Virus record (IMG/VR): IMGVR_UViG_3300046648_000170
Coordinates: 1 to 41,570 of that record
DNA length: 41,570 nt
Reading direction: 5' to 3' (one strand)
From: a virus
A program made the translations under genes and the position numbers. The notes under the pieces were generated by a model. The model had not been told where the DNA came from and did not search any database. It saw only the letters and a program-made list of their open reading frames with translations. This document shows positions 1 to 41,570 of the stretch, piece after piece (within the stretch, counting starts at the first letter, position 1; each line of letters starts with the position of its first letter).

Positions 1-111
1 GGCGAGCGGGCCGAGCTGGTCGACGAGAAGGTTCAGGGCGGTGCGGAGAAGGCGGCTGCCCGTTCCCGTGGCGGTGGCAGGTCGCGCGGTGCCGAGACCC
101 GCACCACGTAG
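1..111 (+). CDS. C-terminal part of a small head-region protein (continues from window end)
   Basis: These 37 codons, ending in TAG at 109-111, are the same as the last part of the gene at 41339-41554. The first 127 bases of the window duplicate its last 127, so this is not a second gene but the tail of that gene cut by linearisation of a circular sequence. The residues are rich in Arg, Gly and Ala and look disordered. Confidence 0.9.
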   Translation, partial: GERAELVDEKVQGGAEKAAARSRGGGRSRGAETRTT

Positions 112-123
112 GAAGGGGCGGGC

Positions 124-672
124 ATGGCACTGCTCACGCTGGCCGACGCGAAACAGCAACTGAACATCGAGACCGCCGCGAACGACACCGAGCTGCAGGC
201 GTACGTCGATTCACTGACCGCGGTCATTGAGGGCTATGTGGGCCCGGTCGAGAACCGGGGGGTCACCGAGACAGTCGAGGGCCGGGGCCGTTACCTGTGC
301 CTGCTACGGCCGCCCGTCGTGACCCTCACCTCCCTGACCCCGGTACTGGACGGGGGGAGCTCGCTTGACGTGGCCCGGCTGCACGTCGATGGCCCGTCCG
401 GAGTGATCCGCCGCCTGGACGGGGGGCTGTTCTCCCGGGGCCCGTGGACTGCCGTCTACACCGCGGGTCGTGGCAGCATTCCGCCGACCATCAACCTTGC
501 CGCGCGCATCCTGCTGCAGCACCTTTGGCGTACTCAGCGCGGGGCGGCCCGCGGCGGTGGCCCCGCGGACGACTTCAGTGTCACCGAGCCCATCCCCGGG
601 TTCGGATACGCGGTACCCAACCGGGTGCTGCAGTTGCTGGAGTCGTACAAGCAACCCCCTGGGATCGCGTGA
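124..672 (+). CDS. Head-tail connector (gp6-like adaptor)
   Basis: A 182-residue protein starting at ATG after a GGAAGGGG ribosome site. The N-terminus (LLTLADAKQQLNIE, then a helix with EGYVGPVENR) is the usual opening of HK97 gp6-like connector proteins, which form a ring under the portal. The middle is beta-rich (VEGRGRYLCLLRPPVVTLTS) and the C-terminus is helical (AARILLQHLWRTQRG), as in the family. It lies directly after the capsid gene block across the closure point and overlaps the next gene by one base (TGATG). The family assignment rests on the motif pattern and position. Confidence 0.8.
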   Translation: MALLTLADAKQQLNIETAANDTELQAYVDSLTAVIEGYVGPVENRGVTETVEGRGRYLCLLRPPVVTLTSLTPVLDGGSSLDVARLHVDGPSGVIRRLDGGLFSRGPWTAVYTAGRGSIPPTINLAARILLQHLWRTQRGAARGGGPADDFSVTEPIPGFGYAVPNRVLQLLESYKQPPGIA

Positions 673-1139
673 TGGCCAGCTCCGCGGTTCCAGCCGCGAT
701 TGATGCGCTCCTCGCGATCCTGCGCGCAGCCCCCGGGCTGTCCGAGGTGCTCATCGTGGACGGGCCGGCCGCGGTGAACCTGACCGACAGGCACCGCATC
801 TACGTCGGGTACGCGCCCGGGGCTGAACAGTCCGTCGACATCAGCCAGGACTTTGCGTCCGCGGGCGCTCGGCGCCGTGACGAGAACTTCAGCATCGCCT
901 GCTACGCGGAAACGTGGGCGGGCGACGAGGACATGGCCCTACGCCGTACCCGCGTGTTCGAGCTGCTGGCCGCGGTCGAGGGCGCCCTGCGCGCCACGGA
1001 CGCCGCACCCGAGGCGCCGACCCTGAACAGGACAGTCCAGTGGGCGCACCTGACCGCCGGGAGCCTCGTCCAGGAGCAGAACTCGGACGGGGCGTTGGCT
1101 GGCCTGTCCTTCACCGTGACGTGCCGCGCCCGTATCTGA
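672..1139 (+). CDS. Probable tail terminator / tail completion protein
   Basis: A 155-residue protein; the ATG at 672 overlaps the stop of the connector gene. It opens with a helix (VPAAIDALLAILRAAPGL), continues as an alpha/beta domain with YVGYAPG, then a long helix (RRTRVFELLAAVEGALRA) and a final beta strand (LAGLSFTVTCRARI). This is the layout of small tail-terminator and completion proteins that cap the tail tube at the neck. The position between connector and major tail protein agrees. A head-closure role is the main alternative; no catalytic motif is visible. Confidence 0.55.
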   Translation: MASSAVPAAIDALLAILRAAPGLSEVLIVDGPAAVNLTDRHRIYVGYAPGAEQSVDISQDFASAGARRRDENFSIACYAETWAGDEDMALRRTRVFELLAAVEGALRATDAAPEAPTLNRTVQWAHLTAGSLVQEQNSDGALAGLSFTVTCRARI

Positions 1140-1168
1140 CCCACCCCCATCCACTTGAGGAGTACGCC

Positions 1169-1393
1169 ATGGCGCGAGTGCGCTACATCGGCGCCGAGCC
1201 GGTCACCGTGCCGGAGCTCGGCGACAGGACAGTCCAGCCGGACGAGATGGTCGAAGTACCCGACGCCCGCTGGGAGGGCTACGTGGGCCAGACCGCGACA
1301 TGGGAAGCGGTCGACGAGCCCAAGGCCGACCAGCCCACACCGAAGAAGACCACCACCGCGGCGAAGGCTGCCACCAGCAGGACGGAGGGCTGA
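1169..1393 (+). CDS. Small hypothetical protein of the neck/tail region
   Basis: A 74-residue protein with ATG at 1169 and GAGGAG 8 bases upstream. The first 50 residues are a small beta-rich unit (RVRYIGAEPVTVPEL, VQPDEMVEVPDARWEGY) and the last 25 a Lys/Thr/Ala-rich tail. Its layout resembles the product at 41339-41554: a short beta domain with a PDEMVEVPD-like segment (there PGDVVEVD) and a basic disordered end. The two may be related small structural proteins. It sits between the tail-completion and major-tail genes, and nothing shows a specific activity. Confidence 0.6.
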   Translation: MARVRYIGAEPVTVPELGDRTVQPDEMVEVPDARWEGYVGQTATWEAVDEPKADQPTPKKTTTAAKAATSRTEG

Positions 1394-1396
1394 CCC

Positions 1397-2383
1397 ATGG
1401 CGATCGGATCCGGGCTCGGCGCCCAGCTCGGCATCGCAGCCGAGACCACGTATGGAACGTTCGTGACCCCGAGCAGGTTCGTGGAGTTCACGAAGGAAAG
1501 CCTTGTCCTCAAGAAGACCACGGCGCAGAGCGCGGGCATCGCGGCGGGCCGCCTGCTCGCGCTGTCCTCGCGTCGCGTGCTGACCCGGCGCGAAGCCTCC
1601 GGCAGCATCGACATGGAAATCGTCAACAAGAGCATGGGCCTGCTGATCCAGGCGCTCATGGGGACCACCGTCACCCCGGTGCAGCAGGGCGCCGGCCCGG
1701 CGTACCTGCAGACGCACACCCTCGCGGATACGGCAGGCAAGAGCCTGACGATTCAGAAGGGCGTTCCGCTGACCACGGGGACGGTCACGAAGAAGAACGT
1801 TCTCGGCTGCAAGATCACCTCGGGGGAGTTCGCCTGCGAGGTCGGCGGGATGCTCACCGGGACGTTCGAGTTCGACGGGCGCGACGTGGAGGAGACGTCT
1901 GCCCTGGCGGCCGCGAGCTACCCGGCCATGAGCCCGTTTCACTTCGGGCAGATGGCCCTCAAGACCGGGACGTTCGGCACGGAGACCGCGCGCAGCGGCA
2001 TCCGCAAGGTCAGCTGCAAGGTGGAACGCCCGCAGGAGGTCGAGCGGTTCTACGCCGGGGCGGCCGGGCTCAAGGCCGAGCCCGTCTCGAACGACCAGGT
2101 CAAGATCAGCGGCACGCTGGAGTCCGACTACGTCGACACCACCCTCGACGACCTGCACACCAGCGACGGCACGACCAGCCTCGTGTGGGAGTTCGTCGGC
2201 CCCCTGATCGCAGCCACCTTTTTCGAGACGTTCCGGATCACCCTGCCTGCGATCCGGCTCGACGAGGGCCCCCCGGTGGTCGACGGGTTCGGCGTGGTCA
2301 AGCCCTCGTTCAACTTTGTCGGTCTGTACGACGGCACCAACCAGCCGAAGATCGAGATCATCTCCACCGACATCACGCTGTAG
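1397..2383 (+). CDS. Major tail (tube) protein
   Basis: A 328-residue protein starting MAIGSGLGAQLGIAAETTYGTF, an opening commonly seen in actinophage major tail proteins. It is beta-rich throughout, with alternating hydrophobic segments and no membrane helix or enzyme motif. The length, the position before the tail chaperone pair and tape measure, and the separation from the head genes identify it as the polymerising tail-tube subunit. The C-terminus (FVGLYDGTNQPKIEIIST) is again strand-like. It begins 3 bases after the preceding gene, so the two are probably translated together. Confidence 0.75.
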   Translation: MAIGSGLGAQLGIAAETTYGTFVTPSRFVEFTKESLVLKKTTAQSAGIAAGRLLALSSRRVLTRREASGSIDMEIVNKSMGLLIQALMGTTVTPVQQGAGPAYLQTHTLADTAGKSLTIQKGVPLTTGTVTKKNVLGCKITSGEFACEVGGMLTGTFEFDGRDVEETSALAAASYPAMSPFHFGQMALKTGTFGTETARSGIRKVSCKVERPQEVERFYAGAAGLKAEPVSNDQVKISGTLESDYVDTTLDDLHTSDGTTSLVWEFVGPLIAATFFETFRITLPAIRLDEGPPVVDGFGVVKPSFNFVGLYDGTNQPKIEIISTDITL

Positions 2384-2394
2384 CCGGTGCCCTG

Positions 2395-2910
2395 ATGCCT
2401 GTCGGCAACATACAGATCACCGGCACCGGGCAGCTCCTCGAGCTGTCTCGTCGGCTGCGCGCCGCGTCCGGGGCCCCGGTTCAAAGGAACCTGGCCCGAC
2501 GGATCCGGCGCGCGGCCGAGCCGCTGCACAACGATCTGCGTTCCACGATGCGCACCCTGCCGATGCGGTCCCAGGGCCGTTCCACTCGGCAGGGTGGCCC
2601 TTCGCCGACCACCCGACCGCTGCGGGCGACGCTCGCGAATGCGATCAAGATCAGCGTCCGGACCAGCAGTAACCCGGGCGCCCGCGTCTGGGTTGATCGC
2701 AGCCTGCTGCCAGAAGACCTGAAGTTCATGCCGGATGCCATGAACAAACCCGACGGCCGTGTCCGCCACCCGGTGTTCGACAACCGTCGCCGGTGGGTCA
2801 ACCAGTGGGTTCCGCCGCTCTGGTGGGACAAGACCGTTCAACGCCACACCCCGCGTATGCGGGCCGAAGTCGCGCGCGTCCTCGACGACGTGCACCGCCA
2901 ACTCACCTAG
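2395..2910 (+). CDS. HK97 gp10-like head-tail/minor tail protein
   Basis: A 171-residue basic protein. The N-terminus (VGNIQITGTGQLLELSRRL, then RNLARRIRRAAEPLHNDLR) resembles HK97 gp10-like proteins, in which a short strand is followed by a long basic helix. The C-terminal part has GRVRHPVFDNRRRWVNQ and ends in a helix (MRAEVARVLDDVHRQL), which also fits. Family members normally act at the neck; here the gene is downstream of the tail-tube gene and just upstream of the chaperones. Family membership is likely, the exact place in the virion is inferred. Confidence 0.6.
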   Translation: MPVGNIQITGTGQLLELSRRLRAASGAPVQRNLARRIRRAAEPLHNDLRSTMRTLPMRSQGRSTRQGGPSPTTRPLRATLANAIKISVRTSSNPGARVWVDRSLLPEDLKFMPDAMNKPDGRVRHPVFDNRRRWVNQWVPPLWWDKTVQRHTPRMRAEVARVLDDVHRQLT

Positions 2911-2918
2911 GAGCAGCC

Positions 2919-3425
2919 TTGATCATCGTGTACACACCCGACGGTGGCGAGGAAGAGCGCTACGACACCCGGAAGCTCCTGACCTCGGAAGCGTCCATCG
3001 CGGCCAAGGCCGCGGGGAAGACGTGGCCCGGGATCCGCGAGGGCCTCAACGAGGACGACCCGGACGCCATGCGGGCTGTCGCATGGGTGATGCGTAAGCG
3101 CACCAATCCGCAGCTGCGGATCGGCGACTTCGACCCGGCGGTCGACGAGCTGACCGTGAAGTGGGACCACCGGGAGATCTCGGACAGCGTGGTGCAGGCC
3201 GCGACGATGCAGGCCCCCGAGGCGGAGCGGGACCTGTTCCACCGGATGCTCGTCCGGAACGCGGCAGACCCGGCCGCGGCCGAGGCGCTCATCAAGGAGT
3301 ACGCGGACGGCGGCGGCCCAAAAGAGCCGGCCAGCCTGCCCGAGACATCGATGACCTCCGAGACGAGTACCTCGGGCTCATCGCCTTCCACTTCGGATGG
3401 CCCCCCGCTGTCGTCGACTCCCTGA
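2919..3425 (+). CDS. Tail assembly chaperone (G-type, unshifted product)
   Basis: A 168-residue protein. TTG at 2919 is preferred as start because AGGAG lies 5 bases upstream; GTG at 2928 is possible. It is acidic and helical, and precedes the tape measure gene as lambda gpG-type chaperones do. Such proteins bind the tape measure and recruit tail-tube subunits during assembly, and are not found in the virion. The end after the slippery site (residues 136-168) is Ser/Thr/Pro-rich and unstructured, as expected where most folding lies before the shift. It shares its first 135 codons with the frameshift product. Confidence 0.8.
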   Translation: MIIVYTPDGGEEERYDTRKLLTSEASIAAKAAGKTWPGIREGLNEDDPDAMRAVAWVMRKRTNPQLRIGDFDPAVDELTVKWDHREISDSVVQAATMQAPEAERDLFHRMLVRNAADPAAAEALIKEYADGGGPKEPASLPETSMTSETSTSGSSPSTSDGPPLSSTP

Positions 3426-3514
3426 CGGTCGACGACTTCTACCGGTACATCGCCTGGCTCGACAGCCACCAACAGCAGGCCCGAGCGCAAGAGGAGGCGA
3501 TGAACCATGGCTGA
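2919..3514 (+). CDS. Tail assembly chaperone GT fusion by -1 programmed frameshift
   Basis: Ribosomes slipping back one base at C CCA AAA (3317-3323) leave the G frame and read codons from 3323 to the stop at 3512-3514. This gives a fusion of about 198 residues: 135 from G plus 63 new ones. The new part (DDLRDEYLGLIAFHFGWPP, then VDDFYRYIAWLDSHQQQAR) is a compact helical domain typical of gpT-like extensions. It has no good start of its own, which supports expression only by frameshift. The final codons overlap the start of the tape measure gene at 3507. Confidence 0.8.
3317..3323 (+). other. -1 slippery heptamer CCCAAAA
   Basis: In the G frame the codons read GGC CCA AAA GAG, so the heptamer C CCA AAA has the canonical X XXY YYZ form. 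A one-base backward slip re-pairs as CCC AAA and opens the downstream frame, which stays open to 3514. It lies 33 codons before the G stop. I did not find a clear pseudoknot by eye. Confidence 0.85.
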
Positions 3515-6500
3515 GCGCCTCACGTTCATCCTCGACGGACACGACCGGCTGACCCCTGCATTCCGCCACGCCGGGGAATCGGCAGAGGACTTCCGTCGCC
3601 GGGTGAACCAGGTGGTCACCGCGTCCGGTGGGGACCTGCGCGCGTTCACGCAGGACGCGGACGGGCGGCTGCGCACCCTCGACGGGCGGTTCGTCTCCAC
3701 GGGGGACTCGGCCCGTCGCCTGCAGGGCGACATGAACGGGCTGCGCGGCCCGATGCGTGGCGCCGCGGCAGCCACGGGCGAGGCCAGCGCCGCGGGTGGT
3801 GGCCTTACCCCGATCCTCGGCGGTATCGCTGCGGCCATTGGCGTCTCGGTGCTGCCCGCGTTGGGCGCCCTGGTCCCGATGATGGCCGGGGCAGGGCTGG
3901 CCATGGGCACACTGAAGCTCGGTTTTGCCGGGGTCGGTGAGGCTGCGGCTCTGGCAGGCGAGGACAAGAAGAAGTACAAGGAAGCCCTCAAGAAGCTGTC
4001 GCCTGAAGCGCGGACGTTCACCAAGGAACTGGTCGGGCTGAAGAAGGAGTTCGGCGGCCTCGGCAAGGACATCCAGAAGGCGATGCTGCCCTCGTTCACG
4101 CGGGCGCTGAAGGACGCCAAGCCCGTCATCGACATTGTCGGCGGCGGGATGGTGAAGCTCGGCAAGGGCTTCGGTGAAGCGGCAGCTGGCGCCGGGAAGC
4201 TGTTCAAGAGCGGCGGGTTCCAACGGGACCTGAAGACCAACATGGACCTGGGGATGCAGTTCGTCCGCGGGCTGTCCGGCGGGTTCGGAACGCTGGTGCA
4301 GTCGCTGCTCGCGTTTGGTGCGAAGTCCGGGCCGACCCTGAAGGCCTTCACAACCGGCCTGTCTGGCCTGTTGGGGACGGCGCTCCCGGGGATGTTCAAG
4401 GGCTTGGAGACCGGCATCGGCGGCGCCGGGAAGTTCCTCGACGGGTTCTTCCAGATGGTGAACAAGATCCTCCCCGCCATCGGGCGGTTCTCCGGCGAGG
4501 TCAGCAGGTCGCTCGGTCCCCTGTTCGGCGAGATGTTCAAGTCGGCGGGAGTCCAGACTGAGGCCGCACTCGACGGGCTCGGGCAGGTCGTCAAGGCCCT
4601 GACCCCGGTGTTCAAGGATCTCGGGTTCGGGATCAAGGCAGTCCGCGACCTGATGGGGATCTTCGCGCCGACCATCAAGGACGTGAGCTCGGCAATCCTC
4701 GGCAGCTTCCTGCCGTCGTTCTCCCGGGTCGACGAGGCGCGCGGCCCGTTGCAGCGCCTGTCCGACACGATCAAGGAGAACAAGGGAACGATCCAGGAAG
4801 TCTCTCGGATCATGGGCAACGCGTTCATCGACATTGCCAGCAGCGCGCTCGAAAACCTACCCAAGGTCATCGGAATGGTCCGGCTTGTCACCGGAGGCAT
4901 GGTCACCGCGTTCGGTGGCGTGCTGCACGCAGCCGCTTCGGCGTTCGGGTGGATCCCCGGCATCGGCGACAAGTTGAAGTCTGCGGACCGGGCGTTCGGC
5001 CGGTTCAAGGACAGCTACATGGGCGGCCTGGCTGCGGCCGAGCAGAAGACGCGCGACTTCGCCGCGGGCGCCCTGCCCAAGTTGGAGCAGGGCCGCTTGA
5101 AGATGAACATCAACAACTGGCAGTCCCAGATCGAAACGGCCAAGGCCAAGCTGAAGACCCTCCCCCCGGAGAAGCAAGCCAAGGTTAAGGGGGACATCGC
5201 CGACCTGCAGGCGAAGATCCGGCAGGCGAAGGCCGCGCTGGCCGCGGTGAACGGTTATACGGCCACCACCTACATCAAGACGGTGCGAACGGTTTACTCC
5301 CCTGCCGGGCACAACGGGCCTGGCGGTATCCCGATGCACGCCAAGGGCACACCGAGCGCCGCCCCGGGCTTGGCGTGGGTGGGTGAGCAGGGACCCGAGC
5401 TCGTCCGCTTCAGGGGCGGTGAGCGGGTCTACGACCACAACACCTCAACGCGTATGGCGTCCGGGGTGAACGGGCGCACGCCCGTCGGGGCTGGGCAGGA
5501 TGCTGGCCGTGGCCTGATGGCGGGGCTCGGCTCGGCAGCCGCCGGGGTGGAGTCCGCGGCCCGGAGGATGGCAGCCGCGGTAACGGCCGGCATCCGGGGC
5601 GAGTTGCAGATCGCGTCACCGTCGAAGAAGACGAGGGCGCTGGCAGCCGACGCTGGGAAGGGCCTGATCGTGGGCCTGACGGGATCCCGCGACAAGATCA
5701 AGGCTGTGTCCAAGGATCTGGCCAAGGACATTTGGTCAGCGTTCTCGGGCAGCAAGGACAACCGCCTGGTCGCCATGGTCAACCGGGAGACGAAGAAGCT
5801 CCTGGACGCCGCGTCCAAGCGGGACGCCCTGATCGCGAAGATCAAGGCAGCCAAGACCTATGCGAGCGACATCACCACCGGTGCCCGCGACAGCGCGTCA
5901 CTCGGCGGCCTCGGCATCGAGGAGGGCAAGGTCACCGCCGGGTCGATCCAAGCGGGGCTGCAGCAGAAGCTCGCGAACATCAAACAGTTCATGAGCTACA
6001 TCAACACCCTGGCCAAGAGGGGGCTCAGCAAGACGCTGCTGCGGCAGATCCTCGACATGGGCCCGGACCAGGGGTACGCCTACGCGTCTGCGCTGGCCGG
6101 GGCGTCCTCGTCGACGCTGAAGAGCATCAACAGCACCCAGTCGCAGATCAGCAAGACGACCACCAAGCTCGGACAGACCGGTGCCGACATCCTGTACGAC
6201 TCGGGCAAGAACGCGGGGAAGGGATTCCTTAAGGGTCTGGAAAGCCAGCAGGACGCGATCGAGAAGCAGATGCTGAAGATCGCGCGTGGCATGCAGAAGG
6301 CTATTCGCAAGGCCCTCGGTATCAAGTCCCCGTCCACGGTGATGGCGCAGCTCGGCCGGTACAGCACTGAGGGCCTGGCGCGCGGCCTGACGCAGCCCAT
6401 GCCGCTCCTCGATCGAGCGCTCGGTGCAGTCACCGACCGGGTCGCCTCGGCTCAGCCGGTCATCGGCCGGCCCGCAGTTGCAGGCGGCAGCCGCGGTGGA

Positions 6501-6629
6501 GCGCCTACGTACATTCAGATCGACATCAACGGCGCCATGGACCCTGTCGCGGTCGGCCGTGAACTCCAGAAGGTGCTCGTCAAGTTCGGCCGCGTCCAGG
6601 GCGGCGCCGTCACGCTGAAAGCGGGGTGA
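3507..6629 (+). CDS. Tail tape measure protein
   Basis: At 1040 residues this is the longest gene, following the chaperones and overlapping the fusion product. Tape measure proteins set tail length and leave the tail during DNA injection. The first 100 residues are charged; residues ~90-140 are hydrophobic (LGGIAAAIGVSVLPALGALV), and most of the remainder is helical with many Lys-Gly repeats. Around residue 620 is the frequent tape-measure motif AWVGEQGPELVRFRGGERV. Two related segments follow (IASPSKKTRALAADAGKGL and IKSPSTVMAQLGRYSTEGL), another family hallmark. No muralytic peptidase or transglycosylase domain is evident. Confidence 0.9.
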   Translation: MAERLTFILDGHDRLTPAFRHAGESAEDFRRRVNQVVTASGGDLRAFTQDADGRLRTLDGRFVSTGDSARRLQGDMNGLRGPMRGAAAATGEASAAGGGLTPILGGIAAAIGVSVLPALGALVPMMAGAGLAMGTLKLGFAGVGEAAALAGEDKKKYKEALKKLSPEARTFTKELVGLKKEFGGLGKDIQKAMLPSFTRALKDAKPVIDIVGGGMVKLGKGFGEAAAGAGKLFKSGGFQRDLKTNMDLGMQFVRGLSGGFGTLVQSLLAFGAKSGPTLKAFTTGLSGLLGTALPGMFKGLETGIGGAGKFLDGFFQMVNKILPAIGRFSGEVSRSLGPLFGEMFKSAGVQTEAALDGLGQVVKALTPVFKDLGFGIKAVRDLMGIFAPTIKDVSSAILGSFLPSFSRVDEARGPLQRLSDTIKENKGTIQEVSRIMGNAFIDIASSALENLPKVIGMVRLVTGGMVTAFGGVLHAAASAFGWIPGIGDKLKSADRAFGRFKDSYMGGLAAAEQKTRDFAAGALPKLEQGRLKMNINNWQSQIETAKAKLKTLPPEKQAKVKGDIADLQAKIRQAKAALAAVNGYTATTYIKTVRTVYSPAGHNGPGGIPMHAKGTPSAAPGLAWVGEQGPELVRFRGGERVYDHNTSTRMASGVNGRTPVGAGQDAGRGLMAGLGSAAAGVESAARRMAAAVTAGIRGELQIASPSKKTRALAADAGKGLIVGLTGSRDKIKAVSKDLAKDIWSAFSGSKDNRLVAMVNRETKKLLDAASKRDALIAKIKAAKTYASDITTGARDSASLGGLGIEEGKVTAGSIQAGLQQKLANIKQFMSYINTLAKRGLSKTLLRQILDMGPDQGYAYASALAGASSSTLKSINSTQSQISKTTTKLGQTGADILYDSGKNAGKGFLKGLESQQDAIEKQMLKIARGMQKAIRKALGIKSPSTVMAQLGRYSTEGLARGLTQPMPLLDRALGAVTDRVASAQPVIGRPAVAGGSRGGAPTYIQIDINGAMDPVAVGRELQKVLVKFGRVQGGAVTLKAG

Positions 6630-6635
6630 GCTGGA

Positions 6636-9104
6636 ATGCCGCTGCTCGTAGAGATGGGCTGGGGTGGCCTGGTCCAGGCCCCCTGGTCCATCACCTGGAC
6701 GGACATCACGCCGTATGTCGACGTGACTTCCGGGGTGACGATCACCCGGGGCGCGTCAGACGAGCTGTCCGAGACGCAGCCGGGTACGGCGTCGATGACC
6801 CTGGACAACTCGGACGGGAGGTTCACCCCGGGTAATCCGTCCAGTCCGTATGCACCGTTCGTTCGCCGCAACGCGCCGATCCGGGTCAGCCAGGCGGTCA
6901 TGCCTGTCCGGACCGGGGCGGCGCCGTACCCGGTGTCAATGCTCGGCGACGACTTCGACAGCGCAGTCGACACGGCGCGGTGGCCCGTCCGTGTCGGCGG
7001 GGCGGGCCTGGTCAGTGGGCGGCTGCGGATCCCGCTGGTACCGGGCGCCGGGACAGCAGGCTTTCAGTCGGCCCGGGAGTGGAAGCTACCCGGGGCCTCG
7101 GTGTGCGCCCGCCTGTCCACCGCACCCGCCGCGGGCGGATCGTCCGCGGCGACGGCTCAGTTCGTTCTCGACTCGGTGACCAACGGGACGCGGCTCGGGT
7201 TCCAGCTCAACGCGGTAACCGGCATGCTCCGCTGCGCGCTGTTCGTCGGGTTCGTCGACGGGGCATCGGTTGACCTCCCGTACTCGCCCATCGATCACCT
7301 GTGGCTCCGCATCCGGGAGTCCGCAGGCACCGTGTATTGGGAGACCAGCGGCGACGGGTGGGACTGGACGGTACGCCGAACCCTGGCAACCCCGGCGTGG
7401 GTGGTCTCGGAAACTCTGATCATGTCGCTCACGGCATCCCGCACTGGTGGCACCGGGGACTACATGGAATGGGACCTCCTCGGTGCCCAGCTCCGCCCCC
7501 GGTTCTACGGCATGGTCAACGAGCTCCCCGTGCAGTGGTCCGGCCTGATATCGACCGTGACCATCTCGGCCACGGATCTCTTCAAACGCCTCAACCGGCT
7601 GCCCGTCCTCAAGTCGATGCTGGCCGAGGAGATCCTCACCTGCGACGCCCTGACCCCGTTCTTCAGCTTCCTGTCCGCGTACTACCCGCTCACCGAGCCC
7701 TCGGGCTCAACTGCGGCCGGAGACATGGCCGGCGGCGGCGCGGGTGCACTCGCCGTCACCCAGGTCAGCTCAGGCGGCACCCTCGAATTCGGAGGCGAAG
7801 GCCCCCCGGAGACTGGAGAGGGAGCACCAACGTTCGCCCCGGCGTCCGCGTCCGCCGGGAAGTACCTGGTCGCCGACCTCGGAGCGCAGGCCGCAGCCGA
7901 CGCCACGACCTACCTGCCCCACGTTGAACTCTGGTTCAAGACCACCGTCAACGGTCGGGCGATCTGCGGGCTGGCCGAGTGGAATTTCGAGCACCAGCTG
8001 ACGTTCCTGTTGGACGGCTCCGGTGTGCTCGCCATCGAGCACACAGAAACGGGCATCCCGGTGGCCACGGTCACCACGTCCAGCACCGTCCTGTCTGACG
8101 GGGCGTGGCACCACCTGGTGTACGACGGGTCAGCCAAGCGCGTCTACATCGACGGGGCCGCGGTGGGCAGCACCCTGCCCGTGTCGCCCATGTCCGGGCT
8201 TCGCACCCTGCACGTGGGTGGCTACCGGGGCGGGCGGCTGTGGGACGGCCAGATCGCCCACCTCGCCATCCACGAAGCCACCGGGCCCTGCGGCCTGACC
8301 TATGCCGGGAACTACGCCGCGGGCGCCACCGGGTGCTCGGGCGAGACGGCAGACGTGCGGGTGCAGCGTCTGGCCCGGTACGCCGGGCTGGGCTCCGTCA
8401 CCATCTGGGGCAGCACCCATGACCAGGTGGCCAGCCAGGGCCCGGCAGGGTCTGGGGTGGTGGCCCGGCTGCGGGAGGTCGAGGCAACCGAGTCCGCCAA
8501 GCTCTTTGCAGAGCGGGACTACTACGGCCTCGCCTACCAATCCCGTGACGTCAGGTACAACCCCGACGCCGGGAGCGAGGTGTTCGCCATCGACTACGCC
8601 GACCTCGACACCCTCGGGGTGCAGCTGGCAGACGACGATCAGAAGCTCGTCAACCAGGCCGAGGGAAGCCGACCCGGCGGGGCGACGCAGCGCGTCAACG
8701 CCCCCAGCAGCGTCTCCGCGTTCGGCCCGTATGGCCCGAGCGGCGGGGTCCTCAACCTGCTGAAAACCTCGGACAACTCCGTCCTGGACGCCCTGTACTG
8801 GCTCGTCTCCCGGTACGCCAACCCGGAGCCCGAGCTGCGCGAGGTACCGATCGAGGCATTCACCATGCCCAACTACCTCGACATCCTCGACGCGGAGATC
8901 TCCTCGTACTTTTCCGTGTACAACCTGCCCGCGCAGGCCCCGACATCGGAGATGCGGGTCACGGTCGAGGGCTACACCGAGACGATCAAGCACAACGCGC
9001 ACCAGATCCAATTCCGTACCAGTGTCAGCGCCACCGACTCCGTGTGGGTCGTCGAGGACCCGGTGTACGGGGTTCTGGACGTCACTACCCGCCTCGCCTA
9101 CTGA
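6636..9104 (+). CDS. Minor tail protein with LamG/concanavalin-like domain
   Basis: An 822-residue protein after the tape measure gene. The N-terminal ~100 residues (WTDITPYVD...VTITRGASDELSETQPGTASMTLDN) are a distal-tail type beta domain common to actinophage minor tail proteins. Residues ~100-290 look like a first jelly roll (DDFDSAVDTARW, then LWLRIRESAGTVYWETSGD). Residues ~430-550 read as a LamG fold: VELWFKTTVNGRAICGLAE, then SDGAWHHLVYDGSAKRVYID. LamG folds bind sugars, so attachment to cell-wall glycans is a reasonable inference. The C-terminal ~200 residues return to a baseplate-type domain. Confidence 0.75.
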   Translation: MPLLVEMGWGGLVQAPWSITWTDITPYVDVTSGVTITRGASDELSETQPGTASMTLDNSDGRFTPGNPSSPYAPFVRRNAPIRVSQAVMPVRTGAAPYPVSMLGDDFDSAVDTARWPVRVGGAGLVSGRLRIPLVPGAGTAGFQSAREWKLPGASVCARLSTAPAAGGSSAATAQFVLDSVTNGTRLGFQLNAVTGMLRCALFVGFVDGASVDLPYSPIDHLWLRIRESAGTVYWETSGDGWDWTVRRTLATPAWVVSETLIMSLTASRTGGTGDYMEWDLLGAQLRPRFYGMVNELPVQWSGLISTVTISATDLFKRLNRLPVLKSMLAEEILTCDALTPFFSFLSAYYPLTEPSGSTAAGDMAGGGAGALAVTQVSSGGTLEFGGEGPPETGEGAPTFAPASASAGKYLVADLGAQAAADATTYLPHVELWFKTTVNGRAICGLAEWNFEHQLTFLLDGSGVLAIEHTETGIPVATVTTSSTVLSDGAWHHLVYDGSAKRVYIDGAAVGSTLPVSPMSGLRTLHVGGYRGGRLWDGQIAHLAIHEATGPCGLTYAGNYAAGATGCSGETADVRVQRLARYAGLGSVTIWGSTHDQVASQGPAGSGVVARLREVEATESAKLFAERDYYGLAYQSRDVRYNPDAGSEVFAIDYADLDTLGVQLADDDQKLVNQAEGSRPGGATQRVNAPSSVSAFGPYGPSGGVLNLLKTSDNSVLDALYWLVSRYANPEPELREVPIEAFTMPNYLDILDAEISSYFSVYNLPAQAPTSEMRVTVEGYTETIKHNAHQIQFRTSVSATDSVWVVEDPVYGVLDVTTRLAY

Positions 9105-9112
9105 GGAGCCCC

Positions 9113-9568
9113 ATGACCACTGCTGTTGTCCGCGCGGAAACGTACTACCTCCCGCCGTCACCGAGGCGCGGCCAACCCGCCGAGGACTGGTCACAGATCC
9201 CCGGGGCCGAGCTGGTCTACCACTGGCTCAACTACCGCATGGGCCGCCGCATCCCGATCCCCACCGAGTTCGTCCCCGACGCCGCCCCGGTGTACGCGCG
9301 GATTAATCAGAACCGGTGGTTGGGCGACTGTGCCAACTGCGGCAACGGCGCGGTCGTGTCCGTGATCGACCAGCGCTTCGGGTGCACCGAGTGTCAACGC
9401 GACTGGGTGCCGATGATCGTCCCCGACGACGTGGCCGCGGTCGAGGCCGATCTGCTCCTGATCCCGCAAACGTACCTGCGGAACTGGTGGCACCCCGACG
9501 ACCCGGCCAACCCTGTCCAGCCGCCCGGTGACCCGGGCCCGCCTGTTGAAGGAGCCCCGTCGCAATGA
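9113..9568 (+). CDS. Minor tail-region protein with a zinc ribbon
   Basis: A 151-residue protein with ATG at 9113 and GAGGA 5 bases upstream. Residues ~78-100 hold two CxxC pairs (CANCGNG... and CTEC) separated by 17 residues, a typical zinc ribbon that probably stabilises a fold. The N-terminus includes AEDWSQIPGAELVYHWLNYR. The end is Pro-rich (PVQPPGDPGPPVEGAPSQ), as in linker-like tail proteins. Its stop overlaps the next start (ATGA), tying it to the fibre-like gene. The function is not recognisable; its place in the tail-tip cluster suggests a structural role. Confidence 0.6.
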   Translation: MTTAVVRAETYYLPPSPRRGQPAEDWSQIPGAELVYHWLNYRMGRRIPIPTEFVPDAAPVYARINQNRWLGDCANCGNGAVVSVIDQRFGCTECQRDWVPMIVPDDVAAVEADLLLIPQTYLRNWWHPDDPANPVQPPGDPGPPVEGAPSQ

Positions 9569-10062
9569 CGTTCACCCCGAGGACGTGGGCGGTCGGTGAG
9601 ACCGTCACCGCGGCCATGCTCAACGCGGAGATCCGCGACCAGCTGAACAGCATGTTCGACGCGTGGACCCCGTACACCCCGAGCTGGACCGCGTCCACCA
9701 CCAACCCGGTGCTGGGCAACGGGGTGCTGGCTGGCCAGTACATCAAATGGGGCCGGACCTGCACGGCAACGGTGATCCTCACCATGGGATCAACCACCAC
9801 CTACGGGTCCGGGAACTACCTGTTCACCCTGCCGTTCTCCGCGGCGGCCGCCACGGTGTCCTACCTCGGGGTGGCCCGACTCGGTACCTCCCGGATCTGG
9901 CTCGGCCACGTCGTCGTCGCCAGCGGCTCGAACCTCGTAACCGTCACGTTCGACACCAACGCGACCGATACGCGCGGCACGAACTGGACAGGGACGGTCC
10001 CCGACCCGCTGGCTGCTACGAACACGTTCCGGTTCTCCCTGACGTACCAGACGTCCACCTAA
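9565..10062 (+). CDS. Probable tail fibre / receptor-binding protein
   Basis: A 165-residue protein. The N-terminus (MTFTPRTWAVGETVTAAMLNAEIRDQL) is frequently seen in Streptomyces phage tail-tip proteins. It is followed by the beta-rich WTPYTPSWTASTTNPVLGNGVLAGQYIKWG segment, of which only the repeating Ser/Thr/Asn/Gly pattern is quoted here as evidence; the rest is strand after strand with no helix. Proteins of this type end the tail operon and are candidate receptor-binding tips. It starts within the stop of the zinc-ribbon gene and is followed by a terminator before the lysis genes. Confidence 0.6.
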   Translation: MTFTPRTWAVGETVTAAMLNAEIRDQLNSMFDAWTPYTPSWTASTTNPVLGNGVLAGQYIKWGRTCTATVILTMGSTTTYGSGNYLFTLPFSAAAATVSYLGVARLGTSRIWLGHVVVASGSNLVTVTFDTNATDTRGTNWTGTVPDPLAATNTFRFSLTYQTST

Positions 10063-10080
10063 TCCACCCCGCACACCGCC

Positions 10081-10108
10081 GCCCCGAGCCGATGCGCCCG
10101 GGGCTTTT
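10081..10108 (+). terminator. Rho-independent terminator after the tail genes
   Basis: A 6-bp GC stem GCCCCG (10081-10086) pairs with CGGGGC (10099-10104) around a 12-base loop and is followed by TTTT. It separates the tail operon from the lysis cassette and may allow read-through. Confidence 0.7.
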
Positions 10109-10127
10109 CTCATGTCTGGAGACGTAC

Positions 10128-10889
10128 ATGGCAACACCGCTGACGGCTGCGCAGTTCCTCGCGGCGCTGCGCGCGGAAGGAGTGCGCGTTGTCGAGGTCG
10201 GCAACTGGCGCACCCACAACCGGGCCGGCCATGGTGCTTGGGGCCCGGTCCACGGGGTGATGATTCACCACACCGTGACGAAGGGCACCGCGAACACGGT
10301 CGCTCTCTGCCGCGATGGGCACTCGGATCTCCCCGGGCCGCTGTGCCACGGGGTCATCGCGAAGGACGGGGTGGTGCACCTCGTCGGGTACGGCCGGGCG
10401 AACCATGCAGGCCTCGGTGACGACGACGTGCTCGCCGCGGTCACCGCGGAGAAGGCGCTGCCCGCGGACAACGAGGCGAACACCGATGGCAACGCGAGGT
10501 TCTACGGGTTCGAGTGCGAGAACCTCGGCGACGGGAAGGACCCGTGGCCGGCCATCCAGCGGGACGCGATCGTCCGTGCGTCGGCCGCCCTGGTCCGCGC
10601 TCACAAGTGGGGCGGCGACGGCGACACCTCGGTGATCGGCCACCTCGAATGGCAGCCCGGGAAGATCGACCCGCGCGGCATCTCCGGCGGCATGCCCGCG
10701 ATCCGCAAGGACGTCGCCGAGCGCCTGAAGCACCCGGCCAACTGGTCGCCGAGCGCACCGAAGCCGCCCACCGTGCCGAAGCCCCCGAGCGCACCGAAGC
10801 CCCCCACCACACCCGCACCCCCGACCGTGGCGCAGCAGATCGCTGCCCTCGACAAGCGCGTCACCGCGCTGGAGAAGAGGACCCCGTGA
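10128..10889 (+). CDS. Endolysin: N-acetylmuramoyl-L-alanine amidase
   Basis: A 253-residue cytoplasmic lysin that would cut the bond between muramic acid and the stem peptide. ATG at 10128 has GGAG 6 bases upstream. Residues 36-185 form an amidase_2/PGRP-type domain: His47/His48 in HGVMIHHTV, His93 in ANHAGLG, and GHLEWQPGKIDP with His172, Lys179 and Asp181. By analogy with T7 lysozyme these are zinc ligands and the catalytic Lys, with Asp in place of the third ligand Cys. Residues 206-232 are Pro/Lys repeats (PKPP, APKPP) and the end is a short coiled coil (AQQIAALDKRVTALEKR) instead of a usual wall-binding domain. The GTGA overlap couples it to the holin. Confidence 0.9.
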   Translation: MATPLTAAQFLAALRAEGVRVVEVGNWRTHNRAGHGAWGPVHGVMIHHTVTKGTANTVALCRDGHSDLPGPLCHGVIAKDGVVHLVGYGRANHAGLGDDDVLAAVTAEKALPADNEANTDGNARFYGFECENLGDGKDPWPAIQRDAIVRASAALVRAHKWGGDGDTSVIGHLEWQPGKIDPRGISGGMPAIRKDVAERLKHPANWSPSAPKPPTVPKPPSAPKPPTTPAPPTVAQQIAALDKRVTALEKRTP

Positions 10890-11146
10890 GCACTCCGTTC
10901 CCCCTGCCCAACACCCAGACCGTGATCAAGGGCGCGAAGACCTACGCCCGCGACCTGGCCGAGCGTGTCGTGGCCACGTTCCTGCAGGCGTTCCTCGGTG
11001 GCGTGGTCCTCACTCAGCCGCTCGACCTGCACATGTGGCAGGCCGCTGCGGTCGGTGGCGTTGCTGCGGCTGCGTCCCTGGTCAAGGGACTCGTCGCCCG
11101 GTGGCGTGATGTCACGAACTCGGCCTCGTTCGCCAAGGGCGTCTGA
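10886..11146 (+). CDS. r1t-like holin
   Basis: An 86-residue membrane protein starting with GTG at 10886 inside the endolysin stop. The pattern DLAERVVATFLQAFLGGVVL, then a short polar break and WQAAAVGGVAAAASLVKGLV, gives two membrane helices. It matches the r1t holin family, whose members begin with a (D/E)xAERxxxTFxQ helix. Holins make the timed membrane lesion that releases the endolysin. The size, topology and coupling to the amidase all support the call. Confidence 0.8.
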   Translation: MSTPFPLPNTQTVIKGAKTYARDLAERVVATFLQAFLGGVVLTQPLDLHMWQAAAVGGVAAAASLVKGLVARWRDVTNSASFAKGV

Positions 11147-11175
11147 GCTGCCCACCGAGCGCCCCGGGAGTACGG

Positions 11176-11442
11176 ATGGACGCTGCCATGATCACGGCAC
11201 TGGCCGCATTGCTGGCCAGCCCGATAGCTGCGGCAGCGGCTATGCACGGATCCCGGGGCGCTTCGAGGGCAACCCGGGAGGGCGGAGTCATCACCGGATA
11301 CGACAGCCTGACGTCCAGGCTCGCAGCTGAGCGGGACAAGGCGGAGAAGGACCAGGCCGCGGCTGAGCAGCGGGCCGCGGCACTGGAGATGGAGGTGGCC
11401 CGGTTGCGGCTGCTGGTCACACAGCTCGGGGGGACACCATGA
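11176..11442 (+). CDS. Small membrane / coiled-coil protein of the lysis cassette
   Basis: An 88-residue protein. Residues 3-23 form a hydrophobic helix (AAMITALAALLASPIAAAAAM) and residues 45-83 a charged heptad helix (LAAERDKAEKDQAAAEQRAA). This N-in, one-helix plus coiled-coil plan is seen in proteins encoded after actinophage holins, suggested to be second holins, antiholins or spanin-like factors. It overlaps the collagen-like gene by ATGA, so the two are probably made together. No sequence family is recognised. Confidence 0.55.
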   Translation: MDAAMITALAALLASPIAAAAAMHGSRGASRATREGGVITGYDSLTSRLAAERDKAEKDQAAAEQRAAALEMEVARLRLLVTQLGGTP

Positions 11443-12104
11443 CCCGAGCTCAGCGGATCCTCTACCGGCGCCGCAACATGCTGTGGGTCGCGGCGGCGCT
11501 GCTGTTCCTCGGGGGTGGCTTGGCCCTCGCGTTCCTGCAGATCGACCAGGCGGAGAACCGCGCGGACCAGCTGGCGGCCGAGGCGGACCTGCGCGGCGGT
11601 GCAGTCGCCACGCTGGCCACGGACGTACGAACGCTGCGGTCACAGATCCAAGCCAAGGGCGGCACCCCGGCAGCACCCGACCCGTCGCGAGCTGTCGAGA
11701 ACCTGCCCGACCGGGCCGAGGTGCCCGTGCCCATCCCCGGGCCGCCTGGCCCCAAGGGCGATAAGGGCGACACGGGAAACACTGGACCCGCGGCCACCCC
11801 GTCCCCGGGGCCGTCGGGTGCACCTGGCCAAGCCGGTGCGGACTCGCAGGTGCCTGGCCCGCCCGGGCCGAAGGGTGACCCTGGCCCCGCGGGTGCAGAT
11901 GGCAAGGATGGTGTCGACGGTCGCGACGGCGCCAACGGTGCAGACGGCCGTGATGGTCAGACCTGCCCGGACGGGTACAGCCTGCAGCCTCCCCCGGGGG
12001 ATCCGGATGGGCTGATGTGCCGGCGCGATGGTGCCCCGTCCAGTCCCGACCCGGCGAAGGGGCCCACAATCCTCGGGCTGCCTGCGGAGCGGCGGCGCAC
12101 GTAA
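11439..12104 (+). CDS. Membrane-anchored collagen-like protein
   Basis: A 221-residue protein: a basic start, a membrane helix at residues 14-33 (MLWVAAALLFLGGGLALAFL), a coiled coil at about 36-72, then two collagen-like stretches. The first (about 99-117) has GPPGPKGDKGDTGNTGP; the second (about 140-174) has GPPGPKGDPGPAGADGKDG. A short tail with two Cys (C176 and one about 18 residues later) follows. Trimerisation by coiled coil and collagen triple helix would give a rod projecting from the membrane or the virion. Collagen repeats are common in tail fibres, but the membrane helix and the place after the holin argue for a lysis or envelope role. Confidence 0.65.
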   Translation: MTRAQRILYRRRNMLWVAAALLFLGGGLALAFLQIDQAENRADQLAAEADLRGGAVATLATDVRTLRSQIQAKGGTPAAPDPSRAVENLPDRAEVPVPIPGPPGPKGDKGDTGNTGPAATPSPGPSGAPGQAGADSQVPGPPGPKGDPGPAGADGKDGVDGRDGANGADGRDGQTCPDGYSLQPPPGDPDGLMCRRDGAPSSPDPAKGPTILGLPAERRRT

Positions 12105-12112
12105 AGCAACCA

Positions 12113-12153
12113 CGCCCCCTGTCTGGCCTACGGGCCGGATGGGGGGCGCTTTC
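12113..12153 (+). terminator. Terminator closing the late operon
   Basis: CGCCCCC (12113-12119) pairs with GGGGGCG (12142-12148), with an inner GGCC/GGCC helix, and is followed by CTTTC. It lies between the last late gene and the convergent GntR gene, so it may stop transcription from both sides. Confidence 0.7.
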
Positions 12154-12165
12154 GTGCGTCCAGGA

Positions 12166-12435
12166 TCAGGCGACGAAAGATCCGAGCCCGGGTGTGGTGA
12201 TGAGCAGGCCCTCGTCGCGTAGCGCCGCGGTGGCTTTCCGCACGGTCCCGCGGGCCACGCCGAACTCGGCTTCGAGCTGCACTTCAGACACGAGGGCACG
12301 CGGTGGCAGCGTGCCGTCGGCGATGCGGGCGCGTAGCTGGTCGGCGATCTGCTCCCACTTCGGGCGGGTCGGGTCGTAGTCCACGGCCGGACTGTACGTA
12401 ACGGGACACATGTGGGCATAGACATACATGGGCAT
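12166..12435 (-). CDS. GntR-family transcriptional regulator
   Basis: An 89-residue DNA-binding protein with only the GntR winged helix-turn-helix: RPKWEQIADQLRARIADGTL, then VSEVQLEAEFGVARGTVRKA and LRDEGLLITTPGLGSFV. There is no effector domain. Short GntR proteins of this kind (KorSA/KorA-like) control replication and transfer genes in Streptomyces mobile elements. The start is uncertain: ATG at 12435 has no clear ribosome site and later in-frame starts at 12411 (ATG) and about 12384 (GTG) are possible. It is divergent from the two small genes at 12558-12886, with a palindrome between them. Confidence 0.8.
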   Translation of the reverse strand: MPMYVYAHMCPVTYSPAVDYDPTRPKWEQIADQLRARIADGTLPPRALVSEVQLEAEFGVARGTVRKATAALRDEGLLITTPGLGSFVA

Positions 12436-12451
12436 GGCTATGCATCAACAA

Positions 12452-12463
12452 GGGTGTACACCC
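12452..12463. promoter_or_regulatory. Candidate GntR operator GGGTGTACACCC
   Basis: A perfect 12-bp palindrome 17 bases upstream of the leftward GntR gene, followed at once by a second TGTACA. GntR proteins usually bind GT...AC palindromes of this form, so autoregulation and control of the divergent small genes is a reasonable inference. Confidence 0.55.
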
Positions 12464-12496
12464 ATGTACAGGAATGGCTACGGTGGTCGGCACAGA

Positions 12497-12530
12497 AAAC
12501 CCCCGCTGCCGTGTGACCGGCCCGGGGGTA
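12497..12530 (+). other. Leader hairpin upstream of the small gene pair
   Basis: ACCCCCG (12498-12504) can pair with CGGGGGT (12524-12530), forming a hairpin between the divergent promoter region and the ribosome site of the next gene. There is no T-tract, so an attenuator or transcript-stabilising leader is as likely as a terminator. Confidence 0.4.
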
Positions 12531-12557
12531 TGGACGACCGCTTGGAGGAGCGACGCC

Positions 12558-12728
12558 ATGCCAGAGCCTACCGGGGGCACCCCCACCACGACAGAGCCCA
12601 CCCTGGGCGAGCGCGCCTACCGCAGGCTGCTCGACCATCTTGAGGACTGCAGGGCCTGCCACACGATTGACGTGCCGTGCTCCACAGGCGACCGCCTGCG
12701 ACACATCGTGCGGAAAGCCAACCGATGA
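12558..12728 (+). CDS. Small Cys-containing hypothetical protein
   Basis: A 56-residue protein. ATG at 12558 is chosen because GGAGG stands 9 bases before it; a longer version would run back through the hairpin. The C-terminal half (RRLLDHLEDCRACHTIDVPC, then GDRLRHIVRKA) has a CxxC and a third Cys, reminiscent of small Streptomyces proteins that bind zinc. Its stop overlaps the next start (GATGA). No function can be given. It is one of only two rightward genes among the leftward lysogeny genes, so it may be under GntR control. Confidence 0.55.
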   Translation: MPEPTGGTPTTTEPTLGERAYRRLLDHLEDCRACHTIDVPCSTGDRLRHIVRKANR

Positions 12729-12886
12729 AGACCGAGTCGAGCCGCATCATCACGCATGTCTGCTGGGACCTGGACCCGAAGACCGGGGCGCGCTGCCGAA
12801 AGGACCCTCACCACAAGGGCGACGAGCACTACGACCCGTACACCCGCCCCTCGTGGAACCACCCCGGGACCACGTGGCGCAGCTAA
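12725..12886 (+). CDS. Small hypothetical protein, coupled to upstream gene
   Basis: A 53-residue protein starting at ATG 12725 in the stop of the preceding gene. It has Cys13 and Cys24 and a His-rich middle (CRKDPHHKGDEHYDPY), which could bind a metal. Its end is Trp/Pro-rich (SWNHPGTTWRS). The start-stop overlap makes it part of the same transcript as the gene before. I recognise no family. Confidence 0.5.
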   Translation: MKTESSRIITHVCWDLDPKTGARCRKDPHHKGDEHYDPYTRPSWNHPGTTWRS

Positions 12887-12933
12887 TCTCCCGCCCGTAC
12901 CCGAGGCCGGCGGCGGTCGGGGTGCGGGCGGGT

Positions 12934-13167
12934 CTATGCCCGGACGAGTTCGGCGAGTGGCATGTCGAGCGCGTCGGCAATCCGGACGAGCGCGCTGTAC
13001 GTCGGGTCGCTGGTGCCCCGCTCGATGCGTTGGAGTGTCCGCCGGTTGATATTGGCCATCTCCGCGAAAGCCTCCTGCGTGAGGTTCGCCTGTATGCGCA
13101 GGCCCCGTACACGATCCCCGAACTCGCGGAGTTGTTGTGAAGTCAGGTCGGGTTCATCTCGGGGCAC
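12934..13167 (-). CDS. XRE-family helix-turn-helix regulator
   Basis: A 77-residue protein that is essentially one Cro/C1-type domain: LREFGDRVRGLRIQANLTQE, then EMANINRRTLQRIERGTSDPTY. The recognition helix (NRRTLQRIERG) and final helix (VRIADALDMPLAELVRA) are clear. GTG at 13167 is the only plausible start and has a poor ribosome site, so the mRNA may be leaderless. It lies at one edge of the candidate attP region with the integrase at the other, both read leftward. A role in immunity or in controlling integration is inferred. Confidence 0.8.
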   Translation of the reverse strand: MPRDEPDLTSQQLREFGDRVRGLRIQANLTQEAFAEMANINRRTLQRIERGTSDPTYSALVRIADALDMPLAELVRA

Positions 13168-13618
13168 TCGACAAACCTGTGACCTGCATGATCTCGTGTC
13201 AGCGACTCATGTGTCGCATTTTGCGATCATGCCCTATGACGGCCGTTCGCTCGCCGAGCACCCCCGGCGGGCGGGCGGTCCTTCCATGCACCGAGGTGCT
13301 CTGGGAGATATGGGAGACGGTTTGGGAGATGATCAAGGGGAGCCGTTGCGCTCATCTGCTAGATGCTGCGAGGTATTGCTAGATGCATACAACAGGAAAC
13401 CGCAGGTCAGCGGCATATAGCCAGGTCGGCGCATCGCCCGGATGGCATCCCGGCCGATCGACAAGATCTTCTGGGAGACCAAGAAGGCTTGATCGCCGCG
13501 CCGTTCAGCCTCGGGCTGGACTGCAGGTCAGAGCACGAATGAGAGAGGCCCGACCGCTTCGAGCGGCCGGGCCTTTCTGTCGTTCATAGATCATTTGGGA
13601 GACGATTGGGAGACGAGG
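13168..13618. other. Non-coding region with candidate attP arm sites
   Basis: No convincing gene lies in these 451 bases. They hold six copies of TGGGAGA at 13302, 13311, 13323, 13472, 13596 and 13607, three on the left, one central and two on the right, all in the same orientation. Such spaced short repeats beside an integrase gene are typical of arm-type binding sites of tyrosine integrases. The crossover core should lie between the clusters (about 13330-13595). I could not recognise a tRNA 3' end as the core. GCAGGTCAG also occurs twice (13402, 13523) and TGCTAGAT twice (13357, 13377). Confidence 0.55.
13546..13574. terminator. Strong hairpin, probable terminator
   Basis: AGGCCCG.CCGCT pairs with AGCGG.CGGGCCT around a three-base TCG loop, with one mismatch, and is followed by TTCT. 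It lies downstream of the leftward integrase and inside the candidate attP region, so it may end integrase transcripts or insulate the prophage end. Confidence 0.6.
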
Positions 13619-14983
13619 TCAGGAAGAACGCCTCTCCCGCCACTCCGCCGTTTCGTCCACTCCGTCGCCCACAGACTTCTCCCACGCCTCCTGCAGGCCC
13701 CGGGCGATGCCGAGCTCCATCTCCGGCGACGTGTGGCTGTACGTACCCTCGACGCCCTGCAACTTGTGGCCCATCCGCTCCTCGACCGCGACCCGCGGGT
13801 GCCCCTGCTCGTCCAGCCACACCTTGTGCCCGTGCCGCAGCCCATGCGGCACCATCTCCGCAATGCCGTCCACCGCAGGGAGCGCGGCCTGCGCGCGGCG
13901 GCCCTTCCGAGAGGGCTCCTCGTCCTGCCCGAGGACGGCCGGATGCCAGAACCGCCCGTAGAACTGATCGTCCACCCGGAGTGGCTTGCCTCGCTGCGAC
14001 GGGAACACAAGGTGCTCGTGACTGTTCGCCGCGAGGAGCTCGGCCAGCAGATCGCCGAGGAACGGCGGCAGGATGAGCGTCCGATAGCTGGAGTACTTCG
14101 GCGGCAGCAGCGTGAACCCCTTTGCCAACCGCAGCTTCTGGCCGGCCCGCAGCTTGTCTCCCACGGTGAGCCCGTTCGCCTGGGCAATGCCCGCGGCCCG
14201 CTCGGCGTCCGCGTGCCGAAGCGCCGCGATCGACTGCAGGGTGTCGCCCTTGGCCACGGTGTGCGTGGCCGGCTTGGTAAGCCACTGCCCCTGCCACTGG
14301 ACCCGCAACGACTTCCCGTACTCCAGGGCAAGAAGCTGCAGTTGGTCCCGGCGCAGCCCCGCCACTTCACCCATGCGCAGCCCGGTGTAGGCAACGGTGA
14401 GAATCATGGTGTACCACTGATCGCCGCGCAGGGTCCGCGCGTTCTCGGCAAGAAGGCGAGCCTGCCGCGGCGTTGGCCACACGTACTGGTCACCCGTCTC
14501 GATGGCGACATGTCGGCCCCGCTTGCGCTTCGAGCCGGCGGGCATCGGGTTGAACGGAATCAATCGCTCGTCGACCGCGTCATCGAGGAGCATGCGCATC
14601 AGGCCCTCGATGGCATCGACATAGTTCTTTTTGTACTGTGCCTTGAGCTGCGCCTGCCAAGCCCTGTAACTCATCGAGGTGATGTCACCGAGCGGGACGG
14701 TCTTCCACTTGGGGAGGATCACGGCGTTCAGGCGGCTGCCGTACGTCTGCTGTGACATCTCGGCGACGTCCATGACCTGCCGCCACTCGGCGGCCCATTC
14801 CCCGAACAGCTTGCGCCCGTCCGACGGGTTGACGAAGACCTTCCGCTGTACGTCGGTCTCTTGCGCGCGGCCCCAGTCGAGGGCGTCTTGCTTGGTCTCG
14901 AACCCGCTCTCCGAGTCGTATTTCCCGTCCGGGAGTTGATACCGGACCCGCCAGCTCTTCCCGCGCTTCTCTGCGTACGCCAC
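13619..14983 (-). CDS. int: Tyrosine-family site-specific integrase with an inserted LysM-like domain
   Basis: A 454-residue recombinase that would insert the phage at attB. GTG at 14983 has GAGAGGA upstream. Residues 1-60 are an arm-binding domain (SWRVRYQLPDGKYDSESGFE), 61-145 the core-binding domain, and 165-430 the catalytic domain. Catalytic residues are Arg203 (YTGLRMGE), Lys296 (PPKYSSYRT), His380 and Arg383 (PHGLRHGH), His406 (MGHKLQG) and Tyr415 (GTYSH), so it should be active. Between Arg203 and Lys296, residues 241-287 read as a LysM domain: HTVAKGDTLQSIAA, then IAQANGL and LRAGQKLRLA. This inserts about 50 residues into the catalytic beta-hairpin and is not usual for the family. 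Confidence 0.92.
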   Translation of the reverse strand: MAYAEKRGKSWRVRYQLPDGKYDSESGFETKQDALDWGRAQETDVQRKVFVNPSDGRKLFGEWAAEWRQVMDVAEMSQQTYGSRLNAVILPKWKTVPLGDITSMSYRAWQAQLKAQYKKNYVDAIEGLMRMLLDDAVDERLIPFNPMPAGSKRKRGRHVAIETGDQYVWPTPRQARLLAENARTLRGDQWYTMILTVAYTGLRMGEVAGLRRDQLQLLALEYGKSLRVQWQGQWLTKPATHTVAKGDTLQSIAALRHADAERAAGIAQANGLTVGDKLRAGQKLRLAKGFTLLPPKYSSYRTLILPPFLGDLLAELLAANSHEHLVFPSQRGKPLRVDDQFYGRFWHPAVLGQDEEPSRKGRRAQAALPAVDGIAEMVPHGLRHGHKVWLDEQGHPRVAVEERMGHKLQGVEGTYSHTSPEMELGIARGLQEAWEKSVGDGVDETAEWRERRSS

Positions 14984-15059
14984 TCGTTCATCCTCTCGGC
15001 GTGACGGATGGCGGCAGGCACCCCTGACTGCCGTCCACCCCGGTCCCGCGCCGTACCGA

Positions 15060-15257
15060 CTACCGGAGCGGGCAGCTCAGGCAGTCGCAGGAGGCACAGT
15101 CGCCTCCCTGGCGCTTGACCAGTGTCCTCGCGGCGCGTCTGGCTGACTCGTCATTGAGGACTCGCGGCGTCATGACGCACACGGTCGTCTCGCCCACCTG
15201 ACCAACCAAACCGATGAAGCCCGGGCCCTGATCGAGGGGGATGAACTCGTGCCGCAT
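15060..15257 (-). CDS. Small Cys-rich hypothetical protein
   Basis: A 65-residue protein with ATG at 15257 and GGGAG five bases upstream. The body is compact (EFIPLDQGPGFIGLVGQVGE) and it ends with four closely set Cys (CASCDCLSCPLR), which could bind zinc or an iron-sulphur cluster. It lies just upstream of the integrase in the same direction, with a 76-base gap, and may be co-transcribed. Its place suggests a regulator or accessory factor of integration, but no family is recognised. Confidence 0.6.
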   Translation of the reverse strand: MRHEFIPLDQGPGFIGLVGQVGETTVCVMTPRVLNDESARRAARTLVKRQGGDCASCDCLSCPLR

Positions 15258-15389
15258 GGCACTCCCTTCGGCGTGTTCGGAAGATCGAGTATCGAGACTC
15301 GCATATCGAACGCACAGCCGAACAGGGGCTGAGTGAATATGCCATCGAACGTTCTGTAACAGTTCCGCTACGCAGAGATTCTTACGCGG

Positions 15390-15824
15390 CTAGCGGCTGG
15401 ATTTCTCGTCGCTGACGATGCCGCGCTTGCGTAGCTCGGCGACCACGGCCTTGCTCAGCTCGGCCATCTTCCCCGCGGTCATCTCCGGCGCCGTCGCCAT
15501 CACCGCGTCCTGCACAGCCCTGCTGGCGCCGTCGTCATCCATGACCGGCGCGTACCGAACGCCATCGACGATGTCGCCGGCCAGTTGGGCTTCGGTAGCG
15601 CCTTCGAGGATGGCCACGCAGGCGCCCGGGGCCCACCCGAAGGCCCGCTCGATCTTGGCGTAGGTGACGTCCCGGACAGACAGACCTTTCTCGACTCGCA
15701 TGTACGTGGTGATCGTGAGATCGGCAGCGGTAGCGGCGTCAGCTTTGTGCCAGCCGAGCTGCACTCGGCGTTGGATCACGGCGCGCTTGAGGCGCGCAAG
15801 GCTGGCGGCGTCGGTGTTGGCCAT
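15390..15824 (-). CDS. Candidate immunity repressor (HTH)
   Basis: A 144-residue protein with an N-terminal helix-turn-helix: LARLKRAVIQRRVQLGWHKA, DAATAADLTITTYMRVEKGL, and a third helix TYAKIERAFGWAPG. The C-terminal half (ASRAVQDAVMATAPEM, AGKMAELSKAVVAELRKRG) is helical and may dimerise; there is no LexA-type peptidase motif. It is read away from the rightward Cro-like gene at 15999, the standard layout of a genetic switch. The ATG has no obvious ribosome site. Three 10-bp-spaced AGGAAC repeats lie just upstream, consistent with autoregulation. That it is the main repressor is inferred from layout. Confidence 0.65.
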   Translation of the reverse strand: MANTDAASLARLKRAVIQRRVQLGWHKADAATAADLTITTYMRVEKGLSVRDVTYAKIERAFGWAPGACVAILEGATEAQLAGDIVDGVRYAPVMDDDGASRAVQDAVMATAPEMTAGKMAELSKAVVAELRKRGIVSDEKSSR

Positions 15825-15838
15825 GTCCAGATGTTCTC

Positions 15839-15977
15839 AGGAACTACTAGGAACCGCCAGGAACGCAATCCGGCCTTCACTCGTTCACCGCATTTCCTTG
15901 ATCTCCTCGCGATCTGCAGATGCCAAGATCTAGCAGTTTCTACGAGTTACTGCCTGGTACTGCTAGATACTGCTAGT
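15839..15977. promoter_or_regulatory. Divergent switch region with two sets of 10-bp repeats
   Basis: Between the two divergent regulators, AGGAAC recurs at 15839, 15849 and 15859, and TACTGCYWGR recurs at 15948, 15958 and 15968, both with an exact 10-bp period. An inverted copy of the second motif (ACTGCTAGATCT read leftward) is at 15926-15937. Helical-turn spacing suggests co-operative operator sites. A possible -10 (TTAGCT, 15987-15992) lies 7 bases from the ATG at 15999, which would give a leaderless mRNA for the rightward gene. Confidence 0.6.
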
Positions 15978-15998
15978 AGAAGCTGTTAGCTTCTCTCC

Positions 15999-16247
15999 AT
16001 GAAGGCACTCCCACCCACCTACGAAGTGGACGGGTCGGCCATCCGGGAACTCCGCAAGTCACGCGGCATCCGGATCGCAGACCTCGCCCGTACCGCAGGC
16101 ATCAGCCGTAGCTACCTCACGCGGCTGGAAATCGGCGTTCGACGCCAGATGCGGCCACCCACCTATGTGGCGCTCCGCACCGCACTGGGCGTGCCCCACG
16201 AAGACACGCAGCTCCTCGCCCCCCTCGGCGAGACCAACCCCGAATGA
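15999..16247 (+). CDS. Cro-like XRE-family regulator
   Basis: An 82-residue protein with one helix-turn-helix domain: IRELRKSRGIRIADLARTAG, then SRSYLTRLEIGVRRQMRPPT and VALRTALGVP. It begins the rightward early operon opposite the candidate repressor, as Cro does in lambdoid switches. No ribosome site precedes the ATG and a -10-like hexamer is close to it, so it may be translated from a leaderless mRNA. The 10-bp operator repeats lie directly upstream. Fold is clear from sequence; the Cro role is inferred. Confidence 0.75.
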   Translation: MKALPPTYEVDGSAIRELRKSRGIRIADLARTAGISRSYLTRLEIGVRRQMRPPTYVALRTALGVPHEDTQLLAPLGETNPE

Positions 16248-16256
16248 GGTGACCCC

Positions 16257-16490
16257 ATGTCTGCTGCCACGGCCCCCGCCGTAGAGGACTTCACCACCGT
16301 TACCGAGACCGCCCGCCGCCTGGGCATCGGCGCCCGCCGACTGCGCGACGGCGTGAACCACAACGGGTTCCCCGCGCACCGCATGGGCCGCCGGCTGATG
16401 TTCAGCCCGCAGGACCGCGCCGAGATCGCCGAGATGCACCGCATCCCCGCGCGGCCGACACGTCGACTGCGCGCCTACGCCGCGGCCTGA
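16257..16490 (+). CDS. Excisionase-like HTH DNA-binding protein
   Basis: A 77-residue protein with GAGGTGA before its ATG. Residues 12-58 form a winged helix of the MerR/excisionase type: FTTVTETARRLGIGARRLRD, then GFPAHRMGRRLMFSPQDRAEI. Proteins of this form bend attachment-site DNA to direct excision, or act as small regulators. It is 1.3 kb from the integrase on the other side of the repressor, so it would be made during lytic induction, as an excisionase should be. The C-terminal tail is Arg-rich. Confidence 0.65.
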   Translation: MSAATAPAVEDFTTVTETARRLGIGARRLRDGVNHNGFPAHRMGRRLMFSPQDRAEIAEMHRIPARPTRRLRAYAAA

Positions 16491-16502
16491 CAACGCAAAA
16501 CG

Positions 16503-16544
16503 GGGCCGACCCGGACGGCTATCCGGACGACCCCTCGGCAGTCC
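16503..16544 (+). other. Intergenic hairpin in the early operon
   Basis: CCGGA (16511-16515) pairs with TCCGG (16522-16526), enclosed by GGGG and CCCC. There is no T-tract. It may be a leader or processing structure before the GTG gene at 16572. Confidence 0.3.
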
Positions 16545-16571
16545 CCAACCCGATCAGAAATCGAGGACACC

Positions 16572-17102
16572 GTGAAGACCAAGCTTATCTCCACCGCCCC
16601 GTCACAGGGCGAACTCGCCGAGCAGCGCCACCTGCTGGACCCGTTGGACCACGTGTGGGAGCACCTCGCGGACGAGGACCCCGCCGAGGCCGCGGTGGCA
16701 GGCAGCATCGCCGCACAGTTCCCCCTGCTTGCTGCACTGCGCGCCACCGAGGCCACCCTGTCGCCGAAGCGTGAGGCCGAGATCGTGGCCCGCCTCGACG
16801 ACGAGGAGCGCACCGCAAGTGAACTGACGGACATCGTCACCGAGCTGCTCACCGAGGTGGACCGCCTGCGGGAATGGGTCGCCGAGCTGGAGGGCGAGAA
16901 CGCCAAGCTGATCCGCTGGCACCGCGAAGACGGCAGCGCCCTCGCCAAGCTGGCCGCCCGCCCGTCCCGCGCCGAGGTACTGCGCGAGGCGGCCGACGCG
17001 ATCGTCGCCGAGAACGACCGCGCGCTCTGGGCCACCCGCCCCGGCAAGCACTGGGCCGCTGACCTCCTCCGTGGTATGGCCCGCAAGGGCGGTGGCCGAT
17101 GA
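16572..17102 (+). CDS. Hypothetical coiled-coil protein of the early operon
   Basis: A 176-residue acidic protein starting at GTG 16572 after GAGGACACC. It is helical throughout. A short N-terminal part (DHVWEHLADEDPAEAAVAGS) is followed by a coiled coil at about 95-125 (LLTEVDRLREWVAELEGENA) and a helix AEVLREAADAIVAENDRAL. The segment RAEVLREAAD is frequent in Streptomyces phage and mobile-element proteins of unknown function. It is the first of a run of genes joined by ATGA/GTGA overlaps. No catalytic motif is seen. Confidence 0.6.
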   Translation: MKTKLISTAPSQGELAEQRHLLDPLDHVWEHLADEDPAEAAVAGSIAAQFPLLAALRATEATLSPKREAEIVARLDDEERTASELTDIVTELLTEVDRLREWVAELEGENAKLIRWHREDGSALAKLAARPSRAEVLREAADAIVAENDRALWATRPGKHWAADLLRGMARKGGGR

Positions 17103-17326
17103 CCCGCGACGACGAGGTGATGATCTCCCTCGGGTTGAAGCCGTCCACGCCGAAGCGTCAGCGCAAGGGCTGCGGCACCTACTCCCGGTACATGGTCTGC
17201 CGCAAGCGCCCCGAGGGTGCGTGCGAGTTCTGCCTCGCCGCGAAGGCGAAGTACTCCCGGGAGAACCGCGCGGCCAACGGCGGCCGGCACACGACCCCGT
17301 GCCGCTGCAAGCGAGGTGCCAAGTGA
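17099..17326 (+). CDS. Small basic Cys-rich protein
   Basis: A 75-residue protein overlapping the gene before it by ATGA. It is basic and has six Cys in three groups: GCGTYSRYMVC, then CEFC, and PCRC near the end. The spacing suggests a small zinc-binding fold that could touch DNA or RNA, similar in style to small proteins of Streptomyces phage early operons. No family can be named. The next gene starts in its stop codon (GTGA). Confidence 0.55.
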   Translation: MTRDDEVMISLGLKPSTPKRQRKGCGTYSRYMVCRKRPEGACEFCLAAKAKYSRENRAANGGRHTTPCRCKRGAK

Positions 17327-17553
17327 GCGCCCGCGAGGACATCGCCGCCCACTTCACCTCGGACGTGCTGGCGGACGAACTCCTCGACGCCTACCGCGCC
17401 GAGGTGCTGCGCCAGGAAGGCGACGCGATCGTCAAGCACTGCCCGGACCACGGCCCGCAGGACCAGGACGGCGTGTGGATGGACTGCCACTGCGACGTTG
17501 CCGACGAGATGCGCCGCAGGGCCAACAAGGCGGCAACGGGCGGTGCCGCGTGA
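17323..17553 (+). CDS. Small acidic hypothetical protein
   Basis: A 76-residue protein starting at GTG 17323 within the previous stop. A helical N-terminus (REDIAAHFTSDVLADELLDA) is followed by HCPDHGPQDQDGVWMDCHC, which has three Cys and two His and may bind a metal, then a basic helix (ADEMRRRANKAA). It is translationally coupled on both sides. No function is recognisable. Confidence 0.55.
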   Translation: MSAREDIAAHFTSDVLADELLDAYRAEVLRQEGDAIVKHCPDHGPQDQDGVWMDCHCDVADEMRRRANKAATGGAA

Positions 17554-17789
17554 GCGCCTCCGACCGTCTCGCCCTGCTCCGCATGGCAGTCCGTGACCAG
17601 TCCGGCGAATGGACCACCCGCCGCGTGCAGCGGCTGTACCGCACCCACGGGCACACCGTGCCGAACCGTCGCACTCACAAGCTCGACCTGGCGCAACTCG
17701 CCCGGCAGGGCCTCCTCATCTGCGACGACACCGACCCCGGGCGGCGCTGCTACCGCCTCAACTACGCCGCCTTCGGAGGCCAGCTGTGA
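17550..17789 (+). CDS. Small winged-helix-like protein
   Basis: A 79-residue basic protein from GTG 17550, coupled to the genes on both sides. The order LLRMAVRDQSGEWTTRRVQR, LYRTHGHTVPNRRTHKLDL, AQLARQGLLICDDTDPGRRC and YRLNY reads as a winged helix: two helices, a recognition-like segment rich in Arg/His, then a beta wing. Similar small proteins occur in actinobacterial phages and integrative elements. DNA binding is inferred; the target is unknown. Confidence 0.55.
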   Translation: MSASDRLALLRMAVRDQSGEWTTRRVQRLYRTHGHTVPNRRTHKLDLAQLARQGLLICDDTDPGRRCYRLNYAAFGGQL

Positions 17790-17890
17790 GCAACCGCAGA
17801 ACGTCCTACTCCCTCGCCCTCGTCGTATCCGCCGGCCTCTGGGTCCTCATCGTCGCCGCGGTCCTGAGCGCCACCGGGGTGAACGCCTGA
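17786..17890 (+). CDS. Single-span membrane micropeptide
   Basis: A 34-residue product from GTG 17786, in the stop of the gene before and ending at 17890 where the next ATG begins. After SNRRTSY comes one hydrophobic helix (SLALVVSAGLWVLIVAAVLS). Start-stop overlaps on both sides make it a real gene despite its size. Tiny membrane proteins in early operons often alter the host membrane or exclude other phages; that is only a possibility here. Confidence 0.55.
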   Translation: MSNRRTSYSLALVVSAGLWVLIVAAVLSATGVNA

Positions 17891-18132
17891 TGCGTCGCTA
17901 CCCGAGGGCGATCCACGCCCTGCGCGCCGACGACATGCGACGCCACCCCCTCATGTGGATCGAGGTCGCCGTCTACAACGGGCCCTCGTCCGCCAAGTTC
18001 ACGGCCAACCAGATCCGCACCGGCGACCGCATCCCCCACTACCTCCCGGCCGGGGCGTTCGAGACCCGCACCGCACCCGTCGACAACGGCACCGCCCTGT
18101 ACGCCCGCTACATCGGAGGACCCATCGCATGA
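17890..18132 (+). CDS. Small hypothetical protein
   Basis: An 80-residue basic protein from ATG 17890 (TGATG overlap). It has a helical start (PRAIHALRADDMRRHPLMWI) followed by strand-like segments (EVAVYNGPSSAKF, TGDRIPHYLPAGAFETRT). It ends in the ATGA that starts the nuclease gene, so it should be translated with it. No family is recognised. Confidence 0.55.
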   Translation: MRRYPRAIHALRADDMRRHPLMWIEVAVYNGPSSAKFTANQIRTGDRIPHYLPAGAFETRTAPVDNGTALYARYIGGPIA

Positions 18133-18926
18133 TCGCCACGGGAAGCGACGACACCGGCCAAGTCATGGCCGCACGCATCGGCGAGTTCATCACCAACACC
18201 GCACTGCACGCCCCGCGGTCGCTGCAGCGCCGCATCGGCCCGTCCGAGGTCGGCGCGGACTGCGACCGGCGCCTCGCGTACAAACTGTCCGACTGGCCCG
18301 AGGTGGCAGAGAACGGCGACCCGATCGCTTCCGTCCTCGGGACCGCGTTCCACGCGTGGATGGAAGAGGCGTTCACCGAGCGCGAGAAAGCCTCGCCCGG
18401 CCGGTACAAGATCGAGGAACGCGTCACCGTGCGCCAGGGCGTCACTGACGCGGCCAGCCTCACGGGTAGTTCCGACCTGTACGACCGGGCGTCCGGAACC
18501 GTGTGGGACTGGAAGCTCGTGGGCGTCAGCTCCCTCGACAAGTACCGCCGTGGCGGCCCGTCCGACCAGTACCGGATCCAAGCCCACCTGTACGGGCTCG
18601 GCCAGGAGAACGCAGGCGAGACCCCGAAGCGCGTCGCGATCTGCTTCGTCGGCCGGCACCACGAGCTGCGAGTCCACGTGTGGACCGAGGCCTACCAGCG
18701 GCAGATCGCCCTCGACGCGCTCGCCCGACTCGACGCGATCCGCGACCAGCTCCTCAACCGCGACCCGGAATCCCACCCCGAGCGGTGGTCCGAATTCGCC
18801 ATCCCGAGCAAGCCGAACTGCCGCTTCTGCCCGTGGTTGAAGCCGGGATCCACCGACCTGTCCACCGGCTGCCCCGGGGTGCAACACGCCAACCCGGGCG
18901 CCGCACTGCAATCCCTCATCGCATGA
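18129..18926 (+). CDS. Cas4/RecB-like PD-(D/E)XK nuclease with Fe-S cysteines
   Basis: A 265-residue nuclease. The active site of the PD-(D/E)XK fold is visible: His75 (GTAFHAWM), Asp116 (TGSSDLYD), Asp127 and Lys129 (VWDWKLVG), and QYRIQAHLYGLG with Gln147/Gln151. Cys45 near the start and Cys231, Cys234 and Cys248 near the end are placed as the 4Fe-4S ligands of Cas4 and AddB. Such enzymes resect DNA ends, acting with recombinases or in replication. It is coupled to the previous gene and followed by an SSB-like protein and the primase-helicase, so it belongs to phage replication/recombination. There is no CRISPR array. Confidence 0.8.
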   Translation: MIATGSDDTGQVMAARIGEFITNTALHAPRSLQRRIGPSEVGADCDRRLAYKLSDWPEVAENGDPIASVLGTAFHAWMEEAFTEREKASPGRYKIEERVTVRQGVTDAASLTGSSDLYDRASGTVWDWKLVGVSSLDKYRRGGPSDQYRIQAHLYGLGQENAGETPKRVAICFVGRHHELRVHVWTEAYQRQIALDALARLDAIRDQLLNRDPESHPERWSEFAIPSKPNCRFCPWLKPGSTDLSTGCPGVQHANPGAALQSLIA

Positions 18927-18940
18927 ACCAGGAGAACCAC

Positions 18941-19507
18941 ATGTCCACACCTCCGCAGACCCCGAACGCCGACGCCTTCCTCATGGGCGGCGGCGGTGCA
19001 CCCAGCGCCTCCTTCCCCACCCCGGGAACCAAGATCGGCGGCACCATCACCGAGACGCCCACGGTCCAGCAGCAGCGCGACCCTGCGGATGGGAAGCCGA
19101 AGTTCTGGGACGACGGCAACCCGATGATGCAGCTCGTCGTCACCATCCAGACCGGGCTGCGCGACCCCTCCATCGAGGACGACGACGGCCGACGCCGCCT
19201 GTTCGTCAAGGGCCAGATGAAGAACGCGGTGTCCGACGCGGTCCGCGCCGCCGGCGCCCCGGGGCTTCAGGTGGGCGGCACCCTCGACGTCGCCTACACC
19301 CACGACGGGGAGGCCAAGCGTGGCCTCAATGCGCCCAAGCAGTACAAGGCCCGCTACACCCCGGCCGCGACGAACCTCCTCAACTCGGGGGCGATGGCCG
19401 ACCCGTGGGCAACCTCGGCCCCGGCTGCCGCAACCCCCGCCCCGGCACAGCAGGCGCTCCTCGCCCAGCAGCAGGCAGCCGCGGGCAGCAACGACGTTCC
19501 CTTCTAG
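18941..19507 (+). CDS. Probable single-strand DNA-binding protein
   Basis: A 188-residue protein. ATG at 18941 is preferred to ATG at 18923 because AGGAG lies 6 bases before it. A Gly-rich start (FLMGGGGAPSASFPTPGTKI) leads to strand-rich sequence consistent with an OB fold (MMQLVVTIQTGLRD, RRLFVKGQMKNAVSDAVRAA, VGGTLDVAYTHDGE). A disordered Ala/Pro/Gln linker ends in SNDVPF, which mirrors the acidic DDIPF tip by which SSBs recruit partners. Position between a nuclease and the primase-helicase supports this. The fold is inferred from pattern. Confidence 0.6.
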   Translation: MSTPPQTPNADAFLMGGGGAPSASFPTPGTKIGGTITETPTVQQQRDPADGKPKFWDDGNPMMQLVVTIQTGLRDPSIEDDDGRRRLFVKGQMKNAVSDAVRAAGAPGLQVGGTLDVAYTHDGEAKRGLNAPKQYKARYTPAATNLLNSGAMADPWATSAPAAATPAPAQQALLAQQQAAAGSNDVPF

Positions 19508-19527
19508 ACCCACCTCCCCCGCAAGCG

Positions 19528-19570
19528 CCGCCCGCCGCCGCTGACATCCCACCCACGCCGCGGCGGGCGG
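19528..19570 (+). other. Perfect 11-bp stem-loop
   Basis: CCGCCCGCCGC (19528-19538) pairs exactly with GCGGCGGGCGG (19560-19570) over a 21-base loop. It follows the SSB-like gene and may be a terminator or an mRNA-protecting structure; no T-tract follows. Confidence 0.5.
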
Positions 19571-19594
19571 GACACCAAGAAAGGAAAGGGCGAG

Positions 19595-19888
19595 ATGTTG
19601 ATCAGCTTCGAACCCGTCACCACAGAAGTCGCCGATGGTCCCGACCTCAACGACATGACGTGCCAGTGCAAGGACGCCGACGACCAGTACCTGATGGAAG
19701 TCGACGTCGGGGCCGTGGGATTCGTCCACGCGGCTTGCGGCAAGCCGCCCGGGGATTGGGCTGAGGACGCGTTCAGCATGCAGCCCGTCCCCGTGACCCT
19801 GCACTGGCAGGCCTCAACGGACTACTGGACGGGCGAGGTCGACGCGTACGGCGACATCACCGTCAACGGCTTGCCCCCGCGTAACTGA
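19595..19888 (+). CDS. Hypothetical protein
   Basis: A 97-residue acidic protein with AAGGAAAGGG before the ATG. It has CQC at residues 24-26 and another Cys in HAACGKPPGD; the rest looks strand-rich (VPVTLHWQASTDYWTGEVDA, GDITVNGLPP). It stands alone between a large hairpin and the tRNA-like element rather than overlapping its neighbours. No family is recognised. Confidence 0.55.
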   Translation: MLISFEPVTTEVADGPDLNDMTCQCKDADDQYLMEVDVGAVGFVHAACGKPPGDWAEDAFSMQPVPVTLHWQASTDYWTGEVDAYGDITVNGLPPRN

Positions 19889-19899
19889 CCCACCCCACA

Positions 19900-19949
19900 G
19901 CCCCGGCATTCACGCCGCGAGGGCGCCGGTTCGACACCGGCCCGGGGCA
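19900..19949 (+). other. tRNA-like minihelix (acceptor stem plus T-arm)
   Basis: GCCCCGG (19900-19906) pairs over 7 bp with CCGGGGC (19942-19948). Inside is a perfect T-arm: GCCGG, seven-base loop TTCGACA, CCGGC (19925-19941), with the canonical TTCRANY loop. Discriminator-like A19949 follows but no CCA. Only 18 bases, with at most a 3-bp GCC/GGC helix, replace the D and anticodon arms, so it cannot be a normal tRNA. It may be a tRNA remnant or a functional mimic in the leader of the primase-helicase mRNA. Confidence 0.65.
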
Positions 19950-19981
19950 CTTCCACCGCTTCACCACATCTAGGAGCGACA

Positions 19982-22510
19982 TTGAACGCCACACCGGACA
20001 CCCAGGCAGCAGCCCTCGCGCTGCATGCGTCTGGCTGCTCCGTCGTCGCCGTGCGGGCGGACGGGAGCAAGAGGCCGCTTGGCGACTGGAAGCGGGCACA
20101 GACCGAGCGCGCCACCGAGGAGCAGGTCCGTGCCCTCTTCGCCCACAACCCGCCCGGCGTCGGTGTCATCTGCGGCGCCATCTCCGGCGGCCTGGAAATG
20201 CTGGAGCTTGAGGGCCGAGCCGTAGACGAGGGCGTCCTCGACGAACTAGTGGAGATCCTCACCGGGTCCGGGCTCGCCGAACTGTGGCAGCGCATCGTCA
20301 CCGGGTGGCTCGAACGCTCCCCGAGTGGTGGGCTGCACCTCCACTACCGCGTAGAGGGTGGCGCCCCCGGGAACACGAAGCTGGCTAACCGGCTCGCCCG
20401 CGAGGACGAACTCACCGAGGCCGAGCGGGACCTGCTGGCCAAGCACCCGCACAAGCGCATCATCCGCGGCCTCATCGAGACCCGCGGCGAAGGCGGGTTC
20501 GTCGTCACCGCACCGTCGCACGGCACCGTCCACCCGTCCGGGAAGCCGTACCAGCTCCTCGCCGGCGGCCCGGCCACCATGCCCACGATCACCGCAGACG
20601 AGCACCGCGACCTGCACACCGTGTGCCGCATGCTCGACACCGTCCCCGCAGACGAGGCGCCCGCCGCCCCGTCACCGATGGCGCCGCCGCAGGACCAGGC
20701 GAACTCGTTCCTCTTCTCCAACGGTGGCCAGGGCGAGGCCGGCGGGCTCACCCCGGGCGATGACTTCGAGCAGCGCGTCGACTGGCCGGAGATCCTCCAG
20801 CCCCACGGGTGGCGCCACCTCTTCACCAGCGGACAGACCCTGTACTGGCAGCGCCCCGGAAAGGACGGACGCGAACCCTCGGCGACCACCGGCCGAGCCA
20901 TGGACCGTAACCGGCTGTTCGTGTTCACCACGTCCACCGAGTTCAAGGCCGAGAAGCCATACACCAAGTTCGGCGCCTATGCCCTCCTGAACCACGGCGG
21001 CGACCACAAGGCCGCCGCGGGTGAGCTGCGCCGCCGCGGCTTCGGCGACCGCCCCGCCGAACCCGTGCGCCACCTCAACGCCGTGCCCTCGCAGCCCCAG
21101 CCGATGACCGACGGCACCGCCGCCCTGAACCTCGCCCCCGAGCCCGAGCCGACCGAGGTCATCGACCCCGGGCCGGGCACCTACACCCGGTCCGACGACG
21201 GGAACGCACTTCGCTTGGTCGACCTGCACGAGCAGGAGATCCGGTACGTCCCGCAGCGCGGCAAGTGGCTCCGGTGGGACGGGCACCGGTGGGAATGGGA
21301 CGACGCCGGCCGGGTCCGCGAGATGGCCCGCGCCATCGCCCGCGCGATCCCCGACGAGAAGAGCGAAGCCAAGCACCGAGCCCGCTCCCTGTCCGCCTCC
21401 GGGATCGCCGCCATGGTCAGCATGGCGCAGACCGACCCGCGGGCCGTCGCCCTGATGGACCGCCTCGACGCGAAGCCCCTACACCTGAACACCCCCGGCG
21501 GGATCGTCGACCTCACCACCGGGAAGACCACCCCGTGCAACCCGGCGGAACTCCACACCCGGTCGACGAGCGTCGCCCCGGACGCCACGGCCGCCACGCC
21601 ACGGTGGAAGCAGTTCCTCGCCGACACGTTCGGCGAGAGCACCGAGATCGCCGACTTCGTACAGCGCCTCGCCGGGTACTCCGCATCCGGCGACACCCGG
21701 TTCCACATCCTGCCGTTCCTCAACGGGCCGGGCGGCAACGGCAAGTCGGTGTTCCTGGACGTGCTCCGCATCATCCTCGGGGACTACGCCGCGAGCGCCC
21801 CGAACACGTTCCTCATGGCCGGGCAGCAGCAGCACGAAACCGAAGTCGCCCGGCTCCAGGGCCTGCGGCTCGTCATCGTCTCCGAGGTCAACCAGGACGC
21901 CCGGTTCGACGAGGCGAAGATGAAGCTCACCACCGGCGGCGACGCGCTCACCGCGCGGTTCATGCGGCAGGACCACTTCACGTTCGAGCCGACGCACCAC
22001 CTGTGGCTCATGGGCAACCACCTGCCCGCAGTCAAGGCCGGCGGCGACAGCTTCTGGCGGCGCCTGCGCCTCATCCCCTTCACCCGGAGCGTCCCGCCCG
22101 AGCGAAAGATCGAAGGCCTCGCCCGGATCCTCGCCGACCAGGAAGGCCCGGGGATCCTCGCGTGGATGGTCGCCGGGGCGGTCGACGTGTTCGCCAAGGG
22201 GCTGCGCGAGCCCGCGGCAGTCATGGCGTTCACCGAGACGTACGCGGAAGAAGAGGACTCGCTCGCCCGGTTCATGGGCGACTGCTGCCACCTCGGGGGC
22301 GGCGTCCACGTGACGATCAATACCTCCAAGCTGCGGTCCGCATACGACGACTGGTGCCGTGCCGAGGGCGAGCTCCCGCTCAAGCCGCAGGTGTTCGGCC
22401 GGGAACTCCGCGCTCGCTTCGGCATCGAGCAGAAGCGCTCCAACGGGCGCCGCCTCTACCTCGGTGTGTCACTGCTGACCCTGGACGAGGACGAGGCGGA
22501 CGACGAATGA
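19982..22510 (+). CDS. Bifunctional prim-pol / SF3 helicase (replication protein)
   Basis: An 842-residue replication initiator from TTG 19982 with AGGAG upstream. Residues ~1-210 are an archaeo-eukaryotic prim-pol domain: PLGDWKRAQTE, GVGVICGAISGGLEMLELEG and SPSGGLHLHYRV. The usual metal-binding DxD is ELE here (residues ~75-77). Residues ~480-800 are a P4/D5-type helicase, with a pre-helicase D5_N region (PRWKQFLADTFGES), Walker A GPGGNGKS at ~582, a Walker-B-like strand (LRLVIVSEVNQ) and SF3 motif C HLWLMGNHLP. A winged-helix tail ends it. It should synthesise primers and unwind phage DNA at an origin; iterons follow directly. Confidence 0.88.
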   Translation: MNATPDTQAAALALHASGCSVVAVRADGSKRPLGDWKRAQTERATEEQVRALFAHNPPGVGVICGAISGGLEMLELEGRAVDEGVLDELVEILTGSGLAELWQRIVTGWLERSPSGGLHLHYRVEGGAPGNTKLANRLAREDELTEAERDLLAKHPHKRIIRGLIETRGEGGFVVTAPSHGTVHPSGKPYQLLAGGPATMPTITADEHRDLHTVCRMLDTVPADEAPAAPSPMAPPQDQANSFLFSNGGQGEAGGLTPGDDFEQRVDWPEILQPHGWRHLFTSGQTLYWQRPGKDGREPSATTGRAMDRNRLFVFTTSTEFKAEKPYTKFGAYALLNHGGDHKAAAGELRRRGFGDRPAEPVRHLNAVPSQPQPMTDGTAALNLAPEPEPTEVIDPGPGTYTRSDDGNALRLVDLHEQEIRYVPQRGKWLRWDGHRWEWDDAGRVREMARAIARAIPDEKSEAKHRARSLSASGIAAMVSMAQTDPRAVALMDRLDAKPLHLNTPGGIVDLTTGKTTPCNPAELHTRSTSVAPDATAATPRWKQFLADTFGESTEIADFVQRLAGYSASGDTRFHILPFLNGPGGNGKSVFLDVLRIILGDYAASAPNTFLMAGQQQHETEVARLQGLRLVIVSEVNQDARFDEAKMKLTTGGDALTARFMRQDHFTFEPTHHLWLMGNHLPAVKAGGDSFWRRLRLIPFTRSVPPERKIEGLARILADQEGPGILAWMVAGAVDVFAKGLREPAAVMAFTETYAEEEDSLARFMGDCCHLGGGVHVTINTSKLRSAYDDWCRAEGELPLKPQVFGRELRARFGIEQKRSNGRRLYLGVSLLTLDEDEADDE

Positions 22511-22520
22511 TCACCGAAAT

Positions 22521-22716
22521 CAGTGACAGCAGTGACCGCCCAGTGACCGTACCTACCACCGGTCAGGCACTGCCTAAAACCGCCCTTGACCTGCGACGTT
22601 CCCTGAACAGTGACAGCAGTGACAGTAATTCTCTACATCCATCACCATGCGCAGGCGCACACACACGCATGAGCGTTCAACCTGGGAAAGCCCTGGATCG
22701 GTCACTGCTGTCACTG
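22521..22716. repeat. Iteron-like repeats CAGTGACAGCAGTGAC: candidate origin
   Basis: The 16-mer occurs exactly at 22521-22536 and 22608-22623, and inverted at 22701-22716. Each copy is itself two CAGTGAC units 9 bases apart. Extra half-units lie at 22541 and around 22566 and 22720. The 310-base gap between the primase-helicase and RusA genes has lower GC and poor codon use, and is best read as non-coding. Iterons next to an initiator gene suggest the replication origin. The second and third copies could also fold into a long hairpin. Confidence 0.6.
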
Positions 22717-22820
22717 CGGGCACTGCCCACCGGCGGCACCCGATGCCCCTCAATCCCGGCATCGCCGCGATGCCCGCCGCGTCCGCCGACCACAACCACC
22801 ACCCGGACAGGAGGCCTGCT

Positions 22821-23276
22821 GTGACACAGCTGCTCCGCAGGTTCACCATCACGCTCCCCCCGGGGCTGCGGCTGCTGAACGCGAACCAGCGCATCCACTA
22901 CCGCGTCCGTGCCGAGGTCATCGCGTCCCTCCGCGGCGCCGCAATGGCGCAGTGCTCGGAAGACCCGGGCATGCGGTCCGCCCTCGCCGCGGCGCTCCCC
23001 GGGCAGCCGCTGTTGCGCCACGCGTACATCCTCGGAGTGCTTCACCCTCCGTCGCGCAGGCGTGCCGACCCGGCGAACTGGTACCCGAGTTTCAAAGCTG
23101 CAGTCGATGGACTGGTCGACGCCGGGGTGTTGGAGGACGACGACCACACCCGGGTGGTCGGCCCGGACATGCGCATGGGCCCCGTGGTCAAGGGCGGGCG
23201 AATCGCCTTGCACATTCAGGAACTCAGCCCGGAGCAGCACGAAGCATTCCGCTGGCAGGAGGTCGCCGCATCATGA
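22821..23276 (+). CDS. rusA: RusA-like Holliday junction resolvase
   Basis: A 151-residue protein from GTG 22821 with AGGAGG 7 bases upstream. The RusA signature is clear: LNANQRIHYRVRAEV at the start, then ADPANWYPSFKAAVDGLVDA and GVLEDDDHTRVVG. Asp83, Asp96 or Asp100 and Asp107 are the likely metal ligands. RusA dimers cut four-way junctions symmetrically, helping to resolve replication and recombination intermediates before packaging. The stop overlaps the whiB start (ATGA). Confidence 0.85.
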   Translation: MTQLLRRFTITLPPGLRLLNANQRIHYRVRAEVIASLRGAAMAQCSEDPGMRSALAAALPGQPLLRHAYILGVLHPPSRRRADPANWYPSFKAAVDGLVDAGVLEDDDHTRVVGPDMRMGPVVKGGRIALHIQELSPEQHEAFRWQEVAAS

Positions 23277-23839
23277 GCTACGCACCCGACACCCTTACCC
23301 GTCCTGGCGAGTGGTACGTCCTGGCCGAGTGCCGCGACCTGCCCGAGCTGTTCATCGAACGTGACCGGGACGCGGAAGGCCTCGCCATGGCGCGCGAGAT
23401 CTGCGCCGCCTGCCCCGTCCGCACCGAGTGCCTGGCCGCGGCCATGGTCGAGGAGGGCAGCGACGACTCGACCCGGCGGGCTGGGATCCGTGGTGGTCTC
23501 ACCCCGACGGAGCGCGGCCAGCTTTCCCGGAGGATCCGCACCGCACCCCCGGCCGAGCACAGCCGGATCCTCGCCGAGGTGCAGGCCGCGCAGGAACGCA
23601 CCCCGCGGACCGTGTTCGAGGAGCGCACCGTGGCGCTGGCTCACGGGCATACCGCGTGGCTCGGTATCAGGCAGGTCACCATCGCCGGCCGCATGTTCAC
23701 CCCGGGGCAGCTGGCATGGCACACCACCCACGACGGGACACCCCCCGTGGGCCGGCTGTTCGCCGAGTGCGGGCTGCCCGGGTGCGTCACCCCGGGGCAC
23801 CTCGTTGACCGGGGCGCGAAGCAGCAGACCAATGCATGA
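23273..23839 (+). CDS. whiB: WhiB-family regulator with C-terminal HNH-like zinc finger
   Basis: A 188-residue protein. Residues 1-90 are a WhiB domain with the four iron-sulphur ligands Cys20, Cys44, Cys47 and Cys53 (CAACPVRTEC) and a GIRGG turn at 71-75 in place of the usual G(V/I)WGG. WhiB proteins bind the main sigma factor and are confined to actinobacteria and their phages. Residues ~120-188 match HNH_3-type zinc fingers: GRMFTPGQLAWHTTHDGTPP, then CGLPGCVTPGHLVDRG. The catalytic His expected before the first Cys is Ala, so nuclease activity is doubtful. It probably redirects host transcription. Confidence 0.8.
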   Translation: MSYAPDTLTRPGEWYVLAECRDLPELFIERDRDAEGLAMAREICAACPVRTECLAAAMVEEGSDDSTRRAGIRGGLTPTERGQLSRRIRTAPPAEHSRILAEVQAAQERTPRTVFEERTVALAHGHTAWLGIRQVTIAGRMFTPGQLAWHTTHDGTPPVGRLFAECGLPGCVTPGHLVDRGAKQQTNA

Positions 23840-23879
23840 CCACCGCTTCCCCAGCACTCACACTCAGGAGCAACCCGAC

Positions 23880-24413
23880 ATGACCCGCTTCACCGGACCC
23901 GCAGCCCTCACCGCGTACGCCGCGTCGATCGCCGCAGCGAACTACCTCACCACCCGATACGGCATGGTCCACGTCGCCCCCGGGCTGATGACCACAGCAG
24001 GCACGTTCGCTGCTGGTGGGGCGCTCCTCCTGCGCGACGCCGTGCAGGACACCCTCGGTCGGGCATGGGTTCTCGTAGGCATTGCCGCTGGGGCTGTTCT
24101 CACCCTGGCCACGAGCCCCGCCCTCGCCATCGCTTCCGCGGCCGCGTTCCTCGCCGCCGAGCTCGCCGACATGGGTGTCTACACCCCGCTGCGGTCCCGT
24201 GGTTGGGCCCGGGCCGTGGTCGCCTCGAACGTGGCCGGCGCCATCGTCGACACCCTGCTGTTCCTGTGGCTGGCCGGGTTCCCCATCACCACCGCAGTCG
24301 TCGGTGGGCAGCTCGTTGGGAAACTCGCCTGGGCCACGCTCCTGCCCGTGGCCGCGGTCGTCACCGTCAGGAGGTGGCGTCGTGCTCTACCTCGGCACCC
24401 CCTCGGGGCCTGA
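23880..24413 (+). CDS. VUT/YhhQ-family transporter (7-deazaguanine precursor uptake)
   Basis: A 177-residue membrane protein from ATG 23880 with AGGAG upstream. About five to six membrane helices are visible, with the family's pattern: AANYLTTRYGMVHVAPGLMT, TAGTFAAGGALLLRDAVQDT, AAFLAAELADMGVYTPLR and AGAIVDTLLFLWLAGFP. VUT/YhhQ proteins import queuosine precursors such as preQ0 and preQ1. The gene overlaps the DpdA-like gene by 32 bases, strongly linking the two. In phages such transporters accompany DNA 7-deazaguanine modification; the substrate is inferred from family and neighbour. Confidence 0.8.
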   Translation: MTRFTGPAALTAYAASIAAANYLTTRYGMVHVAPGLMTTAGTFAAGGALLLRDAVQDTLGRAWVLVGIAAGAVLTLATSPALAIASAAAFLAAELADMGVYTPLRSRGWARAVVASNVAGAIVDTLLFLWLAGFPITTAVVGGQLVGKLAWATLLPVAAVVTVRRWRRALPRHPLGA

Positions 24414-25014
24414 CGTGCGCGCCGCAATGTCCGCCGGGCTCCTCGGGTGCATGACCACCCCGGCACAGGGCAACGTGATCCCGCAAGGCGCCGAGTACGC
24501 GTGCGACAACGGGAAGTTCGGCAAGGGCTGGCCCGGGGCCGATGCCTGGTTCGACTGGTTGGAGCGCACCGTCACCCGGTACGGCGCCGACCGTTGCCTG
24601 TGGGCTGTTGCCCCCGACGAGCCGTTCGATGCGGCACGCACCCTCGACGAGTCCCTCCCGTGGCTGCCCCGGATTCGCGAGCTGGGTGTCCCGGCCGCGT
24701 TCGCCGCGCAGGACGGGTGCGACCTCCTCGGCCTCCCGTGGGACGAGTTCGATGTCCTGTTCATCGCTGGCAGCACCGAGTGGAAGACCGGGCCGGTTGC
24801 CGAGCAGCTCGCCCGCGAGGCCAAGGCCCGCGGCAAAGGCATCCACATGGGGCGGGTCAATTCCCGGCAGCGCCTCCGTACCGCCGAGTGGTTCGGCTGC
24901 GACACCGCGGACGGGACGTACCTCGCGTTCGGCCCGGACAAGAACCTGCCGCGCCTCACCAGCTGGCTGACCGAGTTGCACCACACCCCGTCGCTCTTCG
25001 GCGACGCCGCATGA
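24382..25014 (+). CDS. DpdA-like DNA 7-deazaguanine transglycosylase
   Basis: A 210-residue protein from GTG 24382, with an ideal GGAGGT 6 bases upstream inside the transporter gene. It resembles short DpdA/tRNA-guanine transglycosylase-like proteins of phages: CDNGKFG (41-47), VAPDEPFDA (76-84), AAQDG (108-112), FIAGSTEWKTG (127-137), HMGRVNS (155-161) and GCDTADGT (172-179). Asp110s and Asp174/177 are candidate catalytic acids. These enzymes swap guanine in DNA for a preQ0-type base, hiding phage DNA from restriction. No preQ0 synthesis genes are present, so precursor must come from the host or through the transporter. Confidence 0.65.
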   Translation: MLYLGTPSGPDVRAAMSAGLLGCMTTPAQGNVIPQGAEYACDNGKFGKGWPGADAWFDWLERTVTRYGADRCLWAVAPDEPFDAARTLDESLPWLPRIRELGVPAAFAAQDGCDLLGLPWDEFDVLFIAGSTEWKTGPVAEQLAREAKARGKGIHMGRVNSRQRLRTAEWFGCDTADGTYLAFGPDKNLPRLTSWLTELHHTPSLFGDAA

Positions 25015-25130
25015 CCCTCACCCACCTCGCCCCGCATGTCGCCCTCCTGGTCGCGCTCACCGTGCTGACGGTGCTGTGCCTCCGGGAGGGCTACCGGGGG
25101 CGGCATAACCCCGAGCAAGGAGAACCCTGA
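25011..25130 (+). CDS. Single-span membrane micropeptide
   Basis: A 39-residue product starting in the stop of the DpdA-like gene (ATGA) and ending at the next start. One hydrophobic helix (VALLVALTVLTVLCL) is followed by a charged cytoplasmic tail (REGYRGRHNPEQGEP). Overlaps on both sides support its reality. Function unknown. Confidence 0.5.
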   Translation: MTLTHLAPHVALLVALTVLTVLCLREGYRGRHNPEQGEP

Positions 25131-25540
25131 TGACCGACACCACGCCCGCTGCTGAACTCCTTGCCGCTGCCGAGAAGCTGCGCAGCCTCGCCACTGCCGT
25201 ACCCACCGAGGACTGGGGCACTCGCCCTTGGCATGTCGAGGAGTGCAGCGATACCGACACCATGGAGTCCTGCCCGTGCATCGTGGCGCAGGGCGAGTAC
25301 AAGGAGTTCGACCAGCCGCAGATCCCGCCGGTCCAGTACGTGGCCGATGCGGAGACCAGGGAGCACGCCGAGTACATCGCCGCCATGCACCCCGGCGTCG
25401 GCCTCGCCCTCGCTGACTGGCTGGAGAACATGGCGCGCACGGTCGATGCCGTGGCCGACAAGTACGAGCCCGACCCCGGGTCCCACTGGCTCGCGCCCGC
25501 CCTCGCGGTGGCCCGACAGGTCCTCGGGACCACGACATGA
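25130..25540 (+). CDS. Conserved-type hypothetical protein
   Basis: A 136-residue acidic protein. It begins PAAELLAAAEKLRSLATAV and has HAEYIAAMHPGVGLALADWL, a pairing often seen in Streptomyces phage and prophage proteins of unknown function; between them lie CSDTDTMESCPC and strand-like sequence. It is soluble, with no membrane helix. It starts at the stop of the micropeptide and overlaps the next gene by ATGA. Only the presence of the family-like ends can be stated; no activity is known to me. Confidence 0.6.
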   Translation: MTDTTPAAELLAAAEKLRSLATAVPTEDWGTRPWHVEECSDTDTMESCPCIVAQGEYKEFDQPQIPPVQYVADAETREHAEYIAAMHPGVGLALADWLENMARTVDAVADKYEPDPGSHWLAPALAVARQVLGTTT

Positions 25541-25740
25541 CGACCACCGTCCTCGCCTACTCCCCCGGGTTCGCCCTCGCGGGGCTGCTGTTCCTCGCCG
25601 CGGCCCTGTGTGGGCGGCTGGAGCGCTGGCACACCCGGCGTGAGGCTGCCATCGCCGAGTACCGGGCCCGCCCGCACAGCGCCCGTGTGGGCACCGCCCG
25701 GCATGGCCGAGACGTCATCGAAGGAGACCCGACCGCATGA
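25537..25740 (+). CDS. Small membrane protein
   Basis: A 67-residue protein with one N-terminal membrane helix (PGFALAGLLFLAAALCG) and a basic cytoplasmic tail (RLERWHTRREAAIAEYRARP). It is coupled to both neighbours by ATGA overlaps. It is the third tiny membrane protein of the early operon (others at 17786 and 25011). No function is recognised. Confidence 0.55.
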   Translation: MTTTVLAYSPGFALAGLLFLAAALCGRLERWHTRREAAIAEYRARPHSARVGTARHGRDVIEGDPTA

Positions 25741-26147
25741 GCCCTCGCCGTGGACAGCCCCATGACCACGCCTACGACACCGAAACCCTCGACGAGAAGG
25801 CCGACCGGATCCGCCGCGAGCAGGGCCTACCTCCCGAGTCTCAGCACACAGGTCCCCAGCCGTGCCACTGGTACGACGACGGCCACGGCGGGCGCTTCCT
25901 CATCCCCGGCTGCATGACCCGAGTCATCGACCCCGACGTGGACGAGTGCTCCTGCAAGACGGTTGAGGAGCAGCTCGCCGCCGCCCGCACGGAAATCGCC
26001 AGCCTGAAGCGAACCCGTGACGGGCTCCAGACCTGGCACGACCACATCGTCCGCGCCGTCTACGACCACGCCGACGGTGTCCAGATCATGAAGCGCGCCG
26101 CCGACCGGGCGATGCCCGCCACCGCCACCGAGGAGCCGACCCGATGA
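25737..26147 (+). CDS. Hypothetical protein with His/Cys segment and coiled coil
   Basis: A 136-residue protein. The middle holds CHWYDDGHGGRFLIPGCMTR and DECSC, four Cys and several His that could form a zinc site. Then comes a coiled coil (VEEQLAAARTEIASLKRTRD). The end (ATEEPTR) repeats the end of the next gene (DEEPTR), a sign of a shared ribosome-site context rather than homology. Coupled on both sides by ATGA. No family is recognised. Confidence 0.55.
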   Translation: MSPRRGQPHDHAYDTETLDEKADRIRREQGLPPESQHTGPQPCHWYDDGHGGRFLIPGCMTRVIDPDVDECSCKTVEEQLAAARTEIASLKRTRDGLQTWHDHIVRAVYDHADGVQIMKRAADRAMPATATEEPTR

Positions 26148-26281
26148 GCAACGTCAGCTTCTACGGCCAAGCCCACTGCGGCGACTGCGGTGCCACCTGG
26201 GTGTTCGAGCCCATTGAAGACGGCAGTTTCGTCCAGTCCGACCACGAATGCCCGAACGACGACGAGGAGCCGACCCGATGA
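26144..26281 (+). CDS. Small zinc-ribbon-like protein
   Basis: A 45-residue product, ATG 26144 within the preceding stop and its own TGA within the next start. It has CGDCG at residues 12-16 and HEC near residue 36, with aromatic strands between (ATWVFEPIEDG), so a minimal zinc ribbon is likely. The tight overlaps on both sides are the main argument that it is expressed. Confidence 0.55.
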   Translation: MSNVSFYGQAHCGDCGATWVFEPIEDGSFVQSDHECPNDDEEPTR

Positions 26282-26889
26282 CCGACCACCCCACCCGCGA
26301 GCAGCTGCTGTTGCACCTCGTCGACCGGGCACGCCGCGGCGTCGCCCTTCCCGCGGAACACGACCAGCTCGCCGCGGGGGTCAGCGCCATGGCCGATGCG
26401 CTCGCCGAGCAGCGGACTACCACCGTCGAAGCGCTCGACGCCAGCCACGTCACGCTGCGCCGCTACCGCAAACGCGCCGAGCGGGCCGAGGCCGCCAACA
26501 CCACCCACCGTGCGCTACTCGAAGAAGCACGCGACGCCCTCGAAGCCGCCGGGATCAACGAAGCCCACGGCGGCAACTCCTGGCCACGACTTGTCCCCGC
26601 GATTGAGGAGCTGGCCCAACGCGCCGAGCAGGCCGAGGCCGAGCGGGACCGTGTGCAGCAGGCTGCCTGCCGCACCGCCGAGAACCTGCGGAACGCCGAG
26701 CAGCGCGCCGAGCAGGCCGAAGCCGCAGTGGAACGCGTGCGCGCCGAGTTCGACCGCGTTGCTGCTCTTGGCGTCGTCCGCAACGACGACAGCCGGGCTG
26801 ACCGGTTCAGCACCGGCGCCCGCTGGACGATCCGCATGATTCGCGGGGCCCTTGACCATCCGCAGCAGCCCTCGACCACCACCGCCTGA
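26278..26889 (+). CDS. Coiled-coil hypothetical protein
   Basis: A 203-residue highly charged protein. The first 45 residues are a helical domain (TREQLLLHLVDRARRGVALP). From about residue 60 to 165 the sequence is almost one coiled coil with a repeated RAEQAEA unit (YRKRAERAEAANT, AQRAEQAEAERDRVQQAA, EQRAEQAEAAVERVR). The last part has RWTIRMIRGALDHP. Proteins with this plan are widespread in Streptomyces phages and integrative elements; their function is unknown to me. Confidence 0.6.
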   Translation: MTDHPTREQLLLHLVDRARRGVALPAEHDQLAAGVSAMADALAEQRTTTVEALDASHVTLRRYRKRAERAEAANTTHRALLEEARDALEAAGINEAHGGNSWPRLVPAIEELAQRAEQAEAERDRVQQAACRTAENLRNAEQRAEQAEAAVERVRAEFDRVAALGVVRNDDSRADRFSTGARWTIRMIRGALDHPQQPSTTTA

Positions 26890-26916
26890 CCACTGCAGCA
26901 CAGGAGCCACGCCACC

Positions 26917-27555
26917 GTGACAGCCGCCGCGCGCCACCTGCACCTGATCATCACTACTTGGCCCGAGCTCGATGACGCCCTCACCACCCGGGTTGGCGAC
27001 ACGTGGCCTCCTGCCGGGCGCATGTCCCAGCACATTGCGCAGCAGCACCTCGACGAGACTCCGCAGCGCGGCGCCCGCGACGGGTCCGGCACCGGGGAGT
27101 CCCCTGCCCCGTGCCGTGTCGACATCCTCGACACGATGGCCACGGTCCACGGGCTGCTGCTCGACTGCGCGGACGCGGTGGCCGAGGTGGTGCAGCTTGC
27201 GCCGGCAGGCGACCCGCTTGCGGAGATGCGCGACCGGCACGACCCGCGGCGGTGGCGGTGGACGGGGCGCCGGCCCGAGGCCCGGTACACCGCGCTGTGG
27301 CTGTATGGGCGGGTTACCTCGAGCCCCGGGCCGTTTCGTCCGCTGCTCGAGCGACACCAGCTGCTCATCGCCGATGTCGCAAGGGACGCGCTCGGGCGGA
27401 TCGAGCGGGCGCTGCAGCTCACCCGGGTGAGTCGCCCCGTTGACTTCCCGTGCGCCTGCGGCGGCGTGGTGTGCATCCACGGTGGGGACGGGGCGCTGCC
27501 TCACCTGATCTGCTCGGCCTGCGGGCGGTACTACTCGGGGCAGCTCGTCGCGTGA
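26917..27555 (+). CDS. Hypothetical protein with C-terminal zinc ribbon
   Basis: A 212-residue protein from GTG 26917 with AGGAG 11 bases upstream. Most of it is helical (VDILDTMATVHGLLLDCADA, RPLLERHQLLIADVARDALG). The last 40 residues carry CACGG, then C in VVCIHGG and CSACGRYY, a zinc ribbon of the type found in DNA-binding proteins and holin-like regulators. It is the last gene of the early operon, followed by a strong terminator. Function unknown. Confidence 0.6.
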   Translation: MTAAARHLHLIITTWPELDDALTTRVGDTWPPAGRMSQHIAQQHLDETPQRGARDGSGTGESPAPCRVDILDTMATVHGLLLDCADAVAEVVQLAPAGDPLAEMRDRHDPRRWRWTGRRPEARYTALWLYGRVTSSPGPFRPLLERHQLLIADVARDALGRIERALQLTRVSRPVDFPCACGGVVCIHGGDGALPHLICSACGRYYSGQLVA

Positions 27556-27566
27556 CCACATAGCGA

Positions 27567-27597
27567 AGCCCCCGGCCGGGTCGTGGTCGGGGGCTTT
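27567..27597. terminator. Terminator ending the early operon
   Basis: AGCCCCCG (27567-27574) pairs with CGGGGGCT (27588-27595), followed by TT and CGT. It is placed between convergent genes (rightward 26917, leftward 27609) and, as a symmetrical stem with A/T flanks, may act in both directions. Confidence 0.75.
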
Positions 27598-27608
27598 CGT
27601 CGTGTGCG

Positions 27609-27830
27609 CTACTCGGCTGGGGGGTGCAGATCCGTGCGCTGCCCCTGCCGCGTTTTCCGGGCGGCGAAGTATGGCCGGGCCACCCGGTAGTCCACGGCCT
27701 TTGAGCGGCCGATCTCCACGACCGGCGGGAACGCCGGGTCCTCCCGCGATAGCTGCGAGATCCGCTGATGCGTCAGCTCAGCTACACCCTCGCTCAGCAA
27801 CCGTCGGGCCAACTCCCTGAACGACACCAT
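27609..27830 (-). CDS. Small HTH regulator of the transfer-like region
   Basis: A 73-residue protein. ATG at 27830 is chosen because AAGGAGGG stands 6 bases upstream; an upstream GTG at 27887 would overlap the palindromic operator. The sequence FRELARRLLSEGVAELTHQR, ISQLSREDPAFPPVVEIGRS, then VDYRVARPYFAARK reads as a winged helix of the excisionase/MerR-like kind. It is divergent from the Spd/FtsK block, just as small repressors control transfer genes in Streptomyces conjugative elements. Repression of its own and the transfer promoter is inferred. Confidence 0.65.
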   Translation of the reverse strand: MVSFRELARRLLSEGVAELTHQRISQLSREDPAFPPVVEIGRSKAVDYRVARPYFAARKTRQGQRTDLHPPAE

Positions 27831-27875
27831 GTCCGGCCCTCCTTCTTTGTCGGCCATGCGCACCATCATCCCTTG

Positions 27876-27909
27876 ACTTCTTGCCACATGGCAAGGAAGT
27901 CGCTACGGT
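27876..27909. promoter_or_regulatory. Palindromic operator and rightward promoter
   Basis: ACTTC-TTGCCA-CA-TGGCAA-G-GAAGT (27876-27900) is a near-perfect inverted repeat of 25 bases. TTGCCA (27881-27886) and TACGGT (27904-27909) form a -35/-10 pair with 17-base spacing pointing at the transfer-like genes. An operator covering the -35 implies repression, probably by the divergent HTH protein. Confidence 0.55.
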
Positions 27910-27928
27910 CGTATTTAGCAACAAGAAA

Positions 27929-27965
27929 GCCCCGGCCGGCGCTGCGAACGCCACATGGCCGGGGC
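27929..27965 (+). other. Strong leader hairpin
   Basis: GCCCCGGCC (27929-27937) pairs with GGCCGGGGC (27957-27965), and an inner GGCG/CGCC helix closes a CTGCGAA loop. It lies in the 5' leader of the Spd/FtsK transcript, about 40 bases before the first start codon. Without a T-tract, it may be an attenuator or stabiliser. Confidence 0.5.
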
Positions 27966-28004
27966 CAGACCTACCCACAACGCCCTCGAAGGAGCAGGTC
28001 CGTC

Positions 28005-28400
28005 ATGGATCGTAGCGACATCCTCACCACCACCGCACCCCTCCCCGGCCGCCTGCTCGTCGATTACGACGCTGGCCTCGGACTCGGTCCGGCCCTCAAG
28101 CCGCTCGCCGACGTACCGGCCGGGCAGACCGTCTCCACCACGGCACGTATCGACGGCCTGACCGTCGCAGGCAGCCGCGCCCTGCTGCTTCTCGCGGACA
28201 GCAACGGCGACACCGCCACGGTGATCGTGCCGTCGTCCAAGTTCATGGCGGCGTCCCGCAGCATCGGCCGCCCGATCACCGTCGGCGACAGCGTCCAGCT
28301 GCACGGCACGGTCTCGGCCCGCTTCGAGCACATGCCGAAGATCATCGACGCGTTCGCCTTTCGGGCGGCCCGCCTCATCCTGACGGTGAGGGCCATCTGA
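28005..28400 (+). CDS. OB-fold-like protein of the transfer-like operon
   Basis: A 131-residue protein from ATG 28005 with AGGAG upstream. Its centre looks like a nucleic-acid-binding OB fold: VSTTARIDGLTVAGSRALLL, NGDTATVIVPSSKF, GDSVQLHGTVSARFEHMPKI. This is the strand pattern of tRNA-anti/RecG-type OB domains. First gene after the operator and leader hairpin, it overlaps the next gene by TGATG. A DNA-binding accessory role in transfer or replication is inferred. Confidence 0.5.
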   Translation: MDRSDILTTTAPLPGRLLVDYDAGLGLGPALKPLADVPAGQTVSTTARIDGLTVAGSRALLLLADSNGDTATVIVPSSKFMAASRSIGRPITVGDSVQLHGTVSARFEHMPKIIDAFAFRAARLILTVRAI

Positions 28401-28555
28401 TGGCCAACACCACCGCCACGGACACCACCCGCGCCCCGCGCGAAAACCAGATCCTCGCCGAGCCCGCGACCACGCAGCGCTGCGCCGAGGACTACGCCGC
28501 GGCCGCGGACGTCCGCACCGCAATGGGCAAGCAGGCCCGGGCAGGGGGCAAGTGA
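28400..28555 (+). CDS. Small hypothetical protein
   Basis: A 51-residue product, ATG 28400 in the stop of the gene before and TGA at 28553-28555 overlapping the next ATG. It is polar and Ala/Thr-rich, with a helix (CAEDYAAAADVRTAMGKQA). It has no known family; the perfect overlaps at both ends support expression. Confidence 0.5.
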   Translation: MANTTATDTTRAPRENQILAEPATTQRCAEDYAAAADVRTAMGKQARAGGK

Positions 28556-29673
28556 TGAACGCGAAGCTCACCAAGGGACAGATCGTCGTCCTCGTCGCCG
28601 CGACCATCCCGATGATCGGGGCGGGTGCTGCTGGCGGCTGGGGCACGTACACCAACATCGTGACCGAGTTCGGCCGGGCCGCTACCGCGCTCGGTGTCGT
28701 CGCCGCGGGCGAGGGTGTGACCCTCGTCCTCGCCCTGGTCATGGTCGGGCTGACGATGCTCGGCCAGGCCGCGCCGGCACCCGTCCGTGCGGGGCTGTGG
28801 CTCGCCCCGATTGCTGCGGCACTCACCGGGGTGGTCGTCGCCGATGGCATGACCGAGGCGGTTGTGTACGCACTCACCCCGATGGCCATGTCTGCCTCCG
28901 CCGAGGGGCTCGGGCTGCTGGCCCGCCGGATCGTCGTCCACCGCACCGGGGTGGACACCGAGGTCCAGCGCCGGAACGCGCAGACGATGCAGCGCCTCGC
29001 CTACCACCAGGCCCGCGCCGCGAACCACCCGGACAAGAAAGCACGCGAGCGGTCGCTCAAGGCATCGTGGCGCCTCGCCGCCCGCGTTGGCGAGGACGAT
29101 GCGCAGCTCGGCGTGAACCTAGTTCACGTCCAGCGCGAGCGGATGACCAACGGGGCGGACGCGGCACTCGCCGGCATGTTCGCCATCGACTCGCCGCCGG
29201 CAGCGCCCGCCGCTGTCGAGCCGGAGCACTCCGCGGCCAAGGCCCTGCGGCGCGAGTTCGCCGAGATGGACCCGGCCGAGGCGATCCGCCTCGCCCACGA
29301 TGCGCGACCTGATGCGTCACCGGCCGAGCTCGCCTCGTTGCTCGCCACCTACGGGGTGGTTGTCGACGCGGTGCGCGTCGCCCTCGTCCTCGGCGGTGGG
29401 CACCCGCAGGTCACTGTCGAGCGTGGCGATACGGACGCTGCGCCCGGTGATGCGCCGCTGGTCACCCCGCGTCCGGCGCTGAACAAGGCGCAGGCCATCG
29501 AAGCCGCGATGCAGGCCCTCGGGCCCGATGTCACGGCCGCCGCGATCGTCGACCACGTGCAGCGCATCAGCGGCATCAACACGGATGAGAACTACGTCCG
29601 GGTCGTCCGGTCCCGCAAGAAGCCCCCGCCGAACAGCGGCGCCCCGCGACCCATGGAAGGCGGCTACGCATGA
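28555..29673 (+). CDS. SpdB-like integral membrane protein with C-terminal helical domain
   Basis: A 372-residue protein from ATG 28555. About four membrane helices occupy residues 1-130: VVLVAATIPMIGAGAAGG, GVVAAGEGVTLVLALVMVGL, LWLAPIAAALTGVVVADGM and AVVYALTPMAMSASAEGLGL. A cytoplasmic part follows (RRNAQTMQRLAYHQARAANH) and a winged-helix-like end (LNKAQAIEAAMQALGPDVTA, then YVRVVRSRKK). Multi-span proteins with soluble DNA-binding ends are typical Spd (spread) proteins of Streptomyces plasmids and AICEs, which help move DNA between hyphal compartments. The assignment rests on layout and neighbours. Confidence 0.5.
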   Translation: MNAKLTKGQIVVLVAATIPMIGAGAAGGWGTYTNIVTEFGRAATALGVVAAGEGVTLVLALVMVGLTMLGQAAPAPVRAGLWLAPIAAALTGVVVADGMTEAVVYALTPMAMSASAEGLGLLARRIVVHRTGVDTEVQRRNAQTMQRLAYHQARAANHPDKKARERSLKASWRLAARVGEDDAQLGVNLVHVQRERMTNGADAALAGMFAIDSPPAAPAAVEPEHSAAKALRREFAEMDPAEAIRLAHDARPDASPAELASLLATYGVVVDAVRVALVLGGGHPQVTVERGDTDAAPGDAPLVTPRPALNKAQAIEAAMQALGPDVTAAAIVDHVQRISGINTDENYVRVVRSRKKPPPNSGAPRPMEGGYA

Positions 29674-29978
29674 GTGATCTGGAGAAGGCCGCGAAGGATG
29701 CGGTCGATGCCGCAGCGAACACGGAGCAGCTGGCGCTCGTGATGGCCGTGCTGCAGGCGCAGCAGCTCACCCAGTACCAGCCCGCGGCGCCGGCGCCTGT
29801 CGTCCGGGCGTCCGGGGGTGGCGCGGCGAAGTGGCTCGCGATCGGCATGGGCGGGTCCGCGCTACTGCTGGCGGTCGCCGTGTCCGCGATCGCCGTCGCG
29901 ATCAGCGCCGTCGCGCTGACCATCTGCGTTCTGATCCTGCGTTCCGTGTGGCAGGACATCCGCAAGGGAGAGAAGTGA
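29670..29978 (+). CDS. SpdD-like small membrane protein
   Basis: A 102-residue protein. After a soluble start (EQLALVMAVLQAQQLTQYQP) and an Ala/Pro-rich linker, two adjacent hydrophobic helices (WLAIGMGGSALLLAVAVSAI and AVAISAVALTICVLILRSVW) end in DIRKGEK. A Pro-rich linker and Gly/Ala/Val membrane stretch ending in a short basic tail closely recall SpdD proteins of Streptomyces conjugative elements. It overlaps both neighbours (ATGA, TGATG). A role in intramycelial spreading is inferred. Confidence 0.6.
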   Translation: MSDLEKAAKDAVDAAANTEQLALVMAVLQAQQLTQYQPAAPAPVVRASGGGAAKWLAIGMGGSALLLAVAVSAIAVAISAVALTICVLILRSVWQDIRKGEK

Positions 29979-30238
29979 TGAGAAAGACCCGTATCGCCCT
30001 GGCTGTCATCACAGCAGTCCTGGCCCTCACGGCGGGCACCTGCAACCCCGAGCAGGTCGGTCCTGCCGGGACAGTCACCGCCCAGGAGAACAAGCGGTGG
30101 GACTGCACCGGGCGCTGCAAGGGGCGGCTGTGGCTCACCGTCCGCGACACCGCGGGGGTGAAGCACCGCTTCGAAGTGTCCAAGCCGACGTATCGCGAGT
30201 GCGGAATCGGCGACGCGTATCCGACCTGCAAGCCCTGA
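29978..30238 (+). CDS. Secreted Cys-rich protein
   Basis: An 86-residue protein with a signal peptide (RKTRIALAVITAVLALTAGT) and a mature part with five Cys (Cys32 or thereabouts, WDCTGRCKGR, ECGIGDAYPTCKP). The Cys after AGT could be lipidated, but Thr at -1 is atypical for a lipobox. It sits between the SpdD-like gene and two small genes before the FtsK-like gene. Similar small exported proteins with a WDC.GRCKG core occur in Streptomyces transfer regions, as I recall; this was not checked. Confidence 0.55.
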   Translation: MRKTRIALAVITAVLALTAGTCNPEQVGPAGTVTAQENKRWDCTGRCKGRLWLTVRDTAGVKHRFEVSKPTYRECGIGDAYPTCKP

Positions 30239-30288
30239 AACGGCGTCCGTAAGAGCAACTGAACGCCCCAACCCGAGAGGAGCACGCA

Positions 30289-30465
30289 ATGTGCCGTGAC
30301 ACCCGCACCACCCAGCAGATCGAGGGCGCGATCAGCGCCGCATCGACGCTTGCCCGGCAGATCGAGGGCGACGCAATGTCCACGCCGCAGCAGCGGAACC
30401 TCGCCGACGAACTGCACAACCAGATCGACCAAGAGCTCACCGAGCTGGACCACCGGCGCCACTGA
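30289..30465 (+). CDS. Small helical hypothetical protein
   Basis: A 58-residue protein with AGGAG seven bases before ATG 30289. It is almost entirely helical and polar: TRTTQQIEGAISAASTLARQ, then PQQRNLADELHNQIDQELTE. Not overlapped by its neighbours, it relies on its own good ribosome site. No family is recognised. Confidence 0.55.
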   Translation: MCRDTRTTQQIEGAISAASTLARQIEGDAMSTPQQRNLADELHNQIDQELTELDHRRH

Positions 30466-30492
30466 CCTGCCCACCACCAGGAAGGACACCTC

Positions 30493-30816
30493 ATGTACAG
30501 CTACACCCCGGCAGAGAAGCGGCAGCGCGCGAAGTTGTTCCGGCAGGGATTCCGCCAGGCCCTCGCCGACTGTGTCGACCCGAAGGTGAACGCCCGCATC
30601 GACGCCATCGACGCGGTGGCCGCCGAGCGCGGACAGCGGGAGCTGAACGCCCTGCACGCGGTGCGGGAGAAGGACCGGCAGGCCGTCGCCACCGCCAAGG
30701 CCACCCTGCGCACCGTGCCCTGGGCCGAGCGGTCCGCGGCCAGGCAGCAGGTCCGCGACGCCGAGCAGCAGCTCAAGCGGTCCGAGCGGGCCGTGAACAA
30801 GGCCGAACGCGACTAG
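30493..30816 (+). CDS. Charged coiled-coil protein
   Basis: A 107-residue protein with AGGAAGG before its ATG. It starts with EKRQRAKLFRQGFRQALADC, then a long coiled coil (AERGQRELNALHAVREKDRQ ... ARQQVRDAEQQLKRSERAVN). It is strongly charged and soluble. A terminator-like hairpin follows, so this is the last gene of the Spd-like transcript. No function is recognised. Confidence 0.55.
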   Translation: MYSYTPAEKRQRAKLFRQGFRQALADCVDPKVNARIDAIDAVAAERGQRELNALHAVREKDRQAVATAKATLRTVPWAERSAARQQVRDAEQQLKRSERAVNKAERD

Positions 30817-30822
30817 GTACAC

Positions 30823-30865
30823 CACGGGGCGGCCGTCATCCGCCAAGACAGCCGGCCGCCCCGTG
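30823..30865 (+). terminator. 12-bp perfect stem-loop before the FtsK-like gene
   Basis: CACGGGGCGGCC (30823-30834) pairs perfectly with GGCCGCCCCGTG (30854-30865) over a 19-base loop. There is no long T-tract but the stem is very stable. It probably limits read-through into the translocase gene, so that gene may have separate control. Confidence 0.6.
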
Positions 30866-30904
30866 TGCCCCTGACCACTCACCAGAGCAGCAGGAGACAC
30901 CAGC

Positions 30905-33052
30905 ATGACTGACAGCATCGTTCGCCCGATCAACGGGCACGCCATTGAGAAGCTGCACCCCATCAGCCCGGACGCCCTCGATAAGGCTCCCGCCGCCCTG
31001 GTCGACCCGGTAAAACCGCTGGTCAAGCAGCCTGGGCCGCGCCTCCACGTCCGTACCGGGCGGCTCGTCAAGCGCGTCGCCACGCACGACCGCACCCGGA
31101 CCGTTGGGCACCTCGCCGTCCGCCACGGCGGCTACCTGGCCGGGGGGACACGGATCGTCATCCGCCGCACGTGGGACGCACGCAGCGCCGCACGATACGA
31201 GCGGATGATCCGTGCCGCCGAGGCCGCAGGGAACCTCGACGAGGCGAAAGAGTGGGAGGAGCGCGGCCAGCAGTTCCGGGCCGCCCGGCACCGCCGCAGG
31301 ATGGAGATGCTGACCTCGCCGCAGCAGCTCGCCAAGAGCGCCGTAGCTGGCACTGCTGTGGGCGCTGGCCTGCTGCTCGGCACCGGGATCGCCCTGGCCG
31401 TCGCCAACGAGAACATCGCCGACGTCCTCACCCCGACACTGTTCCTCGTCGATGCCATCCGGTGGGCCGTCGTCATCGGGACGGTGGTCTGGGGCGTCAC
31501 CTCGATGATCCTCCCGTGGGCCATCCTCGCCGGGCTGTGGGCCGTCGGACGGCAGATGCACACCGCGCCCGAGTGGGCGCTGCCCGCGAGCGTGCGCAGC
31601 GGCGACGGGGCGCCGATCACCCCGTCGATTGTGGTCACCGCGATGCGTGACCTGGGCGTTTCCGCGTTGAAGACGGCCATCAAGGAGATGGGCGACGTCG
31701 GGGCGCAGATGCTCAGCCCCATCGTCATCGCTGGGTGCGGTGTCGAGGTCGACGTGCACCTCCCGTCCGGGGTCAGCACCGAGGAGATCCAGAACCGCCG
31801 GCGGAAGCTTGCGGAGAACCTGAACCGGCACGAGCACGAGGTGTTCATCACCATTCCCCCGTCGCCGCGGACCGTGCGCCTGTGGATCGCGGACAGTGGC
31901 GCCCTCGACGAGCCGATCGGACCGTCGCCGCTGGTCACCGACATGGAGATGACCGCGAACTACAAGACCGGGCGCGCCCCGTGGGGGCAGGATCTCCGCG
32001 GCGACGCGGCCCTGATCAGCCTCTTCCAGCGGATGCTGCTCATCACCGGCCTGTCGAACCAGGGGAAGACCGCGTCATTGCGGGCGCTGGCCCTGTGGCT
32101 GGCGTTCGACCCGAAGGTCGAGTTCCGCATCGGCGACCTCAAGGGCATCGGCGACTGGGCAATGTTCAAGGGCCTGGCCACGGTGCTGATCGAGGGGCCG
32201 ACCGACGAGCACGTCAAGGCCGTCACCGAGATGGCCGAGGAGGCTGTCCGGGAGATGAACCGGCGCCTGATGTCCCCTGATGGGAAGACGGCGCACCCGA
32301 TCGTCGTCATCATCGACGAGGCGCAGGTCGCCTACGGGTCCGGGGCTGTCGACGACTTCAAGATCCCCTATGGCGGATCGAAGACGACGAGCCGGTACTT
32401 CCGTGCCATAAAGGCGATCCACGACCAGGGGCGCGCGGTGAATATCACCACGTGGGAGGGCACGCAGGACCCGACGAACGAGAACCTGCCGAAGCGTTCC
32501 CGCGAGGGCAACCACATCCGGTCGTCGCTGGTCCTGGGCACGGAGTCGCAGGCCCGCATGGCGATCGGCGATTCCGCGATCGATGGTGGCGCGGCACCCC
32601 ACAAGCTGCGCCAGGGCCTCGACAAGGGCACGGTCGTTGTCGCAGGTGACGGGATCAAGCTGGCTGCCGGTCAGACGTCCGTCACGGTGCGCACGCACTA
32701 CATCGACGAGGACGACGCAAAGGAGATCGCCAACCGGGCCAAGCAGCGCCGTACCGCCGTGGCCACGCGTAACGCGGCCGAGTCGGCCGAGGATGTCGAC
32801 CCGCTCGCCGACATCGCCGCAGTCATCGGGGACCAGCCCCGCATGCTCAATCAGGAGGTGCTGCAGCGGCTCGCCGAGCGCAACCCCGGGCAGTACCGCG
32901 AGTGGACGTTCCCCACGCTCAAGAAGCTGCTCGACGACGTCGGGCACGGCGAGTACAAGACCGACGGCGGGCGCATGCACGTCAGCCGCGACCGCATCGC
33001 CAGGGCCCTCGTGGAACGCGACCAGGACGACGAGGAGAGCGGCGACGAGTGA
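30905..33052 (+). CDS. FtsK/TraB-like DNA translocase
   Basis: A 715-residue membrane-anchored motor with CAGGAGA before its ATG. Residues ~143-165 (AVAGTAVGAGLLLGTGIALA) and ~180-220 (RWAVVIGTVVWGVTSMILPW) are membrane helices. The ATPase domain has Walker A GLSNQGKT at ~382 and Walker B IVVIIDEAQ with Asp471/Glu472. The last 90 residues resemble a winged helix (NQEVLQRLAERNPGQYREWT, then GRMHVSRDRIARAL), which in TraB and FtsK recognises 8-bp DNA motifs. Streptomyces TraB-type proteins move double-stranded DNA between mycelia. With Spd-like genes upstream and 8-bp repeats downstream, a conjugation-type role is more likely than chromosome segregation. Confidence 0.85.
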   Translation: MTDSIVRPINGHAIEKLHPISPDALDKAPAALVDPVKPLVKQPGPRLHVRTGRLVKRVATHDRTRTVGHLAVRHGGYLAGGTRIVIRRTWDARSAARYERMIRAAEAAGNLDEAKEWEERGQQFRAARHRRRMEMLTSPQQLAKSAVAGTAVGAGLLLGTGIALAVANENIADVLTPTLFLVDAIRWAVVIGTVVWGVTSMILPWAILAGLWAVGRQMHTAPEWALPASVRSGDGAPITPSIVVTAMRDLGVSALKTAIKEMGDVGAQMLSPIVIAGCGVEVDVHLPSGVSTEEIQNRRRKLAENLNRHEHEVFITIPPSPRTVRLWIADSGALDEPIGPSPLVTDMEMTANYKTGRAPWGQDLRGDAALISLFQRMLLITGLSNQGKTASLRALALWLAFDPKVEFRIGDLKGIGDWAMFKGLATVLIEGPTDEHVKAVTEMAEEAVREMNRRLMSPDGKTAHPIVVIIDEAQVAYGSGAVDDFKIPYGGSKTTSRYFRAIKAIHDQGRAVNITTWEGTQDPTNENLPKRSREGNHIRSSLVLGTESQARMAIGDSAIDGGAAPHKLRQGLDKGTVVVAGDGIKLAAGQTSVTVRTHYIDEDDAKEIANRAKQRRTAVATRNAAESAEDVDPLADIAAVIGDQPRMLNQEVLQRLAERNPGQYREWTFPTLKKLLDDVGHGEYKTDGGRMHVSRDRIARALVERDQDDEESGDE

Positions 33053-33061
33053 GGGAGGCCG

Positions 33062-33216
33062 CAGGGAGGCAGGGAGTTCTCCCCGAGGGCCTCCCCACCC
33101 CCTGAAACCGCCACTGAACAGCTAAAACGACGAATTCAGGGAGGCAGGGAGGCTGAACCAAGCAGGGGCCAGAAGGGGCTATGGGCGCCTCTCCTGGCCC
33201 TTACTGCTGCCTCCCT
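33062..33216. repeat. Tandem 8-bp repeats CAGGGAGG: candidate TraB/clt-type recognition site
   Basis: CAGGGAGG is present in tandem at 33062-33077 (last base T) and exactly twice at 33137-33152, and inverted as CTGCCTCCCT at 33207-33216. Further GGGAGGC and GCCTCCCC units are at 33053 and 33089. The array begins 10 bases after the FtsK-like gene. TraB proteins of Streptomyces bind clustered 8-bp repeats (TRS) in the clt locus, so this is a candidate cognate site. The unit sequence itself differs from the published GACCCGGA. Confidence 0.5.
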
Positions 33217-33252
33217 CGACCACGCCCACAACTAGCAAGGGATGATGGCCCC

Positions 33253-33672
33253 ATGACTGACGACCTGGTGCAGTTCCTCCGCGACCGCCTCGACGAGGAT
33301 GAGCAGGCCGCGCAGGCTGCCACATGGCATGAAGACGCAGGCACTTGGACCGCCGGGCTGTCGGAGTACGAACCCCGCTGGTACATCGAAGACTCTATGG
33401 ACGACGGGGTGATCAGCCGTGTCGATCCGCAGGCGTCCCAGGACGAAGGCGTGGCCCGGCACATCGCCCGCCATGACCCGGCCCGCGTCCTGCGCGAGGT
33501 CGAAGCCAAGCGGCGACTGCTCGACACCTACCTCGCCGACGCGGCAGGTGCTGATGAGCAGATCAACGACGAGTGGCGCGCGGGTTCCACCCTTGCCGCC
33601 GACCTGCTCTGCATCATGGCCTTGGCCTACAGCGGCCACCCTGGCTACCGCCGCGAGGACTGGCGGCCGTAG
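33253..33672 (+). CDS. DUF6221-like protein
   Basis: A 139-residue acidic protein. ATG at 33253 is chosen over an earlier in-frame ATG because the recognisable family start (TDDLVQFLRDRLDEDEQAAQ) begins there, with AAGGGA upstream. Further family features are ATWHEDAGTWTA, HIARHDPARVLREVEAKRRL and the ending SGHPGYRREDWRP. Proteins of this type are widespread in Streptomyces and their phages, without known function. It lies alone between the 8-bp repeats and a terminator. Confidence 0.75.
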   Translation: MTDDLVQFLRDRLDEDEQAAQAATWHEDAGTWTAGLSEYEPRWYIEDSMDDGVISRVDPQASQDEGVARHIARHDPARVLREVEAKRRLLDTYLADAAGADEQINDEWRAGSTLAADLLCIMALAYSGHPGYRREDWRP

Positions 33673-33754
33673 CCGCGTTGTGCACCTAGTTGCAAAACCC
33701 CCGGCTCATGCCGCACACTGGCCCCACGTTCTGCGTGCCCAGAAGCGGCACCTA

Positions 33755-33784
33755 GGCCCTGACCCCACCCGGTCGGGGCCTTTG
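33755..33784 (+). terminator. Terminator after the DUF6221-like gene
   Basis: GGCCCTGACC (33755-33764) pairs with GGTCGGGGCC (33771-33780) with one G-T wobble over a CCACCC loop, followed by TTTGT. Confidence 0.7.
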
Positions 33785-33872
33785 TCGTACCCGCATGTGA
33801 CAGACCGGCAGACACGACCGCGGCACCTGCCCGATGATGTCCCCCTCATCACACGTACGTCCTGGGGGGACC

Positions 33873-34331
33873 ATGAGCATCCGCACCATCACCGCTGCCG
33901 TTGCGGCCGGCCTGCTCCTTGCCACGCTCACCGCGTGTGGCAGCAGCGACACCAAGGCCGACACCGCCGCGTGCAAGACCGCCATGGCGAAGCAACTCCG
34001 CGACGCGATCGCAGCCGGCGATAAGGCCGAGCAGGGCAAGCGCCCGGCCGCATGCAACGGGGTCGATGACAAGACGCTGCAACGCATCGCAGGTGAAGTG
34101 ACCACCGAGCAGGCCGGCAAGGCCGTGGGCGACGCGATGGAGAGCGCCGCACCTGACGCGACCACCGTCCCGATCTCGGACGAGTGCCACGCATGGATCA
34201 AAGCCGAGCTGCTCGACTCCTCGGACGACATCGACGCGGCCGCCGGGCAAGCGGTCTGCGGTGGCCTGTCTGATGCCGAGATGGACCAGGCGATCCAGGA
34301 CGTCACCGACGAACTCACCGCGGCACCCTGA
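33873..34331 (+). CDS. Phage-encoded lipoprotein
   Basis: A 152-residue exported protein with GGGGGGA before ATG 33873. A signal peptide (IRTITAAVAAGLLLATLTAC) ends in the lipobox LTAC followed by GSSDTKAD, so Cys21 or thereabouts would be lipidated and the protein anchored outside the membrane. The mature part is acidic, with four further Cys (TAACKTAM, AACNGV, ECHAW, AVCGG) that could form two disulphides. It has a terminator upstream and thus its own promoter. Prophage lipoproteins often block entry of related phages; that role is only inferred. Confidence 0.75.
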   Translation: MSIRTITAAVAAGLLLATLTACGSSDTKADTAACKTAMAKQLRDAIAAGDKAEQGKRPAACNGVDDKTLQRIAGEVTTEQAGKAVGDAMESAAPDATTVPISDECHAWIKAELLDSSDDIDAAAGQAVCGGLSDAEMDQAIQDVTDELTAAP

Positions 34332-34346
34332 CAGCAGGAGGCGCCC

Positions 34347-34631
34347 GTGGCCGGCAACCCGCGCAACGGGCGCCCCTACCGCACGCTGTGCCGTGAGCAG
34401 CGCGCCCATGGCCTGCCGTGCTGGCTGTGCGGCCACGACATCCGGTACGACATCAAGGGGCCCGAGGCAGGCAAACACCCGGACGCGTTCACCCTCGACC
34501 ACCTCGTCCCGCTGTCCAAGGGTGGCGACCTCCTTGACCCGGCGAACGCCCGCAGTGCGCACCGACGGTGCAACTCGGCGCGAGGAAACCGGACCGCGAT
34601 CAAACAAAAGCGGGCGTCTCGAAAATGGTGA
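34347..34631 (+). CDS. HNH endonuclease
   Basis: A 94-residue nuclease from GTG 34347 with AGGAGG upstream. Cys25 and Cys28 (CWLCG) and His72-Cys75 (HRRCN) would bind structural zinc; the active site is Asp51-His52 (TLDHLVPLSKGGD), Asn67 and Asn81 (SARGNR). This is the usual HNH core and little else. Small HNH proteins encoded near terminase genes assist cos cleavage by terminase in HK97-like phages. This one is 1.6 kb from terS, with a second HNH gene nearer, so its role is less certain. Confidence 0.85.
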   Translation: MAGNPRNGRPYRTLCREQRAHGLPCWLCGHDIRYDIKGPEAGKHPDAFTLDHLVPLSKGGDLLDPANARSAHRRCNSARGNRTAIKQKRASRKW

Positions 34632-34635
34632 CCCC

Positions 34636-35076
34636 GTGCTCTACGTAATCACCGGGCCGCCCGGTGCTGGCAAGTCGTCGTGGATCCGGGCCCACGCGAA
34701 GCCGATCGACATCGTCCTCGACCTCGACCTGATGGCGCTGGCCATGGCCGGCCCGGGTGCAGACCACCATGCGCACACACCCGCGCTACTCCGGGTGGTG
34801 CACCGTGCCAGGCAGGCAGCCATCCACGAGGCTGAGCGTCACCTCGACACCACCGACGTCTACCTCATCCACACGATGCCGCAGGCGAAGGCTCGCGCGC
34901 ACTACAGGCGGCTTGGGGCGAAGGTCATCACCGTTGATCCAGGCGAACACATCGTTCGACAGCGGGTCCGGGACATGCGACAGCCCGAGATGGAAGCGGT
35001 CGTCACCCGCTGGTATCGGGACCGACGTAAGGGCGGATCACGCCCCGTCACCCGGCAGGCATCACGCCCCTGGTGA
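34636..35076 (+). CDS. P-loop NTPase / polynucleotide-kinase-like protein
   Basis: A 146-residue protein from GTG 34636, just after the HNH gene. Walker A is at residues 7-14 (GPPGAGKS) at the very start, as in AAA_33/zeta-toxin-like and polynucleotide kinase-like proteins. DIVLDLDLMALAM follows, and the lid-like Arg-rich part is VRQRVRDMRQPEMEAVVTRW. Such small kinases phosphorylate nucleic acid ends or nucleotides. Next to an HNH nuclease, repair of nicked DNA is one possibility. The substrate cannot be told from sequence. Confidence 0.65.
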   Translation: MLYVITGPPGAGKSSWIRAHAKPIDIVLDLDLMALAMAGPGADHHAHTPALLRVVHRARQAAIHEAERHLDTTDVYLIHTMPQAKARAHYRRLGAKVITVDPGEHIVRQRVRDMRQPEMEAVVTRWYRDRRKGGSRPVTRQASRPW

Positions 35077-35432
35077 TCACCCGCAGCCCTCTTGGCCAGC
35101 CGCTCACATGAGCGTGATCATGGTCGACGGGGGAGAGCGGATCATAAGTTGGGGGCGGAAGCGAGCGACCCACAAGCTCTTCTCGCCCTATTTTTTGCGC
35201 GGGCCCCCACAAAGACGATCTTGGCCCGAGCTTGAAGGCTGACCCAAAGTTGACCGTCACTCTTCGTGACCATTGGTCCAGTTACGTTCAGTTACTTCCC
35301 TAGCGTCACCGTATGTGACGTTTCGTCCGCCGCTTTCGTGGCGCGCCCCTGTTGATCACCCGCCACTGATCCCGGCGGGAAGGAAGGCCCGAGTCTCCCG
35401 GCTCGGGCCTTCCGCATTTCCGGGAGACAATC
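35077..35432. other. Non-coding region upstream of the packaging genes: candidate cos/pac
   Basis: No gene is evident in 356 bases. It contains a T-run next to a GC block (TTTTTTGCGCGGGCCCCC at about 35193-35210) and two inverted repeats of form GTCAC-N5-GTGAC, at 35256-35270 and 35305-35319; the second extends to CGTCAC/GTGACG. CAGTTAC occurs twice, 10 bases apart (35279, 35289). Its position before an HNH gene and terS is where cos sites of HK97-like phages are found. The exact cut site cannot be seen. Confidence 0.45.
35382..35413 (+). terminator. Perfect 12-bp stem-loop before the HNH/terminase operon
   Basis: GGAAGGCCCGAG (35382-35393) pairs exactly with CTCGGGCCTTCC (35402-35413) over an 8-base loop, followed by GCATTTC. 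It is 20 bases before ATG 35433, so it may be a terminator for transcripts from the left or a leader structure. Confidence 0.65.
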
Positions 35433-35996
35433 ATGCAGACCTGTACCCGTGTGTGCGCTGGCTGTGATGAGCAGTTCGCACCGCGTCGACGTGACCAGCG
35501 CTGGTGCTCATCAGACTGCAAATGGCAGGCGCGACGGATCCCCGTGATCGCTGCCAGGGCTTGCGAGACGTGTGTTGCTCAGTACAAGCCGCGAACCCGC
35601 CCTCAGCGTTGGTGCTCGCGGGCGTGCAAGGACAAGCACTACGGCGCCAAGGCGCGCTTGAGTGGTGGCCAGGTCCTGTCCCCAGAGGCGAAGGAACGCC
35701 AACGCTTGTACTGGCAGGCGAAGAACCGACGTCGGCGTGCTGCGAAGCGCGGTGGCGTGTCCGAGCCGTACACGCTGCTACAGATAGCCGCGCGCGACCG
35801 TGGTCGTTGCGGGCTCTGCGGCGACCTGGTGCTCATGGCCGCGAAGGTCCCGCACCCGAAGGCGCCGACGATCGACCACATCGTTCCCGTCTCCGACGGC
35901 GGGGACGATACCCGCGCCAACGTGCAACTGGCGCACTTCCGGTGCAACAGCGTTAAGGGCGCGCGCGGTTGCCAGCAGCTCGCTCTGATCGGGTGA
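35433..35996 (+). CDS. HNH endonuclease with duplicated N-terminal zinc fingers
   Basis: A 187-residue protein with GGGAG before its ATG. Residues 8-29 (CAGC, QRWCSSDCK) and 44-65 (CETC, QRWCSRACK) are two copies of the same CxxC-x13-CxxxC zinc finger. A basic linker follows. The HNH core has Cys126/Cys129 (CGLCG), Asp148-His149 (TIDHIVPVSDGG), Asn163 and His168-Cys171-Asn172 (HFRCNS). It is next to terS and terL, the place where HNH proteins of HK97-like phages work with terminase to cut cos. Confidence 0.85.
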   Translation: MQTCTRVCAGCDEQFAPRRRDQRWCSSDCKWQARRIPVIAARACETCVAQYKPRTRPQRWCSRACKDKHYGAKARLSGGQVLSPEAKERQRLYWQAKNRRRRAAKRGGVSEPYTLLQIAARDRGRCGLCGDLVLMAAKVPHPKAPTIDHIVPVSDGGDDTRANVQLAHFRCNSVKGARGCQQLALIG

Positions 35997-36005
35997 GGGG
36001 GAGCC

Positions 36006-36254
36006 GTGGTTGCTGATGAGATTCGGGCGGAGATCGAGCAGCTCGGTGTGGCTTCGGTCGCCCCTGGTCAGGCCGCGCTGGCGGAGACGCTTGCTCGAAC
36101 GTTCGACGAGACGGATGCGCCTACGTCGCGCGCGGTTGTGGCTCGCGAGTTGAGCGCGGTGATGAAGACGCTCCGCACCCTCGCGCCGCTCGAAGTGGAG
36201 GGGGACGTCGTTGATGAGCTCGCTTCCCGCCGTCCGGGCCGACACAGCGCCTGA
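36006..36254 (+). CDS. terS: Terminase small subunit
   Basis: An 82-residue protein from GTG 36006 with GGGGG upstream. The helical sequence (ALAETLARTFDETDAP, then AVVARELSAVMKTLRTLAP) is that of the short small-terminase proteins of actinophages, which bind the packaging site and regulate the large subunit. It overlaps terL by 40 bases. The identification rests on the helical pattern and position; length is short but usual for this group. Confidence 0.7.
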   Translation: MVADEIRAEIEQLGVASVAPGQAALAETLARTFDETDAPTSRAVVARELSAVMKTLRTLAPLEVEGDVVDELASRRPGRHSA

Positions 36255-37737
36255 CCACGCCCCTGACGGGCTCGGCGTACAACGCCCAAGGCTGTTCACC
36301 GCACCCTCGTATACCTCGTCAGCGGGGCAGGAGGCCGTCGAGCTGGCCGCGCACGCGGGTCTAGTGCTCGACGAGTGGCAGCAGTTCGCCTTGCACGTCG
36401 GTTTGGGCGAGCGCCCTGACGGGGCGTGGGCAGCGTTCGAGGTCGCGGTGAACGTCCCGAGGCAGAACGGGAAGGGCGGGATCATCGAGGCGCGGCAGTT
36501 GGCCGGGCTGTTCCTGCTCGGCGAGCGCCTGATCCTGCACAGTGCACACGAGTTCAAGACCTCCGTTGAAGCGTTTCGCCGCATCGTCGCCCTTGTGACG
36601 AACACGGACAGCCTCCGTAAGCGCGTGAAAGCTGTACGGCGGACCACGGGTGAGGAGGCCGTCGAGCTCCTGACCGGTCAGCGGCTGCGGTTCCTGGCCC
36701 GCTCTGGCGGCTCGGGCCGTGGCTTCACCGGGAACTGCAACATCCTCGACGAGGACATGATCCTAGGTGACGACGCCATGGGCGCACTGATGCCGACCAT
36801 GGCCGCGGTGAAGGACCCGCAGGTCTGGTACTTCGGATCGGCCGGGATCGGATCACCGTCGCAGCAGCTCGCCCGCTTGCGGCGCCGGGCCCTTACAGCG
36901 ATGGAGCGTGGTGAGCCGGACCCGTCCCTCGCGTATATGGAGTGGTCAATCGACCCGCACGTCGCCGAGTGCCTACCGGGCTGTACGGACCACGACGACC
37001 CGATGTCGCCGCTGTCTGTGGCCAAGGCCAACCCGGCGCTGGGCTACCGGTTGACGTTGGAGCACACGGAGCGGGAGCGGCTGACCATGAGTTCAGAGAT
37101 CTTTGCCCGTGAGCGTCTCGGTGTTGGCGCGTACCCGTCCGAGGAGGGCGACACGTGGCAGGTCATCGGCGAGGACGCGTGGCGGGCGCTGGCGGACGGG
37201 ACGTCGAAGATGTCTGACCCGGTGGCGTTCGCGGTCGATACAACGCCCGAGCGGTCGCACAGCGCGATCTGCGCGGCTGGCCGATCCGGTGAAGCCGTGC
37301 ACATCGAGGTTGTTGACCACCGTCCGGGCACGGGGTGGGTGGTCGAGCGCCTCATCGAGCTGGTCGAGAAGTGGTCGCCGTGCGCGGTCGTCATCGACCC
37401 GGGCGGCCCGGCAGGGTCGCTGATCCCCGCGGTGCGTAAGGAATTGGAGCGGCTCGGCCTGCCCGATCTGCTCATCGAGCCAAAGACCCGCGAGGTTGCT
37501 GGCGCGTCCGGGCAGTTCTTCGACGCGGTGACGGAGCAGGCAGTCGTGCACCTCGACCAGGCCCCGATGTCCACCGCGCTGGCCGGGGCGGACAAGCGCC
37601 CTGTAGGCGACGGGTGGGCATGGGCGAGGCGGGGCGTGTCCGTGGACATCAGCCCGTTGGTGGGCTGCACGCTCGCCGTGTGGGGGCATGCGGAGCGTGC
37701 TGACGCGGAACCGGAAGGGGCGCCGAACCTGTGGTGA
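36211..37737 (+). CDS. terL: Terminase large subunit
   Basis: A 508-residue packaging motor and nuclease. TTG 36211 or ATG 36214 may start it; GGAGGGGG is 6-9 bases upstream. ATPase: Walker A-like VPRQNGKGG (82-90), Walker B NILDED with Asp180/Glu181. Nuclease: Asp343 (AFAVDTTPERS), Asp396 (AVVIDPGGPAG) and Asp479 (SVDISPL) form the RNase H-like metal site. It is the HK97/phage-like Terminase_1 type. It cuts concatemers and drives DNA into the prohead through the portal encoded downstream. Confidence 0.93.
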   Translation: MMSSLPAVRADTAPDHAPDGLGVQRPRLFTAPSYTSSAGQEAVELAAHAGLVLDEWQQFALHVGLGERPDGAWAAFEVAVNVPRQNGKGGIIEARQLAGLFLLGERLILHSAHEFKTSVEAFRRIVALVTNTDSLRKRVKAVRRTTGEEAVELLTGQRLRFLARSGGSGRGFTGNCNILDEDMILGDDAMGALMPTMAAVKDPQVWYFGSAGIGSPSQQLARLRRRALTAMERGEPDPSLAYMEWSIDPHVAECLPGCTDHDDPMSPLSVAKANPALGYRLTLEHTERERLTMSSEIFARERLGVGAYPSEEGDTWQVIGEDAWRALADGTSKMSDPVAFAVDTTPERSHSAICAAGRSGEAVHIEVVDHRPGTGWVVERLIELVEKWSPCAVVIDPGGPAGSLIPAVRKELERLGLPDLLIEPKTREVAGASGQFFDAVTEQAVVHLDQAPMSTALAGADKRPVGDGWAWARRGVSVDISPLVGCTLAVWGHAERADAEPEGAPNLW

Positions 37738-37889
37738 ACGCGCTGCTATTCGCGCTTGAGGTCGTGTTCGTCCTCGCCGTGGTGGCGGGCGTCGGCATGT
37801 GGTCGGTTCCGGCCGGGGTGGTCTTGGCCGGCGTGCTCGGCCTGCTGGCGGTCGAGCGTGAGCAGGCACGACGGAAGGGGACGACATGA
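37734..37889 (+). CDS. Small two-span membrane protein between terminase and portal
   Basis: A 51-residue product from GTG 37734 in the terL stop (GTGA), ending in a TGA that overlaps the portal ATG at 37886. Two hydrophobic stretches (LLFALEVVFVLAVVAGVGM and VPAGVVLAGVLGLLAV) are followed by a charged tail (EREQARRKGTT). Overlap at both ends makes it a real gene though very short. Its function in the head operon is unknown. Confidence 0.6.
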   Translation: MNALLFALEVVFVLAVVAGVGMWSVPAGVVLAGVLGLLAVEREQARRKGTT

Positions 37890-39208
37890 GCCTCTTCGGG
37901 CTCTTCGAAGGACGGGCATCGCTGGAGAATCCAGCCGTCCCGCTGACAGACCAGTCACTGGCCGAGTGGATGGGCGGCCCGCGCACCAACGCCGGGGTGC
38001 AGGTGTCGGAGCGCAGCGCCCTGCACATGCCCGCGGTATGGCGCTCGGTTGCGGTCATCGCCGGGGTGTCCGCGGCGCTGCCACTGCACACGTACAAGAC
38101 CGGCACAAAGGACCGAACCGACTCGGCGCTGCTGGCCGATCCGCACCCCGAGCTCACGCCGCTGGAGTTGTGGCGGCTCGCCTACGTGCACCGGGTGCTG
38201 TGGGGCAATGCCTACTTGCAGAAGGTGCGCGCGCCGAACGGGCAGGTCAAGGAGCTGTGGCCGATCAGCCCGAGCCGGGTGCAGGTGGAACGGGTGCGGC
38301 CCACCCCGGAGAATCCGGCGGGCAAGCGCTTCTATGTGACGGACGATTGGAACCAGTCCCACATCCTTACCACCCGCGACGTGCTGCACCTCCCGGGGCT
38401 GGGGTACGACGGGCTCACCGGGTGTTCTCCGATCCGTGCGCACGCACAGGGCATCGGGCTGGCGCAGGCGGCCGAGGAGGGCGCGGCCAAGTTGTTCGGC
38501 CGGGGCAACCTCATGTCGGGTGTGCTGCAGACCGAGCAGCGGCTGACGGCGGACCAGGCCGCGGCGCTTAAGGCTGGGTGGCGGGCGAAGGTCGGCGGTA
38601 TCGAGAACGCGCACGAGGTGGCCGTCCTCGACTCGGGGGCCAGCTTCCACCCGGTGACGATGCCGTTGAAGGACTCCCAGTTCCTGGAGTCCCGCGAGTT
38701 TCAGATCACCGAGATCGCCCGTATGTTCGGCGTCCCGCTGTTCCTCCTGATGGAGACAGCGAAGTCGACGTCATGGGGCACGGGGCTGGAGCAGCAGGCA
38801 CAGGGCTGGGTCACATTCGACCTCGGCCCGGCGTGGCTCGCCCCGACGGAGCAGCGCATCACCAAGGAACTCCTGCCGACTGGCGAGTATGCGCACTACG
38901 CGCTGCAGGGCCTGCTACGCGGCGACTCCTCGTCGCGGGCCACGTTCTACCGGGCGATGCGCGACACGGGCGTCATGTCCGCGAACGACATCCGGTACCT
39001 CGAGGAACTCCCCCCGATCTCCGGACCGGAGGGCGACACGTACCTGCAGCCCACGTACATGGCCCCGCTCGGGTCCAATCCACTGGCCAACGATGGCGGG
39101 GCAGTCCCTGCACGTGCGGCCGCTTTGATGGCCGAGGCACGGCGCCTCATGGCCCTGCCCGACGATCGAGGAGGCGAGGATGCCCACGAGGACGATGACC
39201 GGAGCTGA
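37886..39208 (+). CDS. Portal protein (HK97 family)
   Basis: A 440-residue protein that would form the dodecameric ring for DNA entry and exit. HK97-type features are SERSALHMPAVWRSVAVIAG, LWGNAYLQKVRAPNGQVKEL, WPISPSRVQVER, GLTGCSPI, and SREFQITEIARMFGVPLFLL. The C-terminal wing and crown follow, ending in a disordered acidic tail (DDRGGEDAHEDDD) which overlaps the protease gene by 29 bases. Length is normal for the family. Confidence 0.92.
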   Translation: MSLFGLFEGRASLENPAVPLTDQSLAEWMGGPRTNAGVQVSERSALHMPAVWRSVAVIAGVSAALPLHTYKTGTKDRTDSALLADPHPELTPLELWRLAYVHRVLWGNAYLQKVRAPNGQVKELWPISPSRVQVERVRPTPENPAGKRFYVTDDWNQSHILTTRDVLHLPGLGYDGLTGCSPIRAHAQGIGLAQAAEEGAAKLFGRGNLMSGVLQTEQRLTADQAAALKAGWRAKVGGIENAHEVAVLDSGASFHPVTMPLKDSQFLESREFQITEIARMFGVPLFLLMETAKSTSWGTGLEQQAQGWVTFDLGPAWLAPTEQRITKELLPTGEYAHYALQGLLRGDSSSRATFYRAMRDTGVMSANDIRYLEELPPISGPEGDTYLQPTYMAPLGSNPLANDGGAVPARAAALMAEARRLMALPDDRGGEDAHEDDDRS

Positions 39209-39959
39209 AACGCGGCGCCTGCCACTGGCGGACGCCGGGGTGCAGGTCCGTGCCACTGACACCGAGGGGACGGCCCGGTTCTCCGGGTACGCCTCGGTGT
39301 TCAACAGCCGCACAGCGATCGGCAACCCGCTGCGCTGGGGCTTCTACGAGGAGATCGCCCCGGGGGCGTTCTCGAAGACTCTGACCGAGGGCGATGCGCG
39401 AATGCTCATCGACCACGATTCGTACTACGTGGTCAGCCGCTCCTCGGCCGGCACCCTGTCCCTGTCCGAGGATGAGCGCGGCCTTGCCGTGGACTCTGCC
39501 CTCGACCCGGAACTGTCCTACGTCCGGGACCTGCAGGCGAACCTCCGCAATGGGAACGTGTCGGGGATGAGCTTCGGGTTCTACGTCATCAAGGACGAGT
39601 GGAACAGCGAGACGATGGAGGTGGCAGGCGCCGACCCGGTCGAGGTCGACGTCCGCATCATCCGCGAGGTGCGCCTCATCGAGGTCAGCGCCGTCACGTT
39701 CCCTGCCTACCCCGATACCGAGGCCGAGGTAAAGGCCGTGGCCCGAGCCCTCGACCACCGTGGCGACCTCGCCGCGTTGGAGGCCCGCGCCGCCTACCGG
39801 CCCGAGCTCCTCGACCTCGTACACATCGACCGCGAGCCGGGTGAGTCCACTCGTGGTGCGCAGAAGCCTGCTGAGCCGGCCGTGTCCACTCAGCCGACAG
39901 GCATCCCGCTCGATGTGCGCATGAGAGCGCTGGCCGCCCGCTACGGGCTGTCGCGCTAA
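39180..39959 (+). CDS. Prohead protease (HK97 family, S78)
   Basis: A 259-residue serine protease that trims scaffold/capsid proteins during maturation. Family signatures are RFSGYASVFNSR, EEIAPGAFSKTL, LIDHD with catalytic His79, GNVSGMSFGFYV with the nucleophile at Ser131 (or Ser128), and IREVRLIEVSAVTFPAYPDT. The catalytic domain ends near residue 190; the rest (EALDHRGDLAALEARAAYR...) is probably a scaffold-like or disordered tail. It overlaps the portal gene. Confidence 0.9.
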   Translation: MPTRTMTGAETRRLPLADAGVQVRATDTEGTARFSGYASVFNSRTAIGNPLRWGFYEEIAPGAFSKTLTEGDARMLIDHDSYYVVSRSSAGTLSLSEDERGLAVDSALDPELSYVRDLQANLRNGNVSGMSFGFYVIKDEWNSETMEVAGADPVEVDVRIIREVRLIEVSAVTFPAYPDTEAEVKAVARALDHRGDLAALEARAAYRPELLDLVHIDREPGESTRGAQKPAEPAVSTQPTGIPLDVRMRALAARYGLSR

Positions 39960-39973
39960 CCCATCCATCCCCG

Positions 39974-40002
39974 CAGCCCTGGCACCAAGCTGGGGCTGTT
40001 TG
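39974..40002 (+). other. Stem-loop between protease and capsid genes
   Basis: CAGCCC (39974-39979) pairs with GGGCTG (39993-39998), followed by TTTGG. It may be a weak terminator or a processing site that raises capsid mRNA relative to protease mRNA. Confidence 0.45.
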
Positions 40003-40028
40003 GCGTGCCGTGAAAGGACACCAACGCC

Positions 40029-41276
40029 ATGAGTACTCTTCTTCAGCGCGCCCTCGACACGCGGGCGCGTACCTGGTCGCAGATGCAGGAGATCCAGGCC
40101 GCAGCCGAGCGCGAGGGCCGCGACCTGTCCGCCGAGGAGCGTGCCTCGTGGGACGCCGCCGAGGCCGACCTGACCGCGGCGTCGCAGGACATCGAGCGCC
40201 TTGAGCGCCACGCCCGCATGGACACCGTGCAGCGGGAGCAGATCGTCGTCGCCGGGGGCGACCAGGCCGCCGAGACTGCCGAGGACCGGCAGGCCACGCA
40301 GGACGCCGCGTACCGGGACGCGTTCGCCGCGTTCACCCGCCGCGGCATGAGCGGCCTGGACAACGAGCAGCGTCAGCTCCTCATGTCGAACCAGTCCGAG
40401 GTTCGCGCGGGTGCCACCTCCCCGGGTACGGCCGGCGGGTACTTCATCCCGACGGACACCCTCGCCCGGATCACCGAGACGATGAAGGCCTACGGTGGTC
40501 TGCTCAGCGCGGCCAACATCATCAGCACAACGTCGGGTAACCCGCTGAACTGGCCGTCGAACGACGACACGGCGAACGTCGGTGCGATCCTCGCGGAGAA
40601 CGCGCAGATCACCGAGCAGGACGTGACCCTGGGTCAGAAGACCCTCGGCGCGTTCACGTACACGTCGAAGCTGGTCAGGCTCAGCCTGCAGCTGATCCAG
40701 GATGACGCGTTCGGTGTCGAGGCGTGGCTTGCCCGGAAGTTGGGTGAGCGCATTGGCCGAGCCGTGGCCGCGCACCTCGCGACCGGGGTCGGCACCACCC
40801 AGCCCGAGGGGCTGTTCACCAACGCCACCGCGGGCAAGACCGGTCTGGTCGGTCAGACCACGTCGGTCATCTACGACGACCTGGTGGACCTGCAGCACTC
40901 CATCGACCCGGCGTACCGTGCGTCGGCTCAGTGGGCCATGTCGGACTCTGCGCTGAAGGTCGTGCGGAAGCTGAAGGACTCGCAGGGGCGTCCCCTGTGG
41001 GAGCCGTCCGTGCAGGCTGGTGTCCCGTCCTCGCTCATGGGCAGCGCGGTCCTCATCGACAACGGGATCCCCGTCCCGGCGGCCAACGCGAAGAGCATCG
41101 GCTATGGCGACATCAACGCCGCGTACGTCGTCCGGCAGGTGGCCGGCGGGCAGATGATGCGCCTGGAGGAGCGGTACGCCGACTTCCTGCAGGTCGGCTT
41201 CTTCGGGTTCATGCGCCTCGACGCGAAGCCTGACGACGGCAGCGCGTTCCGCGTGTACGCGCACTCTGCGACCTGA
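40029..41276 (+). CDS. Major capsid protein (HK97 fold)
   Basis: A 415-residue protein. Residues 1-130 are a helical, charged delta-domain-like scaffold (RTWSQMQEIQAAAEREGRDL) that the protease would remove near residue 120-135, before GATSPGTAGGYFIPTD. The HK97 core follows: TLARITETMKAYGGLLSAAN, E-loop with ITEQDVTLGQKTLGAFTYTS, then SLQLIQDDAFGVEAWLARKL and the beta-rich end VLIDNGIPVPAAN, YVVRQV, EERYADFLQVGFFGFMRLD. No separate scaffold gene is present, consistent with a fused delta domain. A hairpin precedes and a terminator follows. Confidence 0.93.
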   Translation: MSTLLQRALDTRARTWSQMQEIQAAAEREGRDLSAEERASWDAAEADLTAASQDIERLERHARMDTVQREQIVVAGGDQAAETAEDRQATQDAAYRDAFAAFTRRGMSGLDNEQRQLLMSNQSEVRAGATSPGTAGGYFIPTDTLARITETMKAYGGLLSAANIISTTSGNPLNWPSNDDTANVGAILAENAQITEQDVTLGQKTLGAFTYTSKLVRLSLQLIQDDAFGVEAWLARKLGERIGRAVAAHLATGVGTTQPEGLFTNATAGKTGLVGQTTSVIYDDLVDLQHSIDPAYRASAQWAMSDSALKVVRKLKDSQGRPLWEPSVQAGVPSSLMGSAVLIDNGIPVPAANAKSIGYGDINAAYVVRQVAGGQMMRLEERYADFLQVGFFGFMRLDAKPDDGSAFRVYAHSAT

Positions 41277-41288
41277 TCCATTCCGTTT

Positions 41289-41320
41289 GCGGCCCCTGGC
41301 ATCTGCTGGGGGCCGCACCG
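41289..41320 (+). terminator. Terminator after the capsid gene
   Basis: GCGGCCCC (41289-41296) pairs perfectly with GGGGCCGC (41309-41316) over a 12-base loop, followed by ACCGTTT. It probably tapers transcription after the abundant capsid message. Confidence 0.65.
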
Positions 41321-41338
41321 TTTGAAAGGGGGCGCGGG

Positions 41339-41554
41339 ATGCCGCGCATCCGGATTCTGCAGTCGATCGCCGGGTCTGACTTTTCATGGGCGCCCGGGGA
41401 CGTGGTCGAGGTCGACGGGGCAGCGGCCGCAGCGTGGGCAGATGGCGAGCGGGCCGAGCTGGTCGACGAGAAGGTTCAGGGCGGTGCGGAGAAGGCGGCT
41501 GCCCGTTCCCGTGGCGGTGGCAGGTCGCGCGGTGCCGAGACCCGCACCACGTAG
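41339..41554 (+). CDS. Small head-region protein
   Basis: A 71-residue protein with GGGGG upstream of ATG 41339. A beta domain (RIRILQSIAGSDFSWAPGDV, VEVDGAAAAAWADGERAEL) is followed by a Lys/Arg/Gly-rich disordered tail. Such proteins between capsid and connector genes are common in Streptomyces phages; they may be capsid decoration or head-completion factors, but this is not shown. Its last 111 bases are repeated at the start of the window because of circular closure. Confidence 0.75.
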   Translation: MPRIRILQSIAGSDFSWAPGDVVEVDGAAAAAWADGERAELVDEKVQGGAEKAAARSRGGGRSRGAETRTT

Positions 41555-41570
41555 GAAGGGGCGGGCATGG
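41444..41570 (+). repeat. 127-bp direct repeat of the window start (circular closure)
   Basis: These bases are identical to 1-127. An exact overlap of 127 bases lying in the middle of a gene is what a de Bruijn assembler with k=127 leaves at the ends of a circular or circularly permuted molecule. It is most likely an assembly overlap, not a biological terminal repeat. Confidence 0.85.

Follow-up and report, generated by a model that had tools for sequence, protein, structure and literature searches.

The closest described counterpart of the integrase analysed here is that of Tn1549, whose small beta sheet has an inserted hairpin that touches the DNA backbone and on which both cleavage and strand exchange depend (PMC5871717). 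An extra beta-stranded insertion in the catalytic sheet is a general feature of IntTn916 enzymes (PMC8138268). Our search, which covered open-access literature, found no paper on a LysM domain in a tyrosine recombinase, and LysM is not mentioned in PMC8138268; we take this absence as weak evidence that the arrangement described below is new.

The window, by which we mean the whole 41,570-nucleotide stretch of viral DNA that was analysed, is a siphophage-type genome with genes for tape measure, endolysin, tail fibre, primase, terminase, portal and major head proteins. Its tyrosine integrase contains a LysM domain. LysM binds GlcNAc polymers and is regarded as a cell-wall sugar binder that works outside the cell; in the window it is part of a DNA recombinase and lies close to the active site.

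The integrase and its inserted domain

The integrase has an arm-binding-like N-terminus followed by a SAM-like core-binding domain and a catalytic domain, an order seen in the Pfam matches and in the AlphaFold2 (AF2) model. The gene and the parts of it that are discussed below are located in the window as follows:

13619 to 14983, minus strand: tyrosine integrase, 454 aa, GTG start (ORF translation, Pfam, AF2)
14375 to 14377, minus strand: catalytic Arg203, box I (alignments)
14279 to 14293, minus strand: hairpin strand before the insert, residues 231-235 (AF2)
14123 to 14278, minus strand: whole inserted stretch, residues 236-287, in place of a turn of 2-4 aa (alignments)
14123 to 14263, minus strand: LysM domain, residues 241-287 (Pfam, AF2, Foldseek)
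14105 to 14119, minus strand: hairpin strand after the insert, residues 289-293 (AF2)
14096 to 14098, minus strand: catalytic Lys296 (alignments)
13835 to 13846, minus strand: HxxR motif, His380 to Arg383 (alignments)
13766 to 13768, minus strand: His406 (alignments)
13739 to 13741, minus strand: nucleophile Tyr415 (alignments)

The Phage_integrase family (PF00589) matches the protein with 36.3 bits against a cut-off of 27.1, and the Foldseek matches of the whole model (Tn1549, lambda Int and XerA) show a recombinase fold. The catalytic set is complete, and R203, K296, H380, R383, H406 and Y415 are invariant in all six of the LysM-bearing integrases that we found, as well as in all close relatives.

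A sequence-only reading of the window had proposed a LysM-like domain at residues 241-287, between Arg203 and Lys296 and with the active site intact. ORF translation places these residues at exactly 14263..14123, with the letters as quoted in that reading, and the alignments agree on both the position and the intact active site. The LysM family (PF01476) matches residues 241-286 above its cut-off of 20.9 bits, both in the full protein (27.3 bits) and when the inserted segment is scanned alone (34.4 bits), and it also matches all six carriers, with E up to 0.1. In the AF2 model of the full integrase, for which a 22-sequence alignment served as input, a strand at 239-242, helices at 249-256 and 260-269 and a strand at 283-286 form a confident beta-alpha-alpha-beta block (pLDDT 90-95). 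Predicted alone, the segment shows the identical order of strands and helices at a lower pLDDT (74). In Foldseek, the great majority of PDB matches of the isolated segment are LysM domains (Thermus P60, AtlA, Kbp and contractile baseplates), with a best E of 6e-3 and none reaching E 0.001, a level to be expected of a 58-residue segment. Residues 241-287 are a genuine LysM domain, and none of the outcomes named beforehand as speaking against one (no profile match, a non-LysM fold, or a hairpin extension present in all related integrases) was seen.

The insertion site

In the AF2 model the LysM insert takes the place of the turn between strands 231-235 and 289-293, the hairpin that precedes the catalytic Lys. 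K296 lies in the following turn, between strands 289-293 and 301-304. The earlier placement of LysM in the hairpin that carries the active Lys was thus off by one hairpin, the two hairpins having one strand in common. The nearest LysM-less integrases (44-53% identical) lack the insert and have a turn of 2-4 residues at this position in the alignments; the LysM-less L062 reads QGQWLGGGKGFTQLPPKYASYRT, and the window reads QGQWLTKPA, the LysM domain and then LAKGFTLLPPKYSSYRT. Judged by these alignments, LysM is a clean insertion relative to the nearest relatives.

Elsewhere in the integrase superfamily the same hairpin tip measures 2-4 aa, about 8 aa or, in charged form, about 40 aa (L043-L047). 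The charged insert of roughly 40 aa lies at or near the LysM hairpin tip in L043, L044, L046, L047 and L050 and is probably helical. Many relatives (L005, L036-L038 and L049-L055) have an insert of 15-35 aa just past box I (e.g. SPYWPASEPDAELREEA), the second place at which the catalytic domain varies. Another insert, a LacI-type HTH (PF00356), is present in the catalytic domain of L020, L021 and L056 (Streptomyces, frames of 526-571 aa), L090-L099 and L101, where it lies between the Lys region and HxxR; PF00356 scores 52-54 bits in two of these proteins, and in the other genomes the assignment comes from a motif scan or the visible sequence.

The attachment site

The attP core of the phage matches sodN, which encodes nickel superoxide dismutase (Sod_Ni, E 2e-43), at the 3' end of the gene. 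The following features make up this region of the window:

13596 to 13613, minus strand: two TCTCCCA putative arm-type repeats on the int side of the core (13607-13613 and 13596-13602)
13542 to 13578, no strand assigned: inverted repeat, terminator-like, between int and the attP core
13456 to 13494, no strand assigned: attP core, with a sequence match to Streptomyces sodN (Ni-SOD) at its 3' end
13302 to 13329, minus strand: three TCTCCCA putative arm-type repeats on the far side (13323-13329, 13311-13317 and 13302-13308)

Beyond attP, as seen from int, lies a small gene of the Cro/C1-type HTH class (12934-13167, minus strand; HTH_3, 57 bits).

The sodN gene adjoins L006, L007, L008 and L009. 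The prophage that carries L006, in genome G001, has direct repeats of the att core at both ends, at 782,159 and inside sodN beside int, and a prophage flanked in this way indicates that the LysM integrase or its ancestor has integrated DNA. The sodN 3' end serves as attachment site for a group of Streptomyces phages, which restore the end of the gene (window 13456-13494; L006 6502-6900; L061; L081). Beside sodN in S. atratus there is a decayed integrase copy (L009 5001-5527) that is without the N-terminal part and LysM; residues from about 278 onward are left and the frame is broken.

Relative to the core, the TCTCCCA repeats of the window lie at -125, -114, +10, +159 and +171 (and +180). In the LysM-less L031/L061 (contig G067:C24; L081) they lie at -126, -115, +10, +160 and +171, and the attP core is as in the window, followed by other sequence. 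These repeats are presumably arm-binding sites, and the arrival of LysM left their spacing unaltered. As the core and the spacing are unchanged without LysM, the domain is not needed for choosing sodN, and we rule it out as the determinant of that target. The att core had no match in the LysM-less L062, L063 and L080, whose records end at the integrase stop. The window and L031/L061 integrases form a matched natural pair, one with LysM and one without but alike in attP core and arm-repeat spacing, so that what the domain does is directly testable by simple removal.

Carriers and origin of the domain

We found six distinct carriers of a LysM integrase: the window, L006 (whose integrase is identical to that of the IMG/VR record L002), L003, L004, L007 and L008. 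The other five are 72-79% identical to the window integrase and come from Streptomyces genomes or IMG/VR virus records. Three of 393 sampled Streptomyces genomes are carriers, all three already among the six, and G001 was the sole carrier in a class-wide draw of 395 genomes. No carriers beyond the six emerged from the class-wide and additional Streptomyces searches, the samples of which overlapped. In a tree computed without the LysM segment, the six form a single clade with 100/100 support, nested among LysM-less integrases; on the strength of this clade, it is likely that the integrase gained LysM once.

The nearest LysM outside an integrase that we found is that of L023, an amidase endolysin from the same virus record as the carrier L003 (48% identity over 50 ungapped columns, hhalign E 9.7e-12). 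L084, an endolysin of Streptomyces phage type with amidase and LysM, is 46% identical to the integrase LysM, and L086, a Streptomyces contractile-injection protein with CIS_tube and LysM, is 40% identical. The window phage's own endolysin (9663-10889) was rejected as the donor, since Amidase_2 is its sole domain; nor did a motif scan of the window turn up another LysM.

Selection on the domain

Pairwise omega among the carriers (NG86) is 0.11-0.51 for the LysM codons, with a mean of about 0.31, and averages about 0.18 for the left and about 0.17 for the right flank; these are rough figures, drawn from 50 codons with small counts and large synonymous distances. An omega of this size means that LysM is subject to purifying selection, with about half the stringency of that on the rest of the integrase, and the domain evolves about twice as fast as its flanks. 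Within the segment, the motif residues G246, T248, I252, A253 and N270 are invariant among the carriers, and so are the non-core residues R256, D259, R262 and R279.

Possible roles of the domain

We put at about even the chance that LysM is a captured fold which now serves as an architectural extension of a hairpin that touches DNA or an adjoining subunit. The tyrosine integrase with which these Streptomyces siphophages target sodN took up, probably once, an endolysin-type LysM, and sequence, alignment, tree and predicted fold place it in the tip of the beta-hairpin preceding the catalytic Lys. Catalytic core, attP core and putative arm sites have remained as in LysM-less kin, and selection has kept the domain folded. 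LysM would then extend the DNA-facing hairpin and touch either the DNA flanking the core site or the neighbouring protomer in the synaptic complex, and the extended hairpin may tune the stability of the complex or the direction of the reaction.

An architectural role is favoured because the best PDB match, Tn1549, has a DNA-contacting hairpin at a like position in the fold. We also count in its favour that positions 277 and 279 of the sugar-contact loop are basic in all six carriers (the loop of L007 reads ARIRVKRKI). Basic residues at position 279 are not unusual among LysM domains. Surplus positive charge was discarded as an indicator of DNA binding, since the integrase LysMs, with a net charge of 0 to +5, are not more positive than those of endolysins (+1 to +5). 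The twofold faster evolution of LysM counts against an architectural role, and it also fits a second account, rather unlikely in our judgement, in which a permissive hairpin tip took up a small, stable domain with adjacent termini and selection keeps only its foldability, sparing the enzyme. The variable length of the same tip in other superfamily integrases and the unaltered attP architecture speak for such a tolerated passenger, but LysM is retained in all six full-length carriers across 72-79% overall identity, with no loss seen, and the invariance of several non-core residues is likewise against it.

Less likely again is that LysM docks another protein (an excisionase, a host factor or a phage protein) and couples recombination to that partner. 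LysM folds are not solely wall binders, since they also work in contractile baseplates and in the cytoplasmic Kbp, and the Foldseek matches to baseplates, the Streptomyces CIS and Kbp/GINKO1, together with the architecture of L086, would suit such a function. We give a similarly low probability to the idea that LysM has been exapted as a regulatory element, with integration or excision depending on a bound ligand or partner, and that Streptomyces integrases more broadly use inserted domains (LysM, LacI-type HTH) as natural control modules.

It is very improbable that LysM acts as a ligand switch, binding a GlcNAc-containing molecule (a muropeptide, or a lipid-linked or UDP precursor) so that recombination responds to the state of the cell wall. 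The fold and the five invariant motif residues would fit such a switch, as would the window copy, which is the most canonical of the six (GDTL, GQKL). The DNA on which the integrase works is in the cytoplasm, however, and GlcNAc polymers, including chains of the length that an AtlA module requires, are not expected there. In AtlA, the sugar contacts lie around T13-A18 and D37-V41, F40 stacks on a sugar, and binding by a single module becomes detectable from three GlcNAc units upward (PMC4083421). Mapped on the carriers, T248 is retained, the D37 position has A in five of the six (A or D overall), L38 is K or R in all six and F40 is R in all six; in L007, KR replaces the GQ motif. K or R at the position of AtlA F40 is also seen in ordinary LysMs, and the L085 LysM has K there. 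Contact positions that are partly kept and a GQ motif lost in one carrier argue against glycan sensing, and the integrase LysM probably does not sense glycans. The sequence-only reading had left the choice between a structural insert and a response to a ligand; we favour the former, and the latter is disfavoured by a contact loop that is partly kept and varies between carriers, the GQ loss, the cytoplasmic setting and the LysM-less kin with the same attP.

That an ordinary hairpin extension scored as LysM by chance, as the modest single-copy Pfam score (27 bits) might allow, can be dismissed given the LysM match in all six carriers, the confidently predicted fold, the ungapped profile match to an endolysin LysM and the absence of the segment in relatives.

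Comparison with known systems

LysM and the LacI-type inserts of other Streptomyces integrases together suggest that integrases of this group repeatedly take whole folded domains into the catalytic domain, a property that is also useful for engineering controllable recombinases.

The Tn1549 integrase is the best whole-model match in the PDB, at a low TM of 0.34-0.35 that arises partly from domain motion. The strands of the LysM hairpin lie at the place of the Tn1549 hairpin in the fold, a match by fold position and not by residue; with sequence profiles, the sole catalytic domain to align was that of 3nkh, and not that of Tn1549. From the model, we infer that LysM would stand at the tip of a hairpin equivalent to the DNA-contacting one of Tn1549. 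Enzymes of the Tn1549/IntTn916 type (PDB 6EMY, 6EMZ) and the LysM integrase share the arm-binding-like, core-binding, catalytic order, but the Tn1549 hairpin is plain and short (H248-P263), whereas that of the LysM integrase has a folded domain at its tip; Tn1549 targets near-random sites, whereas the LysM-integrase phages use sodN.

The LysM-less sodN integrase L031/L061 (G067 contig C24) is 52% identical to the window integrase over aligned positions and has a like attP core and arm spacing, yet its hairpin tip is a short turn (RVEWQGAHARGGFALKPPKY) where the window has LysM. The LysMs of Streptomyces phage-type endolysins (L023, L084) reach 48% identity over 50 ungapped positions; there, LysM is the terminal wall-binding domain of a lysis enzyme, while in the integrase it lies inside a DNA recombinase. 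Engineered zinc-finger recombinases (PMC11631766) resemble the LysM integrase in having a folded domain inside a tyrosine recombinase, but they are man-made, use another site (Brec1 278/279) and carry a known DNA-binding domain.
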